From Pohlia nutans (Eukaryota > Streptophyta > Bryopsida > Bryales > Mniaceae): 64,000 nt of DNA. Below are positions 1 to 64,000 of this stretch, in pieces. The stretch is from the NCBI GenBank assembly GCA_022496805.1, contig CM040085.1, forward strand, positions 13,979,811-14,043,810. The letters run 5' to 3'. Below the pieces are notes generated by a model that did not search any database, was not told the origin of the DNA, and saw only the letters and a list, made by a program, of their open reading frames with translations. Both the position numbers and the translations under genes were made by a program. Position 1 is the first letter of the stretch. The number at the start of each line of letters is the position of its first letter.

Positions 1-348
1 ACAACTTGAACTGACTTGCAAAGCTTATGTCTAAAATTGAAGTTGGAGGGTATTGGGTTCACTGTTTGATTTCGGTTACACTCAAAGAGGACATAAACTC
101 TGGTTTCCTTATATTTTGGGGGTCAGATCACCTGTTCTGATTTCGGTTAACTCTAATAATGGAGAAAACTTTAGATTTTGTTAAACCAACCAAAAAAAAG
201 ATTGATGCGTTGGAAACTGGTTGGAGAAGCGAGGTTATATTTCCACGTTGCGCCGGTTTTAGACAATTCTATCAATGTGTGGAATCAATGATTTGTTTCT
301 GATAGCTAAATATGTATGTACAGATCTAATGTATTGACAATGTTGCAG

Positions 349-3300
349 ACAGAGATTCTCGATCCAGCCGTGAAAGGAACCCTAAACGTGCTGGAATCGT
401 GTCGCAAAGTGAGCGGCTTGAAGCGCATCGTGATGACGTCCTCTGTGGCTGCTGTTGCCTACACGCCAAATCGCCCACCTATTGTGGATGAGAGCGTTTG
501 GAGTGACGCTGATTACAATCGAAACAACAAGGTGACCGTCTCTCCTCTCATCATTCATCTACATAACACTAGAGCTCACCCTTTGCACTAGTAGAAAAGG
601 TGGCGCTATGCCAGGCAAAATCACTATGCATGCGTGGAATTGGACACTACTTGCCTGGGCATCTCTCTCGGCAGTGCCACCTTTTCTACTATTGTTGTCG
701 TTGTCAGTAACTACACTAGTTGGCTGAGTACTAACACTTTTGCTTTGAATTCAAGATGTGAGAGGATCTATGTAGAGAATTAGAGCCAAGTTCCATGGGT
801 TTGAGAAGTTGCCCATGGAAGTAGGCAGGAGGAGGGGAAAAGTGGAACTTGGGTTTGTCTCGTATCCGGCCATGAAGTTGTACATGTTCCATGGACTTGC
901 TTGAGGTGAAACATGAACATATTTGATTGGCTAGGGAGAAGTTGCCATGAAGTTTTGGGGGCTTGAAACCCTCTATACTTCATGACAACTTCTCCACCAT
1001 TTTTTTTTCTCAAAAGCTCACTTGAAATGTAGAACTTGGTACCTTGAAGTCCCTAAAAACTTGTCTTTTAGTGAGATACTTCACCTGGCATGGAACTCAA
1101 CTCTTAGAATGTCTTGGAATTAGCAGTTGAGTCCAAGGTGTTCAAAGCTCCTTTCAACAATGTTACGTAACATTCTAGAGAATTTGAAAAGGAATCTTTG
1201 ACATCTTGTTTTGCAACAATCGAGAGCTTCTTGAACTTATGAGAGCCATTTTCTTCACATGTGAGAGTATGTCAAAACTTCAATTTCACTTGATTTAGCT
1301 CAGTCTAAATAATACTCCCTTTGTCCGGAAATAATTGTCATTTTTTTTTCCGACACAATTGTCCTATATTTTATAATTCAAACTTGAGCCTTGTTCACTT
1401 CAAACAGGGCGGACAATGAGAGTGACACAAAAACTACATACCACTATTAAAGATAAACCATTTTTTTAATTTTGAGACGGTCTTTTTTGCAAAAAAAGAG
1501 CATTAAGCTAAAAACTAGGACAGTTATTTCCGGACAGAGTGAGCATTGATTTGTTGTCTGCCCCACCAGGGGGAGATTACGAAAACACTTCGTTTTCAAG
1601 GAGTTACATGGCTGAACAGTATAAACAAGCCGTAAAAGTAAATACTAAGGCAGAGACTACGCGACTAGCCGCTTGTTTGATATGTTCCTCTACAGTTGCT
1701 CACTTTTTTGAACAATTGCGCTGGAATGAATGCATCGGTGCTCATGATAAAATTGTGAACTCGGAGACTTTTTGATTCTCAGGCACTAACTTCGATTGTT
1801 ATGAATTGGAGCTTTTCAGAGCTGGTACGTGTTGTCAAAAATTCTGGCAGAGCAGGCAGCTTGGGACTTTGCGAAGAAACACAACTTGGATATGGTTGTT
1901 ATTAACCCAAGTGGGGTGCTTGGCCCTGTTCTCCAAGACTCCTTGAGTGCTAGCAATCAATTACTCCTCAACGTTCTTAACGGTGCGCGTTTCACATTTC
2001 CATTTCTATACATGATGTTTAGTTTTCTTCTTCAATTTCTTTTTGAGTTTCCTCACTTCATCTGTAAGCGCTTTCTTTCCTATTCACCTCATGACATTTT
2101 CTCATCAACAGTGGGTACCAGAACTCAATTGACAATACCATCCAGTTGATAAATGAACATATAGTTGGATTTTAGAATCGTTATTTAAGAATACTAGTGT
2201 AAAGAGAACTTGGGAACATTAGGGAACATGATGGGAACGCTGGGGAATGTGATGCGAAGCTTTGGGGAACAACATGGGAACTATGGAGAACGATTTGAGA
2301 ACATGATGAAAAATTGGATGAAAGGTATGAATGTGAAATTTGGATGATTTCGTGACGTGGTATCGTGACAGATACCAAGCAGGGTAGTGACATGGTATCG
2401 TGATGTTGTGTACTTAACATAAGAGATTTCAACCTCTTGATTGTATCCTCGAACAAGTTGTTGAAGAGAAGATTATAGGAGCCTCTTTTTCATTTCATGT
2501 GGTGTCAAAACACCTCTCACTATAAGAAAATTTGGTAAAAAGAACTGCACAAGTTTGTCGTGTGCAGTTTTTTTTAGACCGCTTTGGACTATAGATGTAA
2601 AACATGTGCAGAATCTTCATTTGCTCACTGCGATTGCAATTTTTGGAATTAGGAGGCGTGTAATATACCGTTGGAAAGGTCTCAAAAATGCACTTCGATC
2701 ATTGTGATGTGATGTTTCATTGGCCAATTAGCATGAATGAAAACACCCACTGATGAGTGATGAGTGATGAGCGATGAGTGCAGGCACATTGAAGGTGTTT
2801 CCAAATCTGGTAGTGGGAATGGTGGGCGTGAAGGACGTGGCCATGGCGCATATATTGGCATATGAGAACCCAGAGGCAGAAGGGCGTTATATCTGCAATG
2901 AGCGTGTGTTACATTATGGAGATTTGATCTCTCTGTTGGCCAAGCTTTACCCACTCTACCCTGTTGTGGCCAAGTGAGTTTTTCATTTCCTCTCTTTTAA
3001 CCCTTAAACATAAAATCAAGCCCCATGGGCTTTTTATGAAAGAATAATCTAGAAAAAAAGTAATTTTCCTCAACCAAAACAAGCGAGGATTGGTGCATTG
3101 GAAAGCTACTAAAAAAGCAAGTTAGATTCTCAACTTGCGCCTCATTTGGAAGATTGTGGAATCATCCACAAGCAATTAAAGTATCGATTTGAACAAGAGT
3201 TAAGGTTGGGCAGCTGAGGTCGTTTTTAAAAAAGTGTTGCAGTGCAATAGTGCCGTAGCAGTGACTGGCCAAGAGAGTCGTTTTTTTTTTCTCTCCAAAA

Positions 3301-3752
3301 TTTAGATGCCTTTTGGGCTGCCCCGCCCAGGCCCTCTTGACGTTTAAGGGTTAACCCCTAAAGGACCAAGTATTCATGGGTTTAAAATGTCAAATTCAAT
3401 TGATTATATTATAAAAATATATAACTTAGATGAAACCAAATTTTATATTACTAGAATCAGTGAAGAACAGTGCATGTGTTGGTTAAAAAATAAATAAATT
3501 TGAACAAAAAGAAGTCCACATAGGACCTACTCAAAACTGTTAAACTGACCAATGTTATGATTATTCTACTACTAAAATGTACTATGCAATATGCTTGGGT
3601 GTTGTAGGGACGCGGATGAGACAACGCCACGTGTGCCTGCATACAATCTCTCCACACAAAAGCTCAAGAATCTTGGACAAACAATTGAGCCATTTGAGGA
3701 TTATGTTCATGAGACAGTCGCCGGCTACAGAGATCGCAAGTTGTTGGCTTGA
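349..3752 (+). CDS. Cinnamoyl-CoA reductase-like NAD(P)H dehydrogenase, last four exons (5' part outside window)
   Basis: Exons read as 349-531, 1820-1982, 2784-2973 and 3608-3752 (stop TGA 3750-3752). All junctions are GT-AG and the phases agree (0, 1, 2). The product is the C-terminal ~226 residues of an extended short-chain dehydrogenase of the CCR/DFR/phenylacetaldehyde-reductase group. Visible marks are [11 protein letters not shown], the catalytic serine region [10 protein letters not shown], the catalytic Tyr-x-x-x-Lys as WYVLSK, and INPSGVLGP. True lignin CCRs usually read NWYCYGK at the Tyr/Lys motif, so this is a CCR-like paralog and its substrate is not predictable. The N-terminal NADP-binding exons (GxxGxxG) must lie left of base 1. 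Family members are cytosolic and reduce CoA thioesters or aldehydes in phenylpropanoid or related metabolism. The introns hold a CACTA-like, a Stowaway-like and two TTAA elements. Confidence 0.9.
586..694. mobile_element. 109-bp CACTA-like MITE in CCR-like intron
   Basis: The ends are CACTAGTAGAAAAGG and its near-perfect inverse CCTTTTCTACTATTG. The element is flanked by the 3-bp direct repeat TTG (583-585 and 695-697), as expected for CACTA elements. The interior is also self-complementary (GGTGGCGCTATGCCAGGCA against TGCCTGGGCATC...GCCACC), so the RNA would fold into a hairpin. No coding capacity. Confidence 0.75.
783..1002 (-). repeat. Dispersed ~220-bp repeat, family D, copy 1
   Basis: The complement matches 21266-21486 and, more loosely, 45225-45520. 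Shared marks are a foldback head (GAGAAGTTGTCATGAAGTAT paired with ATACTTCATGGCAACTTCTC) and a tail with CCATGGGCAACTTCTC and CCATGGAACTTGGCTCT. Superfamily not identified. It lies in the first visible intron of the CCR-like gene. Confidence 0.75.
1315..1543. mobile_element. Stowaway-like MITE
   Basis: The left end CTCCCTTTGTCCGGAAATAA and right end TTATTTCCGGACAGAGTGAG are inverted repeats and match the general Stowaway pattern (CTCCCTCCGT...), which belongs to Tc1/mariner. A TA precedes the left end; the right flank reads CA, so the target repeat has decayed on that side. 229 bp, AT-rich, non-coding, in a CCR-like intron. Confidence 0.75.
2518..2700. repeat. CACTA-like end fragment with a recurrent motif
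   Basis: It begins CACTATAAGAAAATTTGG like a CACTA terminus and has the inverted pair AACTGCACA/TGTGCAGTT. It then contains GGCGTGTAATATACCGTTGG, also found at about 33645 and 35793. No matching right end is visible, so it is a fragment or a decayed copy. Confidence 0.4.
2997..3354. mobile_element. TTAA-flanked miniature element (358 bp)
   Basis: It begins TTAACCCTTAAACAT and ends ACGTTTAAGGGTTAA, an imperfect inverted repeat bounded by TTAA on both sides. The terminal TTAA 3351-3354 is shared with the next element. Located in the last intron of the CCR-like gene. piggyBac-like by TTAA and CCC ends only. Confidence 0.6.
3351..3547 (+). mobile_element. TTAA MITE, family P1, 3'-truncated
   Basis: It starts TTAACCCCTAAAGGACCAAG and follows the P1 family through the segment ending CTACTCAAAACTGTTAA. 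It lacks the usual 3' end (GGTCCTTTAGGGGTTAA). It abuts the previous TTAA element, sharing one TTAA. Confidence 0.75.
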
Positions 3753-3879
3753 GTTCTTTCCATGCCTTCATTAGAAGATACTATTTGCGTCACTTCAAGC
3801 ATTTTATTTAACCAATATGTAGGAGTGTGATTTCCGGAAAATATGAGAGAGAGTAAAATAGAGTCAAGTTTGTTGAGAT

Positions 3880-4190
3880 TAAGAGCAGGGCCACCCATGC
3901 CCTCCCAGAGTCTCTCACACTCAAGAAGTAGATGAAAAGTGCCAAGGGCCCTTGCAAAATGCCTCTTGACTCTGGATCCTAGCGTGTTAGAAATTGGGCC
4001 TTCAAATCACTATTTAGTTGACTATATCCTCCCATTCTACTTGTGATTGGTCCATTGACTATTTGATGTGCACTTTTGATACGTGAAGGGCGTGCAAGGG
4101 TGGGGGAGTGTGAGTGCAAGGGCCCTTCAAATATAGATGAATAATTTCAGAGAGTTAGTCCTAGCGTGCATGGGTGGGAATGCTCTAAGT
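3880..4190 (+). repeat. Dispersed repeat, family K, copy 1
   Basis: The stretch from CCCTCCCAGAGTCTCTCACA to about the TAGCGTGCATGGGTGG motif recurs at 45540-46165. It has subterminal inverted words (CAAGGGCCCTTG, CACTCAAG/CTTGAGTG). Downstream of the CCR-like stop. No coding potential seen. Confidence 0.65.
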
Positions 4191-4199
4191 CATCTCTTA

Positions 4200-5600
4200 T
4201 TGTGCAGCTTCAATGCCTAAATTGATTAAATAGCTTTAGTCCAATAGAAAGTAAGGTGGAGATCCTCTGCATGGAAGCACTTTCAACTACTTCAGGGCAG
4301 GCGTCTGGCCAAAAGCTAGTTCTGTACATATAAGATTCGTGAATAAAAGGGGAAAAAAATATTAATTTTTTCAATTAAAATGTAATTTATACAAATTTTG
4401 AAAGTGAAAAGTTAGTCATACCCCACTTGTGCCATATATAGAGTGTATTTTTAAACACAAAAAGTATCATAAATTGCATCCAAGATGCCCCAAATCCATC
4501 CACTTGCAAAAACGTTCTAATAGGATGACAAGAGTGGTCCATCTTAGGTTCTTTTTTGATTACAAGTGATCAAATTTAGGTTCCTTGGATGGCGATTGCC
4601 AAGGGTACCTTCTAGACCAGAATGGGGGGGGGTGGACGATGTTAAGTGCCTCCATTTTAACCCTTTTGTGCCCAGGAGACCACATTGTGGTCACTCACGT
4701 GTCGAAAATGCAAATAACGAAAAATCCATGAACAATTGGATTTTGAATTGTGATGTTCAGAGTTGGAGACTTATAAAATACATCTTCTAAAAAAATAAAA
4801 TTTCAATTTGGAGTTGTGCAACCATCAAAATACCCATGAACAAAACGTGAAAATATTGCAAATACTTGAAAATACAATAAATACTTACAAATACAGCACA
4901 TGTACAATACAGTACTATGCGGTATTTCTTGTGTTTGGAAGTTTGTTATCTTGTTTTAATTTTTTGGATTGTGTTCTCTTGTTCATTTTCTATTAGTGTA
5001 TGTATTCCAATCTTGATCAACGTACAAACTCCTTTCATATTTTAACGTATAACTTTTTGTCCTAAACCGTATATGGATAAGTCACTATCACTTGTAAAAT
5101 ACACAATAATTATGTGTGAGTCAGTTCTTGACATGAAAGATTGCAATGGACATAGGTCATTGTTGTACCTCTTCACTTATTTTTGAAAATTTAACCCGAA
5201 TTCTATTTAACTTTGAAGTCGCACATCCTCCAAAATCTCATTTTTGAGTGTACATTATACGGTTCAAAGACATACTCTAATCTTCCAATCCAACAGTCGG
5301 ATCTTACCAAGGTTTAACTGGCACTTGTTTGATTAAGCTATGCTTACATTTATACAATTAAATACTATTAATAGTTTCCATAGTTTGAATAGAGAAAGTT
5401 TTTAAAAAAGAATCACTAGAAAACTCTGGTTTCTCCAGAACCACCCTGGGCACTGAAGGGTTAAAGAGAAAATTGACATATTGTACCTAGCCACCATGAT
5501 TGGCATCTCATGCCGAATAATTAACTTTTTTGGAAAATTCCTTTTCAACAAATACCAAAGTCTGAATATTCTCCAAGATTCTCTGCTCATAATTTATTTT
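4200..5600. other. Intergenic, nothing recognised
   Basis: AT-rich spacer between the CCR-like and SH3P-like genes, which converge here. No frame with family similarity and no clear terminal repeats; an isolated GGGGGGG run lies near 4625. The part nearest 5960 is presumably the 3'UTR of the SH3P-like gene. Confidence 0.5.
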
Positions 5601-5961
5601 TTTGCCAATCCTGACTACAGTATCTGACGAAAGAAATCAATCAAAGTCTTCACATGCATCTATTCAACAAACCAACTCAAGATTGAAAAGAGAGAATACT
5701 TGAACCACTCAAAGGGTCATATTCATTACTTTGGCAGAATTCCACAAAATTGGCACCAGGCTAACACCCCAAGGCACCCAACTGAAAACTAAAGCAGTTT
5801 TCAGTTCGCCAACTCAAACCCTCAAATCTACACTTATCACAGATTCAGAGCTCTCGAAGGCACTTGAAATGTAACAAATATGACCATGCAATGAAGTGAA
5901 AAATGAATGCAAACAATGTACACTAAAAATTCTAAAACTCTCCTCTCGTGAAAATGCACAC

Positions 5962-7647
5962 TTATCTATGAGAACCGTGGCTGCTTCCGGACCTGGAACC
6001 TTTCTGCTTCTTCACATACGTAGAAGGAAACCAACCTGATTGACCATTGCACAGCCCCTCCGACCATCCCGAGGAAGTCACCTGACGCACCACAACCTCG
6101 TCACCGACAGAAAAAGTCAACTCCCCCACATCCTCACCTTCAAAATCATGCGTTGCAGTTGCATAGAAGCTCTTGCTAGTCTCAGCAACAGGAGGGTCAA
6201 CGCTGTAACTCTTTTCCTCAACGCCGTAACTCTTTTCATGTTTCTCTTCTTCCAAGTCTTCAATGGCCACAACTTGAGTGAACTTTTGTGGCACCACAGT
6301 GGCTTTTTTCGCAGCGGGTTTCTCCTCAGCCGGGGGAGGAAGAGCTTGTACATTCACTTGAGACTCAATGTGGTGATGAAGCTGGTCTAATATGCTTGTG
6401 ACGCGTTGGAAATACGCGCGTTCGTATTCCACCATAGCCAGGATTTTCTGCAATGAGATGTTCTGTTGTTGAGACTCAACTAAGCTCATGGCAGACAAAG
6501 CGTTTTTACCCATCGTGTCCATGTTCGACATGATTTCGTCTAACTTGTGTTCAGCGGCTTGTAATTTGGCAACTTGTTCTGGATTGCTCTCCTTGGCTCT
6601 GAGAGTCTGGGTCTTGGTAGCTTGAGTGTCGGCATCTTGACGCAGCCGATCGTACTTTTGCTTCAATTGCCGGGCGTCTCGTAACGGGGGGCCGTTGGCC
6701 ATGGCTTTGAGAGGCTCGGCAACGAGAGTACTGAGAGCTCGGTGGAGGTTGTCCCGCTCCTTCTCCATCTTGTTCTTGGCCAGCCCGTATTGCACTGTGG
6801 CTTTCGAGAGCTTGTCTTTCACACTGGGGCCCTCGGATCCATACTTCTTGCAATCCTCGGCAAGTTTGTTGGCAATCTCGTATTGCTTGTGACCTGCACC
6901 AGTGATTTTTTTTTTGTCAGAAGACAGTTTAGCGTTTTTGATAGAGTCTTTCCATGTCTTGAAGAGTAATCCTTGGATGCTCTTTTCATATTCATATATG
7001 GGTAATATCAGGGTAATACACATGTGCTACCAGGGTGCTACTTAGGCAATACTTGGGTGATACCTAGGTTTAAAGAGGCTACACATCTTGACTCCATGTA
7101 GGAAATCTGGTTGTTATTCCTTCTTTTCTTTTCAACAATCTTTTGTATCAATTTGGTTAAAATTAGCATCAAAAAATCATTGACCTACACTAGCAAAAAA
7201 ATTTGTGGCTACATATCGCCAACTTGCTATTTTAAAAATGGGTTTGCTATGTTGTTGTAAGAAAAATTGGGTAAAAAAATAGAGTATATCGCCATAATCT
7301 TCCCTTATCATTGGTATGTGTTATAGCCAAGAACTCTATAGAAAGGGCCCTATGTATTTGTAGTAAAAAGAAATTGTAAATCGTCAAAAAATAAATGCTT
7401 TCTATTTCTCAAGTTTCAATATTCAAATCGGGGACTCCCTTGAAAAAATGAAAAAAAAAAATCACTGACCTACACTGATGAAGCCTTCCACCCCTTTGAC
7501 GACTTCCTTCTGAAAGTGCTTTCCTGCCCGAGTGGACGTGTACAGACGAACGAGCTCCTGGTTTCGTTGCTGCTCCGCTTCGTCTAAGAACGCATGGCCG
7601 CTTCCTCCGCTTCCTCCGAACTTGAATTTCGGTTTCAAGAATGCCAT
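5962..7647 (-). CDS. SH3P-type SH3 domain protein (clathrin/autophagosome-associated family), two coding exons
   Basis: Coding exons on the minus strand are 7647-7470 and 6893-5962, giving about 370 residues, close to plant SH3P1-3. The junction GTAG|GTCAGT ... GCAG|GTCAC joins GFISVG to HKQYEIANKLAEDCKKYG, which fits the family consensus. Residues 1-300 form the helical BAR-like region with EGFIS, MEKERDNLHRAL, VAEPLKAM and EYERAYFQRVTSILDQL. Residues ~305-356 are an SH3 domain (ATHDFEGEDVGELTF, SSGWSEG, SGWFPSTYV). Family members bind phosphoinositides, ubiquitin and clathrin-coat partners in endocytic, cell-plate and autophagic traffic. The start at 7647 gives MAFLKPKFKFGG and lacks the MDA(I/L)RKQA opening of angiosperm SH3Ps. 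Unusually for the family, the last 932 bp are one uninterrupted exon, and the only coding intron is a mobile element. Confidence 0.92.
6900..7467 (-). mobile_element. Introner copy A: hAT-like TIR element forming the SH3P coding intron
   Basis: Read on the gene strand, the element starts CAGTGATTTTT and ends AAAAATCACTG. It is flanked by 8-bp repeats GTGTAGGT (7475-7468) and GTGCAGGT (6899-6892), one mismatch apart. The intron 7469-6894 runs from the GT of the first repeat to the AG of the second. The body matches copy B (23072-23347) along its length: shared CTACATGGAGTCAAGATGTG, GTGTATTACCCTGATATTAC, AAAGAGCATCCAAGGA and GCTAAACTGTC. A nested retroposon enlarges it from about 280 to 568 bp. 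The 8-bp TSD and CAGTG ends suggest hAT; no transposase is encoded. Confidence 0.88.
7192..7455 (+). mobile_element. Nested poly(A) retroposon (SINE-like) inside introner A
   Basis: A 264-bp insert ends in a long A run and is flanked by a 21-bp direct repeat at 7171-7191 and 7456-7476 (one mismatch; contains TGACCTACACT). The repeat spans the end of SH3P exon 1, so insertion duplicated the exon/intron junction with its splice donor. TSD length and A-tail fit LINE-mediated insertion. No Pol III A/B boxes were identified with confidence. The start CACTAGCAAAAAAATTTG also resembles a CACTA end, a weaker alternative. Confidence 0.65.
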
Positions 7648-9060
7648 CTCTCTAGTGCATGAGCTGGAGCATCACCCTCTTTTTGTTCCTACAAAAATGA
7701 CCATGGTTTGAATTAGGTCACAGACTATTTAATTGCCTCATTAAACAAACTAGTTAGGGCTTCAAAACATAACCTCCACCTCTGTGAAGAAGGAAAAGCA
7801 AAAGGACAAAGTAAGCACAGCAAATGGAAGACTTTGACTAGTATTATCACACTTGGTATTAGCAAAGTGACTTTAGTTCAAAAGTGTGTTTCTAAGACCC
7901 TTGTTGATACCACTCTTGTGAGAACATACGTGTAGTCTCAGCAGCCCACTTTTCTAGAGCTAAACCCTAAATTGACAATAACTGCATGCACTTAACCTAA
8001 AACTAGTGAACATAGTCTGCTTCTAATCGTTAGTTCACAACGGTTTCTACAATTCTGGTTTCTGTAGGCAGCGTGAGTCGGCAATCAGGACATTACTGTG
8101 CTGAATGATAAAAAAAAGGGAGGACAGTTGAATTGGTTCAAACCTGGAACTCAGGACCAGAACTTTATATCTCTGCTTCAGGGGTTCTCAAATATCAATT
8201 ATGTCTTCACCAGGATTACTTCTTCTAAGCAAAAGGCTGGTGATTGATGATCGCAATAAATATTGATTATCTTGAAGCAAGTTGCATCTGTAAACCCAAC
8301 TGCGCTTTACTAAGGTTCTAGAGATCCAAAAGAAAAGGGTGTCGGAACCAGATTACATTGAAGAACGTCCGTGTTCTTTAACTCATCACTTTGATGAACC
8401 AAACAAGGTGTAGACGTAGAAGCATCGCCGCGGTCAAGAGCAATGCCAACACGGAAAGTTGTCTAAGTTCAAGATTTCAGCTGCACAACGACTCTCTCGT
8501 TTCGTTCCAAATCTAGCCTCATTCGCACGATTACTCGTTCTTAGCCTCCAAAACCTCAGTCTCATAGTACTAGCCCCTTGCAGAACTCTAAAATGAAGAA
8601 TCCACTACACCAAGAGAGGAAAAAAGAAGAAAAAATCTCACTGCCAAACGGATCTCAATCATTTCCATAAAAAGAGAAACAATGCTTGAACTCACCACAA
8701 GAAACGAGTCCGTCGCAAACTTGCACAAAATTCCCAGATCTGGGAAATGTACAACACTCACGAGTCACGATCCTCCAGCTTGTCCATCCAACCACTCCAG
8801 CAAGACATCGCCAACTTCCAGTCCTTCTCCACATGCGTGTAAAACTCCAACCCAACAACTCCAGATTCCCCAAACCAACTCACATACCTCAAGACTGACA
8901 CGCAATCACAAAACACAGAAGAACCCAATGTGACTGAAGACGAGCTTAGGGTTCAAGAGCAAGACTGAAAGGTAACGTGTTGAGCTTGGCAACAGCAAGT
9001 CGAAGAATAGTAAGTGGAGGAGGCGGTAGAACTGAGCGGACTACTTACAACAGTGATGAA
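7648..9060 (-). promoter_or_regulatory. SH3P 5'UTR, 5'UTR intron and promoter-proximal region
   Basis: On the minus strand a leader exon appears to end at 8888 (TTGAG|GTATGTG). A second leader piece starts at 7688 (TTTTTGTAG|GAAC) and runs into the ATG at 7647, giving a ~1.2-kb 5'UTR intron (8887-7689). AACCCTAA, a telo-box core, lies near 8950 in the leader. The exact transcription start is not visible. The 5'UTR intron shows no introner ends. Confidence 0.5.
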
Positions 9061-9183
9061 GGAATCGTTGCTATGGTGCTGGCCGTCCTCTTTCGCTTTG
9101 CAACGTGACAGATATCATGGACATGCAATGAAGGCTTTCTAATTTCGGTTGTCTCGGAAGGTGGAATTTTTATATAAGATATA

Positions 9184-9262
9184 AGTATGATTCAAAAAGC
9201 TGCTCGCTATATATATCTTATAAGTTTAGTGAGGAGCTTTTTTGAATCATAGTTTTTGAATC
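9184..9262. repeat. Short foldback near SH3P promoter
   Basis: TATGATTCAAAAAGCTGCTC pairs with GAGGAGCTTTTTTGAATCAT around an AT-rich loop. A decayed hairpin or MITE remnant of about 80 bp. Confidence 0.55.
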
Positions 9263-10040
9263 CCGTTTGGAGCGTAGTTTCGGGTGCCGTGACTTTCGAT
9301 GAGGCGTGTGAATCACGAGGCTGCTGCTTCAAGTGAGTCATGAATTTCATGAATGCCTTGAAATTGGTTTGATTGGGTTCCGTTTGGCACCAGGGAGAAT
9401 CTCACTGGGATCCTTCAAGTTTCCAACGTATCTGAATCTTCTAAAGACTCGATATTGTGCTCTCTTCTGAGATTAGGGCATCCAAGAAAATTTCCAAGAA
9501 CACCAAAAAAAATTGGTGTTGGATTTTATCCGTAACCCCTGAACGCTCAAACGACCATTTTCTGGTTGTTACCCAGAACAAAGAAATGTGTTTTTGAAAA
9601 AATAAAAAATATTTTAAAATACCACATCAAGTCTACTTTCCAACGCAATTTGGATTATGTCAATCCAAGTTAAACTCCACCCGAGAGAATTTTTCAAAGT
9701 GGATCACCTCAACATTGTCTTAGTGTTATAAAATTTGCTATTTGGGGAAAGTATTGATGTCCCCTCCATCATTTCTTTTTCTTTTTTGAAGTTTACAGTA
9801 GATAAACCAACTTTAGCCAATCATGCTACATTTTAAACTCTAAAATTGAAAATTATAATTTTTACTTTTATTCAAAGGTTAATGCTTTTAAATTCATTAA
9901 AAAAAGTCTAAAGTTATTTTTTGGAAGTTTGACTATACGGATAATTTGTAGAGATGATGCCCTACATTTTTTTCTATTGAAGCAAACTTCATCAAACATA
10001 TGGAGGCACATATTATAACACATCTATGTTTTGTCCAATA

Positions 10041-10549
10041 ACCCTCGGGCTTTTAGGGGCTAATGATCCATGTGACCATTTTGTGTAGGGTGAACTCTTG
10101 GAGCAAGGGGCTTCACTGGAATAAGCTTGCACTATGAGAGTGTAGCCCAAACGGTGAAAGCTTGTTCTGGTGAAGCCAAAGTGTAAAGAAAGATTTAATT
10201 TCTTTCCACTTTGGTGGTGGTGCATGAATGATTTTGCCTTTTGGAATGAGCCACTTACTTTTTGATATAGTAAATGTTGTGGTCCATGGTTGCTTTTGGA
10301 AAGAAGTAATGCATGTTAAAAAAGGAAATTAAAAAATTGGTGCTAAAAGGAGCCAATGAACATAGACTTGGAGCATATAGGGCTTACAATTTGAACAAAG
10401 CTTACACGTTGTAAATGTGATGATTTTACTCACAATTTTTTTCAAAGTTCTTTATGTAAAGTGAGAGAACCTATAACGGAGAATACACTCCAAAACTAAT
10501 GTGTACGGTGATCCATAATGGTTAATCCTTAACCCCTAAAAACCCGAGG
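10041..10549. repeat. Nested foldback at the centre of the P4 element
   Basis: ACCCTCGGGCTTTTAGGGGC on the left is inverted as CCTAAAAACCCGAGGGG on the right, continued by GATCCAT...ATGGATC-type pairing. About 510 bp. It carries its own AACCCCTAAA-type terminus, so it is related to the TTAA families. Confidence 0.65.
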
Positions 10550-10597
10550 GGTATTGGACAAAACATAGATGTGTTATAATATGTGCCTTCCATCATA

Positions 10598-10880
10598 AAC
10601 TTAGGAAGTCATGTTTTTGCAATGTTTTACGTATGTTGTTGAAATGAACAAGGGTGATTACGTTCAATATACGTTTTACGTATATTTGTCATAGAAAAAA
10701 CGTACGAAGGACATATTACAACATGTAAATTTTATCATGATGTATTTTTTCTTGTTTGTAATATGTCGTTCGTACATTTTTCATACGATAAACATATGTA
10801 AAATGTATGTTGAATGTTTTACGTATGTACGAATGTTCATCTCAACAACATACGTAAAACATTGCGAAAACATGACTTGC
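10598..10880. repeat. Nested ~285-bp foldback in the right P4 arm
   Basis: AAGTCATGTTTTTGCAATGT near 10607 is inverted as ACATTGCGAAAACATGACTT near 10859, followed inward by TTTACGTATGTTGTTG and its complement. The interior has further ACGTATG words. It interrupts the right arm of the enclosing element, so it inserted later. Confidence 0.75.
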
Positions 10881-11696
10881 CAAGTTTGTGATGTCCATAT
10901 GTTTGATGAAGTTTAGTTCAATAGACAAAATGTAGAACATCATCTCTACAAATTATTCATATGGTCAAACTTCCAAAAATAACTTTAGATTTTTTTTATC
11001 GAATTAAAAAGCATTAACCTTTGAAAAATTGTATAAATTATAATTTTCACTTTTAGAGTTTAAAATGTAGCATGATTGGTTAAAGTTGGTTTATCTACTG
11101 TAGACTTCAAAAAAGCAAAAGAAATGATGGAGGAAACATCATTAATTTCCCCAAGTAGAATTTTTTATGACACTAAGACAATGTTGAGGTGATCCACTTT
11201 GAAAATTTCTCTCGGGTGGAGTTTAACTAGGATTGACATAATTCAAATTGCGTATGAAAGTAGACTTGATGTGGTATTTTAAAATGTTTTTTATTTTTTC
11301 AAAAACATATTTTTTGTTCCGGGCAGCCCGATAGGTTCGGGCAGCGACCAAAAAATGGTCGTTTGAGCATTTAGGGGTTAAAAAGAAAGAAAGAAGCACT
11401 GCCCTCCATGAGGAAGACGGGCAGGTGTCCACGGCAATAGGTTTGCGCGGCCATAGGATCCAAAACTGACGGAGATGAAGTTCATCCTTGGATGAAGTGT
11501 ATCGCTCGTCTCTTTCATCGACTTTGTTTTAGGGTTTGGAGCTTGCAGAGCTTGGAAGATATTGCGTGACTTAGTTTGCAAGAGCTGTGAAGGGATTCTT
11601 CCTCTGAAATCGCTTTTGCGTAGCATCGATAATCACCTGCAGTGGCATACTCTTTGTCACTGCAGAAATTTGCAACTCGAAGGAAGAAAGGGCGCC

Positions 11697-14600
11697 ATGG
11701 CGTCTGCTGGATTGGGTCAAACCATTAACAAAATGTTGGACCTATGTCGTGCGCATCCTGATGTACTGTGAATTCCCTCACCTCCTTTATTTTTTTTCTC
11801 GTACGAGAAAGAGATCGCTAATTGGAGTCGGTGGTTGAAGGAGAGTATGGACAGGTTTAATTAGAATTCGTGCTTTTTGTTATTGAGGCTATTTTTTATA
11901 TTTGGTATTTGTTTGGATGTTTTCAGGGATTGCCTCAGAAAGTATTGGACGAAGAAATTCCTGATTTGGAGCTTCTGAGCCAAGCCATCAACTGGTTGCT
12001 GTCAAAGGTATGTCAGCAATGATAAAAGAAGTGAAATATTGAAGAACTAGTCCACTTTTGAAGCAATTTATTTCATTGCCAGGCATGCAATCTCTATCAG
12101 ATATCGACTAAGAACTAGATGAAATAATTCTAATGTAAGCCACACCTGCTTGTGCAAACATAATATGAGCTTGAGATTGTGCACAAAACGATCTGAATTT
12201 TCTTTTCTTGGCTCACTGTTCATTGTTCTAGGAGCTCCTCAAGAATTTTATGATTAGGGTTTTTGCTTTTTTAGGATCCGGTTGATTGTTTCTGAATTGC
12301 AATTAAACTGTGTGTGGTGCAGCAAAAGTTGGTGGTGTTTACGCAGGGGGACAACATTGTGTACAAGGAGCAAAGTACTGAAGTGGCTGTCAAGTAAGTT
12401 TCCGTTCTTGTTGCATGTAGTAGGTTGATTCAGCGTTGTTATCTTTTGGCGATTGACAGTAGGGTTTAGGGTTTAGGGGTATGAACTTCCACTATTTTCA
12501 AGTACGAGTCCAAGGGTTTAGGGTTTAAGGTTTAGGGTTTGCAGTGTACCGCTTGCAACCTATGGCTCAATTGTATAGATGTGCAGGTTCAAAGGCTTGA
12601 CTTCTGAAGACATGCTTGTATACCAATCTATTGAAGCTGCTGCAAATCAAGGTATTTTTTTTTTCGTAGAAAGATGTTTCAATGACAATGCCGCAAGATC
12701 ATTTAGTGTTTCGTAAGATGATATTATTTGTTGCTTTATCTTTCACAAGGTCCGTTGGCCTATTTTATAAGAGATATTAATCCTTGTTTCCATTCTTGGC
12801 AGGTATATGGACTGCAGACTTGAAAAGAAGAACGAACTTGCAACAGCCGCAGATCAATAAGGCCTTGAAGGCTTTGGAGGGCCGAAGCTTGGTCAAAGCT
12901 GTGAAGACTGTTACGGTACGATTTCGTTGTCCATTTACATTGCAACGAACCTCTAAAGGACCAAGGATTCATGGTTATAAAACGACGATCATATTGTGAA
13001 AAATATAATTCAGATAGGGCTAAATTTTATATCACCAGAATCACTGAAGAACATGCATGTGTTGGGTGAAAAATTAATTAAATTAGATAAAAGAAAGCCT
13101 CGGCCTACTCAAAACTGCTAAAAAGCATGGGGCCCAATTTCGGCCTTCCGGTCCTTTACGGTTGGCTATTTATAAAATCTCATAAAAAGTTGAAAATGGA
13201 ACTGAAGATTGTCATAAAATGCTGCATGGCCATGCCAACTTTGAATCCAATCGTGTTGGTGTTGGTCTATTACTCCTGTTTACACGTGGTCATTGAAAGC
13301 ATGCATATTGCTGCAGAACAAGAACCGTAAGGTGTACATGCTTTTCGAGTTGACTCCATCTCGGGAGGTCACTGGTGGTGCTTGGTACACTGAGCAAGAC
13401 TATGATGCAGAATTTGTGGACGTTGTGAAGCAGCAATGCTTGCAATTCATTACGAGGCAGGTAAGATTCTAAAATTTCACATGCATTTCAGCGTTCACTT
13501 CACTTTTCCTCCTCAGTTTGGGTATGAAGTAATTAAATTAACCCTTAAAGGACCAAGGATTCACAGTTTTAAAATGACAAATTTTAATTCAGATGGGACC
13601 AAATTTTATATTACTAGAACTAGTGAAGATCATTGCATGTCTTTGTCAAAAAACAAATAAATTCGAACAAGAGGAAGTGCGAATAGGACCTACTCAAAAC
13701 TGTCAAAAAAAACATGGTGACCATTCTGGTCTCCGTGGACGCTTAGGGGTTATAGTCGGAGTCATGTCTAGAGAACATTATTGACCATTCGTTCAAGCAT
13801 GTGTGAACCTGCTCTAGAGATGAAAGTGTTGGTCTTAACTCCCATTTTTTCTTCCCTGGCATCAACTGAGAATTCTTACTTCTAGGCCATCTCATCTATG
13901 AGTCTCTGAGGGGAGTGGTGGCTCAACAGTAGTCATCTCATCAGGTGGTAATCTCATTGCAGGGTCGAAATGTGTGTGCGTGTAGGGATTAGCTGATTTG
14001 GAGGCTATTGCAGATGCTATTCGCACGTCTGGTATTACGCAGGTTGAGCTTGGGTTAGAAGAGTTCAAACAGGTGAGCATCTGGTCTATTGTCGTTCTTT
14101 AATTGATAGTTATTGGTCCTCAATTTAACGATGATGTGCATTGTCGTGGGAGTTCTTTTTTCCAGGTTTGGTTTATCGTTTTACTTTATTTAAAATAGGA
14201 TTCCTGAAATTATAAAGTTGTCCTTCGTGTCAGTATTACCTACTCGATCATATGGTATGACTCAACAGGAGCAGGGGATTTTTGAAGAGTCTTTAGTCTT
14301 ATCGCGGAAAGGATTTATTTAGGGGGAACGTTATGTGAAGTACTTCTCTGTTTGTGTAGATCATGGACACCCTTGTATTGGATGGAGATGTTGAGGAGAC
14401 AATGGGCGGCGCAACGTATTCCTCTGTGAGCATTTTTGGACTATAATATAACTTGGCTATCAAAACGAGTTTCAGTTCCTCAGATTTGAGCTTCTAGATT
14501 TCTATATACGCCATTAACCCCAAAAGAACCAAGCAGCCCAAATTATGCCTCATGTTTTTTATAGCAGTTTTGAATAGGTCCTATGTAGACTTCCTTTTAT

Positions 14601-15025
14601 TCAAATTTATTTGTCTTTTGATCAACATATGCAATGTTCATCAGTGATATAAAATCTGGTCCTTTCTGAATTATATTTTTCAGAATACGATCGTTCGAAT
14701 TTTTCATTTTAAAATTATGAATCCTTGGTCCTTTAAGGGTTAACATGGTGAAAGTGGTGCAGGAAACTGTATGCTACAGGGTTGCCAAATCGCGGATACC
14801 AGAGACATCAGCACTTACAAATGTTCCTTGTGGCATCTGTCCTGTAAGTCCGTTGTTTGATCTAGTAACGTTGTAAGTTGCTCTTCACGGTTTTCACAAT
14901 CTTGGTATATAACTTGCAGCTCAAGTGCTTGTTTGTTCAAATTGCAGGTTTTACACGAGTGTGCACCTGGCGGTCTTATATCACCAGAGACATGTGTCTA
15001 CTTCAATGACTGGCTTTCATTCTAA
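11697..15025 (+). CDS. RPC6: DNA-directed RNA polymerase III subunit RPC6 (RPC34/POLR3F), complete, ten exons
   Basis: Exons: 11697-11762, 11927-12007, 12323-12393, 12587-12651, 12803-12915, 13317-13460, 13986-14072, 14360-14425, 14763-14843, 14948-15025 (stop TAA 15023-15025). All are GT-AG and in frame, giving 283 residues. The start GCGCCATGGCG gives MASAGLGQTINKMLDLCRAHPDG. Recognisable blocks are tandem winged-helix domains (residues ~1-150, with GIWTADLKRRTNL and QINKALKALEGR), the family block ELTPSREVTGGAWYTEQDYD, and a C-terminal Cys cluster CGICPVLHEC...C that in orthologs binds a 4Fe-4S cluster. RPC6 is the Pol III subunit, with RPC3 and RPC7, that opens promoters and contacts TFIIIB for tRNA and 5S transcription. 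Introns 5, 6 and 8 each contain a P1 TTAA MITE; none resembles an introner. An upstream in-frame ATG at 11562 is probably in the leader. Confidence 0.96.
12465..12540. repeat. Telomere-like TTTAGGG repeats in RPC6 intron 3
   Basis: Several AGGGTTTAGGGTTTAGG units occur in two blocks in the intron between exons 3 and 4. This is the plant telomere motif as a short interstitial tract, possibly a repair scar or enhancer telo-box. Confidence 0.7.
12948..13164 (+). mobile_element. P1 MITE in RPC6 intron 5 (old copy)
   Basis: AACCTCTAAAGGACCAAGGA at the left and CCGGTCCTTTACGGTT at the right. The TTAA borders have mutated, so it is one of the older copies. Confidence 0.75.
13538..13753 (+). mobile_element. 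P1 MITE in RPC6 intron 6
   Basis: TTAACCCTTAAAGGACCAAG at the left; ACGCTTAGGGGTTAT at the right (border TTAT). The interior matches the other P1 copies (GGGACCAAATTTTATATTAC, CCTACTCAAAACTG). Confidence 0.8.
14514..14743 (-). mobile_element. P1 MITE in RPC6 intron 8
   Basis: 230 bp from TTAA 14514-14517 to TTAA 14740-14743, in reverse orientation (ATGAATCCTTGGTCCTTTAA at the right end). Intact TTAA on both sides. Confidence 0.85.
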
Positions 15026-15812
15026 GGGTGAGGTTTTACACGGTGATGACTTAGCACTGAGGCTGATGTACCAACATGCATCAATAGCTGAGATGTGCCT
15101 AGGGCAAGGAAATTACTTGTGAAGGTACTTGTGCAAATCCTCATGGTGGCCATTGTGCACTTTCGGTGAAGCTGTTGATGATATGTAAGTGTAGATTATG
15201 GGGTTACATCCTGCATATTTAGAAATCTGGCCCATATGACATGGTTAATGAACTTTGAGCAGTTAAGGCAGAAGCCTGGGCGTATACCTCATTGATATTG
15301 ACTGGCAAGGGCGAAATTGTGGAAGAGGTACTCAAATCAGCCATTGGTGGTGTAATTTTAGAATATAGCCATTTGCCAGCGATTGTATTAATATGCTAAG
15401 TGGGGGGTTATCAGTTATTGATACTGGAGTAGGTTTTCCTGATTGATATTTTTGATACTTCGTTTTACTTGTTTTTGAAAAAGGCGAATGTAATGCCTAC
15501 GAATGTAATAGAAAACGATTTGCTGACAGTCCTGATATTTGATACCGAATAGCATAAATTCATGAATTTACCTTAGAATTTGTTCTCTTATCACTTGATG
15601 CTTCTAACAGCTACCAGTCTCCTAAGGCAGTTGCTGATGATTACTGTAAAATCAATTTCTCATGGTAAGGTAGAGGATACGATTTTCAGCATTTTAACAT
15701 ATGTAGGAGTGTGATTTTTGGGAGATCAGTATAGAAATCTGGTGGGATTCTAATTAAATTTCTAAGTACTATATTTAACAAACGAGTAATATGCCAACTG
15801 TGAGTACATATA
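15026..15812. other. RPC6 3' flank
   Basis: 3'UTR and spacer between the RPC6 stop and the palindrome. The word ATATGTAGGAGTGTGATTT near 15698 also occurs near 3814, downstream of the CCR-like stop. No gene seen. Confidence 0.5.
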
Positions 15813-18165
15813 CAGTGACGAACAAAACTGAGTATTGATTTGAAACTTTTCCATTCAAACAACCATACCATGAGCATCAATGGGCAAAGTCCAAAAGTGA
15901 ATATGCAAAAGTTGTAGCATGCGACATATAACACATTACTATGGAAGTTTGAAGAAAAACTCAATTGTGATTTGAAAGAAAATGAATTTCAAAGTTAGCC
16001 ATGTCTAATACTCGGTTTTGTGCGCTATAATTCGGAACTACTTTAAATTTTGTCAATTTTTTCTTAGAGCTTCAAAAAAACATTATGTGCCTTGGCATGT
16101 TGGTATACATCATTTTAGATTGTTGTACACGAAAATTGAAGGAAGTTGACATTTATAAAATTTAAAATATTCACAATTTGACAAACATGCAAATGATGTT
16201 AGTTCTCATGATATTTGGATATTTTTTTGGAATTGAGAGCATGGGACTGCATTGGCTATTGTATAGAGAGCATAGGTTGCAACATGAACCATTGTTACAT
16301 CTTAATGCCCTTGCATTTGAAATAGTTGTTGAATAGGCCAATGCATTCAATTTGTATGATGCAGTTTTTTGGTCTAACTTTTTTGTACGGAGTCTAGAGT
16401 TCATGACGCACATAATCAATGAACCAATTGAACAACTTGTTTTTGTTGCTTTCAGTATCATCAAAAAATTGTCAATTTTATGAAAGCCAGTGTAATTTCT
16501 AGCAGCTTTGAATTTTTTGATGATATTGAAAATGATATGTTTTTTTTTTTTTTTTGATTCGTTGGATTGATTATGTGCAACAAGAACTCTAGTCTTTGTA
16601 CAGTGGGGTCCAACATGGAATGGCGTTTTTGGTTTCGCAGTGAGAAAAATTTCAGTACTGCCAACTTTGAAAGCCTCCCGAGAGCTCAAATATTGGTATT
16701 TTACCACGAAAATTTTACCAGAGACTTATCTTTAAGTTAATTATATGTATGCCAAATTTCAAGGCCAAAAGATTCACCAAAAAAACGTTATTCAAAATCT
16801 ACCAACATTGGTAGTTATTCACTGCTGCCAACTTTGACAACCTCCCAAAGATTGAATTAATTTTTTTTTGCCATGAAATTCTTGGAAAAAGAACTTCTTT
16901 ATGTTAATAACATATGATAAAAATTTCAAGGCCAGAAGATTAATACAAAAAAGATATTGACAATCTACCAACATGTGTAGTTGTGGGAAACAAGGGGGAA
17001 ACTTTGCTACCAACTTTGACACCCTCCCTACGGTTGAGAAATTGTCTATTTACCATGAAATTTTTGGTACAACATGCTCTTTATGACAAAATCATTCATG
17101 CCAAATTTCAAGGTCAAAAAATCTATACAAAGAAAATTATTTACAATCTACCAATGTGTGTAGTTTCCCCCATTGTTTCCCACAACTACACATGTTGGTA
17201 GATTGTTAATATCGTTTTTTGTATTAATCTTTTGGCCTTGAAATTTTTATCATATGTTATTAACATAAAGAAGTTTTTTTTCCTAGAATTTTATGGCAAA
17301 AAAAAAATTAATTCAATCTTTGGGAGGCTGTCAAAGTTGGCAGCAGTGAAAACATTTCCACAGCTACCAATGTTGGTAGATTCTGAATAACTTTTTTTGG
17401 GTGAATCTTTTGGCCTTGAAATTTGGCATACATATAATTAACTTAAAGATAAGTCTCTGGTAAAATTTTCGTGGTAAAATACCAATATTTGAGCTCTCAG
17501 AAGGCTTTCAAAGTTGGCAGTACTGAAATTTTTCTCACTGCGAAACCAAAAACGCCATTCCATGTTGGACCCCACTGTACAAAAAACCTAGACCAAAAAA
17601 TTGCATTATACAGCTCTAATATATAAATTGAACGCATTGGCCTATTTAACAGCTATTTCAAATGCAAGGGCATTAAGATGTAACAATGGTTCATGTTGCA
17701 ACCTATGCTCTCCATACAATAGCCAATGCAGTCCTATGCTCTCAATTTCAAAAAAATATTCAAATATCATGAGAACCAACATCATTTGCATGTTTGTCAA
17801 ATTGTGAATATTTTAAATTTTATAAATGTCAACTTCCTTCAATTTTCGTGTACAACAATCTAAAATGATGTATACCAACATGCCAAGGCACATAATGTTT
17901 TTTTGAAGCTCTAAGAAAAAATTGACAAAATTTAAAGTAGTTCCGAATTATAGCGCACAAAACCGAGTTTTAAACATGGCTAACTTTGAAATTCATTTTC
18001 TTTCAAATCACAATTGAGTTTTTCTTCAAACTTCCATAGTAATGTGTTATATGTCGCATACTACAACTTTTGCATGTTCACTTTTGGACTTTGCCCATTG
18101 ATGCTCATGATATGGTTGTTTGAATGGAAAAGTTTCAAATCAATACTCAGTTTTGTTTGTCACCG
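15813..18165. mobile_element. 2.35-kb foldback element with Tc1/mariner-like ends and TA target repeat
   Basis: The ends CAGTGACGAACAAAACTGAG and CTCAGTTTTGTTTGTCACCG are inverted and each is bordered by TA (15811-15812, 18166-18167). Arms of about 1.17 kb are near-perfect complements; the spacer (~16990-17165) is short. Each arm contains diverged ~165-bp direct repeats, each with CAACTTTGA, a CCATGAAATT-type word, CCAAATTTCAAGG and ATCTACCAA (16650-16815, 16824-16985, and a third in the spacer). Frames in the arms are non-coding. A transcript would form a very long double-stranded RNA. Confidence 0.85.
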
Positions 18166-18299
18166 TATAATGCAAGAAATTGAATTTTGGTTTAAATAGA
18201 AACATGCTGGGGGAATAACATTTTTTGATTAGTGGATCCCAAGTAGCAACTTGCACTTAGGGTTTGCAGTATTTACAGAGATGTCTTTGTCGACTAGTT

Positions 18300-18510
18300 T
18301 AAAGTATTGGATTTTGTTTCATTTCTTTGCAGACCATGTAAGCTTGAATATGAACACTTTTGTGATGTTATGTAATATTGGATTGTGTTTTGATTCTTTG
18401 CTTACCATGTAAGCTTAGAATGTGAACAATTTTGTGATATTGGATTTTGTTTCAATTGTTTGCTTACCCATAAGCTTAGAACGTGAACAATTTTGTGATG
18501 TTATGTGATT
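18300..18510. repeat. Three tandem ~65-bp units
   Basis: Three diverged copies of a unit containing ATTGGATTTTGTTT, GCTTACCATGTAAGCTT and GAACAATTTTGTGAT. Non-coding minisatellite. Confidence 0.75.
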
Positions 18511-18539
18511 TTGCCTGAGGTTTGGAACCCTAATTTAGT

Positions 18540-18577
18540 AATGGACACAAGTCTATTTACTAGACTTGTGTCCATTG
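18540..18577. repeat. Perfect 16-bp hairpin
   Basis: AATGGACACAAGTCTA and its exact complement are separated by TTTAC. Isolated; too short for a miRNA precursor; could be a transposon end pair. Confidence 0.8.
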
Positions 18578-18934
18578 AAAAAAGGATTTTTTCAAAGAAT
18601 AAAGAAAACACCCTTTTTTTGTTTTATTTTATTTTTGATTCAGTTTGTTTTTAAAAAGTTCGGGCTTACAACCCCATTTTACCACTGGGACCATCCCATG
18701 GAATTTTGGGACCCTATATAAGTTCAAAATAAGAGGCAATCTTTTGATAGAACCGTAGAGAATTCCCTCCTCACATTTGAAAAGGCTTCGTATTACTAGG
18801 CATCACAGTCAATGGATGAATCGCTAGTGGATTGAGAAAAAAACCAATAACTTCCAAGATCTACTGAACTCAGAATGGACAAAAAACTGAAATTGAGTCT
18901 CATGTTTTAAATATTTTTTGCATTTTTGAATACA

Positions 18935-19104
18935 TTTTGTATGAACTTCCTTTAGTTCAAATTTATTTGTTTTTGACCAACACATGCGATGTGTTCTTCA
19001 GTAATTCTAGTGATATAGTATTTTGTCCCATATAAAATATATTTTTCACAATATATCCTATTAAATTGGTTAGTTTTAAACCATGAATCCTTGGTCCTTT
19101 AACA
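18935..19104 (-). mobile_element. P1 MITE, partial
   Basis: Reverse-oriented P1 sequence ending CATGAATCCTTGGTCCTTTA. The outer TTAA and the distal half are missing. Confidence 0.7.
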
Positions 19105-19269
19105 ATTTGAAAATTCCACCACCTTCATAGTTTTGGTTGGTGATTGAGAAGATGTGACTCCTCCCTCTTTGTAAGAACATGCCTACCAACATTAGGTGAG
19201 TTTTGTAGCCTTTAGAAGGCACCACTTTCAGTGATTTGTTGATATGTTGTCCTTACTATGTGATCAATA

Positions 19270-19302
19270 CAAAATAAAAATAAAATAAAATAAAATAAAA
19301 AT
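19270..19302. repeat. (AAAAT)n microsatellite
   Basis: Successive AAAAT units with one variant. No other feature. Confidence 0.85.
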
Positions 19303-19519
19303 CCCCTAAAGGTCCACGAGGATGCATTTTGTTGAAGAATAATTTCATGACTTTAGTAACTTATTTGGATCCCATAATTTTGACTCAATGTTAACTAGAG
19401 AATTGGAGATGCCTAAACTATTGCCATCATTTGTGCATGGAGGATATTTTGCATGGCTAAATCTTCTCTTGCAACAAGCCAACAGAGAAACCTCTTAGGT
19501 TCGAGAATCTAATGACATC

Positions 19520-19740
19520 ATTAGTTATCAAGAACCGATTGATGAAGCACGGTCCATGATGCAAGTTGGATTGTAGGGTCTGGCATTAGTAGTTGTCAAG
19601 GAATGGTTAATGAAGCATGGCCATGGATGCAAGCTAGATCAGTTGTGACAAGGTTTGACATTGGCAATTGTCAAGGACCGAAGACATTGCTAAAGCACAG
19701 CCAAAGACGTAAGGTGGATCGGTTGTTGTAGGATACGGGA
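19520..19740. repeat. Three tandem ~75-bp units
   Basis: Each unit contains TTGTCAAGGA-, GAAGCA-GG-CA-GATGCAAG- and a GGTTTGACATT-like word. Diverged minisatellite with no preserved frame. Confidence 0.6.
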
Positions 19741-19744
19741 TACT

Positions 19745-21260
19745 GTAAGTTCCTTCTAGTTCAGCTCCATTGTCAAGCAGAGACATTAATGGGATGTAGA
19801 GACATTCTAGCTTAGATCCATCATCTAGCAGAGGCATTGGTGGGGTGCAGATGGTACTTGCAAATACTATTTTATGTTATTTTTGAATTGTTAATATACA
19901 TACAATCTTAGAATGCCTTTTCACTGAGGTTAATTTTATACCAGAAAAACTAATTTCAATGACCAATAGAAAATGTTTATTGCTACATTTCGCTTGTTAT
20001 GCGATGTCACACTACTCATTTTGGACGCCCTACCGTAGCAGCCTAGAAGGTGAGAAATTGTAAAGCAATTAATGATGCAATGTGAAAAATGAAGATTGCA
20101 ATAAGCTTCATACGAGATGGATCTATCTTAGACCAACTACACTACACCTGCTTCATACACTGAGTGAAAAGATTGTGTATATGGACAAAAATAATATTTA
20201 TAGGTCCATAATCACATGCAGTTACCCTGCATGAAGTTTACTTAACATGCAGTTACCATAAGATAACTCAAAATTGATGAAACCAAGACTACAAATAAAC
20301 AACAATTTTATAAAAGTCATGTGGTTACTATAGCTGAACTTCACTTCACATAAGAAAGTCACTATAAGAAAGTCACTGTAGTTACTGTAAGAAAGTCACT
20401 TCACATGCAATTATTATATGAACGTCATTTCACATGCAGTTATTATAAGACAACTCCAAAAAAATTATATCATATTTAAAAAATCTCCCCTTTACAATGT
20501 TCAAACATAGAATAAAAAAAAATTACCCGCTACATATGTTTAGACACATATGAGTTTTTTTATTCCTTACATGTGTTCAAACACATTATATATATTAAAG
20601 TACCCATTAGGTGAGTTTTGGAGCCTTTAGAAGGTCCGTCTTTCAGTGGTGTGCTAATTTGTTGCCTCTATTATGTGATTAAATATAATATAATAAAATC
20701 CCAATCCAACATAGACAACTATTGATTATTGTAATATATACAATCACCCATTGATTATTGTATTATGCACATCGATGTACTGTCTAGGTTGAATTGGGAA
20801 TGTTTTTAAATTTATTATTAATTTATTACTTTTTAATTAATTTTTATTGATCATTATTGATTTTAACATATCACAGGGTAGGGGCCTTTTGAAGGCTTCA
20901 AAACTCCCCTAATGTTACTACACATGTTTCAAAAACAAAACCTAAAAAATAAACCCACTATCCACATACACAACATAAATACAAACCCCTCCTACATATG
21001 TTCCATTTTCATTTGATATGTGGTAATAATGACATGCAGCTACTAATATATAAAGTCAGTAGATGTCCAGTTCCTAGTGTGAAACCATTCACGGACAAAA
21101 CCAATGATGACATGGCAATTTCCCTCTGCACCAAGGCGGCGGACAAAGAGTTTGGTCCGACCGGAGGGCCAAGTTCTATGGATGAAGTATCTCACTTAGA
21201 AGACAAGTGTTTAGGGAATTGGAGGACCGAGTTCCACATTTCAAGTGATCTTTTAGGAAA
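19745..21260. other. AT-rich spacer without recognised gene
   Basis: Includes short tandem words (AAGAAAGTCACT and CACATGCAGTTAT variants at about 20340-20450). The 95-codon frame at 20998-21285 has no recognised similarity and runs into repeat family D. Confidence 0.5.
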
Positions 21261-21265
21261 AGAAG

Positions 21266-21486
21266 TGGTGAAGAAGTTATCATGAAGTATGAAGGGTTTC
21301 AAGCCCAATACTTCATGGCAACTTCTCCCTAACGAATCAAATTTGTTCATGTTTCACCTCAAGTAGGTCGATGGAACATGCACAGCTTCAGGACCAGGTA
21401 TGAGACAAACCCAAGATTCACTTTTCCCCTCCTCTTGCTTACTTCCATGGGCAACTTCTCAAACCCATGGAACTTGGCTCTCATAC
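21266..21486 (+). repeat. Family D repeat, copy 2
   Basis: Matches the complement of 783-1002. It begins with the GAAGAAGTTATCATGAAGTA foldback and ends at CCATGGAACTTGGCTCT, just upstream of the maturase-gene telo-boxes. Confidence 0.8.
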
Positions 21487-21531
21487 CGGCCAGCCACAAC
21501 TAAATTTTGCCAGACAAGAAGAGTCTGGCTT

Positions 21532-21564
21532 GTTTAGGGTTTAGGGTTTGTTTAGGGTTTAGGG
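21532..21564 (+). promoter_or_regulatory. Telo-box cluster upstream of the maturase gene
   Basis: Four TTTAGGG units occur as two pairs, with a further partial unit near 21594, 260-300 bp upstream of the chosen ATG. Telo-boxes are common in promoters of plant housekeeping and organelle-biogenesis genes, which fits a nuclear maturase. Promoter role inferred. Confidence 0.6.
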
Positions 21565-21826
21565 TCGGAGTGAAGTCATAGGGCTTGGCTGGTTTAGGGT
21601 GGAGTCTCGTTCCGATTGTGGCATCGCGTGCGGGGTTTGTTCTCACCTTTTGTGGTGGAACGACTGCCCATCTTTGTTCTAGAATACTTCATATAGTTTG
21701 CTCCACACGAGATGAGGGATCGTATTGTAAAGCTCTAGTATTGCGAGAGATTTTAGGTTTTTTATGCATCTAAGCGTGAGGTAGACGTCCTGGATTTAGG
21801 GTTAGGCTCTAGGCAGCGGATGAGCA

Positions 21827-23741
21827 ATGCTGGGACTGGCAGTGCGGAGGAGCCGCCCACAATCCTCCCTGGCAGGCGCTCTGATCGCCCATCTTTCTTC
21901 ACAGGTTTGAATTCTGGACTTCTGGATACTTGTTTGATTTAATGTGTTTTCGTTTCAAAGGCGTTTGAGATTGAACGATCGACAATGCCATAAATGGACT
22001 AACCCCTAAGCGTCCACTGTGTATTTTCTGTAGTGTAGGAAAATTGGACCCCCTGCTGCAAATCATCTGTTTGTTTCTGTGAAAACGACTTCAGTTTGAC
22101 TGACACAATCGATATTGTTGATCTTGTAGTATAGAACAAGAGCTTTAAAATTCAGATGTATTGCAATCAGAAAACTGAGGTAAATTGAGAAAATGCTACC
22201 GTTGCAAAGTTCAGTGATGCAGATGGCCATATTGGGCGTTTCAGACGCTGTTAAGGAAGTAAAGTACCAAGAATTCAATCATTCATATTGTGAAAAATGT
22301 AATTCAAATGGGACCAAATTTTATGACACCGGAATCAGTGAAGAACATTCCATGTGTTAATCAAAAACACAAATAAATGTGAACAGAAGAAACTCTACAC
22401 AGGACCTACTCCAAACTGCTAAAAAAAACATGAAGCCCAATTTGGGCTTCTTGGTCCTTTAGGGGTTAACATGCTTTTAGTATGAATGTGACGTGACGCC
22501 ATTATCGCTCATGTTAATAGTTTGTTACTGAAGTCATTGTGGATGTTCAGAATGGAGCAAGAGTTTTCCCGAGTATACAGTCACCAGGTGCTCGGCACGT
22601 AAGTATGTCTGCAACAGGGGAAGAGAGTTTCCGAGAACGTGAAGATCTGGATCGTTACATGAAATCCCGGTATGATCAAGAGAGTCTGAGGAGCAATAGA
22701 ACTGAGTCAGAAGAGGAGCTCCGGTGTGAACCTGTCCAAGTAGAGGAGGATATATTGAAGCGAAACGATAAAGGAAAATTCGAGATCTTGGCCGTACTTG
22801 CAGATCCCCACGTGCTAGCAGCAGCTCATGAAAGACTGAATGAAAGGCGAAGGAACTGGACTCTAGCCAGTAATGAATTAGAAGTCTCCCATGTTCCCAA
22901 GGAGAACACATTGTTGCGTTCACGAGAGATCGACTGGAATTGGTTCAAAGAAGCTGCACATCTTTTAAGCACTGGATCATATGTGTTCAAACCTGTTCAA
23001 ACCCTTGACATTGCCAGGCGGGGACGTGGGGAGTCGAGACAGTGGGCGTTTGTGAGGCCAAAAGATCAGGTCAGTGATTTTTTTGTTACATAAAATTTGG
23101 GCTGGCTAATTTATACAAAGGATTTTTGAAAAAAGAAGAGGGAATAATAGCTAAATTTCCTACATGGAGTCAAGATGTGTAAACTTAAGTATCACCCAGA
23201 TATTGCCTAAGTAACACACATGTGTATTACCCTGATATTACCTATATTTTAATATGAAAAGAGCATCCAAGGAGCTTGGATTACTCTTGAAGCCATGGAA
23301 AGTGTAGCAAAAATGCTAAACTGTCTCCTGACAAAAAAAAGTCACTGGATCAGGTCATTCAAGAGGCAATTCGAGGTGTGTTGGAGAGGATCTATGAACC
23401 CGTGTTACATGGTTCCGGGTTTAGACCAGGTGCAAGTGTTCACGCAGCTCTCAAGTCTGTAAAGTATGGGTGGAAAGGAATATCATGGTTTCTGCAGTTT
23501 GATGTTCGCATTACAGATCATGCTAGTGTGCAGAAACGGCTGTTGAAAATCTTAGGTGAGCAGATAGAAGACGAAGCATTTGTAGATATGTTGAGGCAGA
23601 TGTTCAAACTTGGTACCATATGGATCGACACTTCCACAGACGAGGACATGCCTGAAGGGAGCGTTTTGTCTCCTATGTTAGGCAACATCTACTTCCATCA
23701 TTTGGATCTGGAGATCAGTCGCATCCAAGAGGAAATCAGAT
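21827..23741 (+). CDS. Nuclear-encoded group II intron maturase/RT relative (nMAT-like), N-terminal three exons
   Basis: Exons 21827-21904, 22551-23069 and 23354-23741 give about 328 residues in frame. Residues 1-26 (MLGLAVRRSRPQSSLAGALI...) are Arg/Ser/Ala/Leu-rich with no acidic residue, like a mitochondrial presequence. Residues ~85-330 match the group II RT N-terminal and finger/palm blocks: VLADPHVLAAAHERL, GSYVFKP, VRPKDQVIQEAIR, IYEPVLHGSGFRPGASVHAAL, FLQFDV (first catalytic Asp, ~249) and MPEGSVLSPMLGNIYFHHLD. Family members are imported into mitochondria or plastids and assist group II intron splicing. Angiosperm nMATs are mostly intronless, so both introns look gained; intron 2 is an introner and intron 1 holds a P1 MITE. 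The donor GAT|GTAAGT at 23742 is followed by no convincing exon (the nearest acceptor, ~23930, gives TAA), so the gene is either longer than I can resolve or decayed. Confidence 0.78.
22251..22469 (+). mobile_element. P1 MITE in maturase intron 1
   Basis: 219 bp from TTAA 22251-22254 to TTAA 22466-22469. The right end CTTGGTCCTTTAGGGGTTAA is intact; the left inverted end has decayed to TTAAGGAAGTAAAGTACCAA. Confidence 0.82.
23072..23347 (+). mobile_element. Introner copy B: hAT-like TIR element forming maturase intron 2
   Basis: A 276-bp element begins CAGTGATTTTTTTG and ends AAAAAAAAGTCACTG, flanked by a perfect 8-bp repeat GATCAGGT (23064-23071, 23348-23355). The intron is 23070-23353: donor GT is the end of the left repeat followed by the CAGT of the element, and acceptor AG lies inside the right repeat. 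Removal restores AAA GAT CAG GTC ATT CAA, the conserved RT block RPKDQVIQEAIR. Same orientation and homologous to copy A (6900-7467). No coding capacity. Confidence 0.92.
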
Positions 23742-23966
23742 GTAAGTCTCAGACCTCACTAACGTGATCGACGTCAAAATATTTTCTTTTGCAATTGGTT
23801 TGTCACTAAAATTGTCTTAAACAATTGGGCCTTCAATCTCAGGCAGGTGGAATTTTGAACGTTTTTCTTGCCGTTCCATTTATTCATGCATTCCTGATTT
23901 CTAAATGTGGATTGGTTATTGCAGAATGTGTTGGGCCCTATGTACACTCTGCCTTGCACACAGTTT

Positions 23967-24097
23967 AAGGCAAACCACCCTATTTGTGCCACTACGTATC
24001 AGCTTTACATTTAAAATTTTGATATGTACACTACTAATACATAGTGGCACAAATAAGGTGATGTCCATATTGTGGCACAGATAGGGTGGCTTACCTT
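23967..24097. mobile_element. 131-bp TIR element downstream of maturase exon 3
   Basis: AAGGCAAACCACCCTATTTG at the left is matched inverted by AGATAGGGTGGCTTACCTT at the right; GTGCCACTACGTAT also pairs internally with ATACATAGTGGCAC. Superfamily not assigned. Confidence 0.7.
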
Positions 24098-24689
24098 GTA
24101 TAGCAGATGATGACCCATTTGTATCAAGAAAGTTCTAAAACTCAGTACATCTAAGCAAGGCGTGCAAGAAGCAAAGAGCAGTTTGGGTGGCTCATGATGG
24201 AAGGGAATGGCAGTCCACGGGCAGTTTCAAATTGCTGACTCTATTTCCCGTAACATCTTTGGGATCTATTAGAGAGCAAGATTGTGAGGGAGACTCTGTG
24301 ATGCGATTCCTACATGTTGGCATTCGTAATCCATGGCCACAACTGCAAGACTCTCACCAAAACAGTTACCTTCTGCTTGCCAATTGAAATCAAGGGGTTT
24401 TGCTACCGCCCTTCAAGTAGACAGGGGCCACGTCCTCGCTCCAAAGCTTGTTGCAGAAGCTCACGCAAAAGCTGTAGTGAATACTTGCACTCTGACACCC
24501 CTATTATCTGCTGAAGCTTTTTTCTTGGGGAAGACTGCATCAATGTCCTGGATGATGAACTGCCACGACTAGAACTACCAAAGTGTGCATATGGATCGTA
24601 TTCTATCAAGCTCCTTGGGATCATGAAAATTGGCAACAGGAGGTTTGTATGAGCATATGTTTGGTGTCATGTCAAATTGCAGGGAATTG

Positions 24690-24775
24690 GCGACATGGTT
24701 GATACATTCATAGCATGCCCACTATGTTGATGACTGTAATATGCTGCGAGGTGTGGACAATTATTGAACATGATT
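24690..24775 (+). pseudogene. Possible RT active-site exon relic (YVDD)
   Basis: At 24723-24734 one frame reads HAHYVDDCNMLRGVDNY, like the (R)YxDD catalytic box expected downstream of exon 3. In the same frame a TAG lies 9 bases before HAH... and a TGA follows NY. An acceptor (CATTCATAG) directly precedes it, but its phase (0) does not match exon 3 (phase 1). It may be a decayed part of the gene or chance. Confidence 0.35.
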
Positions 24776-25509
24776 CCTCTGGACTTGTTAATCTCAATAA
24801 GCAGGAGGAGCTGACAGCTTGGGAGTACAAGGACAGTGTTTCAAGGCCGCCGTAAGCTTGGACATTCACTTCATTATATTTCTTTTGGGATCTTTAGTAC
24901 TTAAAAAATTGCTCGAGATAAGGTTCCTAATGATTTTAGTATCCTTGACCTTATCCAGCCACCCTAAATTAGGGTTTTGTTGTAGTAGTGTAACTTCTAT
25001 GCTGTGCAAATGTGATACATGTGAGACAGTGATGCATGTGTGGGGGTCTACACCTGTCGGGTTTTGATAGATCTATCAATGCAAATGCTTGAGTTTCTTG
25101 TTCCTATCATATTTTTAACTTCCTTTTGTAACCTGTGTGCAGCCCCCAAGGAGCCTTGGTTGATATTGTAAGCTTAGTCATCTTTCTGGATGAGTGCCAT
25201 GGTGACATCTCTCTGCTTTGACAATGTCAACAAATGTGTCAGTATTGGGGGCTGAGAAAGTTCTACTAAGCTGGCAGAGAGTAGGACTCAGTCCACAACC
25301 ATGGCTTGCATGTAGTACTGTACAACCATGATGCTTGCATGTAGTACCGTGTGTAATAGATCACAACCAATCTCAACCATGGATTCAAATCTGAAGGCCT
25401 GTTTTCACTCAATCCTCTAGCAAGGTTGTGATTACACTCAAGCCTCTGTAATGTCACACTTTGTAATTTCACATTCCATGTATGTCCTAGTAATCTGTCA
25501 TTTTGTATA

Positions 25510-26000
25510 CTCCTCTGTCCCATAATAAGTCTTCAACCCTCAAAAGTAGAAGAATTAACTACACTGAATGGTGTATTTAGTGTTTGGAGATAATTGATGT
25601 CTTTTATTACAATTCTTTCACAGGTGAAGAGAAATAGTGTCCCTTGACATTACATAGGAGTTTGTCACTTGTCATTCCCATTTTCATTGTAAGTACCATG
25701 TTCTTTTCAAGTAACGAGAGTGACATGAGGTGCAATGCCTTCTTTATTATAAAGTTGCCATATGTCATTGGAAAACTACATTCATTTTTTTTTTGAAGGG
25801 ACACTATGTCTCCCTAAAATTAAATAGTGTGTGGGTTAAGAAATAGTATGCCATTCAATGTAGTCCAATGGTGTGGACCTTGAGCCAATAGGAATAGTAG
25901 TTTGAGCAAATAAGAAGGTTATTATGGGACAAATAGTTTGAGTAATTAGAATACTTAATATGGGACAAACATCTAGAAGCTTATTTTGGGAGAGAGGGAG
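25510..26000. mobile_element. Stowaway-like element with nested insertion
   Basis: The left end CTCCTCTGTCCCATAATAAG and right end CTTATTTTGGGAGAGAGGGAG are inverted and bordered by TA on both sides (25508-25509, 26001-26002). The interior is interrupted by a ~310-bp element (25557-25868). Confidence 0.75.
25557..25868. mobile_element. Family C element (CTACACTGAATG ends), nested in Stowaway
   Basis: The left CTACACTGAATGGTGTATTT and right ATACTATGCC...-type end ATGCCATTCAATGTAG are inverted. The body is homologous to 37508-37840 (shared GAATTGATGT-like start, TAGGAGTTTGTCACTTGTCA, GTTGCCATATGTCATTGG). Non-coding. Confidence 0.75.
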
Positions 26001-26002
26001 TA

Positions 26003-27060
26003 CACATCAATTAGGGAGTTCATTTATCATTTTTTGTTTGAGTGGCTCCAAAAATTTTGGTTCAAATTCTTTGTTCTCGCTAAAAAAGGAAACCATTGGT
26101 GGGAACACTTAATTCCTAATTGAAATAAAATGAAATGTTGATGTCCATTGAAAAGCTAGTGGACCTCATGTTGATGATATCTTCCTATTATTTTACATTA
26201 GAAAATAAACAATTAATTATAGGCACATGAACTTAGGACTCCTTTATGTCCTTATATTTTGGTAATGTGTTCAATGTCATGCTTGGTGGATTTTCGGTGT
26301 TAGGAAAATTATGAGACGTACATGAAAATTGACCTAAAAAAACGTTTTTATAATGTTGAAAAACATAGAAATAATGTGGATGAATCATGACCACTAAGTA
26401 CTTGGAAGACATAATGGTTCAGTGTAATTCTTTTGTAGAAATAGAAAAAAAAATAAAAAATTTCCTAGTCAAGATTCCATAAGGTTCTTAATACCTTGTT
26501 GAACCACACCTTTTACATTGTAGCAACATAGTAGAGAACCTCCTAATAGAATAATTAAACCCTCCAACTCTCTTCGCATTGACCAACTAAAGTTAAAAAA
26601 AATTCTCTGTGATTCTTATGATCCCCTGACAAATGTTTGAGATTCGGAGGTGAGCATCATTACTGCTCAAGAATCTTATGTCAACCACTTGGGCTGTAAG
26701 AACTAAGTTGGGAGTCTATTGAGGCCAACGTGGATAGAAATTCATCCTTTTTCATCACAACATCTTTTACCTTTATAGAGATTTTTTTGAATGATTCAAA
26801 TTTTCAAATATGTACGTTTGACAAGTTTGGTGCCCATCACATCTTAAAGAGATGTACATGGGACAGGCTTGGTGCCCGTCAAAAAGAAACACTGACCCAT
26901 ATTGCCAACAATTTTTCTTGGCCTATGACCTCCATGTAAAGGGGCCCTTAGGAAAATGACGGAAAGGAATAAGTTCACTGTATCCACGTCGGCATCAAAA
27001 GGGAGCCTAGACTCCCAAAGTTCTTTTGCTTTTCCCACCAAAACCGTAAGGATAAAATCA
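26003..27060. other. Spacer without recognised gene
   Basis: AT-rich sequence; short frames have no recognised similarity. GC content rises towards the X8 promoter. Confidence 0.5.
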
Positions 27061-27062
27061 CA

Positions 27063-27501
27063 GTGACTGCCCAATACCCTTCGGACAGATGTCACCAGCG
27101 GGGTGGTTGGGTGGTGGAAGAGCCATCTCCTTCATCCACCTCATCCAGCTTCCAGAACCCACACGGTTCAACCCGCCCCAAAATCCGAGGTGGCGATTCC
27201 AAAACGCTGAGCTGGAGGACACGTGGCCGTCCACTTGTCCGAGCACATCGCCGGCATGTCCCCAGTCCACAGTACTCGATCACCCATTCAAACGTCATGC
27301 TCAACCAAAAGCAACCATCGCCAATTCCTCTCACTCCATCGTCTCCGTCCTAGCTTGAGCTCACACGTTCAAAAAACACAAAATTCATCAAGCTTTTTTG
27401 CAACAGCAATTAATTGCTTGGCACCACGGAGTTTGACTACAGACTGAGTGATATCGATCGACGTACTGCTGGCCGGCCGGCGGAGGATTTTCGGTGTTTC
27501 A
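27063..27501 (+). promoter_or_regulatory. X8 gene promoter and 5' leader
   Basis: A locally C-rich, more GC-rich stretch directly upstream of the X8 start, with several overlapping short frames that look non-coding. The leader just before the ATG contains GGCCGGCCGGCGG. No TATA box assigned with confidence. Confidence 0.45.
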
Positions 27502-30500
27502 ATGAGGATATTCAACTTCCGGCTCGTCGCTCTACTGCTGCTGGCTGCTGTTCTAGGTTAGTTAACTTTCTTACTTTTCCTGGTTCAGTCTTGTATTCCA
27601 CACACGATGCTTGAAAGAGTTTCCGACTCTGAACAGAACAGGATTTTTCAGCATCAATTGTGCTCTGTGATAGTATCTGTCCATTGCAAGGGTTTCCAAT
27701 TGTCCGCAGACTTTGAACATATATAACAGGACTTTTCAGCATCAATTTTGCTCTTTGATCGATCTGACAAGTATCTGTCCATTACTACGACAGATTTTGT
27801 TGAATTTAACATGATTTTTCAGCATGTCGTTGGGTCTATGTTGCCCTGTACGTTGCGTTGTCATATATATTGAGTGGCAAGTTGAGAAGAAGAGTAACGT
27901 GCCGTAAAATACTAAGAGGCTGTTGTTAATTGGAGTAGTTCTACTAACTAGACATGGAACTATGTAGTGAGTGTGAGTCTACAATGAGGAGACAAGCTGC
28001 ATCGATCAATGATCGATCGAGGGGTCTCGATCAAAGCCGGCCTGCAGGTGATTTAATTCAGAATCGTGTTTACAAACTAAGAGGTAACTAGTTAGTTAGT
28101 ATTTTGATCGAGGAAAGAAGAATTACAGTGTTGTGCCTATGATTTGATAAGAAATTGCGAGGTTTGACACCCTCTCTAATGGGAGCAAGTTGTGCTGTGG
28201 CCATCTGGAGCGTTTGTGTTCCAATTTTTCGACGTCGCCCTACTTAACTTCAGTTTTTCTTTTTCCTTTTTATGGCGATGGCAAGTCACTGATAGAAATT
28301 TCTCCAGCTTCTGTCTCGCCTGATGAGCCTGCTTTGAACAATAACGGGCTTCGTAGAAACTGACTGTGAATACTTTAACCTAGATCGAGTGAATGTGCCC
28401 TTCGTGACCAAAATCAATCCTTGCTGCAGATTGAGTATTGATGGTTTTAATATAAAATTTCTGTAACTGGCCATAAATTCACGACAGTTTCTAAACTCTT
28501 ACTGCATGATAGGTTCTTATCGATTCACGTTTTCAACCCCTGCCACTTTAATTTCAAGATCTCAAGTTTAGAATTTTGATGATGGCTGAAATCTTGAAAT
28601 CAAAGTGGGGTTTGAAACTTTTGGAGTGTAAGTATAACTCGGACCTTGTTTACTTGTTTATTTTGAGTTACACTCAATCCTTGCTGCAGATTGAGTGTAA
28701 CTGACCATAAATTCACGACATTAGAGTTATACTTTAAACCCTGTGCACAAAATCTTACATTGCATGTAACTAGTTTCGTATCGATTCATGATGTTTGAAC
28801 AGTTTTCAACCTTAGCTTGCCACTTTCATTTTCAAGATAAATGATTCATTTGACGATGGCTGAAATCTTGATTTGATAGTGGGGTTTGATACTTTTGGAC
28901 AGTTCGTATTTTACTCGGTACGTTGAACATTTACTTGTTCTATCCATTCTCAGAATGAAAGTTTGTGGACGTGCAGGGGTGTCTGGAGCACAGAATTGGT
29001 GCATAGCCAAGCCCAATCTGCCGGACTCGGACTACCAAGGGACGTTGGACTGGGCGTGTGGGCAGCTGTCAGGGCAAGGACAAGTGAACTGTGGTCCCAT
29101 CCAAGACGGCCAGAGCTGCTATTTGCCCAACACTTACCAAAGCCATGCGAGCTGGGCCATGAACGCTTATTACCAGCAACAAGGACAATCGTCTCAATCC
29201 TGTGACTTCCAAGGCACTGCCACCCTCACCACCACTGACCCCAGTACGTAATATATAACCCATCCATCTAATATACCCATTCCACTTTATTATTCTTCTT
29301 CATTCCTGTATATCCAGTTTTCAATTCCATCCTCAGAATCTCTCACTGTTGTGACATATCCATCGTCCACGTGTCAACATTTGTCTCTCATTACAGAGGG
29401 AACGTTTTTACCTAAGTTTGTTTCATTTTAAATGAATAATTATCGTACCCACATAGTAGGTTCATGCAAAAATAAATATATGTTATTTAGTGCGACATGT
29501 GTCACTGGTCCTGGCTGTAAGTTGTACGCCACAAAATAGTCTTGGTAGCACCAAAATAATGAAATTATTTGCCATGTCTAGCTTATACAATCATGCTACG
29601 TGGGTATTGTTAGCTTATATTCTGCATCACAAAACATTCTTCAGCTAAATTTCCTCTGAGATTTTGCAATCGGATATATATATTATTATTTTTTGACACA
29701 AATAAAGGGAACCCTTTACTGCACAAGAAAGAAAGATAACATACAAACCAGGCCCGCCATGAGCAATCGGATATTTTCTTGGGGGTGATATCTATAGAGA
29801 GAATTAGGGCCGGTTTACACTACGGTGGAGAAGGCCTCCGGTTGGTCAAGAATGCTTGGCCAAGACATGGTTATATGAGGCAAATGGTGGATGTGCCGGA
29901 GAAGAATTAAAGGCAATAAATTATTTCTATTGAGTTGGGCTTCTCCGGAGGAGGAGTTTCTTGTCCGGCCTCTTGAGGCCGGACAAGAGACTCCTCCTCC
30001 GGAGAAGCCCAACTCCAAAAAGTGCCGCCACGTAGGGCGGCCATGTCATTTTATCATCCATGAGAAAAGTTCACCACCATTGTTTTCTTCACCTAGTGTA
30101 AACACCCACCGGTCAAGAGTTGCATTTTCGACCAATCACAATTGAGAAACGCCCTTTTTTTTCATGACCGGTGGACTTCTCCACCGTAGTGTAAACCGGC
30201 CCTTAGAATCAACCCAACTTCCAAGGGGGGGCTGTAGAATGTTATGAGGGTGCATACACACAGCTTCTGGCATGATACTTTAGAAGTATTCCAGCGCAGT
30301 GATTGTATGAGAAAAAAAAACCGCTCATTTTAGTTGAAAGTTTGTTACAGATTAAACTAAAAAACAGGTACCATTTAGTTTCCATTTTTGTAATACAAAT
30401 AGATCATGACCAAAGACCCACTGGAATCTTCAAGACGGCTGACATTCTAATCCTTTAAGTTGCTTAATGCAGGCACCACGACTTGTTCATATACGGCGCC

Positions 30501-31103
30501 CAATGGGTAAGACTATCCATCTATTTTTATTTCTCTTGCTTGATCTGCAAGTTCATCTGTTATGCTTCTTGCCTAGAGCTGGGGTCTTCAATCAAATGTC
30601 CTGGATTTGTGTCAAAAATAAATGAAAATCATATTTATATATTAGATTGAAAAGGAAACCGTGAACCAATCAACTTCGACTGCCGAGGTCGTGAGATATG
30701 CTAACTAACACGACATGATTACTGTGACGAATTCTCGTCTGTGCATGTCAGAAGGAATGTATGTGGTAACCAGGGAGAAAAGTACACAACTAATTGCTGC
30801 AAGAAGAAGCTTAATTTAATCAGAAACATTCGACTCCAGGGTGCCTTTGTATCAGTCACTCTTGCAATTTCATTTGTGTCAAAAAAGAATTTAATTTTTT
30901 TAGAAGAAACATTATTTATCTGTTACATTATTAATGGACTAATATGAATGAGCCTTTCGTTGATGTGGGTTCATTTGGACAGGACTTCAAGCTCCTCAGG
31001 TGGTAATGGAACAAACGGGGCTATGGGGAACCATTTGATACATTCCAGGCCCCTCTCATATCTGGCCGCTCTTGTATCTGTTCTTGCATACTTTACAGCT
31101 TAA
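27502..31103 (+). CDS. X8 (CBM43) domain GPI-anchored protein, plasmodesmata callose-binding type
   Basis: Exons 27502-27556, 28977-29243, 30473-30506 and 30983-31103 (TAA 31101-31103) give 158 residues, all GT-AG with consistent phases. Residues 1-19 are a signal peptide (MRIFNFRLVALLLLAAVLG). Residues ~24-113 are an X8 domain with NWCIAKP, LDWACGQ, VNCGPIQDGQSCYLPNT, SHASWAMNAYYQQQGQ and SCDFQGTATLTTTDPS. A short Ser/Gly/Asn linker follows, then a hydrophobic C-terminus (YLAALVSVLAYFTA) typical of a GPI signal. The family binds callose (1,3-beta-glucan) in the wall, often at plasmodesmata. Length and architecture match PDCB proteins; the exact paralog cannot be named. Intron 2 contains a Tourist-like MITE. 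Confidence 0.93.
29807..30202. mobile_element. Tourist-like (PIF/Harbinger) MITE in X8 intron 2
   Basis: A perfect terminal inverted repeat of about 27 bp (GGGCCGGTTTACACTACGGT...) is flanked by TTA on both sides (29804-29806, 30203-30205), as in PIF/Harbinger insertions. 396 bp, no frame with transposase similarity. Contains a strong internal hairpin. Confidence 0.85.
29932..30015 (+). repeat. 84-nt near-perfect hairpin inside the Tourist-like MITE
   Basis: Two 41-nt arms (GAGTTGGGCTTCTCCGGAGG... inward to GTCCGGCCTC) pair with one mismatch around a two-base gap. GC-rich, unlike the surrounding intron. It resembles a MITE-derived small-RNA precursor; expression unknown. Confidence 0.8.
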
Positions 31104-31693
31104 TTAACAAACTGCTGATATTAATTGGAATTGGAATTCACTTAATTACCTGTGGCTTCAGTTGTGTAAGTGCCCATTTAGCAAATTTGTATTTTAGGCT
31201 TAACAAGATGGAGCTAGGGGCAGTTGTAATCCCATGTAAATATACGTGAAGGCAAGTTTCTCTTCATTCTAGAGAAAGGGAATTATGTACTCATAGACCT
31301 TTTTTATACAACCAGGGTTGTCTTACTCAAGTACTAGACAAAGTGTCGAATACGACGTTGAAGACGTCTGGTACACCTCTCCGTCTATCAAACAATCTTA
31401 GGATACACTTGGAATATTTGAGAATATTTCATCCAAGTTGTCGACACTCATCTATTTAGACATGTAATATGGCATTAAGTTGGAAAATAGCGTTAGACAT
31501 GACAACCGTGCCTTATGTAAAACGACATTCTAGAATTATATCTTGCACACTTGTCACACTATCATTGCACTTGTCACATGTTTATAGTGATTTCTTTTAG
31601 ACCCTACTAGAACGGAGCCCGTTGAAACTGCCAATGGAGTGCATTTGTGTTCAATTGCCATCGCCATCGCCTGAGAAACAGAGGAGCTCTGGA

Positions 31694-31955
31694 CGGGTGC
31701 ACTCTACTTTATGTTTGAGAATCACGTGCATTCATGACCTCCTCTAAAACCCCATGTATACGAGGGGTTATATGTCTAAGCCTTTGTATACAGATTAAAT
31801 TTGTCCTAAATATATGTTTAATGTAAGTATACCACTCGATATTTTCAGCTCTAAATATGTTTATTGTATGTATACGTAATACAATAATGTTCAAATTAAT
31901 ACCCTTTCTATGCACTCACGTATACTTGGGACGTGTTTAGTACAGTGCACCCCTT
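31694..31955. mobile_element. GGGG-TIR element, family G, copy 1
   Basis: GGGTGCACTCTACTTTATG on the left and TAGTACAGTGCACCCC on the right. The body matches 41079-41349 (AGAATCACGTGCATTCATGA, TTGTATACAGATT, TTGTATGTATACGTAATAC). Target repeat unclear. Confidence 0.75.
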
Positions 31956-32041
31956 GGGAGTCTGGAGCTTCAGAAACAAATACATTGGATGAATTGTGAC
32001 AGGAAGGATGAAAATTCGGGATGAAAACATGAAAACATGGT

Positions 32042-32236
32042 TTAACCCCTAGAAAGGACCCTCAATCACATGAGGTCCAAATTGGGCCTTCATGTGATTT
32101 TTATGGGGAATGTCTTTGGTCCAATTTTTTTAACCAACATGTGTCATGTTCTGTTGAATGATATTTTCTCACAGTATGATCAATTGGATATATTGGTCAT
32201 TTTCAAACCATGAATTCTCAGTCGTTTCCGGGTTAA
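32042..32236 (-). mobile_element. P1 MITE
   Basis: TTAACCCCTAGAAAGGACC to CAGTCGTTTCCGGGTTAA, bordered by TTAA on both sides; reverse orientation with the usual GACCAA/TTGGTC words, somewhat shortened. Confidence 0.75.
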
Positions 32237-32239
32237 AGA

Positions 32240-33540
32240 GATTAGCATGTAGATCTATTGGCCCTTTGTAAACAGAATTAGGTGTTTGGTTAGCAAATTA
32301 AACAGAAATCAAAATAGATCTTCTTTAAGTTCATGTTGTTTAAATTAAGTCTTCACATTCTGAACAAACAAATTTTGTGTGATGTCTGCAATGTGCAAGT
32401 AACACTGAACAGCAGACTGAATCTTTCAATTTTATAACTTATTACTAACTTAAAGCTGAAGGAGTCATGAAATCTAGCTTAGAATTTTTTTAGCTCATAA
32501 AAGATTTTAACTCAAAATTTTTTGAGCTCTTCAAGGTTTCCGCCATCAAACTTTCAAAACAAATCAATACGAAACTAAGATTTCAAACATAGGTTTCAAA
32601 ACTTCTTGAGTTAAAGGATCTAATTCTAATATATATTGTACATATTCTCAAATACAATTGAAGTTTAATTACTTTTTTAAAATTTTATACCTTGTGATCC
32701 GTTTGATGGGGTTTTAAAGTCTTGAAAGACCATCGTGACTGATAAAGAGTAGATTGAGGGTTGCGGTTTGTCTACACAAGTCATGGAAATCAAGCTGTAA
32801 GTGAGTCATTGTAATGCGGTTTGTTAAACACTGTTTGCTGAGAACTGGTCCTGGATTTGTAGCCGCATTCTAGATTTGCAGTTCAAAAGATATATCTTGG
32901 GTGTAGTCATCATGAAGTCAGACACATAAAAAAATGTACACGGTGGTGAGTTTCAGTCAGGATCTCCCATTCCGGTGTTTCTATTTTTCAGTCTGGATCT
33001 TGAATTATAGCTTGTCTCAAGTGCGTAACTATGTAGGCATGCGGCCCGGAGTTTTGCGATGTTCAGTTGAGGAGCGGAACATTCTTAAGTTGTTGCTTGA
33101 ATCGGCACCCATTCTTGCTGTTCTAGCTACCTATTAAAAAAACACACAAGATATGATTTTTTTTAATCTTTATTTCGGTTTCAAAGACTATGATTTCGAT
33201 TCAATCAGTATGGTTTGAAATCGTACAGTGTAACAATACGCTACGTCTACTTACAAGTACATCAATTTAGAAACTACAGACAATCAAAGTCAAGCAAAAG
33301 AAAAGCTTGATTAAGGAGCTACAAGCCTACAATTAGCAAAGTATTTCAAACTAGGTTGGTCAATGCACCGTGATGGAGTTTGGCATGACAGTTTTAGGAG
33401 TGGAACTGTCTTAACGTGCATACGTTCTAGTAGACTAAGTTGGCATGTGTTGGGATTTGGTATGATGGTTCCAACACCGGAATTGTCCTCACGTGTGTGC
33501 ACCATCTGTATCATATAATAGACTAGGAAAAAGAAAACCG
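32240..33540. other. Spacer without recognised gene
   Basis: AT-rich. At about 33350-33530 a ~115-bp unit (GACTAAGTTGGCATG..., GACAGTTTTAGGAGTGGAAC) is loosely repeated and recurs near 36170-36380. No coding similarity. Confidence 0.5.
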
Positions 33541-33555
33541 CACTTGACTTCAACT

Positions 33556-33790
33556 GCGGTGCTTCTTTAGAGCACCCTGAAATTACAGTCGAAAATGACT
33601 GCAGAATCTTCTTTTGCTTGTAGCGGTTGCGATTTTGAGCATTACAAGGCGTATAATATACCGTTGGAAAGGTCTTGAAAATGTGCTTCTAACGGTGTAT
33701 CACATGCATCTTGATTTTTAATATTGTAACCGTTAAAAGCAAAAGAATATTCTGCAGTCATTTTCAACTACAGTTTCAGGGTGGTCTAAA
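33556..33790. mobile_element. ~235-bp foldback element with ~55-bp inverted ends
   Basis: CTTTAGAGCACCCTGAAATT...GACTGCAGAATCTTCTTTTG is inverted as CAAAAGAATATTCTGCAGTC...TTTCAGGGTGGTCTAAAG. The middle contains GGCGTATAATATACCGTTGG, shared with the 2.65-kb and 35.8-kb loci. Confidence 0.75.
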
Positions 33791-33794
33791 GATC

Positions 33795-36700
33795 TGCAGA
33801 AATCTAGTGCGGATTTTTTCTTGAATTTGTGTTAGGGCCTTTTTCTATGAAGAGTCGGGTTGGTCCTGAAATCTTGGTCTCCATTGATAAAAAAAAGTGC
33901 AGAACACTTCCATGCACACTTTGGTAGAGCAATCTAGTAAATAAAATACAAAACTCTCCACAAAGCAACCAATCAGTTAGCCCACCGACGGCATGGTGAT
34001 GCATGTGGGTGAAATGCAAAGTTTTCTTTCAACACTCACCAAATATGGGGGGAAGTTGGGACCTCATTTTTTGTCTTTTAGTTTACTCCACTCGCCCAAT
34101 GCTCACATAGAAGCCCACCCTTAGTGCATGTGTCACCTTTCAACTACCATCTATCCATTTATTCATTCATTAACTTTTTAATTTTTTCAATGCTTCGTAT
34201 GAAGCTTCAAGAAATGTTGTAAACAATATGAAACATTTGGAACACTATGAATTTTTAATATGACATGAAGCATCTCCTCAATGTAGCAATGTAGCATTTG
34301 GTATTCACTAGATACTTTAAATTAATTAGTAGATGCATCTAAGCTCAACAACAAAAAAAAAAAAACCAAATTTTATAGGATAATGAAATATAATTTTGAA
34401 TGGCAAGAATTTAGGCTAATGCAACACAATATATATGAAGAGGAAATGGACACTAGGATCAAAAATCTTTATTGCATTTGTCATAATTGATTGTTCATAT
34501 TAATTGATACTTTTTCTAAACTCATGGTCTTGGCTAAAAAATTATATGAGATTATTAACCTTTCAAAAGAGCAACTCAATCCAAGTTGTTTTATAGGTTT
34601 CAAAATTTTTTGACACTATATTAATATATTAAAAATTTCCAAAATTAAAATTATAAAACACCTATACATAATACTAGACTCCCATTAAACAAATGTCATT
34701 GAATCACAAAATATTTATAATATTTTCCATGAATAATAACACTATAGAAAAATTGGAGACTCCTATCCCTATTAATTGAGAAGGGATGCACTCCCCATCA
34801 CTTTTTCAATCCAGTAGTTGTTTAATTTTAACAAAATGTACCCTTTAAAATTTGTAACGGATTTGCATCTTGTGCTCGAAACTTCACGCATCATTTTTAG
34901 GTGTCCATTTTCATATCTTGATCATTTTGGAGTATGTTATTGAAAAACCATGAAGAAGTAACAGAATGGTTTTAATGAATTTTTAATACATTCTACTCAT
35001 GTTCAAGTGTATTGATCATACTAGAATGTGCTGCCATTTATTCATTAATTAAGTCCTACAAGCAAAACAAAAGCTATCCAAATAAAAGTCACTCCCCATG
35101 ACAAGGAAGTCTTCAAATCCCATTCTCACTAAAAATGGATGTTGGGTTTACTATAGAATCTCCTCTAATAGAAGTGAGAGCGGGTCTTAGCAAAACATTG
35201 GACTTGGTTTGAGGAAGTGGCAAACCCGTCCAACTCGTCAAGCACCCGTTCTCTAATTCAAAGCATGAACTAAATTAAGTATATCCCCTATGAAGCCCAG
35301 TGGACAAGAGTGGACACAGACTTTTGATGGGTAAGGGTTTCTTTCCATGTGCCACCCAACCCGCCATTAACCACATGTGACCACTATAGAAAATACCTTC
35401 AAAAATTAAATTGAGTGAAACCATGTCCACCCTACCCATACATAATTTCCTCAATGAAGAATAGTAGCTATACCTTTCTACTAGTGACATGTGCTTTATG
35501 CAAAACAAATATCATGCCACCAAGGCCTGCTTGGAAAGCGCATTTAACACACAAAAAAAAGCCATGCACGGATTTGGTTGAAAATCACTTTCAAGACACA
35601 TCAGGCGTACTATTGGCTTCATTTTAGTCAATGTCGGGTCTTCCAAGCCGTCTTTTTTTTTCAGAGATATTGCAAAGACATGTAGTGCAATCCGACATGG
35701 TTTATAGTGAGATGGGTACTAAAATGAAACATAAAAGTCACCCAACCCATTAGTCAACGACAAGTTGAGTTGTACATGGAAACATGTCCTAAGGCGTGTA
35801 ATATATCGTTGGAAAGATCTTGTTGAGAGCTTTCCAATAGTATATCATAATTATGCTCTTGTCTAAAGAAAACTCCAGTTTTGACTATCGGTTAAAGCAG
35901 GTCGCATCTTAGTCAAGGCAGGCCAATTTGGAGGAATCCAAAATGCTGCCATGTAGAAAAATAATGCTCTCAATAGGGTCATGCTTCTCAACTGTACCGT
36001 ATTCATTTTTCAGGGTCTTCTCAATGTCATCCAATCAACGCTTGTAATTTACAACCGACCCCCTTGTTATATTTTTTTTAAATGGTGTCCCTGTATATTT
36101 GGTAACTAGGAACGGCGGAATCTCTGGGGAAGCATCCGAGTGCATGTTGATGCACGATTTTGCGTTATATGATAGACTAGGTTGGCTCATGCAAACGTTC
36201 CGTACGATCATTCCGACAACAAAAATTTTGGTGGGTTTGAGCATGCGGGTATTCATGTGTGCATGCACCATTGTATGTTGTGTAATAGATTAGGTGGGCC
36301 GGAGTGACTATGGCACGACTATTCTGGCAGCAAAATTGTTGTGGAGAGTGTGCTTGCATTGTATAATAGATGAAATTGGTAGTATCAACATAATATTCTT
36401 GCCTTGGTATGAGAACCTAATTGCCAAGGTCGATTTTGACGAGTGGCAAAATTGGCGTACATTTATTACTGTCGATTTTTGATCACTCATGGTGTACACA
36501 ATTTTGAGAATTAGGAATTGGGTGTGGTATCCTTGAATCCAAAAAAATGTTCGATTTGATACCCAACTCAAAACAAATGATATCAAGTAAATTGTAGATA
36601 AAAATGACACAAAACAAATCACAGTAAGGTTACAGCATCAGCTCTTCAAACACTTGTTTACAAATAGTAGGAATTGAACGGGGAATTGAATAGCCTTTCT

Positions 36701-37440
36701 GAAAAGACAAGACAATTTCCTACCGAAGATTGAGTGATCTTTTTTTTTGCTCGATTTGAAAAATTTAAGCAAAATACTGAAAATCAAAATTGAGTATTTC
36801 TCTCAAGTTGAAGTGAGAATGACCGATCTTTGGTCTATGGTGGAACGGGTCAACGAGTGTCTTATGTAATACTACTAGTAGTAGAAAAGTGTAAAAGTAG
36901 CCACTACCAAATTAGGTAAGATCCTAGCGAAAATTCGCCAATTTATTTTTGGCTATCTAGTATACTAGTATACTACGCCGAAAGGGGTATTTAGCATGGA
37001 TGATTACTTTGGCAAATATGAAAATTAATACTCAATCTAGCAACACCACCAGTGCACATCACAATCGCTATTAGGCCACTTCACACATAATGTTGAATAG
37101 CATGTCCTTGTAATAAGCAATTTAGACCATTTGATCCTAAATATCAGTAATCATTTTTGTGTATGAGTTTAAAACATTTTATAGGCGCGCCACCCATTTT
37201 TTAGGTGGTGAAATATATCAAAAAGCGAAAGAGTTAAATTTGGACCCAAAATTCATTCTTTTATCGCCAAAATATTCATCCATGCTGACATATTTTTCAT
37301 CCCAGTTTCATCCATTCTGGAAAATTCTCATTCAATAATGATGACTTCATATGAAATCTAGATGAAAGTGCTACTATGTTTGTTTCACTAGTGCCACCTA
37401 TTCGAAAAATGAAAAAATTCCAAAAAATCCCTAAGGCATC
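33795..37440. other. Intergenic stretch without recognised gene
   Basis: AT-rich. Holds a third copy of the GGCGTGTAATATATCGTTGG motif (~35793) followed by its inverse (GCTTTCCAATAGTATATCAT), and ~115-bp diverged units at about 36170-36380. Short frames have no similarity that I recognise. Confidence 0.5.
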
Positions 37441-37449
37441 ACTAATTCA

Positions 37450-37905
37450 CTACTAGAAACACCGCCCAAGTAGACTAAATAAACATGGGCACCTAAAAAG
37501 ACCCACAACTACACTTAATGAGCTATTTAGTGTCTAGTGAGAATTGATGTTTTATTTACCACAATTCGTTCAAAATCGAGGAAGAAGTGTCCCTACACTA
37601 CACATGAGTTTGCTACTTGTCATTCCCTGCACTTTCATAGAGAGTGCCATGTTCTTTCTAGGTGATGAGAGTGACATGACAAAGGCGGCATGTCATGTTT
37701 ATTATAGAGTTGCCATATGTCATTGGAATACTACATTCATTTTTTATAATAGAGAAATTATCTCTTTCTAAAATCAAATAGTGTTGTATTGAGAAATAGT
37801 GTCCCAAACACTAAATAACCAACTTTTAGTGTAGTCTAGTACATTATATGGGGTCTTCTCATTGGTCTATTCGCTAATCTATGCGGGGCGGTGTTTCTAC
37901 TAGCG
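37450..37905. mobile_element. CACTA-like element carrying a nested family C element
   Basis: CACTACTAGAAACACCGCCC at the left and GGGCGGTGTTTCTACTAGCG at the right are inverted with two mismatches. No clear 3-bp target repeat. The interior is occupied by family C (37508-37840). Confidence 0.6.
37508..37840. mobile_element. Family C element, copy 2
   Basis: Left ACTACACTTAATGAGCTATT and right ACTAAATAACC...TTTAGTGTAGT are inverted. The body matches 25557-25868 (ACATGAGTTTGCTACTTGTC, GAGAGTGACATGA, TTGCCATATGTCATTGGAA). Confidence 0.75.
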
Positions 37906-38376
37906 CGTGGTACATTACATTCTACAACAATAACGTTTTGCACTCTTGTAATGCTTTGTTCGATTTTTATTGATACAATAACTTTCTTTGGAACTAAAGT
38001 AAAAGATGTCACTTGCCATTATATAAGGGAATTCAATGAAGAGTCAAGGAAGACAAACTTCAGATGTCAAAATAAAGAGCATCCAAGAGCATTGGACTGT
38101 AACATCAGAAAGAATCTTAGAAAACGTAAAGCACTTGTCACGATTCTCGTTCAGAAACTCTTGCCAGTTACATCCGATAACGGCACTCTCCAAAAGTTAC
38201 GGGTGTCGGCACCACAACCGGTGCCAGAAACGAAGGAGCGGAAGCTTGTGCAGAACCACGGGAGCTTGTAGGGAATGAAAAAGAAATTGTGGCCATGTTC
38301 TTTACAACAAGAGAGGCCTACCCATCGAGGGAAGCGGCCTCCCCCCTTACTTTAGTAGGGGTATAAAGTGTAGGGC

Positions 38377-38604
38377 TTAACCCCTAAAGGACCAAGAAGT
38401 CCAAATTGGGTTCCATGTTTTTTTAACAGTTTTGTGTACGTTGTATTTGGACTTCCTCTTGTTCAATTTTCTATTATTCTTTTACCAACAAATGCAATTA
38501 TCTTCACTAGTCCTGGTGATATAAAATTTAGCCTCTTCAAATTTTTTTATTGTTCACAATACAATCATTTTAAAACTATGAATCCTTGGTCCATTAGGGG
38601 TTAA
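38377..38604 (-). mobile_element. P1 MITE
   Basis: 228 bp from TTAACCCCTAAAGGACCAAG to CTTGGTCCATTAGGGGTTAA. TTAA at both ends; the right TTAA (38601-38604) is shared with the next element. Confidence 0.88.
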
Positions 38605-39190
38605 CCTCTAAAAGACCGCAAGGCCCCCACGCGGCTTCTGGAATTAAAAAGTGAGGAAATTCGGGTTCTTGGGCTTTGAATTGTAGAATGAGCAACAAAG
38701 AGACCCTGGCTCTTTTTGAGAGCCGAATCTGTAGGTACTTCTTGATCGGAAATTCATCAAGTGAGCGATTTTTGGTGATTTTTTTGAGTTGCACGGAGGA
38801 TATTTATGCGTCACTTCAGACCCTCAGATCTTCCTCCTCACACCTCCAAATTACTTGAAATTTTTTGCACATGTTTAAAATGATGATTTCTACTCACAGT
38901 AAAAATTTCAGAAGTTTTGAAGCACTTTTGAACTATCCAATTTCAGCATGTGTACAAAATACCCCAAATAAGTACCATCAATCTTCTCAACGGTGGCATT
39001 TTCTAAAAAATTGTGCGATTTTGTCGATCTTTTTTTCATAAAAAGGCTACGTAAGTCTTCTTTAATTTCAACGGTGTGGATCGTCAAAATTACCCCACAC
39101 CAATGAGGAATTGAGCTTGCTACAAGAGCTAGTCAAGAAAACAAGAGCTAGTCAAGAAAACAAGAGCTAAGTTCAACACACCCCGGGTCC
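38601..39190 (-). mobile_element. TTAA element, family P3, right end lost
   Basis: It begins TTAACCTCTAAAAGACCGCAAG and is the reverse complement of 59880-60512 over most of its length (AGCTTGCTACAAGAGCTA, TCTTCTCAACGGTGGCATTT). The final GGTCCTTTAGGGGTTAA is missing. Confidence 0.75.
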
Positions 39191-39582
39191 TATGTGGATA
39201 GGATTGACTTACATAGGGGAGGAGGGGCTGTTTAGTTGGGTGGTAAAAGGAGGGGCCGAGGGGGTAAACTGAGCAGTGAGGAGACCGAAGTGGATTCGGA
39301 TGCTAATAATAGTGTGATCTTCAATGCCAGAAATGGGTAGTAGAGGACAAAACATACCACCAGGAACTCAGTGCCCGCACGTGGGAGAATGTAAGAGCAA
39401 AGCCAGTCCTTATTATTATCATTCTTAGCCACCCTTGGCCGCCGCGCCCTGCTATAGCCCCCCGGCTCAATCCACATCCCCTTTCTCGCCACCTCGTTTC
39501 AGCGTTCCCCTCATTCGAACGGTGGCTTTCCCTCCAGGGAACAGCATCCCCTACCGGTCTTTGTCATTATAACATTCATGTC

Positions 39583-40159
39583 TTAACCCCTAAATGCCCA
39601 GAGCCCTCTCCAAATTCGGCAATTTTGCAAAGATGCATTATAAAATGCAACCTAGAGGGATATTTTGAACTTGATATATGAATAAAAGTTGTACGTTATG
39701 AATTTTAGATTCTATCCATACGGTTAGATCTATGAGTGCTATTACCAATAATTTTTTATAAAATTTGAAAAGTGATATTCAAAATTATTTTGTAATTCAA
39801 TTATGAATAAGATATTGACAATTTAAGGATGAAATTCTTTGTGATTGGTTGAAATGTAATACTCTAAGTGTAGTGATTTTTGAAGATTTTTTGGTTGCTT
39901 AATTTTATGAGTTGACTTTTTTTAGAGCACTTTTACACTGAAATCTTCAAAATTTTGGGTGAATCACTACAACATGAAATGAGGCATAAAAATTTCACAA
40001 ATCATCCCCTTTCTAATTGGATCACATATGCATGAAGCTAACTTCCCATAGAATCTACAGTAAAAATTCCACACTGCCAAAAGTGCATGACGGATGAGAA
40101 ATTATGGATGAAATCTGTACATCGTCCAAAAAATGGACGCTCAGGCAGTTAGGGGTTAA
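39583..40159 (+). mobile_element. TTAA element, family P2, intact
   Basis: 577 bp from TTAACCCCTAAATGCCCAGA to GCTCAGGCAGTTAGGGGTTAA with TTAA on both sides. Internal words GGATATTTTGAACTTGATAT and ATCATCCCCTTTCTAATTGG recur in the other P2 copies. Non-coding. Confidence 0.85.
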
Positions 40160-40993
40160 GGATGATTTCACAACATTCTTGTCTTAGTGTGAGAATCATC
40201 TTTCTAGAGCCTCTGCTATATCCAGTAGTTTTTTAATTTTTACAGTAGGGTTATTTAATTAAAGAGAAATGTGGAAGTTTAGGGACAAAGAAGGAGACAA
40301 TAGATTCAAAGAAGTTGACAAAGATTCAAGAAAGAGGACATAAAAGGATTCCAAAATAAAATAAAATAAAAAATTCCAAGATGAAGACAACAAAGGATTC
40401 TATAAAGAAGACTGTAAAGAATTCAAAGGAGACCCAAAAAAGAAACAAAGAAGGCGGTGTAAAATTCATTGTTATGTAAAGAATTCTTTTATATTTCTCT
40501 CTGACTAGTACAACATTGATTATGGTTATTAGTGTGTGTGACACTCATTGCAAGGACGCACACTAATTTGAATAAGTTAGTATTTACTAGGGTTGAAATT
40601 TTTACTATGTTAAGCTAATTATCATTAATTCATTAAAAATTTGAACTATTGGATAGGAAGAAAACCAAGTTGTGAATATACTTTGAAATTTCTAACCATA
40701 AAAGATTTTTTTCATATAAAGATATGATCCAAAATGTCATGCTCCCTCAAAATTTCAACACAATCAAAAGTAGATTTCTTTAGCCTCCTTTTCTTTTCAA
40801 AGATTTGACATGACAGGTACTTTGCATTATTTGGTCCAAGCTAATCAACCCTTTTAAATAAACTGAATAGTCAAAACAATAAGAATAACTCTAAACAATG
40901 TACTAATAAATTGTTTTCAAAGGCCTAATTTGACCCTTGTGTTTTGGACTTTGGGCATGATGATTTGATGTTTTGATGTTAAACATCCTAATT

Positions 40994-42063
40994 TTAACCC
41001 CTAACTGCCTAAGCCCTCTTTTTTTTAGCTCGATGTACAAAATTGAATTTGGTCTTTTTAGCAGTCGTGCACTTTTTGCTTGGGGGGTGCACTCTACATT
41101 ATGTTTGAGAATCACGTGCGTTCATGACCCCTTCTAAAAACCCCCTATATACGAGAGGCTATATGTCTAAAATACCTTTGTATACAGATTTATTTCGTTT
41201 TAAAAATATGTTTAGTGTAAGTATACGTGAATATTTTCAGTTCTAAATGTGTTTATTGTATGTATACGTAATACGGTACTGTTTAAATTAATACCCCTTC
41301 ATTGCACTCACGTATACTCGTACATATTTAGTACAATGCACCCCCCGAGACTTTTTGCAAGTAAAAAAAAAATTACAAAATTCTATAACAAGATAGCTTC
41401 ATACATGTGTGATCCAATTAGAAAGGGGATGATTTAAGGAAAATTTATGCCTCAAATCATGCCACATTGTTCCACCAAGAATTTCTAAGATCTTAGTTCA
41501 AACTGAATCAAAAGTGGTCTTAAAAAAATCAACTCATAAAATTAAGCAATTAAAAAATCTCCAACAATCACTACATTTAGAGTATCACATTTCAACCCAT
41601 TACAGTAAATTTCATCCATAGAATATCAATATTTTATTTTTAATTGAATTACAAAAGAATTTCAAATTTCAAATTTTATACAAGAATATTGGTGATTGCA
41701 ATCATACATATCATAATAGAGCAGTGCAATGGAGCACCCTTTTGAAAACTAGATTGAAAGAAAATCTTCATTTAGCCATTCAATTTTGTAAATAACAAAG
41801 GAATGCCATTTGTATTCCATGAATTTTGGGACTACCTTCTTAGTTTCTAATGGTTATTAGATTGTGGTCCCATTGCAAAAGGATGTTGGGTTCCATTACT
41901 CTATTATGCTATGTAGATCTAATCACATGGATAGATCTAAAATTCATAATGTACAACTTTTATTCATACAACAAGTTCAAAATATTCCTCTTAGTTTCAT
42001 TTTATAATGCATTTTTGCAATTCAAATCTGGAGAGGGTTGTAGAGATGGCATTTAGGGGTCAA
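40994..42063 (-). mobile_element. TTAA element, family P2, interrupted by a family G element
   Basis: TTAACCCCTAACTGCCTAAG at the left and GGCATTTAGGGGTCAA at the right. The P2 body is split by the insertion at 41079-41349. Reverse orientation relative to 39583. Confidence 0.8.
41079..41349. mobile_element. Family G element nested in P2 (271 bp)
   Basis: CTTGGGGGGTGCACTCTACA at the left; AATGCACCCCCCGAG at the right. A direct repeat ACTTTTTG (8-9 bp; 41071-41078 and 41350-41357) flanks it. Body homologous to 31694-31955. Confidence 0.85.
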
Positions 42064-42350
42064 GGAAAGTGAACAACTCAAGAGTCTTCCCATTTCTACT
42101 TGCATGTGAACTATATTCCAATTTGAATTGGTAATAAATTTCTTATTACTCTTATGGTTTTTTCATGTTCAAAAGATGTCCATGCCATTTTTTGTATTGT
42201 GCTCTATTGTATATATGTTGTCTAAAGTATTTATTCCTGGCAAGGGAGAGTAGTTTTTTCCAATGGCCTTTTGTCCGGTGGGCACTGGGTCATTGACATT
42301 ATGAACGGACACTTTATTCACGCTGGCCTCAAAAGAGGATTGGAGTTCCT

Positions 42351-42377
42351 ATCTATCTATCTATCTATCTATCTATA
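42351..42377. repeat. (CTAT)n microsatellite
   Basis: About six CTAT/ATCT units immediately left of the 42.4-kb foldback. Confidence 0.9.
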
Positions 42378-43320
42378 TGTAACATGCAATTCGCTATTTA
42401 TGCACTTGGTCAAGTGCGTTCATTTTATGAGCAAATCTTGCTTAAATTTTTTCGTGTAAAAAGTTCTCTAAAAAAGAACGATTTTGTCGTTCTACAATTA
42501 CTTTCATTGTAAACAAACAATTATTTAATTTAATTTTTATTCTTATCTTTATCTTTTATCTTTATCTTTTTTTTTTTTTTTTCTTTTTTTTTTTCTTTAT
42601 TTTGTTTCATTTATCTTATTTCTTTCTTGTCTTCAATTTCTTTTCCTTCTTGTCTTCCTTCTTGTCTTCTTCTTTTTCTTTTATTTTTTTTCATTCCTCT
42701 TGTGGCAGCCGCAAATCCTTCGCCCGCACCAAAGACAAAAAGAAATAAAAAATAAAAAAAATCTTTTTTCTTTTCTTTTTTTCTTTTTTTTTTTTTTTTT
42801 TGTTGGTGCATCCTCCGCCGTTTACGGTTTAGCCGCCGGCGGCTGAACCCTAAATTTTTTATTTTTTTTTAATTTTTATTTTCAGGGTTCATGAGCCCCA
42901 AACAAAAAAGAAGACGAAATCAAAAAAAAAAAAAAAAAAAAAAGGTTTTTTTTTTTTTTTTTTTTTTTTTGTCTTTGGTGCGGGCGAAGGATTTGCGGCT
43001 GCCACAAGAGGAATGAAAAAAAATAAAAGAAAAAGAAGAAGACAAGAAGGAAAAGAAATTGAAGACAAGAAAGAAACAAGATAAATGAAACAAAATAAAG
43101 AAAAGATAAAAGAAAAAATAAAAGAAAATATAAAGATAAAAGATAAAGATAAGAATAAAAATTAAATAAAATAATTGTTTGTTTACAATGAAAGTAATTG
43201 TAGAACGACAAAAATGGTTGTTTTTTAGACTGTTTTTTAGTCAATATTTTTAATGCTTCCGGGGACCAAGTGCATGATTATATGGCCAAGTGCGTAAATA
43301 GCGAATTGCGTGTTATGTGT
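42378..43320. mobile_element. ~940-bp foldback with poly-pyrimidine/poly-purine arms
   Basis: The outer word GCAATTCGCTATTTATGCAC is inverted as GTGCGTAAATAGCGAATTGC. Further in, TTGTCGTTCTACAATTACTT is matched by AAGTAATTGTAGAACGACAA, and CCGCAAATCCTTCGCCCGCA by TGCGGGCGAAGGATTTGCGG. The arms are long T-rich then A-rich low-complexity tracts. Frames inside are low-complexity artefacts. Confidence 0.75.
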
Positions 43321-43414
43321 TGTATTCACGATGAAACGGAAGCAACCATTCAAGGGAATTTTCAACCATTATGCAAAATGAAAATAATGATAAGTGGGTG
43401 AAAGCACTATTGGG

Positions 43415-43827
43415 CCCGGGGAGTGCACTTAAAGTTGAGATTAGAAATACACATGAGTGCGTTTTAATAGCACACCCCCTACAATACTTGGCCTTAAAAT
43501 AGTTTTTTAATTAAGATTTTTTAGGCCCCAAATCATTACGTATATATCTATCATTTGGTATAAATTTCACGACCAAAAGTTTTAAAAATCTTATAAAAAA
43601 AATGATAGAAGTTTGAACTAGAATGTGTTGTTTGTTGCTTCAAAAATCAATTTAAAAATATTTACAGGTGATTATTTTTTGAAAGTTATACAGCAAGAAC
43701 TTTAGATTGTGTTTAACAACTTCATATTTTTTTACAATTTTTAGATGATTTTTTAGTACATACATAGGGGGGTCAAAAGTGCGCACTCACGTGATTCCTA
43801 GTCTTAACTTTAAGTGCACTCCCCGAG
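43415..43827. mobile_element. Family G-like element with perfect 8-bp target repeat
   Basis: CCCGGGGAGTGCACTTAAAG and CTTTAAGTGCACTCCCCGAG ends, flanked by CTATTGGG at 43407-43414 and 43828-43835. 413 bp; interior unrelated to copies 1 and 2 beyond the termini. Confidence 0.82.
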
Positions 43828-43839
43828 CTATTGGGTGGA

Positions 43840-44940
43840 CCAATAGTAGTGTCTATTACTGCAATTTTTGCAACATTGCAACTTAGAATAACCATAGTAT
43901 AAGCAAAACTAATGCAAGAGTTATAAAAAGTGGTATACATCAATCACATATATGTTTGGAAAACTTTTTCATTCATCATATTTATAAAAATACATTATAT
44001 CATTGACCTATTTGCAAAGTATACATAGATTCATTAATGTCCATTTCAATATTAGGTCTTCGTATAACCATTAAAAATAAATTGATAGTGAAGTCCAATA
44101 ATTCTTTTAAAAATAAATTGAGGCAAAGAATAACCTTATCTATCAACATAGACATTTTAAAAAATAAATAACTAAAGTTTCTATGAATGATGAATTCCTA
44201 AAGTTAATACTAGTATAAAATTTGTTCTTTGTTATAAAGATGTATCTTGAATATAATAAAAATTGTATCATAGGGGGATTCATGGTGTTAGTTATAACAT
44301 CACATACATCCACTTATATGCAATTAAACCAAAACATTTGTATTGGCATGATTAGCAAATTTTATTAAAAAGGTTCAAAACAAAATAAATGAAAGAAGTA
44401 GTTGGAGGAAGTAGTCTATTCAATTTAGTGATATAATACAATATCTAAGTGCTATTTTTTAGGTGTGACAAATTAGACTCTCAATTGTGTCTTTTTGTTG
44501 GGAATTTGGAAGCCTTATGCAAAGAAAATTTCGAATATTGTATGATGTACAAGGAATATTAACTCCATTGATTATTTTAGAATTGAGTAGATTTGAATTC
44601 CTATTAACTTTCGGCAATTGAAAGTAATTATCTATACTAATCACTATTTATAAGTTGCCCATTTTGGTCCACCCAATCTTGCTTCTACCCAGCTTGTTAA
44701 GTTTAGGATTTATTTTCTTAATTTAATTTATTATATATAATTATATATTTTAATCAAAGACACATTATAATGATATGCTAGGATGGCCTCATTTTTTTCA
44801 ATTTTTTTCAAAACTATTTCAGCAAATATAAGTGTTCTTTTAATATTTCAATTGTATAATAAAGAGTTAAAGACCATGTAGAAAGTGAAGTGCAAAGAAA
44901 ATATTTGATAAATTTGGTGAATGTAAAGATTTAAAGTTTG
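43840..44940. other. AT-rich spacer
   Basis: Very AT-rich, no gene or terminal repeat recognised. Confidence 0.5.
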
Positions 44941-44944
44941 ATTA

Positions 44945-45206
44945 AAGAATTGGAGGGAACATCATTACTTTCTCCAAATAGCAAATTTTATAAGACTAAG
45001 ACAATGTTGAGGTGATCCACTTTAAAAAACTCTCCCAAGTGAAGTTCAACTCAGATTGACATAATTCAAATTGCGTTGGAAAGCAAACTTAATGTAGTAT
45101 TTTAATTATTATTTTTCATTTCAAAAAAATTACTTTTTTTGTTCCGATCAACCCGTTAAAAACAGAGAGCGACCAAAAAATGGTAGTTTGAGCATTTAGG
45201 TGTTAA
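44945..45206. mobile_element. Solo right arm of P4 foldback
   Basis: Matches 11120-11381, including ACAATGTTGAGGTGATCCAC and AAATGGTAGTTTGAGCATTT, and ends in GTTAA. The left arm is absent. Confidence 0.75.
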
Positions 45207-45224
45207 GATCATATCTATTACAGT

Positions 45225-45520
45225 GAATGAGAAGTTGTCTTGAAGTACAAACGGGGTTCTTAAGTCCTCGACTGCATGACAACTTCTCTCTAACTAATCA
45301 AATTTGTTCATGTTTTACCTCACTTCAACCTTAGTTATCAATCAAATTTGTTCATGTTTTACCTCACTTCAACCTTAGTTACCAATCAAATTTGTTCATG
45401 TTCAAGTCTATGGAAGTGTACACCGTTCATGGCTGAATATGAGACAAATTGTAATACCACTTTTTCTATTCTCTTGCTTGCTTATGTAGGCAACTTATCA
45501 ATTCCATAGAAGTTCACTCT
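45225..45520 (+). repeat. Family D repeat, copy 3, with internal tandem duplication
   Basis: GAGAAGTTGTCTTGAAGTAC...CATGACAACTTCTCTC head as in copies 1 and 2. A ~45-bp unit beginning CAAATTTGTTCATGTT is repeated in tandem (two full copies and a partial third, 45299-45402). Confidence 0.75.
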
Positions 45521-45539
45521 TATTAGGATTGATTGCTAC

Positions 45540-46165
45540 CTTTCTAAGAGTATGGCCACCCATTGACCCATGCCCTCCCAGAGTCTCTCACACTCAAGAA
45601 CTAAATGAAAAGTGCCAAGGGTCCTTCAAAAATGCCTCTTGAGAGCATTCACACCCATGCACGCTAGAGGTGACTTGCTGAAATTATTCATCTACATTTG
45701 AAGAGCCCTTGCACTTACACTCGTCCACCCTTGTATACCCTTCGCACATCAAAAATAAACATCAAATAGACAATGGACCAATCACAAGTAGAATGTGGGA
45801 ATATAGTCAACTAAATAGTGATTTCAAGGGCCATTTCTTAACACGCTAGGATTGAGAGTCAAGAGGCATTTCTGAAGGGCCCTTGGCACTTTTCATCTAG
45901 TTCTTGAGTGTGAGAGACTTTGGGAAGCCATGGGCGGCCATAGTTTGACTCTCAATCCTAGAGTGTTAAAAAATGGGCCTTCAAATTACTATTTACTTGA
46001 CTGTATCCCACATTCTACTTGTGATTGGTTCATTGACTATTAGATGTGCACTTTTGATGTGTGAGGGACGTACAAGGATGGGGGAGTGTGAGTGCAAGGG
46101 CTCTTTAAATGTAAATGAATAATTTCAGCGAGTTAGCTTAGCGTGCATGGATGTGAATGCTCTAC
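45540..46165. repeat. Family K repeat, inverted pair
   Basis: CCCTCCCAGAGTCTCTCACA at the left. Sequence from about 45650 is the inverted complement of family K (3880-4190), and from about 45930 it reads in direct orientation again (AGGGACGTACAAGG, AGTGTGAGTGCAAGGGCTC). Two overlapping opposed copies. Confidence 0.7.
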
Positions 46166-46517
46166 CTTAGGCAAGGACTTTGTAATCATGAGGGAATTTC
46201 AATTTTCTGGAAGGTCTGATTGTCACATGCAAACAAATCAAAAGAGATGGATCAAAACCAATAGAAATGAAACCCAATAGAAATGGAACACTGACTTGTT
46301 CCGAAGTACTAATGATGATGAGGAGGCCAGCCAGGCACGGAAAGGGGTAAGAAATTACTGCGCAAAGCGAACACGTCAGCAAAGGGCTAGTACAGTGTGG
46401 GGCATTCCGGGTTTGGAGCGCCGAGGCCAGTCACCTTCCTGGGACTCGAACCCTATTCACACTGCAGGGGAAAAAGAAATGCGGGCTCGAAAATACTGCG
46501 TAACGCGACACTACTTA

Positions 46518-48177
46518 CAGTGCCGACCAGAAGTCTTCGCACAGTGGCCCATCACTTCAACAGGTGTTGACTATAGCTTAGTAAGTGAGTTTACAGGAGA
46601 TTTTTTGGGTTAGCATTAATTGATACACCACATGGCACCTAATTAACATTGACTCCCCAAAACTTTGCCTCTTGTAGAAATTATTCATGCAAAAATCGTG
46701 AAGGGGTGTGTACAACTTAATATGCACATCAGTTGTACACACCACTATCTTCTCATTAAAATTGCACTTGTGAGGCTTTTTGTTTTGGATTTTTTTTGTA
46801 TGATTTGGAGAGGCCTTTGGTGATTCACTATGGCTCCTAGAAGGTCTGAGAATCAACGTAGGGCAGTTCTTGAGATGTATGAGCGAGGCAACTCATATGG
46901 TCAGATTTCTACAGTTTTGGGCATTCCTCGAAGCACTTCTTCTGACATAGTGCGAAGGTTCCGTGAGAGAGAGAGTCTAACAGATAAAACTTCACCTGGT
47001 AGACCTAGAATTCTAGATGAACGCGGTGACCGTGGCATTGTGAGGAGATTAAATGATCCAAATACTAGCACAGCGGCAGCTATAGGAAGAGTGTTACGAT
47101 CTGAGGGCTTCCAATTGAGTGATAATACGGTGAAAAGGAGTCTTCGGAGGCAAGGGTTGAGAGCATGCGTGAAGACCAAGAAGCCACTTTTGACAAAGAA
47201 ACATCGAGCACGTCGTTTGCAGTGGGCAAAGAAGTGCAAGCATGCAGATTGGGAGTTTTGGGCTCATGTCATTTTTTCTGATGAGTCTAAATTCAATCTT
47301 TTTGGCTCAGATGGACGTCAGTATTGTTGGAGAAAGAGTGGAGATCGTCTTTTAGATCAGCATGTGCAATCTACAGTCAAACATGGAGGAGGAAACATAA
47401 TGGTTTGGGTTGTATGACTTGGGAAGGAGTTGGCAAGCTTCACCTGATTGAAGGGAAGATGGATAAATATGTATATCGCAACATTTTAGAGACGGAACTT
47501 ATGGGTACTATACAGATGCAAGGTTTAGAAGAGGATGAGGTTATTTTCCAGCATGATAATGACCCAAAGCATACTGCACATTATGTTATAGAGTGGTTGC
47601 GTGCTAAAAAATTTGAGCTTATTGGACACCCTCCACAATCACCTGATCTCAATCCAATAGAACATCTTTGGAATGAAGTAAATCGTCGTCTGAGAAGGTC
47701 TAAAAGGAAACCAACTAGTAAAAGTGACTTATGGGAGAAGATCCAAGAAATTTGGTACGGTATAGAGCCTGATGTTGTTAGGAAGTTAATACGCTCTATG
47801 CCTCAAAGAGCTCTTGATGTCTACCATGCAAGAGGTGGCCACACACGGTGGTAGTGTTTGTGAGTGCTTATGAGTTGAATCATTGAGTTATAAAGGTGTT
47901 TAGTAATTTTTAATCTTATTTTCTATAGTTGATATGCAATAAAAATCAATTTGACCATAAAGAATTGTACAGGCTTGTTACACATTTGAATTATTGTGTG
48001 TTTTTCTAATTCATATTTTCATTGAAAACTTTGTGTTTTATGCTTGTTGCAACTATACGTGCTTGTGATTGTGTTCTTGTTATTTTATGAGAGTTCATGT
48101 AGATTTGGCAAGTATTTAAAAAAAAAAACTCCTCTTGTACAACTATTTGTGGTTGCCACTATTTGTGGTTGCCACTG
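46518..48177 (+). mobile_element. Tc1-type (DD34E) DNA transposon, 1660 bp
   Basis: The left end CAGTGCCGACCAGAAG and right end (complement) CAGTGGCAACCACAAATAG form an imperfect inverted repeat, bordered by the target dinucleotide TA (46516-46517; 48178-48179). The right end has a 16-bp tandem duplication (CTATTTGTGGTTGCCA). Size and organisation match a full-length Tc1 element with one transposase. Left and right ends are only about 70% alike, so it is probably not very recent. Confidence 0.85.
46830..47854 (+). pseudogene. Tc1 transposase, one frameshift
   Basis: Frame 1 (46830 to about 47408) holds a paired helix-turn-helix region (MAPRRSENQRR..., QISTVLGIPRSTSSDIVRRF, a GRPR hook at ~57-60, then a second HTH around LRSEGFQLSDNTVKR) and the first catalytic Asp in IFSDESKFNLFG (residue 151). 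Frame 3 (from about 47410 to TAG 47854) continues with GCMTWEGVGKLHLIEGKMD, second Asp in FQHDNDPKHTA and Glu in LNPIEHLWNEV. Exactly 34 residues separate the second D and E, the Tc1 DD34E signature. Losing one base near 47407-47410 (TTTGGGTTG) shifts the frame, so this copy should be inactive unless that is a sequencing error. Otherwise no stop is seen. Confidence 0.92.
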
Positions 48178-48179
48178 TA

Positions 48180-48600
48180 AGATCCATCAGACTGTTCACG
48201 CTCTAATAAGACTATGTCATATATTTACAAATATCTTGCAAGGAAAACGACACGACTGAGGTGAGTGTCAAACATTATGACCACGAGCAGAGAACTGCAT
48301 ACCGGTGTCCAGTGCACATGATTAGACAAACACTGTCTACATGTCAGGGTGTGAATTAAATAGCAGGAAATGCTGCCTGCAGGCGAAGTTAACTTAGATG
48401 AATCATGTGGATTTCGCTTGTCACCTTGAAGTTCCTAGCTCACGGACTGGATTTTGGAAAACCAATTGCTCTCAGTTAACACAACGGCCGGCTCACTAGA
48501 TACCTGTCGACTCTCAGGTAAAATGATCCACTTTCAGAGTACCGAAACTTCATTAAAGTTTTAACATTTTTAATAACAAACTCGGGCCGATTAAAGCATA
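48180..48600. other. Spacer right of Tc1 element
   Basis: No gene recognised. Base composition becomes more balanced from here to about 56 kb. Confidence 0.4.
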
Positions 48601-48619
48601 AGCGCTTCATCTCAATTAA

Positions 48620-49340
48620 AGAAATGCTGATGCATGAATCTTCTTCTCAGTCGTTTCGCAGTTGTCCCGTGCTCATCATTGACGGCGTAAACGAACCGAA
48701 ACGCTCGGAAGAGAACATTCCCGTGATCTTGACGTCGGCAGAAAAATTCTCCGGCAGTGACGTCAGCGGAAGCATGCAGCCAGCGAGCCAGACAGACAGC
48801 AAGCCAGGGAGCTTTGAAGAAGCAAGGCGGCAGCAGCAGCAGCAGCCTGCCAGTTTTTGCTGCAGGCGCACGCACGTTCTCGAGCAACCGTTACAGATGA
48901 TCACATGATCGACAGCGCTGTATGGACGACGCTGTATCCCGTCAGAAGACGCGCTCGGAGATAATTCTTTTTCCGCCAATATTCTGACGGATCGCCACCA
49001 GCCACGCCTCTCGCCTCACGCAACGCCTGCACAAGCGGCCACACCAAGAGAGCTAGCGGTGCGACAGGAAGAGCGTGAGCACACATGAGCAAGTACTTTC
49101 CATTGTACATACTCAACTGTGCTCACTCTCTTCTGTCACTTCCAGTTCCCCCGGCCCGGCCAACAACAATATAACCCCAGGCAGCCTCCCAGCCCGCCTA
49201 ATGTCACTGTCACACAGTACGTACCCCGCCCTTCATTACAAGAAACCCCGCCCACTCACCTGTCCGCGCTGATGATGATACTGACGCTTGCTCCGCCGTT
49301 CCTCCCACACCTTCGCGCACCAGACGGCAACATGCAGTAA
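48620..49340. promoter_or_regulatory. GC/CpG-rich island
   Basis: Markedly richer in CG dinucleotides than anywhere else in the intergenic space, with a (CAG)n run at about 48831-48846, CCGGCCCGGCC near 49150 and CAATATAACC near 49168. Short frames on both strands overlap completely, as expected of GC-rich non-coding DNA. It looks like a promoter/leader island, but no downstream gene could be recognised on either strand. Confidence 0.4.
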
Positions 49341-49984
49341 CAAGAATGATGCTTCGCAGGCACCAGAATGCTTAGAATGCGAATCGCCTTGCGCTTACTG
49401 TATGCTTTCTGGTTTGTATTCATGAGTCTCATTACAACTATTGTAGGCAATAGCTCTGTGATGCTGGTGTTTTTTTCGGACGTGAACAGATCTGAGGCTA
49501 CCGAGTGAGACGTAAGTTGCACAACATTGCCCTGGAACACAGAAATCTCGTTTTTCATGTCGTCTAGTTTTGTGAAGTATTGAGATGTAGATTCTTGCTG
49601 TCTAGCCTCTAGATGATGGGAAGCGACCTCACTAGTTGGAAGTTGCTTTTCCCTTTGAATGGTGTCCTGACAGAAGCCACGGAGATTGATCTGATGAACT
49701 AGGGATGGAGGGCCGACCGGTCCTTCGAAACTTTCAGTTACTGTGCTGACGCTAATCAGAGTCCTGACTGATGTGCTCTTTTCTCTGTATAGCATCCGAC
49801 AACACTCTGACGTTAGTACTCTGAGGTGAATACAGATAATAGCATGAACTATTCGAGTTGAGGAGCGCGGAGCGACATCTACGTTCTCGCAACAAGTATG
49901 TGGAATGTTCACCAGCATGTCGACAAGAAAGACAGTTTCTATGTACAGCGTGAAAGCAACGCTCAGGTTATCCCCCTTTAGCAT
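49256..49984 (-). CDS. Unrecognised 242-codon open frame
   Basis: The longest frame here without a known family. Begins MLKGDNLSVAFTLYIETVFLVDMLVN (one hydrophobic segment) and has a polar centre (EKQLPTSEVASHHLEARQQE). No domain recognised. Its 3' end runs into the CpG-rich island. It could be a species-specific gene, a piece of an old transposon, or chance in a region of higher GC. Confidence 0.25.
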   Translation of the reverse strand: MLKGDNLSVAFTLYIETVFLVDMLVNIPHTCCENVDVAPRSSTRIVHAIICIHLRVLTSECCRMLYREKSTSVRTLISVSTVTESFEGPVGPPSLVHQINLRGFCQDTIQREKQLPTSEVASHHLEARQQESTSQYFTKLDDMKNEISVFQGNVVQLTSHSVASDLFTSEKNTSITELLPTIVVMRLMNTNQKAYSKRKAIRILSILVPAKHHSCYCMLPSGARRCGRNGGASVSIIISADR

Positions 49985-49999
49985 TTTTCTGGACCATAA

Positions 50000-52400
50000 G
50001 AAACTAGCAATATGATTGTTTGTTTAAGGTATTATTAAAGATATTTTTTTCGACACTAATGGAATCTCTGTCGGAGCGTCAGTGAATGTCCCCGCAGACC
50101 TGTACGTATTGTGTTTGCTGCAATTTTTGCTTCCTTTGTACTCGACCACATCTCATGCAATGGAATGCCGAGTACAAAGGAGACAGAAATTCCAGTCAAT
50201 GCCGAACGACGAGAGAGTTTCAAGTGTAGAGCATGCGAACTTGTGGAACTAAAAGTTCGTTTGTCAAAACACTTGCGACTAAGTTGCTCGGTCAGAAATT
50301 ATGTGCATCCTCGTCATATCATTGCAAGTACCATTGAATATCGTGTGTCACCGATCCCGTCACTATTCAATCACGCGAAGGATTTAACGATTCATAAACA
50401 CGGAGCTTTGTTGATAAGCAGGAAGATAACCTTGAATGCGTGGTAAAGTAATGTTGGAATTTCTTCAATCTCAAAGAGTCGTACGTACGTTTGGAGACTT
50501 TTTGTTGATAGCAGTCGCAGTGCAGATGCATCTTTTAGAGCTGACTGGTGTCTCTTCCTAGGATCGATTCCTTAACGATCCAACTTGTATTCTTGACTGC
50601 AGTGCCCTTGAGTAACACTTTAGCGCACGATTCAAAGCTCTCGAGATCTGTTTTGAAGCGTATAGCCATTTTCAAAACTCAATGGAAATGCTGCAACTGG
50701 ATGTCGATATTTTCGATAGATGATTCAGATTTCAATATTATCTGATTGCCTCGAAAGAGACGCAGAAACGGTCGCTTGAAGGCCGTCCGATGTTTTTGTA
50801 GCTAACGGAATTCCGTTATTGAACAAAGGGCATTTATTATAACCTTATTTTAGACCTCATGCTTGATGATAGATGGGGCCTACATAGGGACCGCTTGTGC
50901 AATTCCAGAGTATGACAGTATGTAGGCTTTCTATTGTCATGCACGTTGGAACATGGCTGCAGTGATTGAGCTACGAGTAGAGCGTGCTGAATTAAGTGGC
51001 AAGCATACTAAAGATGTAGGCTCTTCTCCAATGTATGGAGGTTGTAAACTTGGTTTCAACCAGTTCGTTTTAATGCTTTTAAGAGGATAATGTTTCCTCC
51101 CAGTCAAATGTTGTGTCACGTAGTTAAGTTATTCATGAAGAGTTTGTGCTGCTCCGCTAGCTATTCAGATCATTCTTCCGAAGCCTTATCGTTGTTATGT
51201 ATACAAGTCATTGATGTTTTGATCATTTTGTGCTAATTATGAACCACCAAGAGGCTCTTATTTTGCCTGAAGTCTTAGTCCAATTGATTGACGAATCCGT
51301 GTTGCATGACTGTGTTTGTATTTTGTAATGTACTGTCTTTATGTTCCGTCGACAGAAATCTGTCACTTACAGTACCCAAAAAGACTCGCTCTAATCCGGA
51401 AAACATAGTTGTAGGTCAGAATAAGATTTTATGACTTCAGTATTACCTGTGCCCTGATTTGTCAATTGCTACATGATCTGAACGTGATTATTTCTCAGGA
51501 ATTCATCTATGTAGTACTTATAGTTCAAGAATAGTTGGTCCACACAACTATGCAAGATATCAATAGGATGAATAAGTTTAGTTGTTTATTCGTAGTCACA
51601 AAAGAGTATCAATAAGAAGAAGCAATTTAGTTGTATTGTAGTCACTTATGATCTGCTACATGCTAAATAACATTTGAATGAATACAACCTATGTTGCAAC
51701 GTACCACGTACAAGAGATCAACGTGATAATGTTGGCTTTTTTTGGCAGCCTTGACTTATTCCTCGTCCTGTTTTTTTAATCAGTCACGTAACTCACGTTT
51801 CGATCTCTTTTAAAAGGATTACGTCAACAAGTGGAGCAATCTTATAACTTGCGAGTGGTGCTGGTGCATTATTGATTGCTCCCAAGTGATCTTGTCCAAG
51901 AAAGACCAGGAGTGTTGATTGACGAACGTAAGGTACTCTTACCTTACACCCATTTGGTCATTTTCATCTCATTCATTGCTCAAGTCAGTTTGATGTTTGT
52001 TTGGAATCTAAATATTTTTGAGAAGTGAGTCCTATATAATGATCAACTTCTCAAAAATATTAGAGCATAGGAATTACATAGATCTGTTTGGTTTTGATTC
52101 ATATGATCCACTGGGATACTATGCTGTTTTTAAATTTAACCTTTTCAATGCTGTTTCAGGTTGAAACTTCAGGCTCAAGGGAACAACGATTTAGTCGTGG
52201 TGCATTGTCAAATGATCGAAGACATGGAGTAATAAAAGCACAGCGTGATCCATTACTGACGTTAAGATACTGGTATCACAGGATCTAGATCAGGACTTGT
52301 GAATGTATCATATACCTGTGATGGAAGTTGTTTTGGAAACTTCAGCGAATCAGCGTCATGATTAATTGCTGAGCGATCAAATGTGCTCTGTGTGATTTCA
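50000..52400. other. Non-repetitive region without recognised gene
   Basis: Balanced composition and none of the TTAA-type repeats found elsewhere. The 111-codon frame at 50111-50446 has no recognised similarity. Could be part of a long non-coding transcript or UTR/intron sequence. Confidence 0.35.
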
Positions 52401-52416
52401 TGAGCCACGTGCTAAT

Positions 52417-52535
52417 CATATTTACATGAAGTTGTCGATTCATGTTCTTTGAAGATACTCTACTCGAGTGTACTGTTTTAATTTTCAGTTTATGTATCTT
52501 CAAAGAACATGAATCGACAACTTCATGTAAATATG
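52417..52535 (+). ncRNA. Candidate small-RNA hairpin: perfect 42-bp stem, 35-nt loop
   Basis: Arm 52417-52458 (starting CATATTTACATGAAGTTGTC) is exactly complementary to 52494-52535. Pairing continues outward about 12 more bases with mismatches (CCACGTGCTAAT against the GAATAGCATGTGG side). Stem and loop sizes fit a young plant MIRNA or siRNA locus. The arm does not match any conserved plant miRNA I know (miR156, 160, 166, 171, 319, 390, 408, 529, 535, 536). The strand is arbitrary. A small foldback transposon is the alternative. Confidence 0.5.
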
Positions 52536-53057
52536 AATAGCATGTGGATCATGCAATCATGTGTAAAGGGTACGTACTGTTCAAATGAATCATTTAGCAT
52601 TGAAATTCTTCAGTTCTGAGAATACTCTACATAGTGATTGAGACGTATACCTCAGGATCACTCGTTATTGGCCCTCAGGATCACTCGTTATCAGTGGCCC
52701 TCATTTTGACGCCAAATTTCCAAAATCAGCAGCAGCTTAACTTCTTCGGGAAAAGATATTTACAGTATCTGCATTCAACATACTGAAGCAGAGCTATCAT
52801 CATCTTCTCATTTATAGCCTCCGAGCCGTCCGAGGTATGTATGCAATCAGAGCACAGTTTTCGATTTAAAATCTAGCAGGAGGTTGCATCAGCTTTAGAA
52901 TTTAGATTACATTTGATAACGTATGTCGAGAACAAAGATGCAGCATGCTGCCAACTGTTTGAAAGCATATCCCCTAAAAGCTGGTGATATTACGGGTAAC
53001 TTAGTCGAAGGATTGCTGAACAGCTGTTGTATAGGTGAGTTCACTATTTTAAGTCCT

Positions 53058-53425
53058 ATTTTGTTGGATATAGTGGGTGTCATAGCTGGGTGAATATGAA
53101 GTTAGCATTCTTGCCGCAGCCAGGTTTCGGCTGTGGTGCTTTGTTTATTTCTTTATTTATTTTTCCATTTCAATGACCGCGAGCATTCACTGTATAGCTG
53201 CTTTGTTTCTTTTCTCTCTGTAATGGTTATTTTCATTTGTGCCTAAAATAAAAAAAGAAAAAAGAAAATGAAGTTAGCCAAGGCGAACTTCATTGTCATC
53301 TTGAATGATAGTGGATCCAAATCATAATTGGTATTTTAGGTTTTTGCAGTCTTTGGAAGACCTAATCAAGAAAATCGATAATGAGTACCTCACCCAGCTA
53401 TGACACGCACTATATCCAACAAAAT
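53058..53425. mobile_element. TIR element with 36-bp ends and a nested SINE-like insert
   Basis: ATTTTGTTGGATATAGTGGG...CATAGCTGGGTG at the left is inverted at 53391-53425 with one mismatch. No clear target repeat. Without the insert at 53107-53267 it would be about 196 bp. Confidence 0.75.
53107..53267 (+). mobile_element. SINE/LINE-tail-like retroposon, 161 bp
   Basis: Flanked by an 11-bp direct repeat ATGAAGTTAGC (53096-53106, 53268-53278) and ending in an A-rich tail (AAAATAAAAAAAG...). The head contains GCCGCAGCCAGGTTTCGGCTG. Consistent with target-primed insertion; source element not identified. Confidence 0.65.
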
Positions 53426-53429
53426 GATG

Positions 53430-54533
53430 ATCAGCTCTTACTTAAAACATTGGCCGCATGTCTGCGTTGACAGGTGTTGACAGGTTCCTCTGCAGTTCAA
53501 TGCGTCTAGACTTCTTTTCAATCTTTTGTAGGTTGTTCATTCATTTCAAATTATTTATCTTGTGAATACTACGTACTGTATCTCGTTCTCTTGGAAGGAG
53601 AAAAGTATCATCTACATTTTGCATATGTTTTACGTACTCGTTTACGTGTTCTGTGCTTCACTGAGTTTAGTAAGGGATTTGCGACCCTCTAGCAACACAA
53701 CTGCTCTAAAAACAGACAACAGGGCTTGTACTGGTACTTACTTGGAAACTGATCACAGCCCCGATCACAGCCGACTGACTTGACAAACATGAGCTTATCA
53801 ATTTACTCTTGTAGACACATAGGTGATAACAAGCTTGAAGTTTCAGCAACCTGCGAGCTGTTCTGATGGCTTTTAATTTCAAACTTATTGTTCGAAGTAT
53901 CAAAATGACTTAATCTCATGTATTGCACGGTTGCCATGATGTTTCCACCAGTGAAGTTTGAAAGTGTCTGCTTGTGAAGTGGAATTAAAATCATATTTTA
54001 TTGAATTGAATAACTCATACGCAGTAGATAGCTGGGTGATGCCGGCATGGCTGCTGGGCACAAGGATCGATCAAACTTCTCTTTTACAGGTGAGTTACTT
54101 AAGCTACTGTAAAGTGTTTTTCCTTGAATTTGCCAGGTCAAAGTCTCTTATATTAGGTACCCCGTACCCCACTTCTGGAGTGCTTTTCTCCAAATTGCTT
54201 GGTCAAAGTCAAAGCCATTAGGCCATCTGATTTTCACATGGAAGAAGGCAAGAGGGCCTCTTGATTTCGTAATTGAACCTACGCAAACGGCAACGATGCT
54301 GTAGTGGCTGTATGTATAAATTCTCCTTTCGATCTGATTTTTTTTCAAATTGATAATTAAGTTGAACACAAGTCAAGAGTTTGAACCTCACAAACCAATC
54401 ATTTGAACCACAGCAAGATTGAGACCAATCTAAGTATTTTGAAAATGGGGATCACTGACAGCTACGTACCAATATATAGCATGAATTGGAGAATAAATGA
54501 ATAATGTACTACTTATCGTATCATGTTATTGTT

Positions 54534-54612
<79 letters not shown>

Positions 54613-57030
54613 ATATGTAGTGACAGCAACAGCTTGTGACGGCTACGCGCTACACATGATTATTTAGAGACTGGAAATGATCGCAATTCTACTATGTATA
54701 TTGAACAAAACCTGAATTACTCATACAAGGCATTTGGATATTTTGTACTTCTGTTGTGACAGTTGGAGTTAAGCTGTTGAAGAACTTTCTTTTTTCACTG
54801 GTCTTCTCTTTCAGTCCGCTTGAGAGTTCTGGATACTTTCCTGAAATCTACAGACCTCAAAGGTTGTTGGACGGCTCTCTTTGAAGTCCATTGTTATTCT
54901 TCAGAAGTGGTGCTTACAGTCAATTGTCAAACTTAATCTGGCTGCAAGCAGCTGAAGTTGAGGTAAAGTCAGGTGCTCTAATTGAGCGCCTGGTGCTATA
55001 CTTCTCAAGTTGCAACATTGGAATGATGAGCTAGCTAGACTCTTACTAATTTGCAGCGATCCCCACATGCAGGAGTTTCACGTTCATCACTTTATGAGAT
55101 GATGGCCCAGTTTCCCATCACTGGTGGGCCACTGTAAGCGAGACATTCTTCCTTCATGATTACTATTTTGTCCAATTTGTTAAGATCCTTCTCAGTAGCC
55201 TTTAACACGTGTCCGGGAGGCCTACTGTAGTGAATAGAGTAGCTTCCTACCAAGCTTTCTACAGTAGTGCTGGCTGCTTTTTGCTTAACGTAAATATAAA
55301 ATTTTCTCTTTTACTGACCTCTTCAGTTGGTAATGTACTAATGCCCAGAATTGTTATGCCTTTCACCAGCTTTCGCATCGTAAATTTAGGACTACATAAC
55401 CGGTGAGAAACATAACCTACTGTGCCCTTTTTCAATCAAGAATGTCCAAGTCCAATTTCAGTTTTTTGGTTGATCTAGTGATGATCGAAAAGAACAAATG
55501 TGTTCTAACCTATGAGTGAATAGCCTATCATCTTGTGACACATCTGCTCAAATAAGAGTACAAATAATAGTTTATGTTTCTCATGTGTAATAAATTCAAC
55601 TTTAGAATACATCTACGTTTTAGTCACAAAGTACTTTCTCTTACAACAACGAAGATCTTTCACAAAGTCCAGTTTACTAAAATGCATGCCCAACTAACGA
55701 GCATGTACTCAATTTGAAGATTTAAATAATTTAAAAGTAGGATGAAAAGGTGTTTTAGGAGACTGGACTTTGTGAAAGAGCTGCAACCCGGCCTGCAACC
55801 CGGCCTGCTCTAGCTCACAATAATCACTGCGTTTCCGTTTTAATTTCGCTTTTGCATGAAACCAATTAACTTCGAACTTAGTCACAGGTCGGTTGGATCC
55901 GAAATCAAGGATATGATCTATGAAAGAAACAACATTCTCTAGCTCTAGCCTCTAGGCTCCTCGCAGATTTGGGCTGTACTTTAAACTGCATGGAAGGGTC
56001 AAAAAGAATAAATTTCTGAGTTCTGACAAAGGCTTCCTGCATTGGAGGTTGGCAAGGACAACCGTTCTTTCAGATCGGATATTCTCGGGGGGAACAAACT
56101 CTGAGATCATGTAAGTTAGTCTTCCGAGCTGGGGACCAGCTGAATCTGTGCAGTTTGCACACAGATACTGTCCTTTTAGTGTTACGTGCTTTACCTTTGT
56201 CTTACTGAGTGACTTCAAAAACCGAGTCTAAGGTAGAGGCACCAATACCTGTCAGTTTAAGGATTTTGACCTATTTAGAGCGATGGTTTTAAATGATAAA
56301 AGAACTGTAGCACATAAAACTTGAGGTTTAATAATGAAGCACAATTTTAAAATTAATTTTGTCACAATGTATGATTTTGTTCTCAATTTAATTTTTAAAT
56401 TTTTTTTTGAAACAAATGAAAGTGAATTTCATTGCAAAAGAACAGAGTACAAACCTCAGCCACAGGTGGCCTGAGGAGACAACAAGAAAACTAACAATTT
56501 TGCTCTGAATTTTCAAACTCAATATATGGCAATATTTGTTTAATAGATCTATGCCACTTGTAGATTTCAAAGAGTCCCAATATGGTGGAAAGTCCCAATT
56601 AAACGAATATTGCCATATATGCATAGATCACTATTGATGTTAATAGGGGAACAAATACTAATCTTTTGTTTCTAGTCCAATTAGTTTGCTAACTTGAATG
56701 GCATTCATAATTGATCACTAAACTGCTACAATTAATGGTTGTGATAATTTGATTGGGAACATGTGCTTGCATAGGTGACTGGAATTGGTCCCTAACAGGT
56801 TCTAATGCTTCTACCCTATCAATCTATCAAGATCATTTTGGTTTTTTTTTGAATTTTGGCTAAGTGTGGGTAAGCCCTAAACGCCATATTGGTCAATCCT
56901 TGTTATTTTTTAATGTAACAAGTTACAAGTTACACTATAAAATAATAGGAATTGTCCAATTTAACGAATATGGTGTTCCTAGTGATTTCGTATTTTTCAT
57001 TTGTGTTTTTTATTTTTTGACTTTTAACCC
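53430..57030. other. Spacer without recognised gene
   Basis: Mixed composition; includes the AT microsatellite and a short tandem CTGCAACCCGGC pair near 55781. No frame with recognised similarity. Confidence 0.45.
54536..54617. repeat. (AT)n microsatellite with GTATAT tail
   Basis: Over 30 consecutive AT units followed by GTATATAT repeats. Confidence 0.95.
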
Positions 57031-57614
57031 TTAACCCCAAAACGTTCTCACCCTTTTCAAATTTGGCAGTTTTTCAAAGATGCATTATAAAATGCAACTA
57101 AGAGGGATATTTTCAACTTGATGAATGAATAAAAGTTGTACATTATGAATTTTAAATTCTATCCATACGGTTAGATTTGTGATTGCTATCACCAATATTT
57201 GTGTATAAATTTTCAAACTTAAAATTTAGAGCTCTTTTGTAATATGATTACGAATAAGATATTGACAATCTAATAATGAAATTTTTTGGGATGGGTTGAA
57301 ATGTAATATTCTAAGTGTAGTGATTTTTGGAGATTTTTTGGTTGCTTAATTTTAGTAGTTGACTTTTTCAAGAGCACTTGTAGACTAAAATCTTCGAAAG
57401 TTTGGGTGGAACACTACAACATGAAATGAGGCATAAAAATTTCACAAATCATCCCCTTTCTAATCGGATCACACATGCACGAAGCTAACTTTCCATAAAA
57501 GTTTCAATAAAAAATCCACACTGCAAAAAGTGCATGATGGATGAGAAATCGGACTATCAGAGTTCAAATCCGTACATCATGCAAAATATGCATGGTTGGG
57601 CGGTTAGGGGTTAA
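57031..57614 (+). mobile_element. TTAA element, family P2, intact
   Basis: 584 bp from TTAACCCCAAAACGTTCTCA to GGGCGGTTAGGGGTTAA; homologous throughout to 39583-40159. The right TTAA (57611-57614) is shared with the next element. Confidence 0.88.
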
Positions 57615-57810
57615 AAGACAAAGGAGCCCAAATTTGGCTTCATGGTTCTTTTTTTTATTTTTTTATTTTTTTATAATTTTATCATATCATACAATGGTCT
57701 TCACAAATTCCGGTAGATAAAATTTGGTCCCATCTTAACTATACTTTTCACAATATAATTAATTGAATTTGTCATTTAAAAACCATGAATCCTTGGTCCT
57801 TTAGGGTTAA
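57611..57810 (-). mobile_element. P1 MITE abutting P2
   Basis: TTAAAAGACAAAGGAGCCCA at the left to CCTTGGTCCTTTAGGGTTAA at the right; TTAA on both sides. Confidence 0.85.
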
Positions 57811-59879
57811 TGTAGCTTTTGGCTAAAGAACATGATTTGCATGGGAAGAAGTATTAATTGCAAAATTCATGTAGGTTTGAAGTGTTTTTTGTATTTACTT
57901 GGGAGGTTAAAAATAGTGTGTGTTTGTTTTTTTTTTTTGGTTGGTATAGTATAGGCCCATGTATGCGAGTAAGACTTTGATTCGTTCTATAATTAATTAA
58001 TTATAAAGTAAAAAAAATAAAGAATTTTGTTCTACGGATAGTCTAAACATCTTATAGAAAAAAATAACATTCAAATTGCATTTTAGAACTAATTTTCACA
58101 ATTTTCAAAAAATATAAACTTATTGTAAGATTTGCATTGCTGACCTTTAAGAAATACTAGATTGGTACCATTCAATTCCATGTTAAAACCATGAATAATT
58201 TAGTGTTTTTCTTCTGTACACTTAATAGTTTTCAATTAATGAAAATCAAATTTTTGTAGTTAGATTTTTTTCCTATAGATTTTCAACTTACTCAACTTCT
58301 GGAATATATTCATTTTTTTCCAAAAATCTTCAAAGACAATTGCGCCGCGCGGGTTTTGGAAAGGGTTAAAGTATTATTACCAAGAATTATTATTATTTTG
58401 TAAAATTTAAGCATTGTGATCTTAAAATTGAATAATTGATTGGGTATTTTATTTTAAAATTTTAGGAGGACATATTTCAACAAGGTAGGTTAGGTAGCTA
58501 ATTGGTTCAATGGTTGGATCCCCCAAAAATAAAAAGTAAAATAATCCTTGCATTAATAAGAGAATGGGTATTCTGAAAGACAATTTTGGCCTTCTAATTT
58601 CTAAAGTAAAGGAATTTCAAAGGTTAATTACGGTGAATTGAGAAAATGTGATCAACATGAAAAAAAATTGAATTCAAAAGTTGTAAAGCATGAACTCCAT
58701 AAAGTAATACATAATATAATCTAATTTGAGAAAAAAATATATGTAAAAACTTAAAACATATATTTTTATAGTCAACTATTTAAACAAATTCAATTATAAA
58801 GGCCATTTCTAGAAATTACTCTAAATATGTTATTACTCTAAATTACTCTAAATTACTCTACTTTGTTATAAATACGTTTAAAATTTATGAATTACAGCAA
58901 AATTTTGAATATTTAAATTTGAAAAGTATTTAAAAGTTGTTGATAGAATCAATGGCATAAAGCCCTATTGACTATTCTTAAGAATACACAGCTTGCAATT
59001 TGAGTCTTTGACAAACCCGTTGACGGATTAACTTTGTATAGTTATGGGGATAGTGATGATATATTAAACAATGGCTATAAAAATAAAAATAAAAAATTTA
59101 ACGTAGTATTTAGTAAAGTGATACAAAAATAGTTATGTAGTTATTCAAAATTATTGAACTTTAAACATTTGATTGCAACTTGTGTTTGAATTTTATAATT
59201 TCATAAATTTAATAATACATTAGATGTTAAATTTAAACCTACTCCATTTTATATTTGATAGTAATTTTAATTACTATTTATGATTTGGTGAATTTAATTT
59301 TTAACCCCTAAAAGACCACTGTCCATTTAGGGGACAATTGAAAGTTCATGTATATACCTAATTACCTATGATGTCAAATTTTAATGTAATCTTTTGAGAA
59401 AAAAAATTGAACATGGAGGAACAAACAAGCTTTGTAGAAATATAATGTTTTCAATGAGTGCTTGGGAGAAAAAGTTATGCCATCCTTAGCACAATATTGT
59501 GGACACTAGGTCTTGCATTAGGTGAACATTGGAAAACTACAAAAGAACATAAAATCTCTAAATTAAATATTTAAAAATGTATTTTTCATAGGTTATGTTT
59601 ATATTTACATGAAAAGCTTTTTTTCATTCCATTTGGATAAGTGTTGTAAAAGTTACGACGAGTCTTGTTTTGCGGGCAATTAGAACTCTTTCCAAAAAAT
59701 TACATATAGGATTCGTTTTTGAACTCAATTTTCACATTTTTCCAAAAAAAGGTTTATAGGCTTCAGATTGCTTGTTACAACATTCTCATCGTTAGGATTG
59801 ACATATTAGGATTGACATCATTAGGATTGACATATTAGAGGTATAGGTGATGTAGTTTTTACTTATCCCTACTTCTACT
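57811..59879. other. Very AT-rich spacer
   Basis: No gene. Minor tandem AAATTACTCT units near 58815-58860, and TTAGGATTGACAT units repeated about four times at 59783-59836. A lone TTAACCCCTAAAAGACCACT near 59300 looks like an isolated TTAA-element end. Confidence 0.5.
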
Positions 59880-60512
59880 TTAACCCCTAAAGGACCGGGG
59901 GTGTTTTAGCTTAGCTCCTGCTTTCTTGATTAGCTCTTGTAGCAAGCTCAATTTCTTATTAGTGTGTGGTAATTTTCACGATCGGCACCGTTGAAACTAA
60001 AGAAGACTTACATAGCTTGTTTATGAAAAAGAGATCAACAAGATCGCACAATTTTTGAGAAAATGCCACCGTTGAGAAGATTGATGGAAATTGTTACGGC
60101 AGGGGGTACTTCGTACTTATGCTGAAATCGGATTGCTTAGAAGTGCTCCAAAACATCTGAAATTTTTACCACATGTAAAGAACATCATGACCCTCTTGTG
60201 GAATTTTTTTCGTCAAATTCTGAGGTGTGGAAAAAAAGATATGGGACTCTGAAGCCTCCAAACAATGAGATATCATAGTGTATGATAAAGTGAAACCTCG
60301 ACGCTAGTCTCAAAGAATGCTCTTCTCAAAGAATTCGCCAAAAATCCAATTCTTCATCATTTTCCGATCGGGAAAAACCATTGGATCCATCTCGCAAAAA
60401 CATCTAGGGTCCTCTCTCCGCAAATTTGGGCTTCTTTGGAACAATCTCATCCAATTTGCACTTTTCTACATTCAAAAGCCCCCTAGGGGCCTTACGGTCC
60501 TTTAGGGGTTAA
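59880..60512 (+). mobile_element. TTAA element, family P3, intact (633 bp)
   Basis: TTAACCCCTAAAGGACCGGG to ACGGTCCTTTAGGGGTTAA, TTAA on both sides. Reverse-complement copy at 38601. A 62-codon frame inside has no known similarity. Confidence 0.85.
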
Positions 60513-60608
60513 CCAATTTTTAAAGAATGACAATCAACTTGATTTTTAAAAAAATTATCCTAGATTCTCAACTTAATTCTCCAATTTAAAGAATCAAACC
60601 GTCATTTC

Positions 60609-61337
60609 CTGGGGGGTGCACTACAATATCCCGTATGGAACTATGTGAGTGAACAAAAGGGGTATTAATTGTGGGGTGGGCTTACAAAATATACATAAGC
60701 TTAGGGTATTACTTTGTTCAATTTCGTAGCCCATTTTTAATGTGATAAAAATTGTAAATTTACATATAGGGCCATTCGCTTAAACTTGGTATTTAGGAAG
60801 GGTTAATAGAATGCGTAGAAAAATCACTGATAGGTGGGTTGAATATAGAGAACCAATTGATTTGTTGGATCGACCATCTCATATAGAGAATTGGAGATTG
60901 GATTGTATTGGTACAAAAAAGATCATCGATCACTATAAACTTATGACTTGACAGATCATATCATGATAGACTTAGAAAATATTATTGCACTAGCTTGAGT
61001 AGCTTCAATAACTTTTGTTGTAAGAAAAAACTTGCATGAGTTACATCCTACGGATAAAAAAAGTGTTTAATGACTTTATCAATGATAAATAAGTACCTTT
61101 GTAGTGAAAAAAATTAGGCCTATTTTTAGACCATGTTTTTCATTGTATACATATGTTAGGCTTTTGCTTTTTTAATTTAATTTGAACATGCATACATACA
61201 TTAGGCTTCTATTTTGTTATATGTATGTATGTATATCAATTTTTTTAATGAAAGAAAAACCATATATAGGGGTATTAATTTGGAGGTGACGCACGCACGA
61301 TATACCTGGCTTTTAACACTAAGTACACCCCCCGGGC
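60609..61337. mobile_element. Family G-like element, 729 bp
   Basis: CTGGGGGGTGCACTACAAT at the left, AAGTACACCCCCCGGG at the right. Flanked by CGTCATTTC (60600-60608 and 61337-61345), a 9-bp direct repeat. Interior largely unique, AT-rich and non-coding. Confidence 0.8.
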
Positions 61338-61345
61338 GTCATTTC

Positions 61346-62342
61346 TATAGTGCAAAAAAAATTAGTTATGAGGATTCAAAGTTTGTTGATCTAGTTTAGT
61401 TGTTTGGCAAGCCCGCAAGATTAGGTGCAAAAAATATGTTTTTTCGCTTCAATCATATCATGCAATCTATGTGGTCAAAGTTTCTACAATTTTTATCACA
61501 TATTTACATACTACTTTGGTACAAGATCCTACTATTAAATATGAAAATAAATAAATAATATATATACATATATATATTTTTTATTATTATTATTTTTTTT
61601 GGCTCAATGCATTAGAAAAGGCGGCAGTTTGGGACCTTTGGTGAGTTTCTGGAGCAAAATCACCTCCGGTCTTTTAGGGGTTAAGACTCAATCACCCAAG
61701 GTAGTAGTTTCCGAGATTGAAGTTTGTGAACTTATATGTTTTGATCATCAATCAAGAAATAATATTTTTATATTATTTAATCAAAATATTACAATGTATT
61801 TTTACTAACAAAATTAGCAACATTTGAATGAGCCAAAAATATACATTACAACATTAAACAAATGTTGTTGTAAAATAATTTAATACAATCACATCATTAA
61901 ATGATATATTCAAACACAAATATATATTAATTTTACTTTTATTCATAGTGAAGAACTTATATTTATTGTAGTGTCATTCAATAAATAAATATGTTTAAAT
62001 TTTATACGATCTTTTATTATATTGTAATTTTGATTTGGAAGCAATTTAAATTTTCCACCCTTATTAATAGGATAAATTAGTGTAGTCTTGATTTTGAAGT
62101 TTTTGACTATCATTGATCCTTAAATTTATCTAAATCATTCCATCCAACAATTATAGGATTTCTTTTAATTACAATTTTGTTTTAAAGTTTTATTGGTCAT
62201 TGATGAATATTTACAACAATCTATATTAGCATTGATGAACTTTTTCAAAGAAGTTAATATTTGTATTACTTTTGGAGAGATGGTTATTTCAATTTAGTTA
62301 TTTACTTAGTCTAGATCCTATAAAAAAATTAGTTGTTTACTT
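61346..62342. other. AT-rich spacer
   Basis: No gene. A lone GGTCTTTTAGGGGTTAA near 61668 is another isolated TTAA-element end. Confidence 0.5.
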
Positions 62343-62919
62343 TTAACCCCTAACTGCCTAAGCGTCCCTTTTTTGGACGATGTACAGATTTCATCCAAAT
62401 TTTCTCATCCGTCATGCACTTTTAGCAGTGTGGAATTTTTGCTGTAGATTCTATGGGAAGTTAGCTTCATGCATATGCGATCCGATTAGAAAGGGGATGA
62501 TTTGTGAAATTTTTATGCCTCATTTCATGTTGTAGTGATTCACCCAAAATTTTGAAGATTTCAGTGTAAAAGTGCTCTACAAAAAGTCAACTCATAAAAT
62601 TAAGCAACCAAAAAATCTCCAAAAATCACTACAATTAGAGTATTACATTTCAACCAATCACAAAGAATTTCATCTGTAGATTGTCAATATCTTATTCGTA
62701 ATTGAATTACAAAATAATTTTGAATTTCACGTTTCAAATTTTATACAAAATTATTGGTAATAGCAATCATAGATCTAACCATATGGATAGAATCTAAAAT
62801 TCATAATGTACAACTTTTATTCATATATCAAGTTCAAAATATCCCTCTAAGTTGCATTTAATATTGCATCTTTGCAAAACTGCCAAATTTGGAGAGGGCT
62901 CTAGGCATTTAGGGGTTAA
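62343..62919 (-). mobile_element. TTAA element, family P2, intact
   Basis: 577 bp, TTAACCCCTAACTGCCTAAG to GGCATTTAGGGGTTAA, reverse orientation relative to 39583; the body is very close to that copy. Confidence 0.88.
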
Positions 62920-64000
62920 CAAAAGAAAAAGAGTAAATGCAGCACACACAATCACACATTACGTAATAAAAGGATCGAATGGATTTATTTTTATTTTATT
63001 TTTGGGAGAAAATGAAGAATTTTATTGCATGGATATAAGACTCTTTATACAAAAATTATATATTTAATGTTGTACCCAAATTTCTTCTGATTTTAGACAA
63101 CATTATTGTTGTGACTTAAATTCTTTGTAACTGAAAATGAATGGTAAATAATGATAAATAATTTTTTTGAGTTGTGTAAACTTATTGATTTTGAAGGTGG
63201 AGTGGTAATTTTTCTAAATCTAGTTAAAATTGTCAATTTTGAAATGAAGTTTTGCAACAATAATAGAATTTCAGAAAATGACGATTCTATATGAGTGTGT
63301 ATTTGGTAGTCCTAGGTCACGTAAGTGGAAAAAAATAACTTGAATTTTTGGGAGCTCGTAGAGAACATGAGAGCCTTTGCTTTAAAGAGCAAAAAATGGA
63401 GAAGGTTTGCATCGATTCACATATTATCCATGCCCTTTGACCTTGAACAGACCTTGAGCTTGTTTTTCCTTCCTCCGCAACGACAATGCCCTCAAATTCA
63501 CCTTCTCTATGACTTAGAACTCGGTCACACTTATTGAATGCACTAGTTGGCATATACACCCTCACTTAGCCACGCCAATTTTTATTTTATTTTTCATGTT
63601 GATAAGAACTTAAGAAGGTTGCAACATATTGCATTGTATGAAGGTTTATATGTTGATGGTTGCCGCATTGAGTCTCTCAGTGTTTGAACCTCATTGGAGA
63701 TTATGATTTTAGGTGTGTGTGTACAATTATTCTTCATTGGTTGAAGGCTGCATTATATTGTTAACCTTTCAAAAGCGACTTGTTAAGAGAATGTGGCCTT
63801 GCCTTATATTTTCAGCAGCCGCAATATGTGGAGAATGTTGTGTTTTGGTGGTACAGTCGAACCTCTCTTGTTGCATGGGAACGGTGGAGAAATTATGCAC
63901 ATATAGAATATGAAGAGCGGAAACCCAAAGGCCATTGTTCTCAAATTTATTTAATAGTATTGAAAGCTAGCAACTTGCTTTTGCAGTATCGGCAGCTACC
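62920..64000. other. Window end, nothing recognised
   Basis: Short frames at 63317-63565 on both strands and at 63713-63913 show no family I recognise. The sequence from about 63330 is less AT-rich and could be the edge of a gene or old transposon continuing past 64000. Confidence 0.4.

Follow-up and report, generated by a model that had tools for sequence, protein, structure and literature searches.

A hAT-like miniature transposon predicted to form introns at AGGT sites in genes of the moss Pohlia nutans

The window, by which we mean the whole 64,000-nucleotide stretch of Pohlia nutans DNA analysed here (CM040085.1, positions 13,979,811 to 14,043,810), contains a truncated maturase-like gene whose reading frame is broken by a short element lying between two copies of an 8-bp repeat. 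The parts of this locus are:

22539..23069, + strand: coding exon upstream of the break in the truncated maturase-like (group II intron reverse transcriptase) gene, its 5' end provisional
23064..23071, + strand: left target repeat GATCAGGT, with the predicted donor AG/GT at 23069/23070
23070..23353, + strand: predicted intron, 284 bp
23072..23347, + strand: 276-bp element with the ends CAGTGATTTTTT and AAAAAGTCACTG
23328..23332, + strand: CTGAC, a branch-site-like motif 23 nt upstream of the acceptor
23348..23355, + strand: right target repeat GATCAGGT, with the predicted acceptor AG ending at 23353
23354..23767, + strand: downstream coding exon, up to the stop

We have confirmed to the base the arrangement described in the initial annotation, in which GATCAGGT is followed by a 276-bp element with CAGTGA...TCACTG ends and then by GATCAGGT again; the inverted ends pair at 11 of 12 positions. 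A strict scan of the window for identical 8-bp repeats 100-1000 bp apart that enclose inverted ends matching at 11/12 or better, with low-complexity and self-complementary repeats excluded, returned three elements, this one among them, as against a total of one in 100 dinucleotide shuffles. When the predicted intron is removed in silico, joining 23069 to 23354, the product reads ...RPKDQVIQEAIR... and its junction is gap-free against the 14 best of 35 homologues, which bears out the earlier claim that splicing within the repeats leaves the reverse transcriptase block in frame. All 14 tblastn alignments of these same homologues with the window break at the element (five of the homologues extend three codons into it, and one of these five also 18 codons), and Pfam assigned no family to either of the two unspliced halves. 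Were the intron retained, an in-frame stop would follow 21 nt past the donor. The donor, CAGGTCAGT (CAG/GTCAGT), fits CAGGTAAGT, the U1-type consensus, at eight of nine bases. The best named relative of the protein is from the moss Ceratodon. We note that the maturase-like protein (22539-23767, + strand) begins like an LtrA-type reverse transcriptase and stops short of where the catalytic YADD would be expected; it is likely to be without catalytic activity because its reverse transcriptase part ends before that position. Since the target is regained whenever an insertion is taken out along with one copy of its repeat, a restored target is by itself no proof of splicing, and the weight of the argument therefore rests on other copies of the element.

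A second copy lies in the same window, in a gene for an SH3P-like protein on the opposite strand, where it is stacked with a unit of a different family:

7470..7647, - strand: SH3P coding exon 1
7468..7475, - strand: repeat GTGTAGGT, predicted donor
6894..7469, - strand: predicted intron, 576 bp, the sole break in a 369-codon frame
7191..7467, - strand: B1, a 277-bp unit of a different family, stacked before B2
7183..7190, - strand: inner repeat GTGTAGGT, separating B1 and B2
6900..7182, - strand: B2, 283 bp, a full second copy of the maturase element, with which it agrees at 226 of 262 aligned bases
6892..6899, - strand: repeat GTGCAGGT, predicted acceptor
5962..6893, - strand: SH3P coding exon 2, with an SH3 domain downstream of a BAR match that spans the junction

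The break in this gene thus consists of GTGTAGGT, 568 bp made up of B1 and B2 with the inner GTGTAGGT between them, and GTGCAGGT. Both window loci of the element sit at AG/GT within coding frames, and no other locus passed a relaxed scan of the window (same ends, repeat matching at 5/8 or better), in which 16 end pairs were considered. The SH3P intron has CTGAC 24 nt upstream of its acceptor, and the BAR match crosses the junction with an E value of 1.2e-5, which is below the Pfam cut-off for acceptance. The best named relative is again from Ceratodon, the single named member of the six-row clade in which the window protein falls. A read-through peptide, translated from the frame that leaves the element and stays open in the SH3P exon, was searched for and gave no candidate. 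B1 at first seemed to be B2's own family in a decayed state, a view we dropped when a relative of B1 was found elsewhere as a separate intron. Stacking at the single SH3P target site comprises two units in the window copy and three in the copy of the gene on contig C2 (locus L052), with repeat-like sequence between the units; the inner AG/GT of the intron could act as a stepwise splice site.

The window holds other mobile sequences and repeats. A Tc1-like transposase lies in two overlapping frames at 46824-47854 (+ strand), another transposon family, marked by 8-bp repeats and by inverted ends resembling CYYGGGG(G/A)GTGC, is present at 41071-41357, 43407-43835 and 60600-61344, and a long inverted repeat occupies 15900-18078; over the stretch searched, its outer arms measure 487 nt and show 95% complementarity. 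Neither Rfam nor a tRNA scan gave a hit anywhere in the window, and Pfam found no family in ten further window ORFs.

In the genome, whose 332 contigs total 697,796,988 bases, a first look with the element yielded 3051 candidates. The 40 that were scored we read as loci L001-L040; the 39 scored copies other than the window element are 85-89% identical to it. These loci contain 45 copies, 44 of them with both ends located, and identical 8-bp repeats flank 18 of the 44 (one of the 18, L011, has weak ends). AGGT is present in sense in four of the 18 perfect repeats, those of L001 (the window element), L012 (in a gene for an F-box protein), L019 (PROPPIN) and L040 (MutS domain, MSH1-like), and here the ORFs that cross the junction are 320, 415, 278 and 511 aa long, respectively, as against 18-177 aa (median 68.5) in the element's sense for the 14 perfect-repeat copies without AGGT (Fisher p 0.0003). 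Looking genome-wide for copies with AG/GT and 8-bp repeats, as the initial annotation had proposed, does recover many AGGT copies, with the qualification that AGGT is missing from 14 of the 18 perfect repeats of this first sample. L002, whose repeat is less regular, splits a PFK-domain gene at the element in the same way as the AGGT copies do, and CTGAC is found 20-23 nt before the acceptor in L001, L002, L012, L019 and L040. The PFK-domain gene has a second predicted intron, derived from a B1-type element lying in the opposite direction to B1 of the window. At L029 the repeat GTCCAGGC would provide a GC donor; we do not claim this copy as an intron because its junction ORF is only 177 aa. The exact element word had no match in viral and prokaryote contigs.

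The element's end CAGTGATTTTTT occurs 2077 times in the genome, compared with 173 occurrences of a reversed-letter control. AGGT stands immediately before 67 of the 2077, a count that misses decayed copies because it requires a perfect 12-base end and in which duplicated genes are counted twice, and it is displaced by one base in 30; both figures are 0 for the control. The expected number is 8.1 if AGGT has a frequency of 1 in 256, and 5.6 if it is as frequent as in the window, so that the observed number is some 8- to 12-fold higher. We read the first 30 of the 67 loci in contig order. A 3' end, defined by a repeat matching at 6/8 or better and an element end at 4/5 or better, was found at 22 and not at the other eight, in which the upstream frame is nonetheless open to the donor over 45-264 codons. 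Three loci (L045, L055 and L064) were removed by eye as false 3' matches with no element end. The 19 loci kept represent 13 independent insertions because they include six duplicated pairs; their repeats match at 8/8 in 13, 7/8 in four and 6/8 in two. The junction ORF exceeds 177 aa, the maximum of the non-AGGT set, at 15 of the 19 (median 320), and the other four (69, 129, 132 and 161 aa) are inside the range of the non-AGGT copies. Retention of the intron would bring an in-frame stop within it at all 19 loci. Fourteen copies are in sense and five in reverse orientation, and CTGAC lies 22-30 nt before the acceptor in 13/14 of the sense copies and in 0/5 of the reverse ones. The earlier proposal that the element contributes CAGT after the donor GT stands, with the correction that sense copies also supply this branch-site-like motif. 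Among 11 spliced proteins chosen for testing, a Pfam match crosses the junction in seven (PROPPIN, PFK, HMGL-like, alpha-amylase, GH17, xyloglucan fucosyltransferase and, below the cut-off, BAR), and no match lies over it in the other four.

Six pairs of duplicated genes have a common insertion site and encode proteins 89-98% identical, with dN/dS of 0.16 (L041/L051), 0.08 (L042/L052), 0.38 (L044/L053), 0.09 (L046/L054), 0.79 (L058/L060, over 129 codons) and 0.44 (L066/L069); pooled pN/pS, with ORF ends untrimmed, is 0.27. Exons within these pairs are 93-98.5% identical and the alignable parts of the introns 79-96%, and the two introns differ in length in all six, the SH3P pair (L042/L052) having introns of 576 and 909 bp, the longer with three stacked units. 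Three more pairs (L048/L056, L065/L068 and L067/L070) appear to share their insertions. The P. nutans genome has been described as 698.20 Mb on 22 chromosomes with a recent genome duplication (PMC9247546). The duplicated pairs presumably stem from this event, and the constraint on genes that carry an insertion would be best explained by splicing.

The maturase-like gene itself has close kin in the genome. The window protein, on contig C1, gave 16 matches, three of which are near relatives, named here by their contigs. Two of these, C2 and C3, carry the same insertion, in introns of 570 and 247 bp with nine and eight in-frame stops that share a short 5' part of the window copy; in C3 a stop lies a short way upstream, and this copy appears to be incomplete. 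The genome search assigned one open frame of 496 aa to both pieces of the C2 copy, which suggested read-through of its intron, a reading we rejected given the nine in-frame stops. The third relative, C4, has a single GATCAGGT and no element at the site. We regard C4 as less likely to represent the ancestral empty state; the tree groups C1 with C2, and the filled C3 with the empty C4, so the most likely history of C4 is a later, precise loss of the intron, such as would be expected of loss via the spliced message.

We consider it highly probable that a short non-autonomous DNA transposon of this moss has inserted into coding exons at AGGT, flanked by 8-bp repeats, and that it is predicted to be excised as a whole intron. 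The initial annotation had proposed intron gain by insertion of a DNA transposon at AGGT, the 8-bp repeat supplying the GT of the donor as well as the AG of the acceptor, and the many further copies in the genome support this. It is very unlikely that these are instead ordinary gene-disabling insertions into exons whose precise "introns" are accidents of the repeat. That explanation can point to the automatic restoration of the target noted above and to the 14 perfect repeats without AGGT, but it would not account for junction frames open over hundreds of codons in 4/4 AGGT copies of the first sample and 15/19 of the second, nor for AGGT at many times its expected frequency, nor for gene pairs that have kept the insertion and have a pooled pN/pS of 0.27, two of them with values of 0.08-0.09. 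The AGGT excess might also reflect the taste of the transposase for its target rather than the survival of spliceable insertions, and we regard this as unlikely. AGGT is more frequent directly before the element than one base off, and stacked units reuse a single site in the SH3P gene, as a target preference would predict; however, the other 14 perfect repeats are diverse, and positions 5-8 of the repeat are also where the CAGT of the element completes the donor. The long junction frames at AGGT copies in both samples argue for more than mere target taste. We infer that survival by selection lies behind the excess.

Had the introns spread by reverse splicing of their RNA, the mechanism put forward for introner-like elements of fungi, copies would be alike from end to end with intron boundaries, and such copies are what we see. 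Yet no target repeat is expected of a reverse-spliced element, and the 8-bp repeats match at each site and not across copies: the bases before the final AG (GATC, GTGY, GTTC, ATCC and others) agree with the copy's own upstream exon and not with those of other copies. The inverted ends, and 8-bp repeats on copies without AGGT, point to DNA transposition, and we have rejected reverse splicing, to which we give next to no chance. It is extremely unlikely, too, that the element overran old introns so that no intron was gained. Related mosses were compared at the protein level only, which leaves that idea some room, but target repeats exactly at the splice sites would have to be a coincidence at every locus, the homologues found for each of the two window genes, with Ceratodon proteins as the best named ones, continue through the site as protein, and the site is uninterrupted in the C4 paralogue.

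Insertion by a DNA transposon could give rise to introns as follows. The transposase would insert the element and duplicate 8 bp of the target, leaving the repeats that we see. Where the duplicated target contains AGGT, a pattern visible in the sequence, the left copy would become the donor AG/GT and the right copy the acceptor AG/GT, CAGT, with which the element begins, would lengthen the donor into GTCAGT, and the CTGAC seen in sense copies some 20-30 nt before the acceptor may serve as the branch site. Spliceable insertions would persist in exons, since their removal would restore the old message exactly, and others would be lost. Later the intron would drift and might add units at the same site, as is seen in the duplicated genes.

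By its architecture the family is an introner family, its introns being predicted from the DNA. Similar predicted introns occur in unrelated genes, namely the maturase, SH3P, PROPPIN, MutS-domain (MSH1-like), F-box and PFK-domain genes and further HMGL-like, alpha-amylase-domain, GH17 and xyloglucan fucosyltransferase genes. The element fills the intron from end to end, some copies in duplicated genes having gained extra sequence, and predicted splicing leaves the message unchanged, with the repeats of L051 and L067 matching at only 6/8. We think it likely that a hAT-like miniature transposon with many copies has served a land plant as an introner, turning up to about 100 AGGT sites in the genome of one moss into introns, in either orientation and alongside a B1-type family, with units that stack, lengthen the intron and offer an inner AG/GT for possible stepwise splicing. 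Where new introns come from has long been asked, and gains on a large scale have been tied to introners in mostly aquatic organisms. A survey of 3,325 genomes found introners among animals and land plants in two groups only, both of them animals, and built its model on their absence from land plants (PMC9860276). If our reading is correct, bursts of intron gain driven by transposons extend to land plants, which that survey reported to be free of them, and the birth, survival, growth and loss of introns can be put to direct test in a land plant whose genome is published and reportedly underwent a recent duplication. Our searches of open-licence papers, on introners and land plants as well as on intron gain by transposons in plants or mosses, found no introner family reported from a land plant.

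The family is best described as hAT-like and non-autonomous (a MITE). The initial annotation knew of no hAT-like land-plant family of this kind; the host is indeed a land plant, a moss, but we would place the element near hAT by end structure and repeat length only, that is, by its 8-bp repeats and its short inverted ends of the CAGTG type, the hAT consensus, and single spliced transposons were already known in land plants. The hAT-type element Dissociation (Ds) of maize, inserted in an exon, is reportedly removed by splicing, an observation attributed to Giroux in 1994. The Ds cases are reportedly single mutant alleles, whereas the moss family is multi-copy, affects many genes and includes insertions common to duplicated pairs.

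Spliced transposons of Zea and Oryza are also tabulated in a review (PMC3443670), where 35 events, all resting on indirect evidence, are listed for Oryza, Drosophila, Oikopleura and Zea. That source sets out the proto-splice site model, in which a transposon entering a duplicated AGGT obtains both splice sites and leaves the message unchanged, and the moss family is alike in that the duplicated AGGT gives both sites; it differs in being one family at many sites of one genome, the evidence being indirect for both (PMC3443670). The introners of Aureococcus resemble the moss family in their 8-bp target repeat but bring both splice sites with them and lengthen the message by 12 bp, whereas neither site lies in the moss element, for which no added bases are predicted (PMC9860276). 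Introners of Florenciella sp. and other protists are closer: many genes have introns made by a single family, the insertion site provides both splice sites, and some families have target repeats and inverted ends, the moss family being set apart by its host and by an 8-bp repeat with CAGTGA ends that is hAT-like. Among published cases, the Florenciella type is the nearest in splice-site logic (PMC9860276).
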